64,000 nt of DNA. Source: Branchiostoma lanceolatum (lineage: Eukaryota > Chordata > Leptocardii > Amphioxiformes > Branchiostomatidae). The stretch covers positions 30,699,925 to 30,763,924 of the forward strand of contig NC_089725.1 in assembly GCF_035083965.1 (NCBI RefSeq), written 5' to 3'. The position numbers and the translations under genes are program-made. Below, piece after piece: positions 1-64,000 of the stretch. Within the stretch, counting starts at the first letter, position 1. Each line of letters starts with the position of its first letter. Under the pieces are notes generated by a model. It was not told the origin of the DNA. It made no database searches and saw only the letters and a list, made by a program, of their open reading frames with translations.

Positions 1-215
1 AACTTGTTATAATACAAAAGTGCTTACGGTTGAATTGTATGCAAACTTTGCTGTAACCTAGAATTGTCTTGTCATACATGAACAATACTTTTAATTTAAT
101 GTAATTTTATCGATCGGATGTTGTTAATAAGTCTCCTTAGTATATTGCTAACAAGATAATGGAAAAACTCAGATTTCAATAGTTTCTGAATAAAACGACG
201 TCTTACTGCATGCGG
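1..215 (+). other. 3' flank of an upstream RTK paralogue
   Basis: This stretch matches the DNA that follows the stop codon of the other units by a few hundred bases, for example 5410-5620 and 9120-9320. It includes the recurring phrases around CTTACGGTTGAATTGT and CAATACTTTTAAT. A polyadenylation signal AATAAA lies at 189-194, at the same place as in the other units. It is therefore the tail of another array member whose coding part lies outside the window. Confidence 0.8.
189..194 (+). terminator. Polyadenylation signal of the upstream array member
   Basis: AATAAA in the conserved 3' flank, at the same position as the signals after units B, C, D and E. Confidence 0.55.
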
Positions 216-224
216 TGTGTTATT

Positions 225-1358
225 ACCTTCGCCGAGAAGGTTATGCAGAGGGTAGCGTTTGTATGTATGTTTGTAAAGACCAGCATAACTCGAGAAGGCT
301 TGAGTGGATTGTCTTGATATTAGGTAGGTGGGTAGGTCTTGATGAGACTAGGAAATGATTAGATTTTGGGTCCCCTAGCGGCTTGTTACGGTACTGCAGC
401 GGAACTTCCTGTTTCGATATCTCGTGTTCTGGACAAGCCATGGAACTGATTTTTGAGTGGTAGATAGCTCTTTGGACAGAGAGTAAGTGGTATAGGTTTG
501 GGCCCCCTAGCGGCTTTTTTGGAACTGTAGGATCAGGTTTTGGTTCAGACTTTGAAAGGGAATAACTCAAGAAGGGCTTGATGGATGGTTATGATTTTTG
601 GTAAGTAGATAGCTTGAGTGATGATGTACATGATTAGATACGTATTATGCAAATCAGTATCTAATTTGCATAATTAATGAGGAAAGTTTATACATCCGCC
701 AAATTCCACGATAGGACTCTCAAACATGTGACATATTCAACTGAAGAAGAGAGAAATATTAATAGATATCAATTATGCAAATGAAGACCTCATTTGCATA
801 ATTAATGAGAAAATACTTTAACTCAAGATGGGCTTGATGGATGGTAATCATTTTTGGTATGTAGATAGCTTACGTGATGCTTTGTATGATAGGACGATAA
901 TTATGCAAATCAGATTCTAATTTGCATAATTAATGAGACAATTTATAAAACCCGCTGTGTTCCATAATATGACTATTGACATATGTGACATTTATTACTG
1001 AGGAATTTTGATAGATAAAAAAAATATGCAAATGTAGGCCTACATTGCATAATTAATGAGAAACTACTATAATTCCATACAGGTAAAGGATGGCAATTTC
1101 ATACTTGTGTCATTTGTAAGTTATGTGAATGTGAACATCGTTGAATCAAATTATGCTAATAAGGACCACATTTGCATAATTCATGATAAATGTTACTTTG
1201 TTAGCAAAACCTTCTTTGTTAAGCTCATACTTTTGTTTTTTGGGTGAAGAAGATCAACTGGTATGATTTATAATTGATGACAAACACCCCTGATACGTCA
1301 GTCATAAAGGTTAAAATCATTTGGCGAAGGTATGAGGTCGTGGAACTCTAGTATCTAT
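225..1358. repeat. Dispersed-repeat insertion with paired ATGCAAAT boxes
   Basis: The array spacer elsewhere runs without a break from the poly(A) region to the next 5' flank (compare 5620-5660). Here about 1.1 kb is inserted. The insert is built of degenerate direct repeats: GGCTTGATGGATGGT blocks near 574 and 830, and CCCCTAGCGGC near 371 and 501. Five times it carries ATTATGCAAAT followed 10-20 bases later by its inverse ATTTGCATAAT: 644/664, 772/792, 900/920, about 1025/1043, 1150/1170. No coding sequence was recognised in it. Confidence 0.65.
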
Positions 1359-2193
1359 ATGTATGAAGCTGTAATTCGTGCATTCTTAAAGTTATATAAG
1401 TTTAAGGGAACACTCTTGTAACAGAAAGTTGACAGTTGAGCCTCTCTTGCTACAAACAAGCTTTTATTTCATGCTGCTTTTTTACTGTAGAAACAAATCA
1501 GTCTACTACTTCTGTTACTTAAGAAAAGCACTTAATTCGAAAATTTAGGGAGACCGCCCACATACTTATTTCCAAGCTCACGTAAACCTGCATACACATT
1601 TGCTGACATGAAGAAATATGAACCATGGGAAATGTTTGTTTGTCATGAATGTCCAGTCCTGTCCTGTAACTAAAGAGCATTGTCTCTTTCCCATGCAATG
1701 GAGTGGTTTCTATAAACCATAGTCACAGATTTATAAATGAACGAACATATCATTACAATTAACGTTAAAAGTTTCGAAAGGAGGCGCTTTTATGGCAATG
1801 TTAGTTAATCACTAGTCAGCAGAATTTTAAGATATATTTTGTACTTTGTAGTTGACCATGACAACGTCAATGAACCTCCGCTTTTCAGACGTGTTAGTAT
1901 TTAATGTCCTTTCCCAGCAGAGTATGAGAAACATGAACCCAAACCTGGACACTCGATACCCTTTCATCACTGCCGCGGCCCTGTCGCGGAAGAATAGGTT
2001 TCTAACCGGAAACAAACCTGTGGAATCCCCCGCCCCCCTCCCGGGTTTATTTTATGCCAGGTCATTCCAAGCATATCCAAACAAACGTAAAATGCGGAAG
2101 TTCCTTGTTTGCACTTGTAGTTGGCTAGTGTCCCCGTGTAAGTTCCACGATTTACCACTGTTGGTAACCTCCCTGTGAGTGGACGGCCGCGTC
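1359..2193 (+). other. Conserved 5' flank of RTK unit A
   Basis: About 0.8 kb upstream of the first start codon is similar to the DNA upstream of every other unit (for example 5640-6837 and 13970-14812). It should contain the promoter and 5' UTR. Short ORFs here and on the opposite strand are not kept in frame between units and are not taken as genes. I see no clear TATA box that I would defend. Confidence 0.55.
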
Positions 2194-5006
2194 ATGGCAG
2201 TTCACCTGATACTAACACTTCTGATTAGTGTCTACGTCGTCTTTAGTCGGGCCAGGTTAGCGGAGGGGCGCAGCTTCAACGTTTCCGTGCCTGAAAATGT
2301 TACAGTCGGGACAGAAGTTGTCGGTGTGCGACACTGGCCGGCCATACAGAAAGCGGAACTTCCGTGTGTGAAAACGGAGGGAGATCCATACGACAGGTTC
2401 CTTCTGACTAACAGTGCACCCTTGTGGTAGCCACCCCCCTGGACTGGTCAGTACAGTCGGAATTCACCATCAAGATTCTCGTCGGGCGTCGACGAGAAGT
2501 CATGAGAGTGACGATCCAGGTTTCCGACGTCTCGGGCTATCCTCCCGTGTATAACGAGACGTGTGAAACTCCGACCAACCCAACCGGTAAGGACATTGGA
2601 GAATATCTGTTCAAAATTGACGTAAACGTGGAAGCCGAGACGGATACTGGAGACGTGTTTACAGCACAGAAGACATTCAAGAAGCATTCCGACAAACGGA
2701 CAAGCAGAAACAGGACAGCTTTATTCTACACAGAAAACAGCAATTGTCAACTACAGACGATATGAATTGTACATAACCTGAATGATATAGTTACTGCAGA
2801 CCAACTGTGGTCCGGGAAGTTCCGTAATGTGTCTTGTCGTGACGACGTCAGCAATTCCGATCTTACTCTCCACCTGTTCTCTTCATGGATGGGTGCTTCG
2901 ATGATGGGTGAATCGGCTTGGAGGTATGTCAGGGAACGATATACAGGCTCTCAAAAAAATCTCGACTTTATCTTCATGGCAACTTTGACTTTCCCAGCTA
3001 AGAGCACAGTTCGTTTTGTCTGCCAATTTCCGCAGTTTAGAAAACCTTTCAGAATAGAGTCCTCAAAATCAAGTTCAAACCCAACAAGACTTGTACACGT
3101 GCAGTCGTTAAACTTAGCTATCCATGCGCAAGGCTGTCCTGTTGGAAAGTATGGCTTACTCTGCGATAAAAACTGTATCTGTAAGAACGGCGCCCGCTGT
3201 CACGGGTTTAATGGGGCGTGTAAATGTCAACACGGCTGGCAGGGTGTAGCCTGTGACATTCCTAAGCCTGACATTGCAGTATCGACGACACCTAGCGATT
3301 CCTGGGCCATCTACATTTCCACCAACGTGACGATTCACTGTCGCGTGTACCACATTGATGTCCAAACTCTGTCGTTTCGATTTCCAAATGCATCTAAGAT
3401 CACCAGTGAAGGTGTAAATCAATTAGACATCAAGGTTTTCAATGCACAGTTACACGACAATGGTCACTATACGTGTCGGGCCAGAGACAAAGGCGGAAAT
3501 GTCTTCTATGCAACGGTTGTTTTAAACGTCAACTGTCCACCGAATAGAAAGGGTCAACTCTGTGATGAAGTGTGTGATTGCCTACATGGTGTCAGCTGTG
3601 ACCGGTGGGCTGGTTGTGTGTGTCCGCCGGGATGGACAGGAACCAAGTGTCAGACACAATGTCCGGAGGGCACGTACGGCAATAATTGTGCCAAGACCTG
3701 TGGCTGTCAAAATGGGGCGAGCTGTAGCCCTGACGACGGCAGGTGTAACTGCACGGCCGGCTGGTACGGATCGGAATGCAGCGGACCCTGCCCCAAAAGA
3801 AGGTACGGTTGGCGGTGCCGTCAGGTTTGCAGCTGTAAGAATAACGCCACCTGTCACCACGTGGACGGAAGTTGTGCGTGTGTGCCACCGTGGGGAGGGA
3901 GGAACTGTGACAAACAGACTACGTCCCTGTTAGAAATCTTTGTTCCCTTGGGCTCAATACTCCTAGTTGTTACTGTAGTACTACTCGTACTTTATAAGAC
4001 AGGATTTTCATGTAGCATCGTGAAAAACGAAGGCCACGAAGCCGAAGTTTTACGTGAACTGAGGAGAATGGAGCACGACCTAGCGCAGAGTCTACAGCCG
4101 GGCTGGCTCAAACGTTGGGAGAAGAAGATCCACCATCTTACTTCTGGTCCGCTGATAGGGGAAGGGATGTTTGGGCTCGTCAGAAGGGCACAACTGCGCA
4201 CACCGGAGGGAGAGCTCGACGTTGCCGCCAAGACAGTTCGCGTCGAGGACTCCCAGTCCTACCGAGACTTCTACAGAGAAGCAGCCATACTGGTAGCTGT
4301 GCACCAGGTACGGAATGGTGATTGCCGTGAGTCCAACATTATTCGTCTTCTGGGGCTCATCACCAAGTCTGCGGAGAAGTATATTCTTCTGGAATATGCG
4401 CCGAAAGGCGATCTGCTCGGTTTCTTACGGGGGATAAAGAACGCCCGTCAGGAAGACCTACTTGGAAACCTTCTTGGATACGCAGTCCACATATCACGAG
4501 CTCTTCAAGAACTGGAACACTTGAGAATCGCCCATCGCGACGTTGCCGCTCGCAATGTCCTGATCACTGCCGATGACGTGGCCAAGTTGGCTGACTTTGG
4601 CCTGGCCAGAGATGTCTATGCCACTACTCAGTACGTACGAACCAACCGCCAAGGCGTTGACGAATTCCTTCCGCTGAAGTGGATGGCGCTAGAGTCAATC
4701 GAGACCGGCGAGTACACCTGTCAGAGTGACGTCTGGTCCTTCGGCGTGCTGCTGTGGGAGATCGCCACGCTGGGAAAAGATCCGTGCTACGATGGCAAGA
4801 TTCAGCTGGACTTTCTTCAGATGGTAGGGATTCTGGAGCGAGGAGTACGTCTCGAGAGGCCGCCGGGATGTCCAGAGGACCTGTACCGACTGATGAGGTC
4901 GTGTTGGCGCGACGTTCCAGCTACAAGACCGACTCCAGATGGGATAGAAAAGAGGCTGCTGCAACTGCTCCCACACGACGTCATTGAAATGGAGACTGCA
5001 CTGTAG
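2194..5006 (+). pseudogene. RTK paralogue A, disrupted (frameshift plus stop)
   Basis: This is the first complete array unit. The start is the ATG in GCGTCATGG, at the same place as in the intact units. Two lesions break it relative to units D and E. One base is missing near 2411, in the segment that reads CTGACTAAGGAG in D, and an arginine codon has become TGA at 2763-2765. From 2766 the frame is open to 5006 and encodes EGF, Ig, three EGF-like modules, a membrane helix and a tyrosine kinase. The kinase keeps its glycine loop (GEGMFG), VAAK lysine, HRDVAARN and DFG motifs, and the C-terminal ETAL. Without correction the long receptor cannot be made. A downstream start would lack the signal peptide. 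It is probably a pseudogene, but recent, because the rest is not decayed. Sequencing error at either site cannot be excluded. Confidence 0.85.
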
Positions 5007-5599
5007 ACATTCTATATCTGGAAATGTTATATAAACTGTCGGAACGCAGACTGAACATGTGCTACGGTTTTGCCCTTGCAGTCTCCAAATCTGCAAAATA
5101 GGCTCCCTCGCTATCTCCAGCTCGAAATCAGACATGCAGCATGCAACTCAGGCAAACTCGGCACTACAAACTGCCAACCGGGACTAAGCGGCACCTATCT
5201 AGTCCAGTCCCATCAATGTATTCAAATTGTTAATGCGCTGCAAATTTCCGACTGAATTGTGTTGAAAGACTTGCTGCAACACAGAAGTGTAAAGACCATT
5301 TCATGGACAATACTTGGACTTTGTACATTTTATTGTATATTTCAGATATGATGTGTCATACTCCATGATATATTTCTACCTAGATAAGGTAACTTAATGA
5401 TTGAACTGTGGTTAAATACTTGCTCTAACCCAGAGATGCTTACGGTTGAATTGTGTGTAAAATTTGCTGTAACCCAGAATTGTCTTGGCAGTCATGAACA
5501 ATACTTTTAATATAATTTGATTCTATCGGATTTTGTTAATAAATCCTTAGTATATTGCTCACAAGATGATTGAAAAAACTCAGTTTTCAATAGGTTCTA

Positions 5600-5605
5600 A
5601 ATGAA
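5600..5605 (+). terminator. Degenerate poly(A) signal after RTK A
   Basis: At the position where the other units have AATAAA, unit A has AATGAA (in TTCTAAATGAAACG). The loss fits its pseudogene status but is not proof of it. Confidence 0.35.
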
Positions 5606-6388
5606 ACGAACTATGACTGCATATGGTGTGTTATATTGATATGTATGTAGCTGTGATCCGTGCATTCTTTAAGTTATATAAGTTTTAGGGAACACTCTTG
5701 TAATAGAAAGTTGTGCAGTTGCTCAGCCTCTCTTGCTACAAACAAGCTTTTATTTCATGCTGCTTTTGTACTGTGGAAACAAATCAGTCTACTGGTTCTG
5801 CTACTTAAGAAACGCAGTTTATTCGGTAAATTTATGAAGACCGCCCACATACTTATTTCCGAGCTCACGTAAACCTGCATGCACATTTGCTGACATGAAG
5901 AAATTTGAACCATGGGAAATGGTTGTTTGTCATGAATGTCCAGTCCTGTCCTGTAACTAAAGAGCATTGTCTCTTTCTTATGCAACGGGGCGGTTTTCTA
6001 TAAACCAAAGTCACAGATTTACAAATGAACATATTATGGACGTTAAGTGTTACAATTTTCGAAAGGGGGGCTTTTAGGGCAATGTTAGTTAATCACTAGT
6101 AAGCAGAATTTTAAGATATATTTTGTACTTTGTAGTTGACCATGACAACGTCAATGAACCTTCCGCCTCCGCTTTTCAGACGTGTTAGTATTTAATGTCA
6201 TTTCCCAGCAGAGTATGAGAAACATGAACCCAAACCTGGACACTCGATACCCTTTCGTCACCGCGGCCAATGGCGGCCCTGTCGCGGAAGAATAGGTTTG
6301 TGACCGTAAACAAGCCTGTGGAATCCATCCCACCGACTTTTTGTTATACATGGTAGTCCAAGCCTACCCAAACAGACGCCGAATGCGG

Positions 6389-6745
6389 TGTCAAGCGAAA
6401 TTTCTGACCTTGCCAAATATGTGACTGAGAGGTCAGCTACTACACCTGAGCACGACACTTTTGAGGGGATTCCAGTATACGTGAGAGGAGTGCCCTAAGT
6501 GCAAAATATTCGTGGGACGTGGTGATTTTCAACCACATGTCTGACTTTATTCCTAACCATAACTCTAAGTCTAGCCCAAAACCCCTTCCCTGATCCTTAC
6601 GCTAATCCTACCTAAAAAACTTTCCCTGCCCCCATCGATCTCAGCCCTTACTTTACACGTATACTGGAATCTCCCCAGAAGTGTCGTGTTCAGGTGTAGT
6701 TGCTGACCTCTCACATATTTGGCAGCTCAGGGATTTGGCTTTACA
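6389..6745. mobile_element. MITE in the 5' flank of RTK B
   Basis: A 357-bp insertion is absent from the same place in units A, D, E and F. Its ends are inverted copies. The left end begins TGTCAAGC and continues to CCAAATATGTGA and a block containing CACCTGAGCACGACAC. The right end is its reverse complement with few changes, giving inverted repeats of about 100 bp. GCGG stands on both sides (6385-6388 and 6746-6749) and may be a 4-bp target duplication. No coding capacity. It ends about 90 bp upstream of the ATG, so it may affect the promoter or 5' UTR. Confidence 0.75.
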
Positions 6746-6837
6746 GCGGAAGTTCCTTGTTTGCACTTGACGTGTCCCTATATGAGCTCCACGGTTTGCT
6801 ACTGTCGGTAACTTCCCTGTTAGAGGACGGCCGCGTC

Positions 6838-8706
6838 ATGGCAGTTAAACTGTTACTGACACTTCTGATTAGTGTCTACGTCGTCTTCAGTCGGGCCAGG
6901 TTAGCGGAGGGGCGCAGCTTCAACGTTTCCGTGCCTGAAAATGCTGAAGTCGGGACAGAGGTCGACGGTGTGCGACACTGGCTGGCCATGCAGAAACTTC
7001 CGTGTGTGAAAACGGAGGGAGATCCGTACGGCAGGTTCCTTCTGACTAACGAGTGCACCCTTGTGGTCGCCAACCCCCTGGACTGGTCAGTGCAGTCGGA
7101 ATACACCATCAAATTTCACGTCGGGCGTCGTCGAGAAGTTACGAGCGTGGCGATACAGATTACCGACGTCTCGGGCTATCCTCCCGTGTATAACGAGACG
7201 TGTGAAACTCCGATCAACCCAACCGGTAAGAACACTAGAGAATATCTGTTCAAAATTGACGTGAACTTTGAAGCCGAGACGGATACTGGAGACGTGTTTG
7301 TTGGTAGAAAGACAATAAGCATGCGGCCGAACGACAGGACACCTAATTCTACAATATTCTATACAGAAAACAGCAGTTGTCACTTGGAGGTGTTGTTGTT
7401 TTTAACTAACCTGACGTATTTAGTAGCTGCAGAGCAGCTGTGGTTAGGAAAGTTCCGTAACATGGCTTGTCGTTCAGACATTAGCAATTCCGACATTTCC
7501 ATTAACCTGCTCATGGGTGATTCCATTCCGTGGTACTACAGGCCACTATTTCCAGTCTACATCAACTCTATATTGAAGTCAATTTTTACTTTCCCAGCAA
7601 AGAGTACAGTTCGTTTTGTCTGCAAAGTTCCTCAGTTAGGAAAACCAGTCAGAATAACCCCACCCCCAAACCCCACAAGACTTGTACATGTGCAGTCATT
7701 GAACATAGAACTCCATCCGCAAGGCTGTCCTGCTGGAAAATACGGCTTACTCTGCGATAAAAACTGTATCTGTAAGAATGGCGCCCGCTGTCATGGGTTC
7801 AACGGGGCGTGTAAATGTCAACACGGCTGGCAAGGTGTAGCCTGCGACATTCCTAAACCTGACATTGCATTGACGACGACACTAAGCGATTCTCGGGCCA
7901 TCTACATGTCATCCAATGTGACGATTTACTGCCGTGTGTACCACATTGATGTCGAAACTCTGTCGTTCCGGTTTCCAAATACATCTGAGATCACAAGTGA
8001 AGGAGTAAATCAATTCAACGCAAAGGTTTTCAACGCACAGTTACACGACAAAGGTCACTATACGTGTCAGGCAAGAGACAAAGGCGGAAAGGTCTTCAAT
8101 GCAACAATTATGTTGAATGTCAACTGTCCACCAAATAGAAAAGGCGAACTCTGTGATGAAGTGTGTGATTGCCTACATGGGGCCAGCTGTGACCGGTGGA
8201 CTGGTTGTGCGTGTCCGCCGGGATGGACGGGAACCAGGTGTCAGACACAATGTCCGGAGGGCATGTACGGTAAAGGCTGTGCCAAGACCTGCGGCTGTCA
8301 AAATGGGGCGAGCTGTAGCCTTGACGACGGCAGGTGTAACTGCACGGCCGGCTGGTACGGATGGAATTGCGACGGAGCCTGTCCAAAAAGCAGGTACGGT
8401 TGGCGGTGCCGACAGGTTTGCAGCTGTGAGAACAACGCCACCTGTCACCACGTGGACGGCAGCTGTGCGTGTGCGCCACCGTGGGGAGGGAGGAACTGTG
8501 ACAAACCTGCCGTCACCCAGGCCACATCGCTGATCGAAATCCTTGTTCCCCTGGGCTCAATACTCCTGGTTGTTATTGTAGTACTAATCGTGCTTTACAA
8601 GACAGGATTTGCATGTAGCGTCGTGAAAAACGAAGGCCACGAAGCCGAAAATAGACTGTTGCAACTGCTTCCACATGACGTCATTGAAATGGAGACTGCA
8701 CTGTAG
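6838..8706 (+). CDS. RTK paralogue B, kinase-less membrane receptor
   Basis: Predicted 622-aa type I membrane protein. The ATG at 6838 matches the start of the other units; an in-frame extension to 6700 exists only because of the inserted MITE. It has a signal peptide (about 1-23), cadherin-like segment, a region of unknown fold, EGF, Ig (with CRVYHID and HYTCQA), three EGF-like modules and a membrane helix at about 564-588. The cytoplasmic side is only about 34 residues: after EGHEAE the sequence jumps to NRLLQLLPHDVIEMETAL, the end of the normal receptor. Compared with unit C, exactly 903 bp (301 codons) between two GAA triplets are missing, removing the juxtamembrane part and the whole kinase without shifting frame. 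It could act as a decoy or dominant-negative receptor (inference). It carries the same MITE as C and is its closest relative. An assembly artefact is possible but would have to be in frame. Confidence 0.85.
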   Translation: MAVKLLLTLLISVYVVFSRARLAEGRSFNVSVPENAEVGTEVDGVRHWLAMQKLPCVKTEGDPYGRFLLTNECTLVVANPLDWSVQSEYTIKFHVGRRREVTSVAIQITDVSGYPPVYNETCETPINPTGKNTREYLFKIDVNFEAETDTGDVFVGRKTISMRPNDRTPNSTIFYTENSSCHLEVLLFLTNLTYLVAAEQLWLGKFRNMACRSDISNSDISINLLMGDSIPWYYRPLFPVYINSILKSIFTFPAKSTVRFVCKVPQLGKPVRITPPPNPTRLVHVQSLNIELHPQGCPAGKYGLLCDKNCICKNGARCHGFNGACKCQHGWQGVACDIPKPDIALTTTLSDSRAIYMSSNVTIYCRVYHIDVETLSFRFPNTSEITSEGVNQFNAKVFNAQLHDKGHYTCQARDKGGKVFNATIMLNVNCPPNRKGELCDEVCDCLHGASCDRWTGCACPPGWTGTRCQTQCPEGMYGKGCAKTCGCQNGASCSLDDGRCNCTAGWYGWNCDGACPKSRYGWRCRQVCSCENNATCHHVDGSCACAPPWGGRNCDKPAVTQATSLIEILVPLGSILLVVIVVLIVLYKTGFACSVVKNEGHEAENRLLQLLPHDVIEMETAL

Positions 8707-9301
8707 ACATTCTGTATCTGGAAATGACATATAAACTGTCGGTACGCAGACTGAACATGTGCTACGGTTTTGCCCTGGCAGTCATCAAATCAGCAACGTA
8801 CGCTCCCTGGCTATCTCCAGGTCGAAGTCAGACATACAGCATACAACTTAGGTACATCCGACACTACAAACGGCCAACCGGGACTAAGCGGCACCTATCT
8901 AGTCCCTTCTCATCAATTTTTCCAAATTCTGAATGCGCTGTAAATTTCCGACTGAATTGTGTTGAAAGACTTGCTGTAAAACAGAAGTTTAATGATAATG
9001 TCATGGACAATACTTGGACTTTGTACTTTTTTCTTGGATATTTCAGATATGATGTATCATACTCCATGATATATTTCTAACTAGATAAGGTAACTTAATG
9101 ATTGAACTGTGATTAAATACTTGCTGTAACCCAGAAATGCTTACGGTTGAAGTGTGTGTAAAGTTTGCTGTAACCCAGAATTGTCTTGGCAGTCATGAAC
9201 AATACTTTTTAATGGAATTTAATTCTATCAGATGTTGTTAATAATTCCCCTTAGTATATTGTTCACAAGTTGATGAAAAACTCAGATTTCAATAGGTTCT
9301 A

Positions 9302-9307
9302 AATAAA
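9302..9307 (+). terminator. Polyadenylation signal of RTK B
   Basis: AATAAA about 600 bp after the stop codon, in TTCTAAATAAAATG, at the position shared by the units. Confidence 0.55.
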
Positions 9308-10096
9308 ATGATTTTTTACTGCATGCGATGTGTTATATTTATATGTTTGTAGCTGTAATTCGTGCATTCTTAAAGTTCTATAAGTTTTAGGGAACTCTCT
9401 TGTAATAGAAAGTTGTGCAGTTGAGCCTCTCTTGGTACAAACAAGCGGCTAGCTTTTATTTCATGCTACTTTTGAACGGTGGAAACAAATCAGTCTACTA
9501 CTTTTGCTACTTAAGAAATGCTGTTTATTTGCTAAATTTATGGAGACCGTCACTTACTTATTTTCAAGCTCACGTTAACCTGCATACACATTTGCTGACA
9601 TGAAGGAAATGAACCATGGGAAATGGTCGATCGTCATGAATGTCCAGTTCTGTAACTATGGAGCTTTGTCTCTTTCCCATGCAATAGAGTGGTTTCTATA
9701 AACCAAAGTCACAGATTTACAAATGAACACATCATTACAATTAACTTTAAGTGCTACAAGGTTAGAAAGAGGCGCTTTTAGGGCAATGTTACTTAATCAC
9801 CAGTAAGCAGAATTTCAAGATATATTTTGTACTTTGTAGTTGACCGTAAGAACGTCAATAAACCTTCCGCCTCCACTTTTCAGCGGTGTTAGTATCCAAT
9901 GTCATTTTCCCAGTAGATTATGAGAAACATGAACCCAAACCTGGACACTCGATACCCTTTCGTCACTGCCGCGGCCAATGGCGGCCCTGTCGCGGAAGAA
10001 TAGGTTTGTGACCGTAAACAAGCCTGTGGAATCCATCCCACCGACTTTTTGTTATACATGGTAGTCCAAGCCTATCCAAACAGACGTGAAATTCGG

Positions 10097-10469
10097 TGTC
10101 AAGCGAAATTTCTGACCTTGCCAAATACGTGACCGACAGGTCAGCTACTGCACCTGAGCACGACACTTTTAAGGGGATTCCAGTATACTTGAGAGGAGTG
10201 CTCTAAGTGCAAAATATTTGCGGGACGTGGTGAGTTTCAACCACATGTCTAAACCTATTCCTAACCATAACTCTAAATCTAGCCCAAAACCCCTTCCCTA
10301 ATCCTTACGCTAATCCTACCTAAAATAATTTTCCCTGCCCCCATTGTTCTCAGCCCTTACTCCACACAGGTGCCCCTCTCACGTATACTGGAATCTCCCC
10401 AAAAGTGTCGTGTTCAGGTGTAGTAGCTGACCTCTCACATATTTGGCAGCTCAAGGATTTGGCTTTACA
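10097..10469. mobile_element. MITE in the 5' flank of RTK C
   Basis: A 373-bp copy of the element found before unit B, at the same position, with the same inverted ends beginning TGTCAAGC and closing with GGCTTTACA. Sharing the insertion site shows that B and C descend from one unit that already carried it. An extra GGTGCCCCTCTC stretch near 10369 restores part of the right inverted repeat that is shorter in B. Confidence 0.75.
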
Positions 10470-10561
10470 GCGGAAGTTCCTTGCTTGCACTTGACGTGTC
10501 CCTATATGAGTTCCACGGTTTGCTACTGTCGGTAACTTCCCTGTTAGAGGACGGCCGCGTC

Positions 10562-13321
10562 ATGGCAGTTAAACTGATACTGACACTTCTGATTAGTGTC
10601 TACGTCGTCTTCAGTCGGGCCAGGTTAGCGGATGGGCGCAGCTTCAACGTTTCCGTGCCTGAAAATGTTACAGTCGGGACAGAGGTCGACGGTGTGCGAC
10701 ACTGGCTGGTCATGCAGAAACTTCCGTGTGTGAAAACGGAGGGAGATCCGTACGGCAGGTTCCTTCTGACTAACGAGTGCACCCTTGTGGTCGCCAACCC
10801 CCTGGACTGGTCAGTACAGTCGGAATACACCATCAAATTTCACGTCGGGTATCGTCGAGAAGTCAGTAGTGTGTCGATACAGGTTACCGACGTCTCGGGC
10901 TATCCTCCCGTGTATAACGAGACGTGTGAAACTCCGATCAACCCCACCGGTAAGGACACTAGAGAATATCTGTTCAAAATTGACGTGAACTTTGAAGCCG
11001 AGACGGATACTGGAGACGTGTTTGTTGGTAGAAGGACAATAAGCATGCGCCCGAACGACAGGACACCTAATTCTACAATATCCTATACAGAAAACAGCAG
11101 TTGTCACTTGAAGGTTTTGTTGTTTTTAACTAACCTGAATGATTTAGCAGCTGCAGAGCAGCTGTGGTTTGGAAAGTTCCGTAACATGGCTTGTCGTTCA
11201 GACATTAGCAATTCCGAAATTTCCATTGACCTGCTTATGGGTGATCTAATTCCGTGGTACTACAGGCCACTATTTTCAGGCTACATCAATTCTATATTGA
11301 GGTCAACGTTGACATTCCCAGCAAAGAGTACGGTTCATTTTGTCTGCAAATTTCCGCAGTTAGGAAAACCGTTCAGAATAACCCCACCCCCAAACCCCAC
11401 AAGGCTTGTACATGTGCAGTCATTGAACATAGAACTCCATCCGCAAGGCTGTCCTGCTGGAAAATACGGCTTACTCTGCGATAAAAACTGTATCTGTAAG
11501 AATGGCGCCCGCTGTCACGGGTTCAACGGGGCATGTAAATGTCAACACGGCTGGCAAGGTGTAGCCTGCGACATTCCTAAACCTGACATTGCAGTAACGA
11601 CGACACCTAGCGATTTCTGGGCCATCTACATGTCACCCAACGTGACGATTCACTGCCGTGTGTACCACATTGATGTCCAAACTTTGTCGTTCCGCTTTCC
11701 AAATGCATCTGAGATCACGAGTGAAGGAGTAAATCAATTCGACCTAAAGGTTTTCAACGCACAGTTACACGACAATGGTCACTATACGTGTCAGGCAAGA
11801 GACAAAGGCGGAAAGGTCTTCAATGCAACAATTGTGTTGAATGTCAACTGTCCACCAAATAGAAAAGGCGAACTCTGTGATGAAGTGTGTGATTGCCTAC
11901 ATGGTGCCAGCTGTGACCGGTGGGCTGGTTGTGTGTGTCCGCCGGGATGGGCGGAAACCAGGTGTCAGACACAATGTCCGGAGGGCATGTACGGTAAAGG
12001 CTGCACAAAGACCTGTGGCTGTCAACATGGGGCGAGCTGTAGCCCTGACGACGGCAGGTGTAACTGCACGGCCGGCTGGTACGGATCGGAATGCGGCGGA
12101 CCCTGTCCCAAAAGCAGGTACGGTTGGCGGTGCCGTCAGGTTTGCAGTTGTGAGAACAAGGCCACCTGTCACCACGTGGACGGCAGCTGCGCGTGTGTGC
12201 CACCGTGGGGAGGAAGGAACTGTGACATTCAGACTGCGTCCCTGATAGAAATCCTTGTTCCCTTGAGTTCAATACTCGTAGTTGTTACTGTAGTACTAAT
12301 CGTACTTTATAAGACAGGATTTGCATGTAGCGTCGTGAAAAATGAAGGCCACGAAGCCGAAGTTTTGCGTGAACTGAGGAGAATGGAGCACGATCTAGCG
12401 CAGAGCCTACAGCCGGGCTGGCTCAGACGTTGGGAGAAGAAGATCCACCATCTTACTCCTGGTCCGCTGATAGGGGAAGGGATGTTTGGGCAAGTCAGAA
12501 GGGCACAACTGCTCACACCTGAGGGAGAGCTCGACGTGGCCGCCAAGACAGTTCGCGTGGAGGACTCCCAGTCCTACCGAGACTTTTACAGAGAAGCAGC
12601 CATACTGGTAGCTGTGCACCAGGTACAGAATGGTGATCGCCGTGAGTCCAACATTATTCGTCTTCTGGGGCTCATCACCAAGTCTGCAGAGAAGTACATT
12701 CTTCTGGAATATGCGCCGAAAGGCGATCTGCTCGGTTTCTTACGTGGAATAAAGAATACCCGCCAGGAAGACCTACTTGGAAACCTTCTTGGATACGCAG
12801 TCCACATATCACGAGCTCTTCAAAAACTGGAACACTTAAGAATCACCCATCGCGACGTGGCCGCTCGTAATGTCCTGATCACTGCCGATGACGTGGCAAA
12901 GTTGGCTGACTTTGGACTGGCCAGAGATGTCTATGCCACTACTCAGTACGTAAAAACCAACCGTCAAGGCGTGGACGAATTTCTTCCGCTGAAGTGGATG
13001 GCGCTAGAGTCCATTGAGACGGGCGAGTACACCTGTCAGAGTGACGTCTGGTCCTTCGGCGTGCTGCTGTGGGAGATCGCCACGCTGGGGAAAGACCCGT
13101 GCTATGATGGGAGGATTCAGCTGGACTTTCTTCAGATGGTAGGGATTCTGGAGCGAGGAGTACGTCTCGAGAGGCCGCCGGGATGTCCAGAGGACCTGTA
13201 CCGACTGATGAGGTCGTGTTGGCGCGACGTTCCCGCTACAAGACCGACTCCAGATGGGATAGAAAAGAGACTGCTGCAACTGCTTCCACATGACGTCATT
13301 GAAATGGAGACTGCACTGTAG
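10562..13321 (+). CDS. Intact receptor tyrosine kinase, paralogue C
   Basis: Single-exon 919-aa type I membrane receptor; the ATG at 10562 is chosen from conservation across units. Order: signal peptide, cadherin-like segment (VPEN near the start, DVSGYPPVYN at its end), a region without a recognised fold, EGF-like module, Ig domain, three EGF-like modules of the Tie/MEGF kind (CPPGWAETRC, CNCTAGWYGSEC), membrane helix, kinase. The kinase has GEGMFGQV, VAAK, HRDVAARNVL, DFGLARDVY and the RTK-type PLKWMALES, so it should be active. Two tyrosines (DVYATTQYV) sit in the activation loop. It ends EMETAL, a class I PDZ-ligand pattern. The ligand is unknown. EGF and Ig content recalls Tie receptors, and the cadherin-like start recalls RET, but I do not assign it to either family. 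It shares the upstream MITE and two missing codons near residue 55 with B. Confidence 0.9.
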   Translation: MAVKLILTLLISVYVVFSRARLADGRSFNVSVPENVTVGTEVDGVRHWLVMQKLPCVKTEGDPYGRFLLTNECTLVVANPLDWSVQSEYTIKFHVGYRREVSSVSIQVTDVSGYPPVYNETCETPINPTGKDTREYLFKIDVNFEAETDTGDVFVGRRTISMRPNDRTPNSTISYTENSSCHLKVLLFLTNLNDLAAAEQLWFGKFRNMACRSDISNSEISIDLLMGDLIPWYYRPLFSGYINSILRSTLTFPAKSTVHFVCKFPQLGKPFRITPPPNPTRLVHVQSLNIELHPQGCPAGKYGLLCDKNCICKNGARCHGFNGACKCQHGWQGVACDIPKPDIAVTTTPSDFWAIYMSPNVTIHCRVYHIDVQTLSFRFPNASEITSEGVNQFDLKVFNAQLHDNGHYTCQARDKGGKVFNATIVLNVNCPPNRKGELCDEVCDCLHGASCDRWAGCVCPPGWAETRCQTQCPEGMYGKGCTKTCGCQHGASCSPDDGRCNCTAGWYGSECGGPCPKSRYGWRCRQVCSCENKATCHHVDGSCACVPPWGGRNCDIQTASLIEILVPLSSILVVVTVVLIVLYKTGFACSVVKNEGHEAEVLRELRRMEHDLAQSLQPGWLRRWEKKIHHLTPGPLIGEGMFGQVRRAQLLTPEGELDVAAKTVRVEDSQSYRDFYREAAILVAVHQVQNGDRRESNIIRLLGLITKSAEKYILLEYAPKGDLLGFLRGIKNTRQEDLLGNLLGYAVHISRALQKLEHLRITHRDVAARNVLITADDVAKLADFGLARDVYATTQYVKTNRQGVDEFLPLKWMALESIETGEYTCQSDVWSFGVLLWEIATLGKDPCYDGRIQLDFLQMVGILERGVRLERPPGCPEDLYRLMRSCWRDVPATRPTPDGIEKRLLQLLPHDVIEMETAL

Positions 13322-13919
13322 ACATTCTATATCTGGAAATGATATATAAACTGTCGGAACGCAGACTGAACATGTTCTACGGTTTTGCTCTTGCAGTCTC
13401 CAAATCAGCAAAATAGGCTCCCTCGCTATCTCCAGCTCGAAATCAGACATGCAGCATGCAACTCAGGCACTTCCGGCACTACAAACTGCCAACCGGGACT
13501 AAGTGGCACCTATCTAGTCCAGTCCCATCAATGTATTCAAATTGTTAATGCGCTGCAAATTTACGATTGAATTGTGTTGAAAGACTTGCTGCAACACAGA
13601 AGTGTAAAGACCATTTCATGGACAATTCTTGGACTTTGTACATTTTATTGGATATTTCAGATATGATGTGTCATACTCCATGATATATTTCTAACTAGAT
13701 GATGTAACTTAATGATTGAACTGTGGTTATCCACACTTGCTGTAACCCAGAAATACTTACGGTTGAATTGTGTGTAAACTTTGCTGTAACCCAGAATTGT
13801 CTTGGCAGTCATGAACAATACTTTTAATATAATTTGATTCTATCGGATGTTGTTCATAAATCTCCTTTGTATATTGCTCACAAGATGATTGAAAAAAACT
13901 CAGATTTCAATAGATTCTA

Positions 13920-13925
13920 AATAAA
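13920..13925 (+). terminator. Polyadenylation signal of RTK C
   Basis: AATAAA about 600 bp after the stop codon, in the conserved TTCTAAATAAAACG. Confidence 0.55.
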
Positions 13926-14812
13926 ACGAACTTTGACTGCATATGGTGTGTTATATTTATTGATATGTATGTAGCTGTGATTCGTGCATTCTTAAAGTTA
14001 TATAAGTTTTAGGGAACTCTCTTGTAATAGAAAGTTGTGCAGTTGCTCAGCCTCTCTTGCTACAAACAAGCTTTTATTTTATGCTGCTTTTGTACTGTGG
14101 AAACAAATCAGTCTACTACTTCTGCTACTTAAGAAAAGCAGTTTATTCGGTAAATTTATGAAGACTGTCAACATACTTATTTCCAAGCTCACGTAAAATT
14201 GCATGCACATTTGCTGACATGAAGAAATATGAACCATGGGACATGTTTGTTTGTCATGAATGTCCAGTCCTGTCCTGTAACTAAAGAGCATTGTCTCTTT
14301 CTTATGCAACGGGGCGGTTTTCTATAAACCATAGTCACAGATTTACAAATGAACGAACATATCATTACAATTAACGTTAAAAGTTTCGAAAGGAGGCGCT
14401 TTTAGGGCAATGTTAGTTAATCACTAGTCAGCAGAATTTTAAGATATATTTTGTACTCTGTAGTTGACCGTAAGAACGTCAATAAACCTTCCGCCTCCGC
14501 TTTTCAGACGTGTTAGTATTTAATGCCATTTCCCAGCAGAGTATGAGAAACATGAACCCAAACCTGGACACTCGACACCCTTTCATCACTGCCGCGGCCC
14601 TGTCGCGGAAGAATAGGTTTCTAACCGGAAACAAACCTGTGGAATCCCCCGCCCCCCTCCGGGGTTTATTTTATGCCAGGTCATTCCAAGCATATCCAAA
14701 CAAACGTAAAATGCGGAAGTTCCTTGTTTGCACTTGTAGTTCGCTAGTGTCCCTGTGTAAGTTCCACGATTTACCACTGTCGGTAACCTCCCTGTGAGAG
14801 AACGGCCGCGTC

Positions 14813-17623
14813 ATGGCAGTTCACCTGATACTAACACTTCTGATTAGTGTCTACGTCGTCTTCAGTCGGGCCAGGTTAGCGGAGGGGCGCAGCTTCAACG
14901 TTTCCGTGCCTGAAAATGTTACAGTCGGGACAGAAGTTGTCGGTGTGCGACACTGGCCGGCCATACAGAAAGCGGAACTTCCGTGTGTGAAAACGGAGGG
15001 AGATCCGTACGGCAGGTTCCTTCTGACTAAGGAGTGCACCCTTGTGGTAGCCACCCCCCTGGACTGGTCAGTACAGTCGGAATTCACCATCAAGATTCTC
15101 GTCGGGCGTCGACGAGAAGTCATGAGTGTGACGATCCAGGTTTCCGACGTCTCGGGCTATCCTCCCGTGTATAACGAGACGTGTGAAACTCCGATCAACC
15201 CCACCGGTAAGGACACTGGAGAATGTCTGTTCAAAATTGACGTGAACGTTAAAGCCGAGGCGGATACTGGAGACGTGTTTGCGGCTAGACATACAATAAG
15301 CTGGAACGACAGGACAACTAACCCGAAACTATTCTACACAGAAAACAGCAATTGTCAATTGCAGGCGATACGTGTTTTACATCACCTGAATGATATAGTT
15401 GCTGCAGACCAACTGTGGTCCGGGAAGTTCCGTAATGTGTCTTGTCGTGACGACGTCAGCAGTTCCGATCTTACTGTCCACCTGTTCTCTTTATGGACGG
15501 GTGTTTCGATGATGGGTGAATCGGCTTGGAGGTATGTCAGGGAACGATATACAGGCTCTCAAAATCTCAACTTTATCTTCATGGCAGCTTTGACTTTCCC
15601 AGCTAAGAGCACAGTTCGTTTTATCTGCCAATTTCCGCAGTTTAGAACACCTTTCAGAATAGAGTCCTCAAAATCAAGTCCAAATCCAACAAGACTTGTA
15701 CACGTGCAGTCGTTAAACTTAGCTATCCATGCACAAGGCTGTCCTGTTGGAAAATACGGCTTACTCTGCGATAAAAACTGTATCTGTAAGAACGGCGCTC
15801 GCTGCCACGGGTTCAACGGGGCGTGTCGATGTCAACACGGCTGGCAGGGTGTAGCCTGTGACATTCCTAAGCCTGACATTGCAGTATCGACGACACCTAG
15901 CGATTCCTGGGCCATCTACATTTCCACCAACGTGACGATTCACTGTCGCGTGTACCACATTGATGTCCAAACTCTGTCGTTTCGGTTTCCAAATGCATCT
16001 AAGATCACCAGTGAAGGTGTAAATCAATTAGACATCAAGGTTTTCAATGCACAGTTACACGACAATGGTCACTATTCGTGTCAGGCCAGAGACAAAGGCG
16101 GAAATGTATTCTATGCAACGGTTCTTTTAAACGTCAACTGTCCACCGAATAGAAAAGGTCAACTCTGTGATGAAGTGTGCGATTGCCTACATGGTGCCAG
16201 CTGTGACCGGTGGGCTGGTTGTGTGTGTCCGCCGGGATGGACAGGAGCCAAGTGTCAGACACAATGTCCGGAGGGCACGTCCGGTAAAGACTGTGCCAAG
16301 ACCTGTGGCTGCCAAAATGGGGCGAGCTGTAGCCCTGACGACGGCAGGTGTAACTGCACGGCCGGCTGGTACGGATCGGAATGCGGCGGACCCTGTCCCA
16401 AAAGCAGGTACGGTTGGCGGTGCCGGCATGTTTGCAGCTGTGAGAACAACGCCACCTGTCACCACGTGGACGGCAGCTGTGCGTGTGTGCCACCGTGGGG
16501 AGGGAGGAACTGTGACAAATTTCACGTTATTCAGACTACGTCCCTTATCGAAATCCTGGTTCCCCTGGGCTCAATACTCCTAGTTGTTACTGTTGTACTA
16601 ATCGTACTTTATAAGACAGGATTTTCATGTAGCGTCGTGAAAAATGAAGGCCACGAAGCCGAAGTTCTGCGTGAACTGAGGAGAATGGAGCACGACCTAG
16701 CGCAGAGCCTACAGCCGGGCTGGCTCAGACGTTGGGAGAAGAAGATCCACCATCTTACTCCTGGTCCGCTGATAGGGGAAGGGATGTTTGGGCTCGTCAG
16801 AAGGGCACAACTGCGCACACCTCAGGGGGAGCTCGACGTGGCCGCCAAGACAGTTCGCGTGGAGGACTCCCAGTCCTACCGAGACTTTTACAGAGAAGCA
16901 GCCATACTGGTAGCTGTGCACCAGGTACAGAATGGTGATCGCCGTGAGTCCAACATTATTCGTCTTCTGGGGCTCATCACCAAGTCTGCGGAGAAGTACA
17001 TTCTACTGGAATATGCCCCAAAAGGCGATCTGCTTGGTTTCTTACGTGGGATAAAGAACGCCCGTCAGAAAGACCTACTTGGAAACCTTCTTGGATACGC
17101 AGTCCACATATCACGAGCTCTTCAAGAACTGGAACACTTGAGAATCGCCCATCGCGACGTGGCCGCTCGCAATGTCCTGATCACTGCCGATGACGTGGCC
17201 AAGTTGGCTGACTTTGGACTGGCCAGAGATGTCTATGCCACTACTCAGTACGTACGAACCAACCGTCAAGGCGTTGACGAATTCCTTCCGCTGAAGTGGA
17301 TGGCGCTGGAGTCCATCGAGACCGGCGAGTACACCTGTCAGAGTGACGTCTGGTCCTTCGGCGTGCTGCTGTGGGAGATCGCCACGCTGGGGAAAGATCC
17401 GTGCTATGATGGCAAGATTCAGCTGGACTTTCTTCAGCTGGTTGGAATTCTGAGACAAGGAATACGGATGGAGAGGCCGCCGGGATGTCCAGAGGGCCTG
17501 TACCGTCTGATGAGGTCGTGTTGGCGCGACGTCCCAGGTACAAGACCGACTCCAGATGAATTAGAAAAGAGGCTGCTGCAACTGCTCCCACACGACGTCA
17601 TTGAGATGGAGACTGCACTGTAG
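14813..17623 (+). CDS. Intact receptor tyrosine kinase, paralogue D
   Basis: Single-exon receptor of 936 aa. Approximate domain map: signal peptide 1-23; cadherin-like 28-120; unassigned 121-308; EGF 310-352; Ig 358-443 (Cys near 379 and 423, NGHYSCQA); three EGF-like modules 444-568; membrane helix 577-600; juxtamembrane 601-650; kinase 650-925. Catalytic residues seen: glycine loop GEGMFG 655-660, Lys679, HRD 780-782, DFG 800-802, activation-loop Tyr808 and Tyr813. The last four residues ETAL fit a class I PDZ ligand. Nothing is broken. Near the C-terminus it reads LVGILRQGIRMERP where A, C and E read MVGILERGVRLERP; F shares the D version, a sign of sequence exchange between units. It probably signals from the cell surface; the ligand is unknown. 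Confidence 0.9.
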   Translation: MAVHLILTLLISVYVVFSRARLAEGRSFNVSVPENVTVGTEVVGVRHWPAIQKAELPCVKTEGDPYGRFLLTKECTLVVATPLDWSVQSEFTIKILVGRRREVMSVTIQVSDVSGYPPVYNETCETPINPTGKDTGECLFKIDVNVKAEADTGDVFAARHTISWNDRTTNPKLFYTENSNCQLQAIRVLHHLNDIVAADQLWSGKFRNVSCRDDVSSSDLTVHLFSLWTGVSMMGESAWRYVRERYTGSQNLNFIFMAALTFPAKSTVRFICQFPQFRTPFRIESSKSSPNPTRLVHVQSLNLAIHAQGCPVGKYGLLCDKNCICKNGARCHGFNGACRCQHGWQGVACDIPKPDIAVSTTPSDSWAIYISTNVTIHCRVYHIDVQTLSFRFPNASKITSEGVNQLDIKVFNAQLHDNGHYSCQARDKGGNVFYATVLLNVNCPPNRKGQLCDEVCDCLHGASCDRWAGCVCPPGWTGAKCQTQCPEGTSGKDCAKTCGCQNGASCSPDDGRCNCTAGWYGSECGGPCPKSRYGWRCRHVCSCENNATCHHVDGSCACVPPWGGRNCDKFHVIQTTSLIEILVPLGSILLVVTVVLIVLYKTGFSCSVVKNEGHEAEVLRELRRMEHDLAQSLQPGWLRRWEKKIHHLTPGPLIGEGMFGLVRRAQLRTPQGELDVAAKTVRVEDSQSYRDFYREAAILVAVHQVQNGDRRESNIIRLLGLITKSAEKYILLEYAPKGDLLGFLRGIKNARQKDLLGNLLGYAVHISRALQELEHLRIAHRDVAARNVLITADDVAKLADFGLARDVYATTQYVRTNRQGVDEFLPLKWMALESIETGEYTCQSDVWSFGVLLWEIATLGKDPCYDGKIQLDFLQLVGILRQGIRMERPPGCPEGLYRLMRSCWRDVPGTRPTPDELEKRLLQLLPHDVIEMETAL

Positions 17624-18205
17624 ACATTCTATATCTGGAAATGATATATAAACTGTTGGAACGCAGACTGAATATGTGCTACGGTTTTGCTCTTGCAGTC
17701 TCCAAATCAGCAAAATATACTCCCTGGCTATCTCCAGCTCGAAATCAGACATGTAGCATGCAACTCAGGCACACCCGGCACTACAAACTGCCAACCTTTC
17801 TAGTCCAGTCCCATCAATGTATTTATATTCTGATTTCGCTGTAAATTTCCGACGGAAATGTCTTTAAAGATTTGCTGCAACACAGAAGTGTAAAGACCAT
17901 TTCATGGACAATTCTTGGACTTTGTACATTTTATTGGATATTTCAGATATGATGTGTCATACTCCATGATATATTTCTAACTAGATGATGTAACTTAATG
18001 ATTGAACTGTGGTTATCCACACTTGCTGTAACCCAGAAATACTTACGGTTGAATTGTGTGTAAACTTTGCTGTAACCCAGAATTGTCTTGGCAGTCATGA
18101 ACAATACTTTTAATATAATTTGATTCTATCGGATGTTGTTCATAAATCTCCTTTGTATATTGCTCACAAGATGATTGAAAAAAACTCAGATTTCAATAGA
18201 TTCTA

Positions 18206-18211
18206 AATAAA
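18206..18211 (+). terminator. Polyadenylation signal of RTK D
   Basis: AATAAA about 580 bp after the stop codon, in the conserved TTCTAAATAAAACG. Confidence 0.55.
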
Positions 18212-19086
18212 ACGAACTTTGACTGCATATGGTGTGTTATATTTATTTGTATGTATGTAGCTGTGATTCGTGCATTCTTAAAGTTATATAAGTTTTAGGG
18301 AACACTCTTGTAATAGAAAGTTGTGCAGTTGAGCCTCTCTTGCTACAAACAAGCTTCTATTTCATGCTGCATTTGTACGGTGGAAACAAATCAGTCTACT
18401 ACTTCTGCTACTTAAGAAAAGCAGTTTATTCGGTAAATTTATGAAGACCGCCCACATACTTATTTCCAAGCTCACGTAAAATTGCATGCACATTTGCTGA
18501 CATGAAGAAATTTGAACAAAGGGAAATGGTTGTTTGTTATGAATGTCCAGTCCTGTCCTGTAACTAAAGAGCATTGTCTCTTTCTTATGCAATGGGTGGT
18601 GTCTATAAACCATAGTCACAGATTTACAAATGAACGAACATATCATTACAATTAACGTTAAAAGTTTCGAAAGGAGGCGCTTTTAGGGCAATGTTTGTTA
18701 ACCACTAGTCAGCAGAATTTTAAGATATATTTTGTACTTTGTAGTTGACCGTAAGAACGTCAATAAACCTTCCGCCTCCGCTTTTCAGACGTGTTAGTAT
18801 TTAATGTCATTTCCCAGCAGAGTATGAGAAACATGAACCCAAACCTGGACACTCGATACCCTTTCATCACTGCCGCGGCCCTGTCGCGGAAGAATAGGTT
18901 TCTAACAAACCTGTGGAATCCCCCGCCCCCCTCCGGGGTTTATTTTATGCCAGGTCATTCCAAGCATATCCAGACAAACGTAAAATGCGGACGTTCCTTG
19001 TTTTCACTTGTAGTTCGCTAGTGTCCCTGTGTAAGTTCCACGATTTACCACTGTTGGTAACCTCCCTGTGAGAGAATGGCCGCGTC

Positions 19087-21897
19087 ATGGCAGTTCACCT
19101 GATACTAACACTTCTGATTAGTGTCTACGTCGTCTTCAGTCGGGCCAGGTTAGCGGAGGGGCGCAGCTTCAACGTTTCCGTGCCTGAAAATGTTACAGTC
19201 GGGACAGAAGTTGTCGGTGTGCGACACTGGCCGGCCATACAGAAAGCGGAACTTCCGTGTGTGAAAACGGAGGGAGATCCGTACGGCAGGTTCCTTCTGA
19301 CTAAGGAGTGCACCCTTGTGGTAGCCACCCCCCTGGACTGGTCAGTACAGTCGGAATTCACCATCAAGATTCTCGTCGGGCGTCGACGAGAAGTCATGAG
19401 TGTGACGATCCAGGTTTCCGACGTCTCGGGCTATCCTCCCGTGTATAACGAGACGTGTGAAACTCTGATCAACCCCACCGGTAAGGACACTGGAGAATAT
19501 CTGTTCAAAATTGACGTAAACGTGGAAGCCGAGGCGGATACTGGAGACGTGTTTGCGACTAGACATACAATAAGCTGGAACGACAGGACAACTAACCCGA
19601 AACCATTCTACACAGAAAACAGCAATTGTCAATTGCAGGCGATACGTGTTTTACATCACCTGAATGATATAGTTGCTGCAGACCAACTGTGGTCCGGGAA
19701 GTTCCGTAATGTTTCTTGTCGTGACGACGTCAGCAATTCCGATTTTACTCTCCACCTGTTCTCTTCAATGACGGGTGTTTCGACAGTGATGCGTGAGTCG
19801 GCTTGGAGGTATGTCAGGGAACGATATACAGGCTCTCTAAATGTCGAATTTATCTTCATGGCAGCTTTGACTTTCCCAGCTAAGAGCACAGTTCGTTTTA
19901 TCTGCCAATTTCCGCAGTTTAGAACACCTTTCAGAATAGAGTCCTCAAAATCAAGTCCAAACCCAACAAGACTTGTACACGTGCAGTCGTTAAACTTAGC
20001 TATCCATCCGCAAGGCTGTCCTGTTGGAAAATACGGCTTACTCTGCAACAACTGTATCTGTAAGAACGGCGCTCGCTGCCACGGGTTCAATGGGGCGTGT
20101 CGATGTCAACACGGCTGGCAGGGTGTAGCCTGTGACATTCCTAAGCCTGACATTGCTGTATCGACGACACCTAGCGATTCCTGGGCCATCTACATTTCCA
20201 CCAACGTGACGATTCACTGTCGCGTGTACCACATTGATGTCCAAACTCTGTCGTTTCGATTTCCAAATGCATCTAAGATCACCAGTGAAGGTGTAAATCA
20301 ATTAGACATCAAGGTTTTCAATGCACAGTTACACGACAATGGTCACTATACGTGTCGGGCCAGAGACAAAGGCGGAAATGTCTTCTATGCAACGGTTGTT
20401 TTAAACGTCAACTGTCCACCGAATAGAAAAGGTCAACTCTGTGATGAAGTGTGTGATTGCCTACATGGTGTCAGCTGTGACCGGTGGGCTGGTTGTGTGT
20501 GTCCGCCGGGATGGACAGGAACCAAGTGTCAGACACAATGTCCGGAGGGCACGTACGGCAATAATTGTGCCAAGACCTGTGGCTGTCAAAATGGGGCGAG
20601 CTGTAGCCCTGACGACGGCAGGTGTAACTGCACGGCCGGCTGGTACGGATCGGAATGCAGCGGACCCTGCCCCAAAAGTAGGTACGGTTGGAGGTGCCGA
20701 CAGGTTTTCAGCTGTGAGAACAACGCCACCTGTCACCACGTGGACGGCAGCTGTGCGTGTGTGCCACCGTGGGGAGGGAGGAACTGTGACAAACTTCACG
20801 TTATTCAGACTACTTCCCTAATCGAAATCCTTGTTCCCCTGGGCTCAATACTCCTAGTTGTTATTGTAGTACTAATCGTACTTTATAAGACAGGATTTTC
20901 ATGTAGCGTCGTGAAAAACGAAGGCCACGAAGCCGAAGTTTTGCGTGAGCTGAAGAGAATGGAGCACGACCTAGCACAGAGCCTACAGCCGGGCTGGCTC
21001 AGACGTTGGGAGAAGAAGATCCACCATCTTACTCCTGGTCCCTTGATAGGGGAAGGGATGTTTGGGCTCGTCAGAAGGGCACAGCTGCGCGCACCGGAAG
21101 GAGAGCTCGACGTGGCCGCCAAGACAGTTCGCGTGGAGGACTCCCAGTCCTACCGAGACTTCTACAGAGAAGCAGCCATACTGGTAGCTGTGCACCAGGT
21201 ACAGAATGGTGATCACCGTGAGTCCAACATTATTCGTCTTTTGAGGCTCATCACCAAGTCTGCAGAGAAGTACATTCTTCTGGAATATGCCCCAAAAGGC
21301 GATCTGCTCGGTTTCTTACGGGGGATAAAGAACACCCGTCAGGAAAACCTACTTGGAAACCTTCTTGGATACGCAGTCCACATATCACGAGCTCTTCAAG
21401 AACTGGAACACTTGAGAATCGCCCATCGCGACGTGGCCGCTCGGAACGTCCTGATCACTGCCGATGACGTGGCCAAGTTGGCTGACTTTGGACTGGCCAG
21501 AGATGTCTATGCCACTACTCAGTATGTCCGATGCAACCGTCCAGGCGTGGACGAACTCCTTCCGCTGAAGTGGATGGCGCTGGAGTCCATTGAGACCGGC
21601 GAGTACACCTGTCAGAGTGACGTCTGGTCCTTCGGCGTGCTGCTGTGGGAGATCGCCACGCTGGGAAAAGATCCGTGCTATGATGGCAGGATTCAGCTGG
21701 ACTTTCTTCAGATGGTAGGGATTCTGGAGCGAGGAGTACGTCTCGAGAGGCCGCCGGGATGTCCAGAGGACCTGTACCGACTGATGAGGTCGTGTTGGCG
21801 CGACGTCCCAGCGACAAGACCGACTCCAGATGGGATAGAAAAGAGGCTGCTGCAACTGCTTCCACACGACGTCATTGAAATGGAGACTGCACTGTAG
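19087..21897 (+). CDS. Intact receptor tyrosine kinase, paralogue E
   Basis: Single-exon receptor of 936 aa with the same order of modules as D. The reading frame and all kinase motifs (GEGMFG, VAAK, HRDVAARN, DFG, DVWSFGVLLWE) are intact. Two ectodomain changes may weaken folding. The first EGF lost one codon (LLCNNC against LLCDKNC in the others). Residue 541 in the last EGF is Phe instead of a Cys conserved in every other unit that has this module (TTC at 20707-20709, VFSCENN against VCSCENN). The activation loop reads QYVRCNRPGVDELL, more diverged than in the others. Its EGF block GVSCDRWAG to YGNNCAKTC is identical to that of pseudogene A, although other parts group with D. The C-terminus is again EMETAL. 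Confidence 0.9.
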   Translation: MAVHLILTLLISVYVVFSRARLAEGRSFNVSVPENVTVGTEVVGVRHWPAIQKAELPCVKTEGDPYGRFLLTKECTLVVATPLDWSVQSEFTIKILVGRRREVMSVTIQVSDVSGYPPVYNETCETLINPTGKDTGEYLFKIDVNVEAEADTGDVFATRHTISWNDRTTNPKPFYTENSNCQLQAIRVLHHLNDIVAADQLWSGKFRNVSCRDDVSNSDFTLHLFSSMTGVSTVMRESAWRYVRERYTGSLNVEFIFMAALTFPAKSTVRFICQFPQFRTPFRIESSKSSPNPTRLVHVQSLNLAIHPQGCPVGKYGLLCNNCICKNGARCHGFNGACRCQHGWQGVACDIPKPDIAVSTTPSDSWAIYISTNVTIHCRVYHIDVQTLSFRFPNASKITSEGVNQLDIKVFNAQLHDNGHYTCRARDKGGNVFYATVVLNVNCPPNRKGQLCDEVCDCLHGVSCDRWAGCVCPPGWTGTKCQTQCPEGTYGNNCAKTCGCQNGASCSPDDGRCNCTAGWYGSECSGPCPKSRYGWRCRQVFSCENNATCHHVDGSCACVPPWGGRNCDKLHVIQTTSLIEILVPLGSILLVVIVVLIVLYKTGFSCSVVKNEGHEAEVLRELKRMEHDLAQSLQPGWLRRWEKKIHHLTPGPLIGEGMFGLVRRAQLRAPEGELDVAAKTVRVEDSQSYRDFYREAAILVAVHQVQNGDHRESNIIRLLRLITKSAEKYILLEYAPKGDLLGFLRGIKNTRQENLLGNLLGYAVHISRALQELEHLRIAHRDVAARNVLITADDVAKLADFGLARDVYATTQYVRCNRPGVDELLPLKWMALESIETGEYTCQSDVWSFGVLLWEIATLGKDPCYDGRIQLDFLQMVGILERGVRLERPPGCPEDLYRLMRSCWRDVPATRPTPDGIEKRLLQLLPHDVIEMETAL

Positions 21898-22483
21898 ACA
21901 TTCTATATCTGGAAATGATATATAAACTGTCGGAACACAGACTGAATATGTGCTACGGTTTTGCTCTTGCAGTCTCCAAATCAGCAAAATATACTCCCTG
22001 GCTATCTCCAGCTCGAAATCAGACATGTAGCATGCAACTCAGGCAGACCCGGCACTACAAACTGCCAAGCGATACCTATCTAGTCCAGTCCCATCAATGT
22101 ATTCAAATTCTGTTTGCGCTGTAAATTTCCGACGGAAATGTCTTTAAAGATTTGCTGTAACACAGAAGTTTGATGATTAAGTCATGGACAATACTTGGAC
22201 TTTGTGCTTTTTATTGGATATTTCAGATATGATGTGTCATACTCCATGATATATTTCTAACTAGATGATGTAACTTAATGATTGAACTGTGGTTAAATAC
22301 TTGCTGTAACCCAGAAATGCTTACGGTTGAATTGTATGTAAAATTTGCTGTAAGCCAGAATTGTTTTGGCAGTCATGAACAATACTTTTAATGTTATTTA
22401 ATTCTATCGGATGTTGTTAATAAATCTCCTCAGTATATTGCTCACAAGATGATTGAAAAAAACTCAGATTTCAATAGGTTCTA

Positions 22484-22489
22484 AATAAA
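22484..22489 (+). terminator. Polyadenylation signal of RTK E
   Basis: AATAAA about 590 bp after the stop codon, in the conserved 3' flank. Confidence 0.55.
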
Positions 22490-23349
22490 ACTAACTTTTA
22501 CTGCATATGGTGTGTTATATTTATTTGTATGTAGCTGTGATTCGTGCATTCTTAAAGTTGTATTAGTAGGAGGGAACACTCTTGTATTCGGCCTCTCTTG
22601 CTACAAACAAGCTTTCTTCCATGCTGCTTTTGTACTGTGGAAACACATCAGTCTACACTTCTGCTACTTAAGAAACGCAGTTTATTCGGTAAATTTATGG
22701 AGACCGCCCTCATACTTATTTCCAAGCTCACGTAAACCTGCATACACATTTGCTGACATGAAGAAAAATAAACCATGGGAAATGGTTATTTGTCATGAAT
22801 GTCCAGTCCTGTCCTGTAACTAAAGAGCATTGTCTCTTTCCCATGCAATGGGGTGGTTTCTATAAACCATAGTCATAGATTTACAAACGAACGAACATAT
22901 CATTACAATTAACGTTAAAAGTTTCGAAAGGAGGCGCTTTTAGGGCAATGTTTGTTAATCACTAGTCAGCAGAATTTTAAGATATATTTTGTACTTTGTA
23001 GTTGACCATGACAACGTCAATGAACCTTCCGCCTCCGCTTTTCAGACGTGTTAGTATTTAATGTCATTTCCCAGCAGAGTATGAGAAACATGAACCCAAA
23101 CCTGGACACTCGATACCCTTTCATCACTGCCCGGCCCTGTCGCGGAAGAATAGGTTTCTAACCGGAAACAAACCTGTGGAATCCCCCGCCCCCCTCCGGG
23201 GTTTATTTTATGCCAGGTCATTCCAAGCATATCCAAACAAACGTAAAATGCGGAAGTTCCTTGTTTGCACTTGTAGTTTGCTAGTGTCCCTGTGTAAGTT
23301 CCACGATTTACCACTGTTGGTAACCTCCCTGTGAGAGGACGGCCGCGTC

Positions 23350-24213
23350 ATGGCAGTTCACCTGATACTAACATTTCTGATTAGTGTCTACGTCGTCTTC
23401 AGTCGGGCCAGGTTAGCGGAGGGGCGCAGCTTCAACGTTTCCGTGCCTGAAAATGTTACAGTCGGGACAGAAGTTGTCGGTGTGCGACACTGGCCGGCCA
23501 TACAGAAAGCGGAATTTCCGTGTGTGAAAACGGAGGGAGATCCGTACGACAGGTTCCTTCTGACTAAGGAGTGCACCCTTGTGGTCGCCAACCCCCTGGA
23601 CTGGTCAGTACAGTCGGAATACACCATCAAGATTCGTGTTGGGCGTCGTCGAGAAGTCAGGAGTGTGTTGGTACAGGTTACCGACGTCTCGGGCTATCCT
23701 CCCGTGTATAACGAGACGTGTGAAACTCCGATCAACCCCACCGGTAAGGACACCCGAGAATTTCTGTTCAGATTTGACATGAACGTGGAAGCCGAGGCGG
23801 ATACTGGAGACGTGTTTGCGGCTAGACATACAATAAGCTGGAACGACAGGACAACTAACCCAAAACCATTCTACACAGAAAACAGCAATTGTCAATTGCA
23901 GGCGATACTTGTTTTACATCACCTGAATGCTATAGTTGCTGCAGACCAACTGTGGTCCGGGAAGTTCCGTAATGTGTCTTGTCGTGACGACGTCAGCAAT
24001 TCCGATTTTACTCTGGATTTTCTTCAGATGGTCGGGATTCTGAGGCAAGGAATACGGATGGAGAGGTCGCCGGAATGTCCAGAGGACCTGTACCGACTGA
24101 TGAGGTCGTGTTGGCACGACGTTCCAGCTACAAGACCAACTCCAGATGGGATAGAAAGGTGGCTACTACGACTGCTTCCACATGACGTCATTGAAATGGA
24201 GACCGCACTGTAG
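23350..24213 (+). CDS. RTK paralogue F, short predicted secreted form
   Basis: Predicted 287-aa protein. Residues 1-222 are the signal peptide, cadherin-like segment and part of the unassigned ectodomain. At about 24016 the frame jumps from SNSDFTL straight into DFLQMVGILRQG, the last 65 residues of the kinase C-lobe, ending EMETAL. Relative to E, exactly 1947 bp (649 codons) are missing, so the frame is kept; only CT is shared at the break. EGFs, Ig, membrane helix and catalytic core are all gone. With a signal peptide and no membrane segment it would be secreted if expressed. It may be a degenerate array end rather than a functional gene, since its 3' flank also differs, but an open frame with no stop argues for recent origin or constraint. 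Confidence 0.65.
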   Translation: MAVHLILTFLISVYVVFSRARLAEGRSFNVSVPENVTVGTEVVGVRHWPAIQKAEFPCVKTEGDPYDRFLLTKECTLVVANPLDWSVQSEYTIKIRVGRRREVRSVLVQVTDVSGYPPVYNETCETPINPTGKDTREFLFRFDMNVEAEADTGDVFAARHTISWNDRTTNPKPFYTENSNCQLQAILVLHHLNAIVAADQLWSGKFRNVSCRDDVSNSDFTLDFLQMVGILRQGIRMERSPECPEDLYRLMRSCWHDVPATRPTPDGIERWLLRLLPHDVIEMETAL

Positions 24214-24913
24214 ACATCCTAGATACGAAAATGCTATTTAAAAGAAATGGAACTTATGCGGTAGATACAACTATAGAGACACTCTCTGAACTTATTTGTA
24301 ATCCGTATACCGCATGCACATTTGCTGCCATCAAACGTAAGATAATGAATTCATAAATTCGGAAGTATAAGTGTTGCCATTCATTACATTTCTGCCATGT
24401 AACTTTATAGCTTTATCTCCTTCACATTTAATTGGTCAGTTTTAAAACTTATATTGGAATTAGTGTTACAGACGTTGGGATCACAGTTGCAGCACATGGC
24501 CGGGTTGGATGGTTGTTTGTTGGGTGGTGGTTAATGACTAGAGGTGTGAAATATAGGTTGATGTGTTCTGAAGCGATTGTTTTTCGTTGTTCATATTTAC
24601 TGGTCACTACCATAAATCTAGTCTAGTAGCAATCATAAGGATTTACACTCATTACAAAGGCACATCACAACGTGCTTCACCTCCATGGACACCAACGTTA
24701 AAGAGTGTGCCTAGAACTTAACAAAAACATTGTAGAGGTCCTACAGTAAGAGCTCCCAAGATGTAAGAAACATCTGCAATCGACTTCTTTAGTAGGTAGA
24801 AAGTTCTTGTGTAAGGCATTATGTAACACATTCTTGTGTAAGACATTAGACCCATTACTTTCACCAAGCTGCTTTCAGGGCATGTCAGCTCTCTGAACCA
24901 ACCTCATGTAGAG
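24214..24913. other. Intergenic, no gene seen
   Basis: AT-rich DNA after the last array unit. The shared 3' flank of the other units is absent here, so this marks the right edge of the array. A short ORF at 24432-24626 has no recognisable features. Confidence 0.5.
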
Positions 24914-25195
24914 CGATCAATCGATCAATCGATCAATAGATAAATAGATAAATCGGTAAATGTATTGGCAATCGTTCAATAGATTGATTTATAGGTCAAT
25001 TCATCAATCGAACTACAATCACACAAGGTAGCAACCAAACGAGCAATCACAAACCGATCCATCAATAAATCCATCCATCCATCCATCCATCCATCATAAA
25101 TCAATTAATCCATCCATCCATCCATCCATAAATCAATTAATCCATCCATCCATCAATCAATTTACCAATCAATAATAAATCAATAAATAAATGGA
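24914..25195. repeat. Tetranucleotide microsatellite block
   Basis: Runs of GATCAATC and GATAAATA, then several (ATCC)n tracts separated by ATAAATCAATTA. Low-complexity DNA without coding capacity. Confidence 0.9.
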
Positions 25196-25249
25196 TTGAT
25201 ATGAAATTTTAAATTGTGATCCCTTTTCACGCCTGGTGATATCAATATC

Positions 25250-26390
25250 TTACTTTGTATACCCCCGTGGTGCAAGTAGTTAGTGATCGCACTACTTCTC
25301 CGGGGTTGACTCTAGATTGAACAGATTGTGAGGGACTGCATTCGTCACTTCGGGTGGTCACCACGTATGTGGGAGCCTGAAGCGCCATACCTCTATCTTC
25401 CATGCGCTGCGATTGGCTAATCCATATCCCCTACCTATATAAGGCGAAAACTGACTGATCACTGCGCAGAAGCGACAGACTCACCCGCATAGCCTTGTAA
25501 CCCGATAGATACGATCGGGATAAAGGACCCATAAAGGAAAGAGTCGGTGGGGAGGGGTGACGGGAGTAATAATACGGATCAAGACAAGGGTCGAAGGATA
25601 AGCTAACAGCTTCCCACACACACACCCACCCACCCCTCATTATATCAGAAGCATAGGAAAAAGGTACGAATCACATTGCCGAGCGACTCCAGGCACTACC
25701 CCATAGCTTCATATGGATGAGTCAATCGCTGCGCAGAAAGAACAGGTAACTGTCCGTACAAGAGCACTGCGTGTTTCTTCATCCCTATAAGATGCGCCTG
25801 AGGCCAGCGACACAGTCATTATTTCCAGTCAGTTACTACATGTAACGGGGGTCTTTCGACTCCCAAATAGCATCAACATCGTGGTCGAAGAAATGCTCTC
25901 GACTCTCGACGTGTTTTTTGCCACATATGACGTCGTCAAATGAGCGGATTAACTACGTTTTGTATAACAAATCGAGAGTGATGACTTTGCAAAACGCCAC
26001 AATATTAATGACACTGTGTATATCCATGTGTATATAAGCAGTTAGCGATCCCGCAACTTCCCCTGGGCTCTAGCTTGGACGTATTGTAAGGGACTGAATT
26101 CGTCATTTCGGATGACCACGTAAACCCGGCGGTCCCATGTATGTATCCTGAGTGTCATCCTGTTTCAGTTCCAGACTGTACCTAGAGCCTGGAACTGAAA
26201 CAGGATGACACTCAGGCTACCATGTATGAACCTCAGTCGTCAAACCTCTGCCCGTAAAAGAGCATCCCAACAAGATGCGCCTCAGGCCAGCGACACAGTC
26301 ATTATTTCTAGTCAATTACTGCAGGTAATGGGGGTCTTGGGAACCTCTGTGACTCTTCAATAATACCAACATCATGGTCGAAGAAAGAAT
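25250..26390. repeat. Two diverged copies of a SINE-like repeat block
   Basis: 25250-25390 resembles 26018-26150 (AGTTAGYGATCSCRC, then GGACTG.ATTCGTCA). 25770-25900 resembles 26255-26375 (GATGCGCCTSAGGCCAGC, ACACAGTCATTATTTC, then ATGGTCGAAGAAA). The part TAGTTAGTGATCGCAC...GGGGTTGACTC looks like a decayed tRNA head with A and B boxes. TATATAAG occurs near both copies (25436 and 26033). I read this as a duplicated non-coding repeat. The 72-codon ORF at 26374-26592 runs out of the second copy and is not supported. Confidence 0.5.
26147..26216. repeat. Perfect 28-bp inverted repeat (hairpin)
   Basis: CCTGAGTGTCATCCTGTTTC and eight further bases at 26147-26174 are the exact reverse complement of 26189-26216, with a 14-base loop. 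Perfect arms point to a recent event or selection. A related block, GTGTCATCCTGTTTAGTTCC, occurs at about 45889 and 46050. Confidence 0.85.
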
Positions 26391-26592
26391 CCGTGTGCGG
26401 AAAGACGGACATGACGAGGGTTTAGTTTGGCCTATTTCTATTAGTCAGTATCCCCCGAAATGGCCTGATAAAGTCGAGCTTCGATGCGCAATTAACGACC
26501 CGAAGTTGACTTACGAAGATAGCCGAGTTATCCCGATGAATCCCGAACGGGTGTTCGGGGTGATGCCATACCTGTCGGACAGGATCTATTAA

Positions 26593-27452
26593 TGAAGTAG
26601 ATTAGCCTTGTAGTATTGTTGGTTAAATGCCATACATTGTACCATGTGTGATTGTTGAGCGGTAAAGTTCATTCATTCATATCATTCATTCATTAATCTT
26701 CATAAACAGGCCTAACAAACGACAACAATGGAATCCAGGGTGGTCGAAGACGTGCCGTGAATCTCAACATAATTCTTTTGCAAATGTAAACATTGGTTAT
26801 TGCCACCCCCTTAGTTCATTTGGTATAGTCCAGACATGTTTTGAGGGATTGTGTTCGTCATTTCCGACGGTGACGTAAATCCGGTGGCCTCGTGTATGGG
26901 GAAGCCCCGGGCACCAAACCTCTGCACGTAAAAGAACCCAGTGTACCGCTATCAGCTACCTAAATACCGCCATGCTTCGTCCTCAGTCTAAGGTCGGCCG
27001 CTCTACCTTTACCGGATAACTTGTGATCACCAAGCAGATAGCAAAAATGCCGGCCAAGACCTTTCACGTAACTTTCGACCGACCGGAGTTATCAACCTAG
27101 GACCAAGGAGGTTGCTAGGACTGATGTGTTCAAAAAGTCGTCTTTTTCTAGAACCGCTGCGCCGCGTGCCTGCGAAGCTCAGTGTCACGCCGAAAGGGCG
27201 GGTATACCGGCTATATATACGATAGAGATACAGAAGACTAAGTCGTGCGCCGATTTTGCCACCAGCACATCTGCTTGGGGATTACTCAACCAGTTATACT
27301 TTTCCCACGCCAATTAATGATACGATGGCCTTCAACCCCGCTGGCTACTGCTTAATCGAAGATTACATAACCCGTTACATTTTCCCACGCTGATTACGAT
27401 GCGCCTCAATTAGCAACCCCTCTGCCCTTCAACGCAACCCGTTCAGCGGGTC
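26593..27452. other. Intergenic with one more repeat copy
   Basis: 26800-26945 is a further, weaker copy of the repeat at 25250 and 26018 (TTTTGAGGGATTGTGTTCGTCATTTC, then CTCTGCACGTAAAAGA). Near 27160 a 22-base stretch, GCGCCGCGTGCCTGCGAAGC and two more bases, reappears inverted near 32890. No gene is supported. Confidence 0.4.
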
Positions 27453-27757
27453 TCACTGGGCTGCGCCTACTTGCGCCAAATTGCGAACGACGTACCAATT
27501 TGTCACCTGAAAACGCACATTGCGGCTCAATCTCTTATTGATGAATTCTTATCACTGTACATTGGTTTTTAAGTTAGTGGCAACACTGTGATTCCATGTA
27601 AAGTTATCTTGTATCTGATTTGGAGCCTAAACTGAGAATATGTACACTGTTGTGTAGAAGTCTCGTATTTCATTCGCGGATGCACGTCAGTGTGAGCGCA
27701 AGGGAAAATTCGCACAAAGTTGGCGCAATTTCCTATCGCAAATTGGCGCAGTCCACT
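27453..27757. mobile_element. MITE, diverged copy of the 38.3-kb element
   Basis: Ends TCACTGGGCTGCGCC and GGCGCAGTCCACTTA are inverted. The interior matches 38307-38664 in order, for example GTAAAGTTATCTTRTATC, preceded by AGTGGCAAYACTG. Non-coding. Confidence 0.6.
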
Positions 27758-28636
27758 TAATCTAAGCGCCCCCTCTGGCCATCGACATAGCCCATTATCA
27801 AATCATGTACACCTCACAGCGTGGCCTAATGCTGCCAAGGCTAGTAGTGTCCTGTTGTCGTTTAAAGCAAGCTTATGCAACAATGTGTGCATATTCCAGA
27901 GGTAGACATCATATCAAATCAAATTAGATACAGGTCACGATGTGGCTTTATTTACCTTAATGGTAAAACTAATATTTTGGTAATTGTGATATGGCAAGAC
28001 CCCCGTCTTAAAGGTGATGTTGCAACAATGTACCTGAAGTAATTATATAACGGCATTGTTGAACTGTCATCGTCAATTGCTGTTACAAAACGAGCCTATC
28101 CCCATGATTCGCAGATTGGTACATTCAATACACCACATGTCTTCGCATTTAGAATAAAAATTTCAAACGTTTGGTGGTAGAACAGTGTACGGTTTTCTTA
28201 CCACCCGGGCGCAAGACTTGAGAACCGGGGCCATCAAAACCTCCTTCGAGGAATTTACCACCACATGAATAATAATTACGTACCCTGCTAAATGTGATGA
28301 TAAGTCAAGAAAAGAAGGTATTCAAGGTAAGATCTAATTGCCATAAATCGGCAAGACCTTTTGTCTGGTTAGGCCATGCTGGTTCAATTATATGGATGAC
28401 ATCCTCTGAGAATCCCGAAATTGATACGAGCGTGTGAAAAAAATAAAACGTTTGACAAAAAAGTTGTCTTTATTGTGAAATCTAAGTGGTCAGGAAGGTT
28501 TAACAAAGGGACTAAACACACAGAGTATGGTATACCGAACAATAGATTCTTAATTTTTTTTGTTATTACACATCTTATTCCTTAAATTTTGCAACTGACT
28601 TTGTAGTCCAGGAGGAGAAACCAGAAAACATGGTCT
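27758..28636. other. Intergenic, nothing recognised
   Basis: No ORF of note, RNA gene or repeat that I can identify; AT-rich single-copy-looking DNA. Confidence 0.4.
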
Positions 28637-29646
28637 CGTAGCCCACCCTTTATATATTTAGTTCAATATCATAGAATGATAGCTTGATGACTCTTGATCA
28701 TTCTCTAGCCCAGGTTACACATAGCCGAACATGGCTCCCGAACGCTAGCCGACTCAGGTCGGCTGAAGTTCGGGAGCAGTCTGACCAGTTTTTGGGCCAC
28801 GCCTATCTTTGGCGCCGAACATGCGCCGAAGATGCGCCGATCATCTCCTAACCAATACACGAATTACTCCTGAATGGGCCCCGAATGCTTTCTAGCCTAC
28901 TCCCAACCATCCCAACCTCTAGCCGCAGACTGACGAATCTCTCCTGACAAATCCCGACCGATGGCAGACCCTCTCACGAATTGAAATGGACATATTCAGC
29001 GACTTTCAAAAGAGGGGTCATTTTCGTTTCTAATTAAAATAATCCATTCTATTATGTTGCTAACATCACCGAGAGATCGACTTCGGATCATGGCTAGCTT
29101 TAATACTGATTTTAGTGTTCTTCTTTGTTTTTGGTCGTGTGAAGGTCGGGGGTGATTCGCCCACGTTCCGATAGTAGTCACTTGGTTGAGAATTAGTTTG
29201 CAGAGTTTTGTCTACGGCCTTGGGGTGAGTTATGGGTAGGTTGGAAACTAGTTGGGAGTAAGTCAGTAGTGTTTCTGGCGTGGTTAAGGTTCTGATTTTA
29301 CTGCTGACTCAATCCCGAATATCAGCCGAGCACTAGCCGACCGCGCCGAACACCAGCCGACACATATCAGACCCTCCGTCCAGAGCCGAATGTTTTGAAA
29401 TTTTCAAAACATTCGGCTGGCGCTGCCGAACACCAACCAACACAGCCGAACGCCAGCCGACTAAGCCGAACGCCAGCCGACCTAGCTACCGAATCACTGA
29501 CGAATCACTCTAACCATGGTCGGGGGAGAGTCGGGAGGCCATGTTCGGCTATGTGTAACCTGGGCTTTAGGTACATTGTTCTATGATCCCGTCTATGGTT
29601 CTATTATTCTATGACACTGAACTAAATATATACAGGGTGTGCTACG
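28637..29646. mobile_element. Two nested TIR elements
   Basis: The outer ends are inverted over about 45 bp: CGTAGCCCACCCTTTATATA at 28637 and its near-complement ending GGGTGTGCTACG at 29646, continuing to ATTTAGTTCA and TCATAGAAT. Inside, a second element runs from 28708 to 29565 with ends GCCCAGGTTACACATAGCCG and the inverse CGGCTATGTGTAACCTGGGC. The inner element is rich in GCCGAAC/CAGCCGAC motifs and holds a palindrome TTTTGAAATTTTCAAAA at about 29393. It belongs to the same family as the element around the minisatellite at 62 kb. Confidence 0.7.
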
Positions 29647-30078
29647 TTTGTCAATTTCTAGGCCTCTTCTGAGAATCCCCTCGACTATTGGCATTCTACG
29701 ACATTGGTATCCGTTTGCCAATAATATTTGTTTTTGTAATTGGCATATCTTAGGTCATTTTTCTATTTTGCAGCTGCTTTGTACGATTTACAGCAAGGTC
29801 GAAATTTTTTGAAACGGACAAAAATTAATGCGCGCGCGGATGTCATCCATACAATCGAATCAGCATGGCCCAATCTGCAGAAAAGTGAGTGTCTAACTGT
29901 CAGACCGGTTCCCTTTCGTTACAAATACCCAGTCCAAGTCTTCAAGCTGAGCGGGAGTTGAGCTCGCTAGGGAACGTCTTGAGATATCCGGGAGGAGACA
30001 CTTAATCACGGTAAGCAAGGGGTATATTCTCGTCCCTGTGTGACTGGCTTGTTCATCGTTGTTAAGTAGGGTAGCTAA
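29647..30078. other. Intergenic with a possible exon-like segment
   Basis: A segment at about 29838-29888 (DVIHTIESAWPNLQKS in one frame) resembles 44004-44052 (DVIHVIKSTWPKLGKA). Similarity at both DNA and protein level could mean a dispersed repeat or copies of one exon. I do not call a gene. Confidence 0.3.
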
Positions 30079-30322
30079 ACCCCCTATCTCACTGGACTCG
30101 CGGTAAGTTGGCGACCTGGCAGTGACCGAGCGATTCGACAGCACGCTCAATGAATTTCGTCGATAGAAAACGAATCATTTTACGCTTTGTGTGTTTTGTT
30201 GTCTTTTTAGTCATTCTTGTACCTTTTGCATGATATGTCCACCGTAAAGTCAAGGGCAGCACATATCCAATTCAAGACTTAGCGAGGCCACCAACGCGCC
30301 GCATGTCCAGTGAGATAGGGTC
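30079..30322. mobile_element. Small TIR element
   Basis: CCCTATCTCACTGGAC at 30082-30097 is exactly complementary to GTCCAGTGAGATAGGG at 30305-30320, and the match continues weakly inward (CGCGG/CCGCATG). About 240 bp, non-coding, MITE-like. Confidence 0.55.
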
Positions 30323-30569
30323 TTAAAGGTGCATTTTATTGGCGTGAGAAAAATGTAAAGGGTTACATAATATCCGGACGTCCCTATGTAAAAGTCGGTG
30401 CACGGTGGTCGCGAGACATAGCATTGACTGACATGTATAGTTACGATTTCGCCATCGGAACATTTGTTTGAAGTTTGCGGGTGACTCGGTAAAGGTAAAC
30501 AGTTACATTCGTCTTGTTAACGTTGGAGGCACATTTTGATTCTTGCAACCGCAGGTAATGGTTGTGGCC

Positions 30570-30870
30570 TTGGCGCGGGCCGGGCTGATACCGACGGGGC
30601 AGGGCGGGGGGTGTCGCCGGCGGTGGGCCCGTGCAGGTCCCGTCGGTGGCGAGGCGCGTTTCGTCTCCTAAAGGGTCGTTTCCATTTGAAACGGTCGATG
30701 CCATGTGGTGGGCGTGGCGCGGGCCGGGCTGACACCGGCGGGGTGGGGTCGGGGTTGTCGCCGCCGTTGCGCCCGTGTGACCCCGTGCAGGTCCAATCGG
30801 CGGCGAAGCACGTTTCTGTCTCCTAAACGGTCGTTGCCATTTAAAACGGTCAACGCCATATCGCTGACCG
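30570..30870. repeat. GC-rich tandem duplication of about 150 bp
   Basis: Two units share GGCGCGGGCCGGGCTGA, CCGTGCAGGTCC and TCTCCTAAAGGGTCGTT, then CCATTTGAAACGGTC. GC content is far above the surroundings. ORFs on both strands come from the base composition and are not taken as genes. Confidence 0.65.
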
Positions 30871-32735
30871 GTCGATGCCATTTCCGATCGTAACGTAGCT
30901 TCAGTGTGGGTGCAAAAACGTATAAAACGTATAAAAGCAACTTTCAATTACAAACGCACGACAGCATATCGTGAAAAATGGTAGACGAATATTAGTTAAA
31001 AAGGAAAATGCACCACCTTGGGTCGAAAAGCTTAATCAAATTTAGGAATTTATCGTTTTGGTAGAGACTGGTTCTGTGCCGCCCAGAATTTCTCTCCATG
31101 AGCAGGCCTGCCACGTCATACGGCAAGCTCATCGCCCCGCGCCTTAGAGTAATTAGCCCCCTGCCGAAAAAGACCAGTCCGATCAATTATTGTAAAATTT
31201 GGTAGTTACTATGTCAAAAGCAGAGTAAGGCGAAAAACAATTTATCCCTAACTGCCCCTCTGAAGACCAGGGAAGAAAAGATCGATCTAAAGACGCCAAA
31301 GAAACTCACTACATGTAGTTTCCGAACGGTCATTACTGCCGAAAAGAAAACTACAACTTTGTTAACTTTACAAAACCAATCCATTACAGACAAATGCGTC
31401 TTCCACTGCTTCCAAAAATGATGCCAAATCAAAAAGTTTCGATCATATTCCGTATCATTATCTCCATGAAAGATGAAGATATAGTTTTGGGTGTGTGCGT
31501 GTCTGTGTGTGTTTGTGTTTCCGGACTTTTTTCTTATAGGAGTACCCCCTTACATGTATCCATGCCATTTCCAATTAGTAGTCTAATTACTGTAAAGTTA
31601 TATGTCGCAACAAGAACTCAACTTATACATATGTATTTGTAAACTTGAAAACATAAACTGGGCGATACTTTTGTCATAGAATTTGTGGATAAATACTAGA
31701 AGTTAATGGTCAGTTTGTACTTTTGAATCCCTCGACCCTTTTCACAACGTAAGAGTCCAGCGAAAACCCCTCGCCTTCAAGCCAGTCTAGTCACAGCTCT
31801 ATTATACTTAGCAATGGGAACAGGCTGGAAGAACAGGTTTGTTCGAACCATGTGAGGTTGATATCGTTGCGCATGTTTGATCCTAGCTCGTTATGCAACA
31901 TGTGACGTGGCGCTACTAATTGTTCAAAGCGTAATTTTTCTTAACCTTCTCCCTGCTGTCTAACTCTGTAACTAATAGAGAATGGGGTGCTAAACGGCTA
32001 CTTCAGTGTGCTAAAGGTGGAAACGCGCAGACAGAGCCAAATGTGTAACCCATGAGAAAAAAAAATGTTTTTATTTGTCAGAAATTACCCGCAATGGCAG
32101 CCTTTCTAGCGCTGAATTGATGCTGGGGTTACAGGTTTCACATAATACACAACATATACATATCTTATCCACACTTGCATTATGTGTCTGTATCTGTATC
32201 TGTATCTATATAGCCGGTATAAGGGGGCACCCCCTAGTTGATTTTGGGTCTCAATTCGAGTTTGCACACCCCTAAGTCTAGCGACCGTCTCTTCCAGGAA
32301 ATACTTCTGAGCCAAAACAACTGTGAATGGGAATGAAGGCTATCCCTCTAGCTACAAGAAAACCCGAGTTTCGGTTTCTTCAACCTTTGTAATTTTAGTA
32401 AATATAAGAGGGAAAAAGTATTTTTCCGTCAAAAATGAGGCGCAAAATTTGGCATTTTCCCGTGGAACTAAATACATCACAAAATTTTTTGACACGAAAA
32501 TGACTGTTAGTGTCAGAAAGAGAAAACTCCAAGGTATAATCAAGCCCATTATAAACAAAATCCTACCACTGTGATTTTCACAATCACCCGACGCGCGAGG
32601 TAATGCAACACGGCCAAAAGAACGCAACAAAGGTCAATCTAGGTCAAAGGGGCAGTTTACCTTCAACGCGTATGGATATCCGGAAGTAAGGCTCGGATCG
32701 AAACGCAATTTCCACCCAAAACACACCAATTCAAA
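30871..32735. other. Intergenic with simple repeats
   Basis: 31450-31540 holds a dispersed repeat starting ATTATCTCCATGAAAG and running into GTGTGTGCGTGTCTGTGTGT; the same repeat occurs at 53168. 32185-32215 is a (TGTATC)n microsatellite. No gene is supported. Confidence 0.45.
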
Positions 32736-32841
32736 CGCTTTTCGGCCATGTTAGTATCTAATGTCAGGTCGAAGCACATTTTGAGAAATGTGAACTCAAA
32801 CCCAGACCCTCGAAACCCTTTCGTCCCTTTTTTGTCGCGGA
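32736..32841 (+). repeat. Stray copy of the RTK 5'-flank segment
   Basis: About 106 bp align with 1879-1990 and the matching DNA before every other RTK unit, at roughly 70 percent by eye. Shared blocks include CGCTTTTC, TGTTAGTAT, TAATGTCA, ACCCTTTC and TGTCGCGGA. It is either a dispersed repeat also captured in the array, or a fragment left by movement of a unit. Confidence 0.55.
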
Positions 32842-32913
32842 CTACCGAACTGGTGCGTGCACCGTTAACCGCCATTCGGCGTAACAGCTTCGCAGGCACG
32901 CGGCGCGGCAGCA

Positions 32914-33375
32914 TTACACCGAACGACCTGTCACATCTAACCTTCGCATATCTAACTGCATGCATTGTTTAAAGCTATCTAGTGAGGATGCTTCCACTGT
33001 ACTTGGTTGTAACGAGTTCCACTCTACGATCGTTCTAGGAAAATACGAATTTTTAAACTCATCAATCCTCGGTTGAAAAGTCTGATACTTAAAGGCATGG
33101 CTATTTCTTGTCCTTTTCTGAGCTGATATTAGATACTTAATAATTGGTACGTCCACCAGTTTATTAGTCATTTTGTACATCATGCATAGTCTGGACATTT
33201 TCCTTCTCTCTTCGAGTGACATCCACTGCAGATCTGTTTTCATTTTGGTGACACTAGCACTCCTGACGTAGTTCTTCGTGCAGAATCTGGCTGCTTGGTT
33301 CTGTACCCTCTCCAATTTATCTTTGTCTTTCTTAGTATGTGGATCCCATACTGTTGCGGCGTATTCTATGTGGAA
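32914..33375 (-). mobile_element. LINE reverse transcriptase C-terminal fragment
   Basis: The minus strand encodes the end of a non-LTR retrotransposon ORF2: IEYAATVWDPHTKKDKDKLE, VQNQAARFCTKNY, SLEERRKMSRLCMMYK, then YFPRTIVEWNSLQ. This is the usual tail of jockey/CR1/L2-type polymerases. It is 5'-truncated, butted against a SINE, and not a host gene. Confidence 0.8.
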
Positions 33376-33379
33376 CTGT

Positions 33380-33572
33380 CGCAAGGGTCTGGGCGGCTGC
33401 CATTCGGCGCCACCAGCTGACCTCAATACGACCTTCCCCAACCGAAGTCAGGTACCCATTCACACCTGGGTGGAGTGAGGAAAGTCGTGTAAAGTGCCTT
33501 TCCCAAGGGCACAAGATCGGTGACATGACAGGATTCGAACCTCTTAGTTCTACCGTTGCGCCACACGACCCC
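33380..33572 (-). mobile_element. tRNA-derived SINE
   Basis: On the minus strand a tRNA-like head carries an A box TGGCGCAACGG (33553-33563) and a perfect B box GGTTCGAATCC (33531-33541). It is followed by the body TTGTGCCCTTGGGAAAGGCA and CTCCACCCAGGTGTGAATGG. Not a tRNA gene, because the 5' and 3' halves do not close an acceptor stem. Confidence 0.8.
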
Positions 33573-33724
33573 ATATCAACTCGTCTAAAAAGAACAATGC
33601 ACAAATTGTATCAGTCAATAAAGTTGAGCTCTACCTCTTCTATGATGACGATATAAAATCTTGAACCCTTTTAATACTAGACGTTCATTGTTATGTAAGT
33701 GTTACGTTGTTATGTAATTATGTT

Positions 33725-33965
33725 CCTCTCAATTTAACTCGAGGCACCTAAAACCAGCAACGCAGCCTTTAAATTTTCGACACAGAACAGCCATCACAAA
33801 ACTCCGGCTTAGTTCACACAAACTTCACATTGAAAAAGGCAGACAAAACCACGTTCTATTGCAACAAAGAATTTGCCAACATTGTAATTTAGATAAGATT
33901 GAGGACGAGTGTCATTTTGTTGTTGATTGTGCACTATACAACAATGAAATATGCTCTTTAATTGT
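33725..33965 (+). mobile_element. LINE 3' ORF fragment
   Basis: The plus strand encodes LRLSSHKLHIEKGRQ, then RICQHCNLDKIEDECHFV and DCALYN, the zinc-knuckle-like C-terminus seen in many LINE proteins. It ends in a stop just after. A second fragment of the same kind is at 55.2 kb. Confidence 0.7.
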
Positions 33966-34277
33966 ATACTAGATAAATTTCCTAGTTTTCAATATCTAGA
34001 TAGTACATAGAAATTCGTATTCATTATGGAACAAGACAGACCATGTATTATAGGCTCCATATATTCATACATCTACAACTGTATTAAGAAGCGAGAAGGA
34101 ATTGAACCTGTACATAACAGTATCAATTGGTGTTTATAGGTATATATAGATGTAGTAGAATATCACGTTTTTAACATCACTGTAATTATTCCACTGCTTT
34201 ATCACCATGACCTGTACTTAGCTTGTACGAGAAGTAACGTACGATAAAGGTCTTCCATTCCTAAATTACATATACTG

Positions 34278-34284
34278 TATAAGG
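34278..34284 (+). promoter_or_regulatory. Possible TATA box of the repeat-protein gene
   Basis: TATAAGG about 85 bp upstream of the ATG at 34369. Position and sequence fit a TATA box, but nothing else confirms it. Confidence 0.3.
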
Positions 34285-34368
34285 TCCTGCGAGAATGGAA
34301 TCTCCAAGCCGACGTTTGAAGACAAAATCATAACGTTTCTAGCGATTTTTGTTGTTACCTAGGTGACC

Positions 34369-37300
34369 ATGGGCTACAAGCTGGCGATGTTCCTGGGTCT
34401 GTCCGCCCTCCTGATGGTGGACCAAGCAGACTCGAGCTCGCTCAGACAGAAGAGGTAGGCTGAGGTCATCTTCTCAGTAGTCTAGGAATCAAGACACCTA
34501 AGATGAGAAGTAGTGGATGACTTAAGTAAGGCCTAGGAAAAACATGTGTTTCAGGTTACCGGCATACCCTAGATAAAAACTTGCCGACCTTAGACTTTTC
34601 TGCGGTGGACCGTTGGCCAGGGATATACAATTTTCAGTCTTACATCTGAGTGATAAAAGGCCAATTAGTCTTGAAATTTGACAGTTGTTTATTAAAAACA
34701 AATTAAGTAGAAATTTTGTCATTTTCCACCAGGCTCGCGCCTCAGGAAGCACGCACTCTGCTGGACCTGCTGAGGGTGGAAATGGAGGACAGCGCCCTGG
34801 CGGAGAGCGAACAGTTCCTGAGGGGCGGAGAAGAGGAGGGAGATGGCCATGCGCGTCGCTTTATTATACGTAACCCTTGGAGTAACCCTTGGTCTCTCCC
34901 TATGCCGCAACCTAAACCTAACCCTGGCCCTTTCCCTGGCGTTTGGCCTGGCGTTTGGCCTGGCTTTTGGCCTAGCCTTTGGTCTGGCCTTGCCAAGCCT
35001 AGCCCTGCACCTGGCCCTGCAACTGGACCCGAGACTGGACCCGAGACTGGATCCGAGTCTGGGTCCGAGTCTGGATCCGAGTCTGGATCCGAATTATCCC
35101 CTGCTGACAACATATTCAGCAACGTGTTTGGCCCTGCAACTGGCCCCGAGACTGGCCCTGCAACTGGTCCCGAGACTGGCCCCGAGACTGGCCCCGAGAC
35201 TGGCCCCGTGACTGGACCCCTGACTGGACCCGAGACTAGCCCCGAGACTAGCCCCGAATTAGGCGCTGCGTTTGACAACATGTTCAGCAACGTGTTTGGC
35301 CCTGCAACTGGCCCCGAGACTGGCCCCGCAACTCGTCCCGAGACTGGATCCGCGACTGGACCCGCGACTGGACCCGAGACTGGCCCCGTGACTGGACCCG
35401 GGACTGGCCCCGTGACTGGACCCGGGACTGGCCCCCTGACTGGACCCGGGACTGGACCCGAGACTGGACCCGAATTATCCCCTGCTGACAACATATTCAG
35501 CAACGTGTTTGGCCCTGCAACTGGCCCCGAGACTGGACCCGAGACTGGCCCCGGGACTGGACCCGAGACTGGACCCGAATTATCCCCTGCTGACAACATG
35601 TTCAGCAACGTGTTTGGCCCTGCAACTGCCCCTGCAACTGGCCCCGAGAGTGGCCCCGTGACTGGACCCGAGACTGGACCCGAGACTAGCCCCGAATTAG
35701 GCGCTGCGTTTGACAACATGTTCAGCAACGTGTTTGGCCCTGCAACTGGCCCCGAGACTGTCCCCGAGAATGGCCTCGAGACTGGACCCCTGGCTGGCCC
35801 CGAGACTGGCCCCGAGACTGGCCCCGGGACTGGACCCGAGACTGTACCCGAGACTGGACCCGAGACTGGACCCGAGACTGGACCCGAGACTGGACCCGTG
35901 TCTGGGCCCGAGGCTGGAACCGAGTCTGACCCCGAATTAGGCGCTGCGCTTGACAACATATTAAGCAACGTCTTTGGCCCTACATCTGGCCCTGTGCCTG
36001 GCCCCGAAGCTGACCCCGAGTCTGGCCCCGAGTCTGGCCTCGAGTCTGGCGTCGAGTCTGGCCCTACAACAGGCCCGGAGTCTGGGCTCGAGTCTGGTCC
36101 TACAACAGGCCCTGAGTCTGGCATCGAGCCTGGCGTCGAGTCTGGTCCTACAACAGGCCCGGAGTCTGGCGTCGAGTCTGGTCCTACAACAGGCCCTGAG
36201 TTTGGCCCCGAGTCTGGGGTCGTGTCTGGCCCTACAACAGGCCCGGAGTCTGGCGTTGAGTCTGACCCTACAACAGGCCCGGAGTCTGGGATCGAGTCTG
36301 GTCCTACAACAGGCCCTAAGTCTGGCCCCGAGTCTGGGGTCGAGTCTGGCCCTACAACAGGCCCGGAGTCTGGCGTTGAGCCTGGCGTTGAGTCTGACCC
36401 TACAACAGGCCCGGAGTCTGGTCCTACAACAGGCCCGGAGTCTGGCCCCGAGTCTGGGGTCGAGTCTGGCCCTACAACAGGCCCGGAGTCTGGCGTCGAA
36501 CCTGGCTTTGAGTCTGACCCTACAACAGGCCCGGAGTCTGGCGTCGAGTCTGGTCCTACAACAGGCCCGGAGTCTGGCCCCGAGTCTGGGGTCGAGTCTG
36601 TCTCTACAACAGGCCCGGAGTCTGGCGTCGAGTCTGGTCCTACAACAGGCCCGGAGTCTGGCGTCGATCCTGGCGTTGAGTCTGGCCCTACAACAGGCCC
36701 GGAGTCTGGCTTCGAGTCTGACCCTATAACAGGCCCGGAGTCTGGCGTCGAGTCTGGTCCTACAACAGGCCCTGAGTCTGGCGTCGATCCTGGCGTTGAG
36801 TCTGGCCCTACAACAGGCCCGGAGTCTGGCGTTGAGCCTGGCGTTGAGTCTGGCCCTACAACAGGCCCGGAGTCTGGCGCCGAGCCTGGCGTTGAGTCTG
36901 GCCCTACAACAGGCCCGGAGTCTGGCCTCGAGTCTGGGGTCGAGTCTGGCCCTACAACAGGCCCGGAGTCTGGCGTTGAGCCTGGCGTTGAGTCTGACCC
37001 TACAACAGGCCCGGAGTCTGGCGTCGAGTCTGGTCCTACAACAGGCCCGGAGTCTGGCGTCGATCCTGGCGTTGAGTCTGGCCCTACAACAGTCCCGGAG
37101 TCTGGCGCCGAGCCTGGCGTTGAGTCTGGCCCTACAACAGGCCCGGAGTCTGGCGTCGAGCCTGGCGTTGAGTCTGGTCCTACAACAGGCCCGGAGTCTG
37201 GCGTCGAGTCTGGCCCTACTACGCTAGGACCTGGAAGCTCTGATGGTGTTGGTGAAGATCCCACCACACTTGAGCGGTAAGCTAACGTCAATGTAATTTT

Positions 37301-38256
37301 CGCTAATTAAAGAATGACATTTCCAGTTACCTTGGTAAAGCTTCATTAAAAAACGAAAGCTTTATTCAAAATATCTTTTTGTTCTACCTGTATTAGATAC
37401 TATACTGTTTTAGGTACTATACTGTAGCTCTTACCGTTCTCCAGAAAATAAAAAAAGTAGACCCTCAATTTAATTTGCATAGAAAAATTGCTGATAAAAT
37501 TGAATTAATGTCATAATTTTCATTAGAAGCATGGGATTGAAAAGCATGCATTTACCAAATGTATGGTTCTTGTAGTAGGTTATGATGGCGTCTGCATTTT
37601 CACGAAGAAACATTGATGTGGAATATTCTGTGAATTTCTGTCCCTTCATCAGTCTCTGCAGAGCACTAGGGCGGTTGGCCTATGTGGTTGTTCTAAATTC
37701 AACATACCGCCACAGTGCTCCTGGGCAGACATTGCGATGTACTTATCTGCAGATTTTTGTAGAATATGTTCAACGTCATGTGTGCCTAATGCTACGGTCA
37801 CATTTGTAGCGGTGCCCGCAGGGGGTGTAGTCCCGACCGGGCCCTGAAGTCACAAATTTGTCCCGGTGGACCTGCCGGGAACCTCTTGGTGTTCACACAT
37901 CCACGATTAGTTCACGGCGTCTATTCGTTAACGGGTCCCGGGTTGATTTTAAGTCCGAGTTAAACACCCCAAAATAGCCAGGTAGCCGCAGGGTGCCCCA
38001 CGGGGCCACGTAGGGGTCACGCTCGAAAGTGCAAAAAGTAGTCCGGAAACTACCAGGCCCTTTTTCAATTGACATTGTGACCGAATCATTAGTTGACGAT
38101 GTTAGACAAGCCCACACAAATGGTCTATATAATTTCGTTTTTTTTTCCATCTATTCTCCCAAAAGGAGGATCGTCGAGGAAGCAAGAGACCTTCTTGCGC
38201 TGCTGCGTGGGCCCGGCGGGAAACGGCTTCAGGGGGAGGAGAGGAGAGACGTTTAG
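34369..38256 (+). CDS. Secreted Gly-Pro-Glu/Ser/Thr repeat protein, three exons
   Basis: Exons 34369-34454, 34733-37276 and 38166-38256 join in matching phase (AG|G and CG|G) with GT/AG introns (AAGAG|GTAGGC, CCACCAG|G, GAGCG|GTAAGC, CCAAAAG|G after a T-rich tract), giving 906 aa. Exon 1 encodes a signal peptide ([16 protein letters not shown]) ending in RQKR. Exon 2 begins with a helical module [12 protein letters not shown], then a tryptophan stretch ([16 protein letters not shown]). Next come about 330 residues of GPETGPAT-type repeats holding six copies of DN(I/M)(F/L)SNVFGP, then about 400 residues of [12 protein letters not shown] repeats. Exon 3 ends with [12 protein letters not shown], clearly related to the exon 2 module. 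Helical ends around an acidic, cysteine-poor repeat core recall silk- or matrix-like secreted proteins. The function is unknown and I recognise no family. If intron 2 is retained, translation stops at 37278-37280. Confidence 0.7.
35020..37215 (+). repeat. Coding minisatellites, 12-bp and 36-bp units
   Basis: 35020-36000 is built of variants of a 12-bp unit GGCCCCGAGACT, broken by six longer inserts encoding DNxFSNVFGP (about 35101, 35271, 35481, 35590, 35709, 35950). 36060-37215 is built of a unit of about 36 bp starting GGCCCTACAACAGGCCCGGA. Unit lengths are multiples of three, so copy changes keep the frame. The opposite strand is also free of stops, an effect of composition. Confidence 0.9.
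37281..38165. other. Intron 2 of the repeat-protein gene
   Basis: Contains no ORF that I would support. 37790-38020 has a GC-rich stretch (CCCGCAGGGGGTGTAG, GACCTGCCGGGAACC) that looks like an unidentified repeat. Confidence 0.5.
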
Positions 38257-38306
38257 TTCCTAAAGGTAAGAAACTTGTACGGAAGACTTCATCAGTATCA
38301 GTATAT

Positions 38307-38664
38307 CACTGGACTGCGCCAAATAGCACCAGGCATTCACAAAGTGGCACACACCGCCAATCGGCGCAATTTGTCGCCCGAAAAAGGAACAAAATGGCAC
38401 AAAACGGCGCAAAACGGCGAACATCCGTTTATCAGTGCAAATACCCTTTGATGATTTTCAATCGTTGTAAATTGGCTATTGATTAAGTGGCAATACTGCG
38501 ACTTCCAGTAAAGTTATCTTATATCGAAATTGAGAATGTGACATTCCGGGCGTGGTCATTTTCCTTGGCTCATCTGGGCTTCATACGCAAATCCCGCAAC
38601 GGAAAATGAGCAAAACTTCGCAAAGTTTTCGCAACTATCGAGCTCAATTTGGCACAGTCCAGTG
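38307..38664. mobile_element. MITE with CACTGGACTG ends
   Basis: The left end CACTGGACTGCGCCAAAT and right end ATTTGGCACAGTCCAGTG are inverted with one mismatch. The interior repeats GGCGCAAAACGGCG. A diverged copy lies at 27453-27757. It sits 50 bp after the repeat-protein stop codon, so it may be in its 3' UTR; a candidate AATAAA follows at 38701. Confidence 0.75.
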
Positions 38665-38700
38665 AGATACCTTCTAAAGATGAAGGTTCCTTTGATGGAA

Positions 38701-38706
38701 AATAAA
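38701..38706 (+). terminator. Candidate poly(A) signal of the repeat-protein gene
   Basis: AATAAA 445 bp after the stop codon at 38256, beyond the MITE. It is the first canonical signal after the gene, but unconfirmed. Confidence 0.35.
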
Positions 38707-38840
38707 TCATTCCGAAACGAGAGCACCGACGGTGTGTGTCTATCATTTTACAAAGTAAACACTCTTTTAAGTTGATGAAGGTTAGACATCCAGGTAATAA
38801 GATACGCCAAAAATAATTACTCAAGCAACTGGATAAGATT

Positions 38841-39431
38841 TTGAAACAGTCAGACGTTTCAGACAGTATTCACTGTCTTTCGTCAGTGACTAACGATAGG
38901 ACTGAGAACACCAGGTTTTATACCAAAACTCTGAATAGATATGTTATCGTATCGGAAAAACTCAGACGTATCTTCCAAAACTTCAACATTGCCACCAACT
39001 TCAAACCTCACTCAACTCTCAGGCAGAAACTAGTCCATCCAAAAGACAGGCCCGAAAAAGGCATCAAAGCCAATGTCATCTACAAACTGAAATGTGAGGA
39101 ACCGAACTGCAATAACATGTACATTGGGGAGACAAGTCGACCACTAAAAGAAAGGTACAAGGAACATTGCAGAAAGAGCGCTAACCGCTACTCCTCTGCC
39201 ATTTACCACCATCTAAAACACAACCAGGGGCACTCATTCAATTTCGAATCCACGGACATCCTATAGCTAGATCGTGAAGAACGCTGGTTCGAACGGGGAA
39301 TTAGAGAAGCAATATATGAGAGGATGTACAACCCCGCCCTCAACAGGAAAGGGGGTCTACGCGTTCAACTTTCAGGCACCTGGGATAAAGCACTGCCCAC
39401 CACCCCCCACCCCCGGACAAGCAACATTTAG
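38841..39431 (+). pseudogene. GIY-YIG endonuclease end of the Penelope protein
   Basis: The frame encodes VIYKLKCEEPNCNNMYIGET, then SRPLKERYKEHCRKS, the GIY-YIG core (the second motif is YIG; the first is the Y-K-L strand). After a single in-frame TAG at 39264 it continues LDREERWFERGIREAIYERM and NPALNRKGG, the conserved end of Penelope proteins. Reverse transcriptase is nearly all missing. The first 35 codons are read from the inverted end repeat, not from the original gene. Inactive remnant. Confidence 0.8.
38849..38891 (-). ncRNA. Hammerhead ribozyme-like motif, left copy
   Basis: Read on the minus strand: stem I AGTCA, core CTGACGA, one extra A, stem II AGACAG-TGAATA-CTGTCT, core GAAA, then CGTC, and TGACT closing stem I. 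Cleavage would follow GUC. The palindromic ACGU is the very short stem III known from Penelope hammerheads, which act as dimers. Confidence 0.65.
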
Positions 39432-39597
39432 TTACTGTACTAGAACAACAGTAGCTAATTGAACTATTGGCATAAACTTTGTCTTGAATTAATCTTCTTT
39501 TTAAAGAATACTTCAAGACATCCTAAATTGTCTTTACCTCATTAACATATCTATTCAGAGTTTTGGTATCAAACCTGGTGTTCTCAGTCCTATCTTT

Positions 39598-39641
39598 AGT
39601 CACTGACGAAAGACAGTGGATACTGTCTGAAACGTTTGACT
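39598..39641 (+). ncRNA. Hammerhead ribozyme-like motif, right copy
   Basis: Same motif on the plus strand: AGTCA, CTGACGA, A, AGACAG-TGGATA-CTGTCT, GAAA, CGTT, TGACT. The cleavage triplet is GUU here instead of GUC. Its orientation matches the endonuclease frame. Confidence 0.65.
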
Positions 39642-39697
39642 GTTTCAAAATCTTATCCAGTTGCTTGAGTAATTATTTTTGGCGTAAACACTCTTTT

Positions 39698-40251
39698 GTT
39701 TAATATTTCCTAATATTTTAGCTGATTTCCTCATTCATGTCGTCAACAGGCCACCGCAATGGCGATAGTCCCACCGCAGCCTGCGTGTTACGAGCACCAT
39801 CCTAGCCTTCCAGCCGTGACTGCAGACCAGCCGCATAGATTTTAGCTGCTTGTACTACCTTATTTAACCATGGCAAGGCTCGTGAGAGTTTAAGATTCAT
39901 GTTCTTTTTCCTGTGGCAGACGTAACCTAACAAATCTCTTCCTAACATTTAAGCACTGGTCTCAAATCCAACTCAGGGTCTTTGGGATATTTGGAGTTCT
40001 TTCACACAATCGAAAGTACAGACTGCCTGTAATCCACACCCTTTAACAGATAAAAGCTTTGAACAGTCATGATTAATATAAGAGTTTGATGTAAACATTG
40101 TACTTGTTTATTCAGTCCACCAATATACTTGTGCTTCTCCAATGTTCTTACGTGTCCATATTTCGTACCAGACGTAGATCCTGTCAGTAGTACCGGTAGT
40201 AAGAACAAGTTTAGATATGAATAAATGTACGAGGCAGTGTGCGTTCATGCC
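39698..40251. other. Intergenic, nothing recognised
   Basis: No gene, RNA or clear repeat seen. Confidence 0.35.
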
Positions 40252-40260
40252 TCGAAGTGG

Positions 40261-40425
40261 TAGCCTCCTTCGCAGACTTTCTATGACAGCGGCGTATTGG
40301 TGGAGGTTCTCTAACAGCGGCCGTCCCTCGGCTACACAACTCCCTTGGCTACACAACTCCCTTTAAAGAACCTCCCCCCCCCAAATATATACGCCGCTGT
40401 CATAGGAAGTCTGCGAAGGAGGCTA
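40261..40425. mobile_element. 165-bp fold-back MITE with 9-bp target duplication
   Basis: TAGCCTCCTTCGCAGACTTT at 40261 is inverted at the other end (...GTCTGCGAAGGAGGCTA to 40425), with arms of about 60 bp. TCGAAGTGG stands directly on both sides (40252-40260 and 40426-40434). The duplication length fits hAT (8 bp) or Mutator-like (9 bp) transposition. Confidence 0.8.
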
Positions 40426-40434
40426 TCGAAGTGG

Positions 40435-42346
40435 TAGGTACAGGTATAGCTTAACAGACTTATAACAAACATATACAGGAACGTAGACAACAACACCAGA
40501 GCAAAAAATACGTTACACAACAGACAAAGGTGGTGTCACAGTACTGAGCTGAACGAGTCAGCCTTATACATGTGTAGAAGTGGAAACATATAACCATTCC
40601 TATACAAGTTTGTCAAAGCGCATATAAACTTATCCGTTGCATTTAGATATTCAAAGTTTGGAAAATTCTCTTTGACACACAATTCTTTCCTTATGATACA
40701 CTTTGCAATCTAATATACAGTGTCAGTCAACTTCTACTTTATCTAAGTCTATCTGGTTGTTCTGCAATAAGTCATTAATAATAATAACCTATATTGTACA
40801 TTCATGCCCTATCACGGGCTAAGTACAGGCACATATATACAAAATACATGGTAATGTCCATTGCTCTTCCAACTTGATGATAACATCAACAAATAAAGTC
40901 GCGGCAACTATGATCAGTACCTTGTCTTGGCCTTTACTTGACGTGAGAGCATAGATCAAATCCTACCAAACTAACCACTGTTCCGATAATTGTTGATTAT
41001 TCCGGTAGATTAGCCTCTCGCCCTGCCCCTAGGAACAGTTCCATGTACGAACTGACTTTGGTTTAGCTTTTGTGGCTCTGAGAACCTTTCAGAGCGGGCC
41101 AAATAAGAATGCAATGGCTTCTTTGTTGAAGGCTGTATCCACCGAGTAGAGTTGTTTGAGGAGGGGGTAGATGTAGTTGCGGTGAGAGCGTAATGTTTTC
41201 GGTCACTGTTGAAGCGGTATGCGCCGCGTAGCATTACCTTGTCGGTGGGCATCAGCGCCCGGTTTATCAGGGAGGGACCACTGAATGAACGTTCCACTGC
41301 AACTCATGGTTAAGCCATGAAAGAAAAGAAAAAAACACTTCGAAACACATTTAACGACGTTTCAAGATTTTAGCCCCACAGCAAAACTGGATGTGTGGGG
41401 GTCGTAAAAAAAGCGTATTGCCATATTGTTCATACTTGAAACTACGATGTATTATCTAGTTCAGATGTCTTTTTTTAATTACATCTGTTTTTATTGATTT
41501 TTCATATAACCAACAGAAAACAACAGACAAAAAAAACTGTATGGCACATAAGTCAAACAAACAGTCACTCAATAACGTATACACCATAATCTGCAACGAA
41601 ACCCATATGAAGTAAATAAACAATAATGTACAATTTATCTTAACAGAAACTTTTGAGTCAAACTTAGTTCAGATGTCTTCATTTGCGCAATCCTTGCCCT
41701 CGACACAACATTTCTGACATTGAATATTAGGTGGATTTTACCGATGTACATGGCGCCTTTTAATAATAGATAGTAATGAATAAATAACATCATCTGGTCG
41801 TGATGAGTTCACGGGCGTTCATATCCGTTCTAAATAACAAGTGTATACCTGTCAAGGGCTGCTTGCAAGCAACGGTGAAAAACACGAAAAAACAATGGAG
41901 AACAATACAAAATGTCACTAAATGCTTACTCTACATCTTAACTCATTCAATACGTGAAGGTACACAAAAGTGAATGTATATCATTATCACCACTTCCAAG
42001 GCATTTGACTGAATAGTTTGGGTGTGGGAGTTGGGGGTATGCCGCTTGGCACGCTTCCAGTCCTACGAAGTCTAAGTGCGGTAAATTGCCTCAGGGATGG
42101 TCTTATGCTGCCTCGGGGGGGGGGGGGGTGTCTTATGACACCGCACTGATATGCTCTGACTGTCCCTACGGATTCTGACTAATCTGTTCAATACCACTTC
42201 CATACAGCATTATGATTTGTATGTACTTTGAATATTGTTATAGATTGTTATTCCATCCATGTCTAATTCCATTGTTTTGTCTTTGTCTGCAAGGCTAGCC
42301 CTTTGTAAAGGCCACAGGCTAGTTTGGAAGGCCTATAAACCAAGAA
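40435..42346. other. Intergenic, poly-G tract, no gene supported
   Basis: A run of about 14 G lies at 42115-42128. A 95-codon minus-strand ORF at 41010-41297 has no recognisable motif and no second line of support. The rest is AT-rich and featureless to me. Confidence 0.4.
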
Positions 42347-42706
42347 ATGGATAATCTGCTCAACTTTAATGCCTATCGGGCGGGTGAAAACAGCCCTAAT
42401 CAGTTTTCCTCTGACACTTTGTCCGATCCGTTCGCAGACACATGCCAGCTTTCCTCGTCCGCTCGCAAAAGTCGTGGCTCATCAAACGAAACTATTCCCT
42501 TAGAAAACTGTAGCGAACCCGCTTTGACGTTCACAGTGGAAGAGTTCCATGTCCTTCCCAATGGTAGTGTCCACCTGCTGACTTCTAACGTGTCCTGTCC
42601 AGCTGAGCAGGTGGCCATTCTGAACACAACAGCCTCGTTTTGTGGGGAGTGCATACTGCAGCACTTCTCGAATGACACTTTAAAAAAACACCAGTCGGGA
42701 TACTGA
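42347..42706 (+). CDS. Hypothetical protein, possible exon of a GPCR-like ectodomain
   Basis: A 119-codon ORF with a protein-like second half: FTVEEFHVLPNGSVHLL, then SNVSCPAEQVAILNTTASFC with several N-glycosylation sequons. The pattern F.VLPNGSV followed by Cys residues recalls the segment before the first membrane helix in methuselah/adhesion-type GPCRs, but no 7TM region follows within the window. The first half is polar and low in complexity. It has no signal peptide, so as a stand-alone gene it is doubtful; a lone exon or gene relic is equally possible. A TATAAA lies only 8 bases upstream of the ATG and is too close to act as its promoter. Confidence 0.35.
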   Translation: MDNLLNFNAYRAGENSPNQFSSDTLSDPFADTCQLSSSARKSRGSSNETIPLENCSEPALTFTVEEFHVLPNGSVHLLTSNVSCPAEQVAILNTTASFCGECILQHFSNDTLKKHQSGY

Positions 42707-42728
42707 GCAGAGTTGGATTAACGACTAA

Positions 42729-42795
42729 GGCAGACACTGTCACAAGACTCAGGGACCCAGGGTTATCAACCCTGAGTCTTGTGATAGCGTCTGCC
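42729..42795. repeat. Imperfect inverted repeat (hairpin)
   Basis: GGCAGACACTGTCACAAGAC and CTCAGGGA at 42729-42755 pair with 42770-42795 (CCCTGAGTCTTGTGAT, then AGCGTCTGCC) with two or three mismatches and a loop of about 14 bases. Confidence 0.75.
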
Positions 42796-44769
42796 CTAGC
42801 CGTAGTTGTTTTCGTGGTCCACTCTTGTCGGCCTGGCCAGTGGAGAAAAGTCCCGGAAATGCTGAAGATGCAGATGATGACATGCATGGCAGATGATGAC
42901 AAGCATGGCAGCTGCTGAATCTCCAGCGTTCCAGAGCACTCAACTTCGGTCCCCCAAACAGTTGGCGGGTGTAGTGAAGTCATGATGTGTTTGTTGTAAT
43001 TACGACTCCAGGAAGATTAATGAAGTATGTATCATGTACTGTCACTAATGGAGATCTTTTAAATAAACAAACAATGCACCTGACAGAAGCACAGACTCCA
43101 TAGCAGCGTTGTTCTGGTGCGCAACAGGTTTCCCAGTCTGCTACAGGACGGATTGTTCGTGTTGTACATGCTAACCTACACTGTCACTAATGTAAACCGC
43201 CGCTACACAGTATCAATACACAGCATCGTCATCGCACAAAAGACACAATAGCGTGCACTTCGAATGCTCTCACCAACTGGCCTGGCAATGAAGAATTTTA
43301 GCCTTCGTAGCAGGATTCTCGGTGGCGTTTAAATATTTGATAATAGTATTGCTGATTAACCTTGTTCTGGCTACTCACGCTTCCATCCGACTGTCGTTTC
43401 AACCAAGGATAAGTTGAGCGGCGGTCTTATTTGTAGCTTCAGATATCCCGTGGTAACCACCGCGTGTATACGGCAGCAAATATTTGTTCCTGCTGTTATA
43501 GTTTTCCTCGGAATTTGTTAATTGGATAATATATGTTTGGAGCCTTTGAGCCCCTCAAATCGCAAGAAATACTCGAAAACCACCTGTAAGAATGGACTAT
43601 TCCAAAGCCGCCGCGTGCAAAGAGTTGTTTGCGTGTCCTCGTTGGAATTTGGAATGAAGACAGGCAGGTGTATCTTGCATATGCCATTCTTGATTGCCTA
43701 TAAACTTTATAGACTAATCAGGCCATGTTGATTTCATTATATGGTTTTCATAAAAAGGGAAGTATACGGCCACTGACTGTAAATCGTAAAAAGCAGCTGC
43801 AAAATGAGAAAATACATGTTGTAAACTGAAAAAAAAATGTTTCGCAAAAGTTTTGGAAGAACGAAAATGAAGAATATATATTTAGGTATACCATACTGTG
43901 TGTGTGTGGTTCCTGAGCAAGTAGATTTTATAATGAAGGTAACTATTTTTTCAAACTTTTTATTATTATTCATACGCTCGCATCAGTTTTTGGGTCCCCG
44001 GAAGATGTCATCCATGTAATCAAATCAACATGGCCTAAGCTGGGAAAGGCAAAACACTTGAAGCTGTCAACAACTGTAACGACCTTTAACCCTTATAACA
44101 TATTGATGGCAACCAACGGCTGTATTTGCATATCATACGATGCATCACTTGTCGTGCTGACTGAGGCAGTACCAAAAATACCTAGCCTAGTTCGGACGAA
44201 ATCACCACAACTTTGGTCTAAAGCCATTGTAAACAAAATGGTCTTAGTTCTCACGGCTACGTTTGTACCCCAACAAGAAGTACATGGGCATTATCTATTT
44301 GTAAACTCCTAAAATGCCAGTCCAGATAATAATCTAACTCTTGAGGAAGCTACTTGACCTTGTCCAAAAGTGACCATTTTATATCCGAGACAGCTTCATC
44401 AAGAGTGCGTTTTTGAGTTGTATGAATTGTTGAGACGTAGGTTATTATTAATGGTAACTGAGTGCATTCAATTTTGGCGTGGTGTTAAAACCGCGAAATG
44501 TCGAATGTGCAGCTGAAATTGGCACTGATCGTTGAAGTTTTGTGTCTTTTGGTATTATCAAAGAATTCTACAGGCTTCAAGCGGCAACATTTTTTTATAT
44601 CATGATGAAATCTGACATGAAATTTGCATGTGTTGCACCTGGTTTCTGGAAAGTGATCGAGTACTATAGCAGTAAAGCCGCTGTTGAGTCCAATAGTCGT
44701 CGATATGATTTTTTTTCGAAGCATAAACATAAGCATAAGCATAAACAGATGGATATCTGAGTACAACCC
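42796..44769. other. Intergenic, no gene supported
   Basis: 44004-44052 resembles 29838-29888 (see that entry). A short (AAGCAT)n tract lies at 44718-44748. Several 60-80 codon ORFs lack motifs. Confidence 0.35.
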
Positions 44770-45285
44770 ATAACTTTGATCATTTGGACGAGACTATGTG
44801 GAATGAGTTCCCTCCATTCTCTACAAAAGATATGGAAAGCTCCTATTAGGAAGCAAACAAAAACCAAAGTGTTTAAAGCCTTTACCGAGACCATTCTACT
44901 TTACAGCTCTGAGTCATGGGCCATGAGTGCAGCCCAGAGTAAGAAACTGAATGTTACATACACAAGAATGTTAAGAATGGTATACAATGTACTTGGAGAA
45001 GCCATCTAACAAATAAGCAACTCTATGGTTCTCTGCCACCCATTTCGTCAGTTGTGCGACGACGACGGCTCGCCCTGGCAGGGCATGTTGTTCGCAGCGA
45101 CGAGCCTGCTGGGCGACTAATGCAGTGGCTACCCGAGGGAAAACGCACACAACCTCACACAACTTTAATGACATTGATAGAAAGAGACACTGGACTGTCA
45201 GGAACTGCGTTATTTTCCGCCATGAAGGACAAATTGTATTGGAAAAACTTTATTGACTGTATCTCACCGGAGTAAATCCGGACGA
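44770..45285 (+). mobile_element. LINE ORF2 3' fragment
   Basis: Two adjoining frames encode the end of a non-LTR polymerase. The first reads KTKVFKAFTETILLYSSESW and TYTRMLRMVYNV; after a frame change comes RRRRLALAGHVVRSDEPAG and LQWLPEGKR-like sequence. It ends close to (GATGAT)n, a simple 3' repeat seen in RTE-like elements. Degenerate. Confidence 0.75.
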
Positions 45286-45793
45286 ACTATGATGATGATG
45301 ATGTGGTATACTGTCTCAGTCAGGCCTACACTAATGTGCCCTGTACGGCTGCCAGACGCATACTGTAGCCTCTAGTTTACATTATCCCGTATTTATATAG
45401 TTTTACTGGGGTTTTAAAGAAATTTCTCCATAGGTGCTTTATAAATTTAAGGATGCGGGTGGGTTATCTTCATCTGTTGCAAATATATAAGAAGTCGCCC
45501 ATTAATATCATCGATGAATGTCTAAAATTTATAATTAGGAGTACTCTGAATTTCATTCAGTCTTTAAATGGTTTGTTGGAAAGTGTTTTTTCATGATGAG
45601 CTTAATCTTTGACAATGGATATAGTCATTGATATATATTTTGCTAACTTGATCTAAATGAATCGTATTGTATTCGATGTTGAACGGGTAAAGTTGATCCA
45701 ACAATTGCAAATGCATCAACCCCTGTCGGGATGCATAAAATGATGCCGGTTTATAGTTGCAAGGTAAGGTCTTTTGATTTATTCCGTCATAAC
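45286..45793. other. Intergenic, nothing recognised
   Basis: No gene or repeat identified. Confidence 0.35.
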
Positions 45794-46132
45794 TATTACT
45801 ATGTGTAAGTTTCCTGTACCGGCTCCCCTCGAGATAAACATTCCTACTGTTGTTGGTTTCGTTATGTTCTATGCGTTGAGTCTCAGTGTCATCCTGTTTA
45901 GTTCCAGGCTCTGTGAAGCTAGCGGAGACGTGGGCCGAAAAAGACGAGCTGAGCCACAACAGATCTGATATTACTATGTGTAAGTTTCCTGTGCCGGCTC
46001 CCCTTGAGATAAACATTCCTACTGTTGTTGGTTTCGTTATGTTCTATGCGTTGTCATCCTGTTTAGTTCCAGGCTCTGTGAAGCTAGCGGAGACGTGGGC
46101 CAAAAAAGACGAGCTGAGCCACAACAGATCTG
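45794..46132. repeat. Tandem duplication of a 175-bp unit
   Basis: 45794-45968 and 45969-46132 are nearly identical, starting TATTACTATGTGTAAGTTTC and ending CACAACAGATCTG; the second lacks about 10 bases. Each unit holds TGTCATCCTGTTTAGTTCCA, related to the hairpin at 26147. No coding role. Confidence 0.9.
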
Positions 46133-46651
46133 CTGCAGATAATTTTATTCGGGGAAACCTTTGACAATTCGCCGCTGTCATTCCAGACAGGCCGCCTCGT
46201 TCCCACTTAATCACTGAGTTACCTGAAAGAGGACAGAAAATAGGATTTAAAAAGGGAGGAATGGACCTCCGAATGGAACAGTATTGCTTTTGTTCACGTA
46301 AACATGAAGAAGACAATATCTTGGTGCCCTTACAAGTACTCTTGCAGACGCGAATATGACCATCAAATTTTCATTCGCATATAAATTGATAACGCTATAG
46401 AAGACTCAATACCGTCGGATATTCGCAAAGCACGGTCTAGTTGTAGATTACAAGGATACGATCACAAATGACGTACCCGTACCCTAAACCCGCTGACTAA
46501 AAGATTATCCCATAGTCGATCTAGTTATAGATTACAAAGGCAAGATAAGAGATTCCAAAACGCCACACGTTGATCTACATCTAGTTACAGGCTACAGAAT
46601 CGTGATCCCAGATCCCGGACCTTCGGACCTGTAGCCGAGGCAGAGATGATC
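46133..46651. other. Region 3' of the VWA-VWC gene
   Basis: Downstream of the minus-strand stop codon. TTTATT at 46144-46149 reads AATAAA on the minus strand and could be the poly(A) signal, 500 bp after the stop. Nothing else seen. Confidence 0.3.
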
Positions 46652-49600
46652 CTACATGTTGCAGACCGGGCAGCACACCCCCGCGAGGTAAACAGCGTTG
46701 GGGCAGGCAATGGCTGGGCAGGGTAAGCGCTCGCAAATGGGCTTCCCTCCGGCAAAGGGGCAGGTGCAGACGACGCAGGGATCCTGTTGCTGTAAGGTTG
46801 AAAGTAATAACAAATAAAGACTTCAGAATCTTGAAACAAGTTCTGTACATGTATACTAGTTCAAGTTGTATCTACAAAGACTAAGAAGGCATAGTATTCC
46901 AGCATACCCAAATTCACGTCTTTTCCCCCAAAATGAAAGCTTTACACCCTCTAGAATTACTAGAAGAATCATCACAGAACACAAGCCCCCCCCCCCACCT
47001 CGCCTACCGAAGTACATTTAGCAGCACTGAGTTGAATCCACAGCCAGCCAGGGACCGTTACAAAAGTTCACTCGATCTCCTGAGATCATTTAGTTAAAAT
47101 CCTCCCACACCATAAGGTGTATAGCGCGGTGCCCATCTCCGTTTCATAGCCCTGGGCCACACTGTGGTGCAATCACTGCAGCAGGGGGCTAGTCCACTGG
47201 CAGTGGAGTGTGTTTAACTTCCATACTGTTTCAGAAGTATGTATCATTTTTCTAAAGTCTTTGGTCTGACTTAATGCGCCTCTTGTCCACAGGTGTCCTA
47301 CCCGGGGCTTGAACCCGAGCCTTCTGGTCCAAGTAATTTGAACCAGATGTGGCTAGCAACAGAAGTGCAGACCACTGCACCACAGGGACACCCCCTGAGA
47401 TCATATGAAATCTTTATTGACACAACAAAAGTACAGCGACTTTCGTAAGGTCTAATACATCTATACGCACAAACAGTCAAGTGGATACAAATGAGTTAAC
47501 TTATATATAGAAGTACATAAATAGATATGAGTAAATCAATTGAGTCCAACGTATCGTTTACACAATTGGTTCTAAAATCTAGACATTCTTTGATATATTG
47601 ACCTATTCGTATAGAGTAAGGGATATCTTCCCCCCCTAGAATAAAGTTGAATCTATCTATCGATCATATGTAATTGCCTATAATCGAGAATTTTAACCCC
47701 ACATGACAGGTTCAACAGACAAACGTCAGACGAACTTACCGGGATCCTGGCCCCCACAGGAATGATGACGAAATCGTCCTCATGGAGACAACCGTCCGGA
47801 GCTGAAATGACGTCATTAAGTTTTTTTATTCTTTTTTATTCAGAAAACAAGAAAACAAGATACACATGGACATGGACATAGTGGCACTACACTCAAGTAC
47901 ATAGACTTATTTTACAGTGCCACAGAAAAACTAAATAAAAATAGACATAGACAATGACAAACTTAATCAAGTTTCTGAACAAACGTAACAGAAATAAGAT
48001 ATGACCGAAGTAATGCGTATCAACTTAACGAAAGTGAGTAACAACGTCATTAAGTTGATCACCAGGATGGTTTAAAATCTTTGAGGTCCCAAACTCTATT
48101 ACCCTCTTTCTTTGCTCAATCCATGTACAAAATAATTTCAACAATTCCTACACGCCTTCCTGCTCGATTACATTTTAATAACCACCACGAAAGCAAAAAT
48201 CATTTTAAAGACGACTGCAGTTCCACAGACACCAATTTTTTGTCCAACATTTCTTCAGCCAAAACTAGTCGGGAGAAAAAGTTTTAGAAGTTAAGTGGAA
48301 CTTTCTGGATTTGCCCTTCTTGCCTAAATGTTTTGCCACTGTGTTACGTTGTCATAACGTTGATAGGTAAAACATATGGCCTCCGTCGGTCAGTGTTGAC
48401 CATGGTAAAATCCTAATTCACAACAGCCCTACAGCATCGACTATGGCTAAACAGCCCTATACGAGAATGGCAGTCTCTGCCACAAAAATCACATCTGTAA
48501 GCTGACTCAGTTCTGTTGCAAAGCTCTCTTAGGTAAAAACAAGCAAGCTAACCGTCACAGACTGGGCAGCACTGCCCTGCGACCTGCACGGGTGCGTCAC
48601 ACTCCGGGGGCATGCAGCCTGGGGTGTAGCACATCGGCTCCTCTCCGGGAAGCGGGCAGGTACAGGTCATGCAGGCATCCACCTGTAGGGCAGGGCCGAT
48701 AGGTGAAGTATCATCATTAGCGTAAGATCGTTAGTAGGACAAAAGGGTGGTAAATTGCTAGCTCTTACCAAACAGAAAAAGGGAAAGAAGTTCACTGCAC
48801 TTGCAGTTGTAAGTTATGATTTCTGGTCCTTTCAATGACAGCTTTGAAACCATTCCTGATAGACAGATCTACTAGAAGGACCTCTTCAGTAGATTTGAAC
48901 AGCACTTTTTGTGATATAACTAGTCGCCGCCGCGTTCCCCCGAAGCTGGTGTGTCTTGCAAACTGACGTTTATACCAATTGAAGAATTCAGATCTGTGTC
49001 ACTGGGATAGCTAAGTACAGAACTTGAGTACTGGGATAGCTAAGTACAGAACTGCGGTACTAGAATAGCTAAGTCCATAATTATGTAGGCTTGACGGACA
49101 GATGTCAGTCCTAGCTCTCTCACCTTGTAATCTTTGCCGGGCAGAATGAGTCCGTGCTCGTGCTCACAGCCGATGTTGTGGCAGACGGGGCAGCACTGTC
49201 CCGGGACGTGCACCGGGTTGGCGCAGGGCGGGGCCGCGCAGTCCTGGACGGCGCACAGCGGCCGCGCTCCGGCGACCTCACAGGAACAATGCGTGCAGGG
49301 ATCCGGCTGTAGAGCAGGAGGTAGTCATGAACAAAACACTAAAGACTACGTCCAACTTCTCATTCCTCAGATGCTGTAGAGAACTGGACTCAAACAAACA
49401 GCTCCACAGAAGGAAGACACCGGCCAAATTTACACACGCGTTTTTAGTCTACTCCAAGTCGCTGAGTTTTGGGCTCTAAGTCGATTTAGAACGCGTGTGT
49501 ACATTAGGCCAATGTCCAATATCAGAACTGCCCAAGAGGACAACTAATAAGTGGACCGATAGAATACTATACGTCACTATAGGCTGGATTCGTAATGATT

Positions 49601-52600
49601 GTGTCAGTGGGGAAAATTATCTTCGGGACCAACAAAAAGTTGTCACATTGGGCAGGTGGTACTTATGTAGAGGTGGTCACCAGAAGTCAGATTCAGACTC
49701 AAACAGTCGCTGTCTTTGTCAAGGAATGTACGACACTTTGTCCTTCGTACAAGAGCCTGTCAATCAGTCAGAAATAGCTCTCACCCGGTGAATGAACATT
49801 CACTCACTCACTCACTCACTCACTCACTCACTCACTCTCACTCTCACTCTCTCCCATAGCTTAGTCAGCCGTCGGGGCAGTATAGGTTTCTGTGAAGGCT
49901 CTGCACCGCTGCCGGTCTTCCGCCAGTCTGGTCATCTGGTTGACTGAATGAACATTAGTAAATGTACAATATGCAGATCGCACCATTCTGTCAGTCCCAG
50001 GTCTCACCTGATAAGTTGACCCCACGGGGATGACGACGTCGCCGTACTGGCAGCCACCGCAGACCGGGCAGCACTGCCCCACGATCTTCACGGGGTTGGG
50101 GCAGTACAGAGCTATGCAGGCCATGCTGATGCACTCCGGCTCCGCTCCGGCGGCTGGACAGGTGCACGTCGTGCAGTCGTTCGGCTGTAGAGGGGAGATG
50201 CAGGCTCAGTTTACACAGGCGTTTTTTAGTCGACTCCAAGTCACTCAGTCGACTTGAAGTCTGCGTGGCTCCAAGTCGACTCAAAACGAGTATGTAAATT
50301 GAGCCAATGTCAGAACTGCGCAAGGAGACAACTCAGTAGACCGATAAAATCTGGTCCATGTGGAAATGCCGTCACTGTAGGCTGGATTCTTATAGTGCTT
50401 GTGTCAGTGGGGGAAAATTATCTTAGGAACCACCAAAAAGTGGTCACATTGGTAAGGTGGTACTTGGTCACATTGGTCAGGTGATCACTATTACGCTAGG
50501 TTTTACGGATAGATTTCAGTTCAAGCTCTTACCTTGTACTCTTCCCCCACGGGAATGATGGCGTCCTTGTACTGACAGCCCTCCGGAACTGAAATGACGT
50601 CAGCAAGTTAATCACCAAATGCGGTTTAATATTCCAGTCAAAACTCAAAATGTCGTACTCCTTCCAACTACGATTGACTTGGCAAGAACAATGAAGAATC
50701 TTTTTGATGATAAAGTTCTTTGTAAACATTATACTAGGCAACGTTTTTGTGACCGCTCGTAACCTTGGTCTGGGCAATACTGCTGACTGCTTCTACGTCG
50801 CGCTGCAGCTAGGTGTCGCTGCTGCATCGTGGAGAATGCGGTCCCAAAGGTGACTGGGTTTCTATCCCCCCAAACGCGACTGAGTTTATATCCCCTTTAT
50901 CACGTTTCTGTTACCCTGAGCTTGCTAGCCGATGTACCTCTAGTTTCGAGAGGACCTAAGTCTAAGTAAGTTAGCGCGGTTCACGCCTACAGTGCGGACA
51001 GATTCGCGGAATTTCTCGAGTTGAGAAGTTTTAAATATTCGCTTATAAGCAATGTGTTAAAATACAAGTGCTCAATGCTGTACATTTGTAAATACCATTT
51101 TAATTCAGACTCTATCATTTAGAGTCTGCGAGCGTAGTATGTCGAATAAAGATTTCAAAGATGTCAAAGAGTTATCTTATTTTCAGAGCTAACCTCCATC
51201 GTCATCAGCACATTCAGGGCAGCACCGGCCTGCGATGTTCACTGGGTTCTCACAGGGCGGGTTCCTCAGCGCACAGCCCACGCCCGAGCAAACCATTTGC
51301 CCATCGTCCGAGCAGCCGCAAGTTATGCACCCCTCTGTCTCCGGCTGTAGCAAAGGAGATGGTAGCCATGAACACAGAACCTTAACGGCGACCTATAAGG
51401 CCGTTCTCGATTCAGCGTGCGCGTGCGCAGGGTCAAAGGTAAAGTTCCCTGACTTGTTAAAAAGTTCTCGTATCAACCATCGTCTTGATTTGCATAAAAA
51501 CGTCCAGACGTGTTTTGCTTATGTCTCATGGGCCTTCACCTTTGACAAATCTCCCACAATACATGTCGATGTGCATGCGCACACGAAATCATGAACGACC
51601 TTAGTCTCCTACGCATAACCTGTGAGATTTCCCCGTTTGCAGGCGTGCCCTCAAACCAGCTGTCAGCCAGTCAGAAAACCGCCTAAATGTTTTTTTTTTA
51701 TCTAAACGCAGAACACAGAAGACAAATGGGAGATGGCAATTCAGTGTGGATCCGAGCACAAATTTAATGAGGTATGACCAAGCCTCAGGTGACCCAGAGG
51801 TTCAATCCCTTACCTGGTACGAGGACCCCAGGGGCAGGATGGCGTCCCCCTCAAACGACACACATCCCGGTACACCTGAAGTTACACCAGTCAGTTAATA
51901 TACATGGTTTGATATTTGGGTAAACCTGAAATAACATCAGTCAGTTCATCAACGACATATTCCAGTCAAAACTCAACTATCTAGTTACTTTTTCTTTCTT
52001 CATCACTGATCAAACACTAAAAGCAAAAACAGGGAAATAAGGCATAGCAGATGTCAACCTCTCATTTTTCATTACCCAAGACTGCTTTGAGACTATCCTA
52101 GGCCCACGGACAAAAATAGCAGCACTGAGGCTGTCGCCTTGTGACCTCAAGCCAGAAATTGACACCCCAAGCCAAAGCAATGCTCAAGTTTTATATTTGC
52201 AGGGTTGTGCATGTATTTTTCAAGGGCAGTAGCAAATTTTTGATTGGTAGTCTCTCACAACTTTTGTAATTTCGACACTAAGAAGCCAAATCAGTGGACA
52301 CCTGCACAATATACCTTGAACATTCTTCCCTGCATGTTGAACTACCACGACACACCTTGGAAATGCTTCTATGGTTTCTATATTGAACCACGATTTTTAC
52401 CTGCCAACTTGCACAGGTCCGTCAGTATACGGTAGGCGACTTTGCAGGGCATGTCGCTTCTGAACACGTGGTCGGAGCTCCCGCCGATGGCCTCGAGCGC
52501 ACGGTAGTCCACCGGGTCTCCGACACCCACAGCGTACAGTTCGATTCCGGCGGCCCTTGCCGCGTCAGCTTGCGCCGCAATGTCCATTACCTAAGAAGAT

Positions 52601-55600
52601 TATAGCTTTTCTAGATTAAGAAATACGCAGAAACTCATCTTCCAACCCACTCATCATTGAAAGTGTGGGACTTTTTATTTCCCACTGCTTTCAAAGAAGA
52701 AATCAAACCCGTATTAGAAACATAGACATAGAAACTTATTGTAGACTAGCAATATAATACGGTATGATCTTGTATCACATGTATGCCTTAATTATGTTTT
52801 TACTTTACATTTGTACTTCGACATTGTTGTCAACATGCAATTAGCCTACGGGAATGAATTTGCAATAACATTATTTATTTAATCAAAATGCATGTGTAGC
52901 TGGTTCACTGACAAGGCGAAGGGCTACATAGCTACAGATACAGGTTTCCTCTTGCTGGGCGCGTTGGGGACACCGGGAAGGTAGGTCAAAGGTCCCAGAA
53001 AGGTCCCAGGATAGGCTTTCTGTCTTTAAGTTCTTATTATGCATGTCAGTGTCCTTATGAGAGCGAAAAATCACTAATTGAATCAGCGAGAAATTTGCAA
53101 TAATGAGTGAAACAAGACATTAAAAAAAAGCTGAAAATATTTTCACGAAGGTATGTGATCTTCGATTATTATCTCCATGCAAAATGGAGATATTGTTTTA
53201 GGTGTGTCTGTGTGTGTCTGTGTGTGTGTGTGTGTTTGTGTTTTTCTAGTCAGCATAACTGAAGAACCCCAGGATGTATTGTGATGATATGTGGTATGTC
53301 GACAGGTCTTGGTAAGACAAAGGTCAAGGTTGATTTTGGCCCCCAGGCATGTGACCTTGTTGCTGATGTTGCGCTGAACAGATCAGCTGTTAACAGATTT
53401 CTTCCTACCTGAGCTGGATCTTCGCTTTGTCCGTCTGTCAAGACTACCGCCGCTCGGGGGACCCCGTCACGGAAATCGGACTAAACAGAGAAAGTAAGAA
53501 ACAAACAAACAAGCAAGCAAACAAACGAGTCAATAGATAAAGAAAGGAATAATGACTAAACAGACACGTGAACCATCACAAATTCTAAGTGCTACAATTT
53601 TTATTGTATGCTTCACATGTAAGTGAGTAGATGTGGTAAAGATTATAACGCAGCAGTTTCACTTGGTCGCTACATTACACTTGGGAAAGTAACAAATGTT
53701 TGAATGGAAATAGCAGCATAAAGACCCAACATCGAACCAGTAACCATCCACTTCATGATCAGTAGAGAATTACAGCTTTTGACTTTCATGCTTAACTAGA
53801 GGTAATGATATTCTTCCTGTTTTTATAATAATATGATTACTACATTTAGCCCATATGGTCATGAAAATGCAATAAAGATCATTCTGTAACTAAAAAAAAT
53901 GTTATTAGTATCAATATCAGTATCAATATCAGTAACAATGAAAAATGCTCCAAACAGTGTAACGTTTAAGAGGATGTTGAAACAAATGAACTGACCTCTG
54001 ACCTCACCTTACGATAGGAACGGAATATGGACTACGAGAATGGATTATGGCTCTGTAAAGTTTGTATGTATCGGTGTATATGTATTTTAGACTTATGTTT
54101 TGTACTGATTGTATTGTGTTATCCAGGGCCCCACTGCAAAGCAGTGTAGTGCACTGAGTTGGGCCACCCTGGCTAAATAAAACAGAAACAACAAACAACA
54201 AACAATATTTCTGGACATGTTGGACTTACCGTGTCCTTCATAAAGCGGATAGCCGTTCCGGGTCGGCTCAGGCCTCCCTTCTGACTCAACTGGTCGAACA
54301 TGAACGTGCCGAAAGGTGGGCTCAAACGTTGGTATGTCCTCGGCACGCAGTGGTATGGAATAACTCCAACCTATGTCATAATCGATAGGAAAATAATGTT
54401 ATCCATTCTTATCTTCGCTTGGAAGATTAATCATTTTATTCACATATATTCATTGGGGATCGGCCAAAAACCACAGTGCTTATGACAACTCCACTCCTCA
54501 AAAACAGAAGAATATAGATATAAAACAATAATGTTGAGTAAAAACACAATTAAACATAGATAAAGAGACAGGATGGATAACGGAAAAGTAAACGTAAACA
54601 AGACAAGTTAGTGTAAGATCAGTCACAAAAATGTACCTGCACAATCAATAAAAGTGTGAAAAATATCGAAAATGGTTTAAAAAGTGCCAGGTTGTGTTTG
54701 GACTCGTCTTTATTGAAATTGCAACAACGCAATATATTGTGGAACCCCAGGCATCAATGAATATGTCGTGCCCTACAATGAAGATATCGTGCCCAACACA
54801 TTACAAATATATACAAATATATACAAATATATTTGGAATAAGCAGTACACGGGGAGGTGTGTGTGTGTATCAGCTGGAACATTAGGGTAATCAAACCCTT
54901 TATATGTTGCAATGTATGAGTGAAGTGCTCCTAAGAGGTTTTTTTTTAAATCTGTAGCAGGGTTGTGAGTTGGTGACCCATTGAATAGAAGGGATGCGTT
55001 TGTTTTCGGGGGCGTGTCAGCCATTGCCAACGTCAACGAAAGTAGATGCTTTTGGAGGAGGGGCTACGATGTAAATGATAATAAGTCTAATCTTCGTACT
55101 AACGACCATCCCTGACATGCAGAATCATGGCCGTACCCCTCTAAAAGATAGATTATGTAAATTCTGTCACGTATTGAAGATGAAATGCATTTCTTACTAG
55201 ACTGTGTATTGTATGAAAACGAGCGCCAGCCTCTGTTCAAATCAATTCAGCCTGACAGTATAGGATACCTTTAAGTACTTGATGCCATGCACTAATGTTT
55301 ATGGAAAGGACGATGTGTGCAATCATATTGCCATGTGATTTAAAAAGAGAGTAGAAGCCACTAGAACTTAGATATACGGTAGTACATTTGTAAACTATTT
55401 GGTATATATGTTAGACTCAAATGTTAACGTTACTATCATTATTTCATTCTCTCGTATCCATTACACCGTGTTTGGTCTCCTATGCATTTATCCTCCTGGG
55501 GAATAAATACTAGTATGCAATAAAGATTATTATCATTATTATGTATTAAGTATAGAGGCTCACCCAGGCGTCATGAAGCCGTGAAAAGCAGCCTTGGAAG

Positions 55601-57425
55601 TAGATCATGAATTCCTTGGCGCGGTCGAACCATGAGCTCGATATGCTGGAGGATTCGTCGACAACGAAGACGATGTCCACGGAGCAGGCTGTGGTTTCAG
55701 AACGTGAAATAGATGTTGAACTGTTACATAGATGTTGAATAGGTGTCCATGGGATAATCTGTCATGTAGATGTACGTAAGGAAATGTTTGGAGCAGATTT
55801 CCAAAGTACCTGGTACCGCGATGCAATATAAACCATCTTAAAAATTGCGTATTATTCAAAGCAGCCACTGTAGAATATTCATTCTTTTTACATTTTCCTT
55901 TGGAGGAAAACTATTAGAACCACAGGACACACGTATTATATAAAATGATGCGCATTTTGGTCTTTTATTCCTTTTAGAGAAGACGTCAAGCCTACATCGA
56001 GTCAACTAGTGACCAAAATTACCGCCAATTTTCACATAATTGCACTGTCAAACACGAAAATCGTAATCTTTAGCCAATTACAGCTATGACAATCGTTTGC
56101 ACATAATTGTATTGAAAGAGTATCATAAACACATGAAGCAGCCACTAGTTGTTGCATGGTTTTATTTGTCACCATTTACATGATCTTTATTTGCCTCTGA
56201 CTGAAGCCGACTGACTGGCCGAAGCTGTCAACCGTCTCCCGAGACGCAAAGAGCCGAAGATGTGGAGATTTGTCTTAATGTAACTTGTAATCGGCCTTCG
56301 GGCAAGAGTTTATAATACACGTATATTCACCAAACTCCAGTGATTTATCCTGCTTCCAAAATCCCCAAAGTGGTGAAATCCCATGTTAACTCGGCCTCAG
56401 GCCAGCTATTTCTTTTAACTGTATATCTACATATCCCGCATCAGACGCCCCCACACAGGGGACCAACTCAAAATCGTATATGTTTAGAAAAAGTGGCAAA
56501 GTGGTCTTGTGTACTCTCCAAGCAGAAGAAGGGTTCCGGCTGTTTTTTGACGTGTTTTTAAGCGTTTATGTCGGGCTTTCTACTTTGCCATGTTTTTTTC
56601 TATAGGGGTTTATAGAGAAAAATATATGACAAAGTAGAAAGCCCGACAAAAACACCTAGAGTAGTCTTCTGGTTTGAGTTGTTGACTAAGAATCTAAAGG
56701 TTCTGGGTTCGAATGGCAGGTACCTATGTTACGTTGTGCCCTTACGAAAGGTAATTTTATACCTATTTTCTCTCTCGACTCAGGTGAAGATGAGTACCTA
56801 GCTTCGTTTGGGGACGTCCCCTCGGACGTAAAGAAGGACAGGAGAGCAACACCTCGAACACGTTAAAGATCACACCGCACTTATCGAACATATCAGTCTG
56901 GTCTTGCGTAGATCGTACCAACTGTACAAAACTGGGATATTGCGCCTAAACTAATAAAGGCTGTTTATGTCACAATGTGTCAACTAACCAATCAACTACC
57001 TAACAAAAAAACAAGCAAATGTTTTACACGCACAAAGTCTGCTATCTCCGATTAATAGGAGTGGTTAATCCGGATCCAAATAAACATTCAGGTAAAATGT
57101 CAATGAATATTCCTGTTTCTTATAGCTACAGCCGCATTTCTTGCATTTCTATCGTTAAGAAATTCAATGTAACGAAGCTGAAATGAAAAATATAAAAATA
57201 AGCAATGATGGACTTACCTGGGCCGGGGCCATTGGGCAGGGTCGGGCTGTCGTTGTGGTCGGGCTCGGGTTGGGGTTCCGGCGGCGGTGGCGGCATGGTC
57301 GGGTCACCGCCGGGTGGGGGCCAGACGTCGGGACCGTCCCCGCCGCCAGGCGGGAATCCTTGGCCGACTGCCCCGCGGATGGCGACGAACATCACCAAAG
57401 TGGACAGCAACAGTTTCCACAGCAT
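46652..57425 (-). CDS. Secreted VWA plus five-VWC protein, 13 exons
   Basis: Exons in order of translation: 57425-57218, 55688-55564, 54370-54230, 53480-53409, 52590-52401, 51875-51814, 51344-51194, 50588-50533, 50184-50008, 49306-49124, 48682-48553, 47801-47740, 46789-46652 (stop TAG). All borders are GT/AG and all phases agree, giving 564 aa. Exon 1: signal peptide ([20 protein letters not shown]) and a Pro/Gly-rich linker. Exons 2-5: a complete VWA domain with the metal site DESSS, a Thr in SRPGTAI and TDG. Exons 6-13: five VWC domains, each a short half (GC...IPVG) plus a half with C.C..., ending QCCPVC. VWC 1, 2 and 5 are cleanly split over exon pairs; exons 9 and 10 each fuse the end of one VWC to the start of the next. 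It is probably an extracellular matrix or growth-factor-binding protein. No orthologue is named. Confidence 0.85.
47090..47393 (-). mobile_element. tRNA-derived SINE with target duplication
   Basis: On the minus strand: A box TGGTGCAGTGG (47372-47382) and B box GGTTCAAGCC (47306-47315). The 11-bp CCTGAGATCAT stands on both sides (47079-47089 and 47394-47404). It lies in the last intron of the VWA-VWC gene, in the gene's own orientation. Confidence 0.85.
47405..47640 (-). mobile_element. Possible LINE 3' end
   Basis: On the minus strand it ends TTGTTGTGTCAATAAAGATT, like the 3' ends of CR1/L2-type elements. No coding part is left. Low certainty. Confidence 0.35.
49004..49080. repeat. Short tandem repeat, about 32-bp unit, three copies
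   Basis: CTGGGATAGCTAAGTACAGA occurs twice and a diverged CTAGAATAGCTAAGTCCATA once, in the intron between exons 10 and 11 of the VWA-VWC gene. Confidence 0.75.
49430..49720. repeat. Intronic segment duplicated at 50205-50470, copy 1
   Basis: Shares with 50205-50470 the phrases CAGAACTGCSCAAG, AGGCTGGATTC, TGTCAGTGGGG and AAAATTATCTT. It begins with a fold-back part (TTTACACACGCGTTTTTAGT and, near 49490, AACGCGTGTGTACATTA). The two segments lie in neighbouring introns, on either side of VWC exon 9. Confidence 0.7.
49795..49855. repeat. (CACT)n microsatellite
   Basis: About 13 units of CACT, then CACTCT units. Intronic. Confidence 0.95.
50205..50470. repeat. Intronic segment duplicated at 49430-49720, copy 2
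   Basis: Second copy of the intronic segment. Its fold-back part reads TTTACACAGGCGTTTTTTAG and is inverted at 50285-50302. See the first copy. Confidence 0.7.
53168..53400. repeat. Dispersed repeat with (TG)n start
   Basis: Starts ATTATCTCCATGCAAAATGG, runs through GTGTGTCTGTGTGTGTCTGT and continues TCAGCATAACTGAAGAACCC. The start is shared with 31450; the body resembles the insert at 225-1358 (GTCTTGGTAAGACAAAGG). Intronic in the VWA-VWC gene. Confidence 0.6.
53930..54210 (+). mobile_element. LINE 3' end
   Basis: Ends GGGCCACCCTGGCTAAATAA followed by an ACAACAAACAAC tail, the usual shape of an L2/CR1-type 3' end. Opposite to the host gene; coding part absent. Confidence 0.5.
55080..55545 (+). 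mobile_element. LINE 3' ORF fragment and tail
   Basis: Encodes, with a frameshift, KDRLCKFC then [20 protein letters not shown], the same LINE C-terminus as at 33.8 kb. It ends in ATGCAATAAAGATTATTATC. It lies in the intron between exons 2 and 3 of the VWA-VWC gene, in the opposite orientation. Confidence 0.7.
56552..56655. repeat. Inverted repeat (hairpin)
   Basis: GTCGGGCTTTCTACTTTG followed by CCATG pairs with ATATGACAAAGTAGAAAGCC and CGACA, around a T-rich centre that includes TCTATAGGGG and TTTATAGAGA. MITE-like, in intron 1 of the VWA-VWC gene. Confidence 0.7.
56657..56900 (+). mobile_element. Probable tRNA-derived SINE
   Basis: TCTGGTTTGAGTTGTTGACT and, 20 bases on, GGGTTCGAATGGCAGG resemble A and B boxes. 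The body GTTGTGCCCTTACGAAAGGT resembles that of the SINE at 33.4 kb. Confidence 0.5.
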
Positions 57426-57672
57426 GCTTGATGTGTGGTGAAATCTGCGTAACGATGGATAGATACGTGTGCGTTATTGGCTTGTGTATTGTCATCCGAT
57501 TTAGATATCTCAGCATCAGATTTGCCAGTAAAAGAAAGATAAAGAAAGATTCGCCTGTAACAAAGCGTTTTTTCAAAGCGTATCACTAAGACGAAGCAAA
57601 GAATTCTGGCCTGAATGTCTCCCCTGAAATCTGTCTAACAACGGACATATACGTGTGCGTTTTTAGCTCGTG

Positions 57673-57680
57673 TATTTATA
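57673..57680 (-). promoter_or_regulatory. Possible TATA box of the VWA-VWC gene
   Basis: TATAAATA on the minus strand, about 250 bp upstream of the ATG. It lies in the second of two direct repeats (57440-57500 and 57627-57680, both with TACGTGTGCGTT), so the promoter region has a local duplication. Confidence 0.4.
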
Positions 57681-57689
57681 GCGTTTTGT

Positions 57690-58233
57690 CGACTGAACCG
57701 GATACATCTAATCCCCTGTATCTTCAAAACAACGTTTCACGGTGGGCGCAAGCGACGTCTCACGCAAATTTCTTAAGTGGCGAAAAGTTGGAACTGTGAC
57801 ATGTAACGTTAATGTCCCGTCGCAAGAGTAACGGTGTCGTCATGAAGTTATATCCAAGAATTCAAACTTCTTTTAAGAATGGAAAACACGGATGAGTGCA
57901 CAAGAGAACTTCAATGTACGGGGTACTGGATGTGATAACATTTCTTACCGTCTGGCAAAAAATCACCGGTATAACGCTTTTCAGTCGGTACCGAGGTTGG
58001 TCCAACGCTCAGTCAGGTCGTGTCGTGTCGTGTCCAGTACAACTCACGGTCTTCTCACCGGTCCGTAATGGCCACTGACCACAAGAGCTCTGTCGGGGTG
58101 TCCCGCACAAACCGTTATGAGCCGAACGTCAGGACTCTTCCCATTGGCCCACGTTAACGGTTTCGTCACTTATCGGTACCTATCATCAAGGATACTTCAT
58201 ATCAACAGACGTGGGCAGCGTATAGTCTATATG
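57690..58233. other. Intergenic, nothing recognised
   Basis: No supported gene; a short GTCGTGTCGTGTCGTGTCC tract lies at about 58018. Confidence 0.35.
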
Positions 58234-58627
58234 ACAGGCGCCGGCTACGGCTACGCTAGCGTTTGGGTTATGCCGTTTTTCTATTGCTAGCAGTGTGTTC
58301 TGGTAATTTTGGCTCATTCTACGGTCACTTTTCCAAACTGGGGCCCGGCCGGGCTGTTTGTTGGATCGAAAAATAAAACTACATATCATACATCAAGAAA
58401 TACAACTTATGGTTATGACTAAGTTTCACGTTTTGTGTCCTTTGTTGTCTTTTATGGCATGCTTTTCGTTCCCGCAAACTGCCCGACCGGGCCCCGGTGA
58501 CGCTATAGTAAGAGAAGGATGTGTCAAAAACACACATGTTTTTTTTTCTCTTGACAAGAGAAAGTCGCCGTTGGCAATTGTCTACAATAAAAGGCAGTAC
58601 AAAAACGCCAGCCGTAGCCGGGCCTGT
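58234..58627. mobile_element. TIR element of 394 bp
   Basis: ACAGGCGCCGGCTACGGCTA at the left is inverted at the right (AGCCGTAGCCGGGCCTGT). A second inverted pair, GGGCCCGGCCGGGC and GCCCGACCGGGCCCC, lies inside (58346 and 58480). Non-coding. Confidence 0.65.
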
Positions 58628-60341
58628 TAGGGAGGCTCTATGGAGCTGGTTACACCAGGATGTATGCGCCAGCACGTTGCTCTGGCCTGTTGACAGTCAA
58701 CATGTTAACAGCGATGTGCGTATGATGTGCATTCTTATGGGACAGGTGCGCCTGTTTTGTCAGCAACCATGTCGCCACCTCTGACCCAAGGTTAGACGTT
58801 TTAGATGGATATCTGTTTCCATAAAGGCTGCATATACGGTATGACAAGCGTGTGACAAGAACAGATTGTTGCTATTGATACTCTCATGGACTTATCTAAC
58901 TATTAAAGACTTGTGTAATTCATCTCTAATTTTAGAGTGCTGTTCCTCGATCGTTCACACTTTCAAAATGATCTGGCGTTTTGGAGGAATATTGTGTTTA
59001 TATGATGAGATAATATGTTTATTGCAAGGCCTGGCCCAGAGGTTAAGTACTAACATGATGCAGACAAAGAGAGTGAGCACAATTTATAACGTGTGGCTAC
59101 TCGTTTTTTTAGCACATGATTTCTAGTATGGACTTGTTGGGTTTGACATTTTCTTCTGAAGCGTCGGAAGATGAAATGTCTAATCTTCTGTATAACGCGT
59201 AGATTCTTTTGATCTTGATATTAATATTAATATGTCGGTCTGCAGCTGTACCAACAGAGAGCATGACATGTCATGTCACATCCTTGTGGGTATGTTTTGC
59301 TCGCAGTCTTCTGTAAATATCACTCATTTTTCATCTGCCCTTCTTGCTGACAATAGTATGAAAGCGTCACGCCAACGCCAATAACAAGGCATTAGTGTAT
59401 TGAATCTGGTAAATATTTTTCATACTTTTTCATGATGTGCGCAGGAGGTGACGAAACACAGTGTTATCCAAAGTACGTTTTCGCGAAACAGCGAGATTTC
59501 GGTAGTCTCACAACGCCAATTAGATATTGCATGAGAGGAACACTTTGTTTGATTGATTCTGGCTTGTTTTGTAAATTGATGAGCGCAGGATGTGACAAAA
59601 ATACATCCAAAGGTTATGGAAGGTCACCTCATGGTATTTTGAGAGGTAAAGCTCTGGCCTGACAATATCAACACGTTATTATACGCAAGAAACTAAGACC
59701 TGAAATGTCTTGACAAGAGCACGTTTTGAACGAAATACTGCGATGTTGAGCTCTAGCTACATCATTTAGGCCATTCTTCTTAGTTCAGAAACGTATTTCA
59801 GACAATACTCTATACATTTATCTGAGTGTGCTAACAATCGGCATAATCGCTAGTAGAGAAGTTTTTCTAACCACTTACCAGTGAACTAATGAGCTAACAC
59901 TCATCTAACTCATTAAATCTAATTAGTGATTTGACTAGATAGAGGAGTGTTAGCAAATTAATTCACTAGTAGACTGTTAACTTATTGTTTTATTCCTCAC
60001 TTACTTAGTTTGTTGGTATCTTTTACTATTATATACTATAATGCTAACTAAACAAATGTGCTAGATAGTCAGGTTTAGATGTTGGCCGTTTCCTTTTCGA
60101 GGACGCTACAATCACTGCACCCACCACCCCCGCCCCAAATTTAAGCTTGCAAGTTTGGGAGACAAGTTTTCAAAAAACCCACTAATGTAAACATAAATAA
60201 ATATGAATGATAATGATATGGGTGATAAATGGCACCCAGGCTAATCCCCTTGATTTTACGGGGCCTAGGTTGCCATATGTTTTAAAAAGAAACCCTACTT
60301 TTTTTCTCCCCTACCACAATAGTGGCCTCTTCTATGGCTAC
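58628..60341. other. Intergenic, no gene supported
   Basis: 59850-59955 contains an inverted pair GCTAACACTCATCT and AGAGGAGTGTTAGC. The rest is AT-rich without motifs that I recognise. Confidence 0.4.
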
Positions 60342-60354
60342 AGGTCAATGACCT
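60342..60354 (+). promoter_or_regulatory. Perfect IR-1 nuclear-receptor site
   Basis: AGGTCAATGACCT is an exact inverted repeat of the AGGTCA half-site with one spacer base, the form bound by FXR/EcR-type heterodimers with RXR. It lies 190 bp upstream of the P450 ATG. A further AGGTGAGGTCA (two overlapping half-sites) follows at 60378-60388. Confidence 0.55.
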
Positions 60355-60543
60355 CAGGGGGTGATCATGTGATCCCCAGGTGAGGTCAGCTTTAGCCAGG
60401 GTGACAGACAGACAGACAAAAGCACTAGTGACTCGACAGTGCAGAAAGGAAGTGCCTTCGTCCAAGTTTTACCACTGGCACATCGATGTAGAACTCCTTC
60501 AAGTTCTTTACTGTCGTTGCTAAGACTTTTTGAAGTTACAAAG

Positions 60544-63500
60544 ATGTCTGTGTCGGCCTTGTTTACGTACCTGAATGCCCAGACGTGTGTGATCCTGGGG
60601 TTTGTGTTCCTGCTGGCCTACTGGTACCTCCGGACCCGGGCTGCTCCAAACCTCCCCCCGGGGCCGTGGGCACTGCCGGGGCTCGGGAACGTGCTGCAGA
60701 TGGCCACAAAGGTGGGTTTGCTACTTTTACTTGATAAGCAAGACCCATGGCAACATAGATATTAAGTTACATACCTCAGGACCCGGGCACCGCCCAACCT
60801 CCCCCCGGGGCCGTGGGCGCTGCCGGGGCTGGGGAACGTGCTGCAGATGGCCACAAAGGTGGGTTTGCTACTTTTACTTGATAAGCAAGACCCATGGCAA
60901 CATAGATATTAAGTTACATACCTCAGGACCCGGGCACCGCCCAACCTCCCCCCGGGGCCGTGGGCGCTGCCGGGGCTGGGGAACGTGCTGCAGATGGCCA
61001 CAAAGGTGGGTTTGCTACTTTTTTCTGCTCGCTAAGCCAGACATTACATATAGAAACCATGGCAACATTCATAAATAATAACAGTTACATACCTCCGGAT
61101 CCGGGCACCGCCCAACCTCCCCCCGGGGCGGTGGGGACTGCCAGGTCTGGGGAACGTGTTGCAGATGGCCACAAAGGTGGGTTTGCTGCTTTCTTCCACT
61201 TGCTACGTTAGACATTACATACAGAAACCAAGGCAACATTCATAAATAATAACAGTTACATACCTCCGGATCCGGGCACCGCCCAACCTCCCCCCGGGGC
61301 GGTGGGGACTGCCAGGTCTGGGGAACGTGTTGCAGATGGCCACAAAGGTGGGTTTGCTACTTTCTTCCACTTGCTACGTTAGACATTACATACAGAAACC
61401 AAGGCAACATTCATAAATAATAACAGTTACATACCTCCGGATCCGGGCACCGCCCAACCTCCCCCCGGGGCGGTGGGGACTGCCAGGTCTGGGGAACGTG
61501 TTGCAGATGGCCACAAAGGTGGGTTTGCTGCTTTCTTCCAATTGCTACGTTAGACATTACATACAGAAACCAAGGCAACATAGATAGATATACCTCTTGA
61601 CCGCGACACCTCCCAACACCCCCACCCCCACAGGGCCGGGGGCACTGCCAAGTGTGGGGCTTCAAAGGTGGTTCACAAAGCGGCGGGGTTGGTACTTCTA
61701 TTTGATAAAGTCACGGTTACTCACTGCTTAAGATTCTCTTTTTCACTGCCGGGGCACATCGTTGAGGGCTTTAAGGGCCGGACTAGCGACCGCCCTGCCA
61801 TATTAACCACCCGTCCACGCACTCCCCCCCCCCGTCAGTGATACCCCTGTAGGGGTTTTCAGAGGGCATTAAGAAGAAGAAGACGAAGACACATAGCCGA
61901 ACGCGACCCCCCGATCTCCCCCCAATCATGGTTGGGAGTGGTTCGGGAGCGATTGTTTTGAAATTGTCAAAATTAGGCCACACCTACACTTGGTCATGAT
62001 CAAAACTGGTCAGACCGAATGTTTTGAAATTTTCAACATTAGGCCACACGTCAACTAGGTCATGATCAAAACTGATCAGACCGAATGTTTTGAAATTTTC
62101 AAAATTAGGCCACACGTCAACTAGGTCAAAACTGGTCAGACCGAATGTTTTGAAATTTTCAAAATTAGGCCACACGTCAACTAGGTCAAAACTGGTCAGA
62201 CCGAATGTTTTGAAATTTTCAAAATTAGGCCACACGTCAACTAGGTCAAAACTGGTCAGACCGAATGTTTTGAAATTTTCAAAATTAGGCCACACGTCAA
62301 CTAGGTCAAAACTGGTCAAACCGAATGTTTTGAAATTTTCAAAATTAGGCCACACGTCAACTAGGTCAAAACTGGTCAGACCGAATGTTTTGAAATTTTC
62401 AAAAGTAGGCCACACGTCAACTAGGTCAAAACCGGTCAGACCGAATGTTTTGAAATTTTCAAAAGTAGGCCACACGTCAACTAGGTCAAAACTGGTCAGA
62501 CCGAATGTTTTGAAATTTTCAAAATTAGGCCACACGTCAACTAGGTCAAAACTGATCAGACCGAATGTTTTGAAATTGTCAAAATTAGGCCACACGTCAA
62601 CTAGGTCAAAACTGGTCAGACCGAATGTTTTGAAATTTTCAAAATTAGGCCACACGTCAACTAGGTCAAAACTGATCAGACCGAATGTTTTGAAATTGTC
62701 AAAATTAGGCCACACGTCAACTAGGTCAAAACTGGTCAGACCGAATGTTTTGAAATTTTCAAAATTAGGCCACACGTCAACTAGGTCAAAACTGGTCAGA
62801 CCGAATGTTTTGAAATTGTCAAAATTAGGCCACACGTCAACTAGGTCAAAACTGGTCAGACCGAATGTTTTGAAATTGTCAAAATTAGGCCACACGTCAA
62901 CTAGGTCAAAACTGGTCAGACCGAATGTTTTGAAATTGTCAAAATTAGGCCACACGTCAATTTGGTCAAAACTGGTCAGACTGCTCCCGACCTACCACCA
63001 ACTTAAGTTAAATAGTGTTCGGGAGCTATGTTCGGTCCTTGGTTCGGCTATGTGCAACCGGGGCTTAAGTCAGATCTGACATATAGAAACCAATGCAGCA
63101 TAAATATATGCAAACATGGCCTCGAAGTATTTTGATATGCATGGGTGCACTTCTACCGGTGCAAAACTTCGATCGAGTCCACAACACAACATAAAACAGC
63201 ACAATAGAGTAGAAATAGCCTAAAACTGCAGACACATTACTGATTCTAAAGTGCTTTGAACAAATATAATGGCAGAATTAAGAGTGCTACGTTTATCATT
63301 TTGTCACATGAAGTGAAATAAATCCAGAAATTCTCGCTATGGCAATACCTTTGCATTGCCACATGTACACTTACGCCAAATATAATTACTCACGCAACTA
63401 GATGCACCTACTCAATGTACATGGATAACTTTTTTTGGCGTATCTTATCACCCGGACGTCTAACCTTCATCAACACATGTACACTTGTTGATCTAGGTTC

Positions 63501-64000
63501 CTCATCTGACCTGGACGGAACTCGGAAAGACGTACGGGCCTGTGGTGTACCTCCGACTGGGGAGCCAGCAGATCGTCGTGCTGAACAGCTACTCGGCCAT
63601 CCACGAGGCCCTGGGGAGGAAAGGGGAGGACTTCTCCAGCAGACCCGCCTGGTACACCTTTCAGCAGATGGGCTTCATGGACTACGGTAAGTGGTATCTG
63701 TTTATCATAAAATGCTAGCTTGTCGTGCTGAACAGCTACTCGGCCATCCACGAGGCCCTGGGGAGGAAAGGGGAGGACTTCTCCAGCAGACCCGCCTGGT
63801 ACACCTTTCAGCAGATGGGGTTCCTGGACTACGGTAAGTGGTATCTGTTTATAATGAAAGACTAGATTGTAACGTACTGAACAGCTACTCGGCCATCCAC
63901 GAGGCCCTGGGGAGGAAAGGGGAGGACTTCTCCAGCAGACCCGCCTGGTACACCTTTCAGCAGATGGGCTTCATGGACCACGGTAAGTGGTATCTGTTTA
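60544..64000 (+). CDS. CYP2-like cytochrome P450, 5' part only
   Basis: Two exons are visible. Exon 1 (60544-60711, 56 codons) has an N-terminal membrane anchor (TCVILGFVFLLAYWYL), then the proline-rich hinge PNLPPGPWALPGLGN, and ends AAG|GTGGGT in phase 0. Exon 2 (63497-63686) starts after TTGATCTAG and reads VPHLTWTELGKTYGPVVYLR, then LGSQQIVVLNSYSAIHEALG and GEDFSSRPAW, ending TACG|GTAAGT in phase 1. These are the first two exons of a microsomal CYP2-type mono-oxygenase. The heme-binding part lies beyond the window. The start has A at -3. Both exons have partial tandem copies after them; intron 1 is full of repeats. Substrate unknown; a role in xenobiotic or steroid oxidation is only the family's general role. 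Confidence 0.85.
60624..61670 (+). repeat. Tandem copies of the 3' part of P450 exon 1
   Basis: The exon 1 segment encoding LRTRAPPNLPPGPWALPGLG, NVLQMATK, plus its donor AAAGGTGGGTTTG, is repeated. Copies start (Arg codon) at 60631 (true exon), 60778, 60925, 61096, 61267, 61438 and a decayed one at 61597. Steps are 147, 147, 171, 171, 171 and 159 bp, all multiples of three. Copies 2-6 keep the frame and donor. Only the second and third have an AG (CTCAG|G) placed as a possible acceptor. A stop in the intron part ends read-through at 60763. Confidence 0.9.
61889..63065. mobile_element. TIR element containing the minisatellite
   Basis: The left end ACACATAGCCGAACGCGAC is inverted on the right (GGTTCGGCTATGTGCAACCG). 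Inner parts such as GTTCGGGAGC and CAGACTGCTCCCGA match the inner element at 28708-29565 in reverse orientation. It sits in P450 intron 1. Confidence 0.65.
61965..62985. repeat. 60-bp minisatellite, about 17 copies
   Basis: Unit AAAATTAGGCCACACGTCAA followed by CTAGGTCAAAACTGGTCAGA and CCGAATGTTTTGAAATTTTC. From 62101 the period is exactly 60. The first two copies carry an extra ATGATC. Variants (TTTTC/TTGTC, GGTCA/GATCA) show a 120-bp higher-order repeat between 62521 and 62760. The long ORFs on both strands result from the period being a multiple of three. Confidence 0.95.
63373..63473. mobile_element. Penelope fragment beside P450 exon 2
   Basis: A 101-bp insertion with 13-bp target duplications CACATGTACACTT (63360-63372 and 63474-63486). 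It matches the Penelope ends at 38.8 kb in two opposite pieces: ACGCCAAATATAATTACTCA, and inverted GGCGTATCTTATCACCCGGA with CGTCTAACCTTCATCAA. Confidence 0.8.
63719..63982 (+). repeat. Two tandem copies of the 3' part of P450 exon 2
   Basis: After exon 2 the segment from GTCGTGCTGAACAGC to the donor TACGGTAAGTGG is repeated, ending at 63833 (147 bp on) and 63982 (149 bp on). Each encodes LNSYSAIHEALGRKGEDFSS and RPAWYTFQQMGF. The third copy reads MDHG instead of MDYG. Neither copy has a clear acceptor. More copies may follow beyond the window. Confidence 0.9.

Follow-up and report, generated by a model that had tools for sequence, protein, structure and literature searches.

TrkB.T1 and FGFRL1 are the closest described counterparts of a receptor that retains its outer part and lacks its kinase. 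TrkB.T1 captures ligand and forms heterodimers, and in both ways inhibits full-length TrkB, as stated in an excerpt of PMC8934854. FGFRL1 occurs across many animal phyla, amphioxus included, according to an excerpt of PMC2754479. It was initially taken for a decoy and has since been credited with more roles, and mice without its intracellular part are viable, which indicates that the outer part can carry a role; both points come from an excerpt of PMC12026108.

A comparison of these receptors with a locus of Branchiostoma lanceolatum shows likenesses and differences. The window, the whole stretch of 64,000 nucleotides that was analysed, holds a tandem receptor array whose copy B resembles TrkB.T1 in being a membrane receptor with a full ectodomain and a short tail devoid of a kinase. 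TrkB.T1, in contrast, is a splice form of one gene with an unrelated ectodomain, whereas B is a separate tandem copy carrying a genomic deletion. Like FGFRL1 and nou-darake, B is a gene of its own for a kinase-less relative of receptor tyrosine kinases. FGFRL1, however, is ancient and has an FGFR-type ectodomain of three Ig domains, while B, with one Ig region and EGF modules arranged as EGF-Ig-EGF, is a young copy whose full-length kin still lie next to it in the array.

A phmmer search aligned residues 398-566 of B to the ectodomain of the Angiopoietin-1 receptor (Tie2/Tek) with an E-value of 1.4e-21. The ectodomain of Tie/Tek receptors follows the order Ig-Ig-EGFx3-Ig-FN3. B differs from Tie2 in having a single Ig between EGF modules and a different N-terminal region, and no Pfam match to FN3 was found in it at E<=0.01. 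When the intact copy C was compared with 2165 PDB sequences, the best 60 were led by a chain named EGFR, followed by FGFR (FGFR3/4), RET and ABL kinases, and no Tie2-named chain was among these 60. No title on this receptor array was present among the literature titles listed, in a collection that covers a minority of the subscription journals; D'Aniello 2008, a reference in the excerpt of PMC8662651, is titled on tyrosine kinase expansion in amphioxus.

The array consists of six head-to-tail copies, A to F, of one receptor-tyrosine-kinase gene on the plus strand at about 2.2-24.2 kb (Table 1). Copies C, D and E each consist of one unbroken ORF, with introns possible in the untranslated parts, and share a layout of signal-like start, N-terminal region without a Pfam match, EGF and Ig modules, membrane helix and tyrosine kinase. 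The kinase matches PF07714 at E<1e-61 in these three and in the open part of A, while NCBIfam gave only weak bacterial kinase models for C, each below its cut-off. Relative to D, copy A is shifted by -1 near 2412 and by +4, +7 and +1 at 2666-2705, and its frame reopens at 2889 and continues through the kinase. Copy F has lost 1947 bp relative to D and E (1938 relative to A), which fuses about 215 N-terminal ectodomain residues, signal-like start included, to the end of the kinase; hydropathy finds no membrane helix in it. The break points of F have CT in common. With A frameshifted and F carrying an in-frame internal deletion, damage is common in the array. The 3' flank of F is unlike that of the other units and thus places the right end of the array at F, while the first 230 bases of the window resemble, by eye, the 3' flank of a unit, so that the array probably continued leftward.

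Table 1. Positions of the array copies and of the features of copy B within the window
Feature	Position	Strand	Basis or remark
Copy A, N-terminal part frameshifted	2194..5006	+	ORF list, alignment
Inverted-repeat element, 5' flank of B	6426..6713	+	arms 58 nt, 91% complementary
Copy B, receptor ORF without a kinase, 622 aa	6838..8706	+	ORF list, Pfam
B, signal-peptide-like hydrophobic start, residues 1-19	6838..6894	+	hydropathy window mean 1.83
B, first EGF-type module, residues 310-337	7765..7848	+	Pfam EGF_laminin
B, Ig domain, residues 348-421	7879..8100	+	Pfam Ig_2
B, EGF-rich module, residues 429-556	8122..8505	+	phmmer match to Tie2 ectodomain
B, membrane helix, residues 568-586	8539..8595	+	Kyte-Doolittle maximum 3.33
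GAA at the deletion junction of B, 903 bp missing	8647..8649	+	alignment
B, C-terminal tail kept, 18 residues, end ETAL	8650..8703	+	alignment
AATAAA in 3' flank of B, site common to C, D and E	9302..9307	+	flank comparison
Copy C, intact receptor tyrosine kinase, 919 aa	10562..13321	+	ORF list, Pfam
903 bp of C missing from B	12362..13264	+	residues 601-901, 301 aa
Copy D, intact receptor tyrosine kinase, 936 aa	14813..17623	+	ORF list, Pfam
Copy E, receptor tyrosine kinase, 936 aa, one consensus ectodomain cysteine gone	19087..21897	+	
Copy F, internal deletion in frame, 287 aa	23350..24213	+	ORF list, Pfam, hydropathy

Copy B follows the layout of C, D and E, by hydropathy and Pfam, through its signal-like start, ectodomain and one membrane helix. 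It differs from a receptor tyrosine kinase in the cytoplasmic part, where no Pfam kinase match appears at E<=0.01, and it thereby combines a missing signalling domain with a retained membrane anchor, as a decoy does. Its EGF_laminin match (E 1.9e-4) scores 21.9 bits against a cut-off of 21, its Ig_2 match (E 9.2e-6) scores 26.3 bits, slightly below the gathering score of 27, and the limits of the EGF-rich module were drawn by eye; NCBIfam returned no match for B. A consensus cysteine column is one with cysteine in at least three of B, C, D and E, and by this measure the ectodomains of C and D, like that of B, have lost none. Y587, at the edge of the membrane, is the last tyrosine of B. The C-terminal end fits the class I PDZ-ligand pattern, which is S/T-x-hydrophobic. 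The AATAAA lies 596 from the stop in B and 599, 583 and 587 in C, D and E, respectively, and A has AATGAA at this site. A structure prediction for B, drawn from the six window proteins, gave a mean pLDDT of 32.4 and a pTM of 0.19 and is unusable.

The deletion that sets B apart is exact. An earlier note, made from the letters of this stretch, had claimed that B lacks precisely 903 bp between two GAA triplets when compared with C, and the alignment bears this out: the interval is 903 bp in A, C, D and E and 0 in B. Because all four copies that have the stretch agree (F is without it), the claim does not depend on the choice of C for the comparison. The Pfam kinase of C spans residues 636-903, so the loss removes a juxtamembrane stretch and essentially the whole kinase. 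The fusion of the membrane helix to the last residues of the receptor also stands, with the correction that 18 residues are kept and not 17. Seventeen of these 18 equal those of C, and the first is a K to N change (AAG to AAT): after the GAA, B reads AAT AGA CTG where C reads AAG AGA CTG, a change private to B. The same note was right that frame, ectodomain cysteines and C-terminus are all kept, as the ORF of 622 aa, the absence of any consensus cysteine loss and the retained tail confirm. The two break points have 3 bp (GAA) in common; random joins share at least 3 bp with a probability of 0.05 by a simple formula, which suggests microhomology joining. The precision of the event is less striking given that any deletion keeps the frame one time in three and that F also carries an in-frame internal deletion.

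Assembly goes wrong easily where similar units stand in tandem, and the kinase of B could have been lost in that way, or the deletion could be a rare allele of the sequenced animal, which is possible. An artefact of this sort is improbable, with several observations against an assembly collapse. A repeat collapse would not join at break points that share only 3 bp, the junction carries the private AAG to AAT change, and B has a diverged ectodomain of its own and a 3' flank 10-12% from all other copies; the window contains no N letters. A retroposed message from which the kinase had been removed by alternative splicing is far less probable still, even though the coding sequence of each of C, D and E is unbroken, as such an origin would have it. 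The 5' flank of B, inverted-repeat element included, and its 3' flank align to those of other units, which argues for duplication at the DNA level. Furthermore, the alignment never gives the deleted stretch both a GT start and an AG end, wherever the 3-bp ambiguity is placed, and neither a poly(A) tract nor a target-site duplication was noticed by eye around B. On the shared flanks and the break points without GT...AG, splicing or retroposition was rejected as the origin of the deletion.

The copies differ in their history from region to region. Region trees group B with C with a support of 1.0 in the 5' flank, the N-terminal region and EGF1-Ig, and with 0.94 and a short joint branch in EGF2-4/membrane. 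In the 3' flank tree B is not with C: over 600 bp, B differs by 10.2, 10.8, 12.0 and 10.7% from A, C, D and E, respectively, where A and C differ by 4.5% and C and D by 4.1%. Among the copies, the kinases and most 3' flanks resemble one another more closely than the ectodomains do, so the copies read as mosaics produced by gene conversion or unequal exchange. The 3' half of B lies outside this homogenisation, as expected if the homologous kinase had been lost long ago, a weak argument because the 5' flank of C, part of the same intergenic stretch, is equally odd. The intergenic stretch between B and C (8707-10561) is the most divergent intergenic unit, as if spared homogenisation. The inverted-repeat element directly 5' of B is found at the same place only in C (10135-10436), and the flank alignment shows none in A, D, E or F; it is MITE-like, marks the shared ancestry of B and C and could alter their promoters. 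At 7326-7583, in the N-terminal ectodomain, B and C differ from A, D and E by about 25-36%, compared with roughly 5-15% in most neighbouring stretches and 19-22% just downstream. This patch is possibly a ligand-specificity region.

Other repeats lie elsewhere in the window. Cytochrome P450-like exon pieces with splice-donor-like ends are tandemly repeated at 60544-61581, with periods of 147 and 171 bp, and at 63570-64000, with a period of 147 bp to the end of the window; Pfam p450 matches 63506-63685 (E 1.1e-9), and the first P450-like exon gave no match. A 60-bp satellite at 61950-62981 has 17 copies, each with a palindrome-like TTTTGAAATTTTCAAAA. Long ORFs on both strands at 34742-37280 (832 aa on the plus strand, without a Pfam match, and 460 aa on the minus strand) run over Gly-Pro-rich tandem repeats of 12, 36 and 48 bp.

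Selection on B was assessed with a custom codon model on the four sequences B, C, D and E, in which changes are few and power is low; seven region definitions were tried and p-values are uncorrected. Over all 597 shared codons, ω of B is 0.56 against 0.47 for the rest (2ΔlnL 0.33), and ω_B=1 is borderline (2ΔlnL 3.81, p about 0.05); the counts for B, 34 nonsynonymous and 21 synonymous, differ from neutral at p 0.046. The regions differ among themselves: ω_B is 0.82 in residues 1-295 (rest 0.77), 0.69 in residues 296-428 (rest 0.175, p 0.028 uncorrected) and 1.18 in residues 429-556 (rest 0.39, p 0.14). In the EGF-Ig-EGF part, residues 296-556, ω_B is 0.83 against 0.25, with an uncorrected p of 0.012 in one of seven regions (0.012 x 7 = 0.08); here ω_B=1 is not rejected (p 0.68), while ω_C is 0.26 and ω_C=1 is rejected (p 0.017). 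In the membrane and juxtamembrane part (residues 557-604, 45 codons), ω_B is 0.16, the rest 0.26, and ω_B=1 is rejected at p 0.009; gene conversion of the other copies in this part blurs the meaning of the B branch there.

The comparison of Ka/Ks between the ectodomains of B and C, which the earlier note had proposed as a check, comes out mixed. Across residues 1-556, C is constrained (ω_C 0.37, ω_C=1 rejected at p 0.009), and ω_B is 0.78 against 0.48 for the rest (p 0.17), with ω_B=1 not rejected (p 0.48). By parsimony, B has 32 nonsynonymous and 14 synonymous changes and C has 16 and 16, against a neutral expectation of 2.85:1, and setting the counts of B directly against those of C shows no significant difference (Fisher p 0.10 for residues 1-556 and 0.29 overall). 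Of the 474 columns on which C, D and E agree, B altered 28; of the 463 on which B, D and E agree, C altered 17. From the codon data the ectodomain of B looks relaxed, on a thin contrast, and its faster change could also be adaptation.

The frame of B is cleaner than a wholly neutral branch would predict. The ORF list and the alignment show no stop and no private indel or frameshift in its coding part, the 12 bp by which it differs from C near residue 557 being common to D and E, so the disrupted reading frame of a pseudogene is not seen in its 622 codons. A wholly neutral B branch is modelled to give the ectodomain about 2.4 stops and 1.8-4.4 frameshifts, and the modelled probability of none is 0.001-0.015, under an assumed indel-to-substitution ratio of 0.04-0.10, guided by eye, and a frameshift share of 0.7. 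The clean frame, improbable under full neutrality, therefore indicates that constraint was lost late or in part. Taken together, rates and frame in the ectodomain alone are best fitted by neutrality over 0 to 0.26 of the branch, and the upper limits lie at 0.38-0.86. These estimates allow a deletion part-way along the B branch followed by drift, and they are equally compatible with a decoy that was maintained all along, though under selection that was weaker or of another kind. A clock on the whole ORF, with upper limits of 0.21-0.48 of the branch, was replaced, as it leaned on the membrane segment that has been converted in the other copies.

The reading that we favour, with moderate confidence, takes the kinase deletion of B as real and the array as one that evolves by birth and death; B would be a silent receptor if expressed, now under relaxed selection. 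The anatomy that the deletion left is plain; as to the route, 903 bp may have been lost by a join at the 3-bp GAA, and the frame would have been kept by ordinary chance, so that the membrane helix, with a little of the juxtamembrane region, now runs directly into the final 18 residues. If expressed, B would sit in the membrane as a type I protein without phosphorylation signalling, where it could bind the ligand of the array or pair with full-length C, D and E, and so would act as a ligand sink or dominant-negative partner, as TrkB.T1 does and as was proposed for FGFRL1. The rates suggest that a by-product drifting since a deletion after the split of B and C is more likely than a long-maintained decoy. 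Against drift stand the whole-ORF ω_B, which is not different from the rest, the low ω_B of the membrane and juxtamembrane part, and the 3' flank of B, an outlier to the homogenised copies that fits an old deletion and thus long upkeep of the frame.

A B that is expressed and selected and damps the full-length copies through ligand binding or dead dimers is a reading that we hold to be rather unlikely. Its kept tail may then hold B at the same scaffold, and the change in EGF-Ig-EGF would be binding being tuned. The open frame, the full set of consensus cysteines, the low ω_B of the membrane and juxtamembrane part and the kept poly(A) site are in its favour, as are the lack of private frameshifts and stops where a neutral branch predicts several, a tail without tyrosine beyond Y587, and the precedent of FGFRL1, in which a receptor without a kinase can fulfil a role through its outer part. 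It is weakened by the ectodomain, where ω 1 is not rejected for B, and by the chance that upkeep of the frame predates the deletion. Of the natural decoy proposed in the earlier note, the in-frame loss of the kinase, the anchor, the cysteines and the absence of a private stop all hold; neutral decay of the ectodomain, which that note had named as grounds against it, is partly borne out by the ω_B of 0.78. A broader and more doubtful idea is that the array breeds its own antidote: unequal exchange would yield full-length receptors, and in-frame deletions would yield the membrane-bound B and possibly a secreted F, both damping the array, with the EGF-Ig-EGF part of B fast through tuned trapping and its membrane part conserved.

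Both outcomes bear on how such receptors are read. If B is drifting, as favoured here, it would be an ordinary intermediate of birth and death and would caution against calling a copy a decoy on the strength of its open frame alone. Should B instead prove to be expressed and kept, it would offer a young receptor without a kinase next to its signalling parents, in which the origins of FGFRL1-like decoys may be traced step by step.
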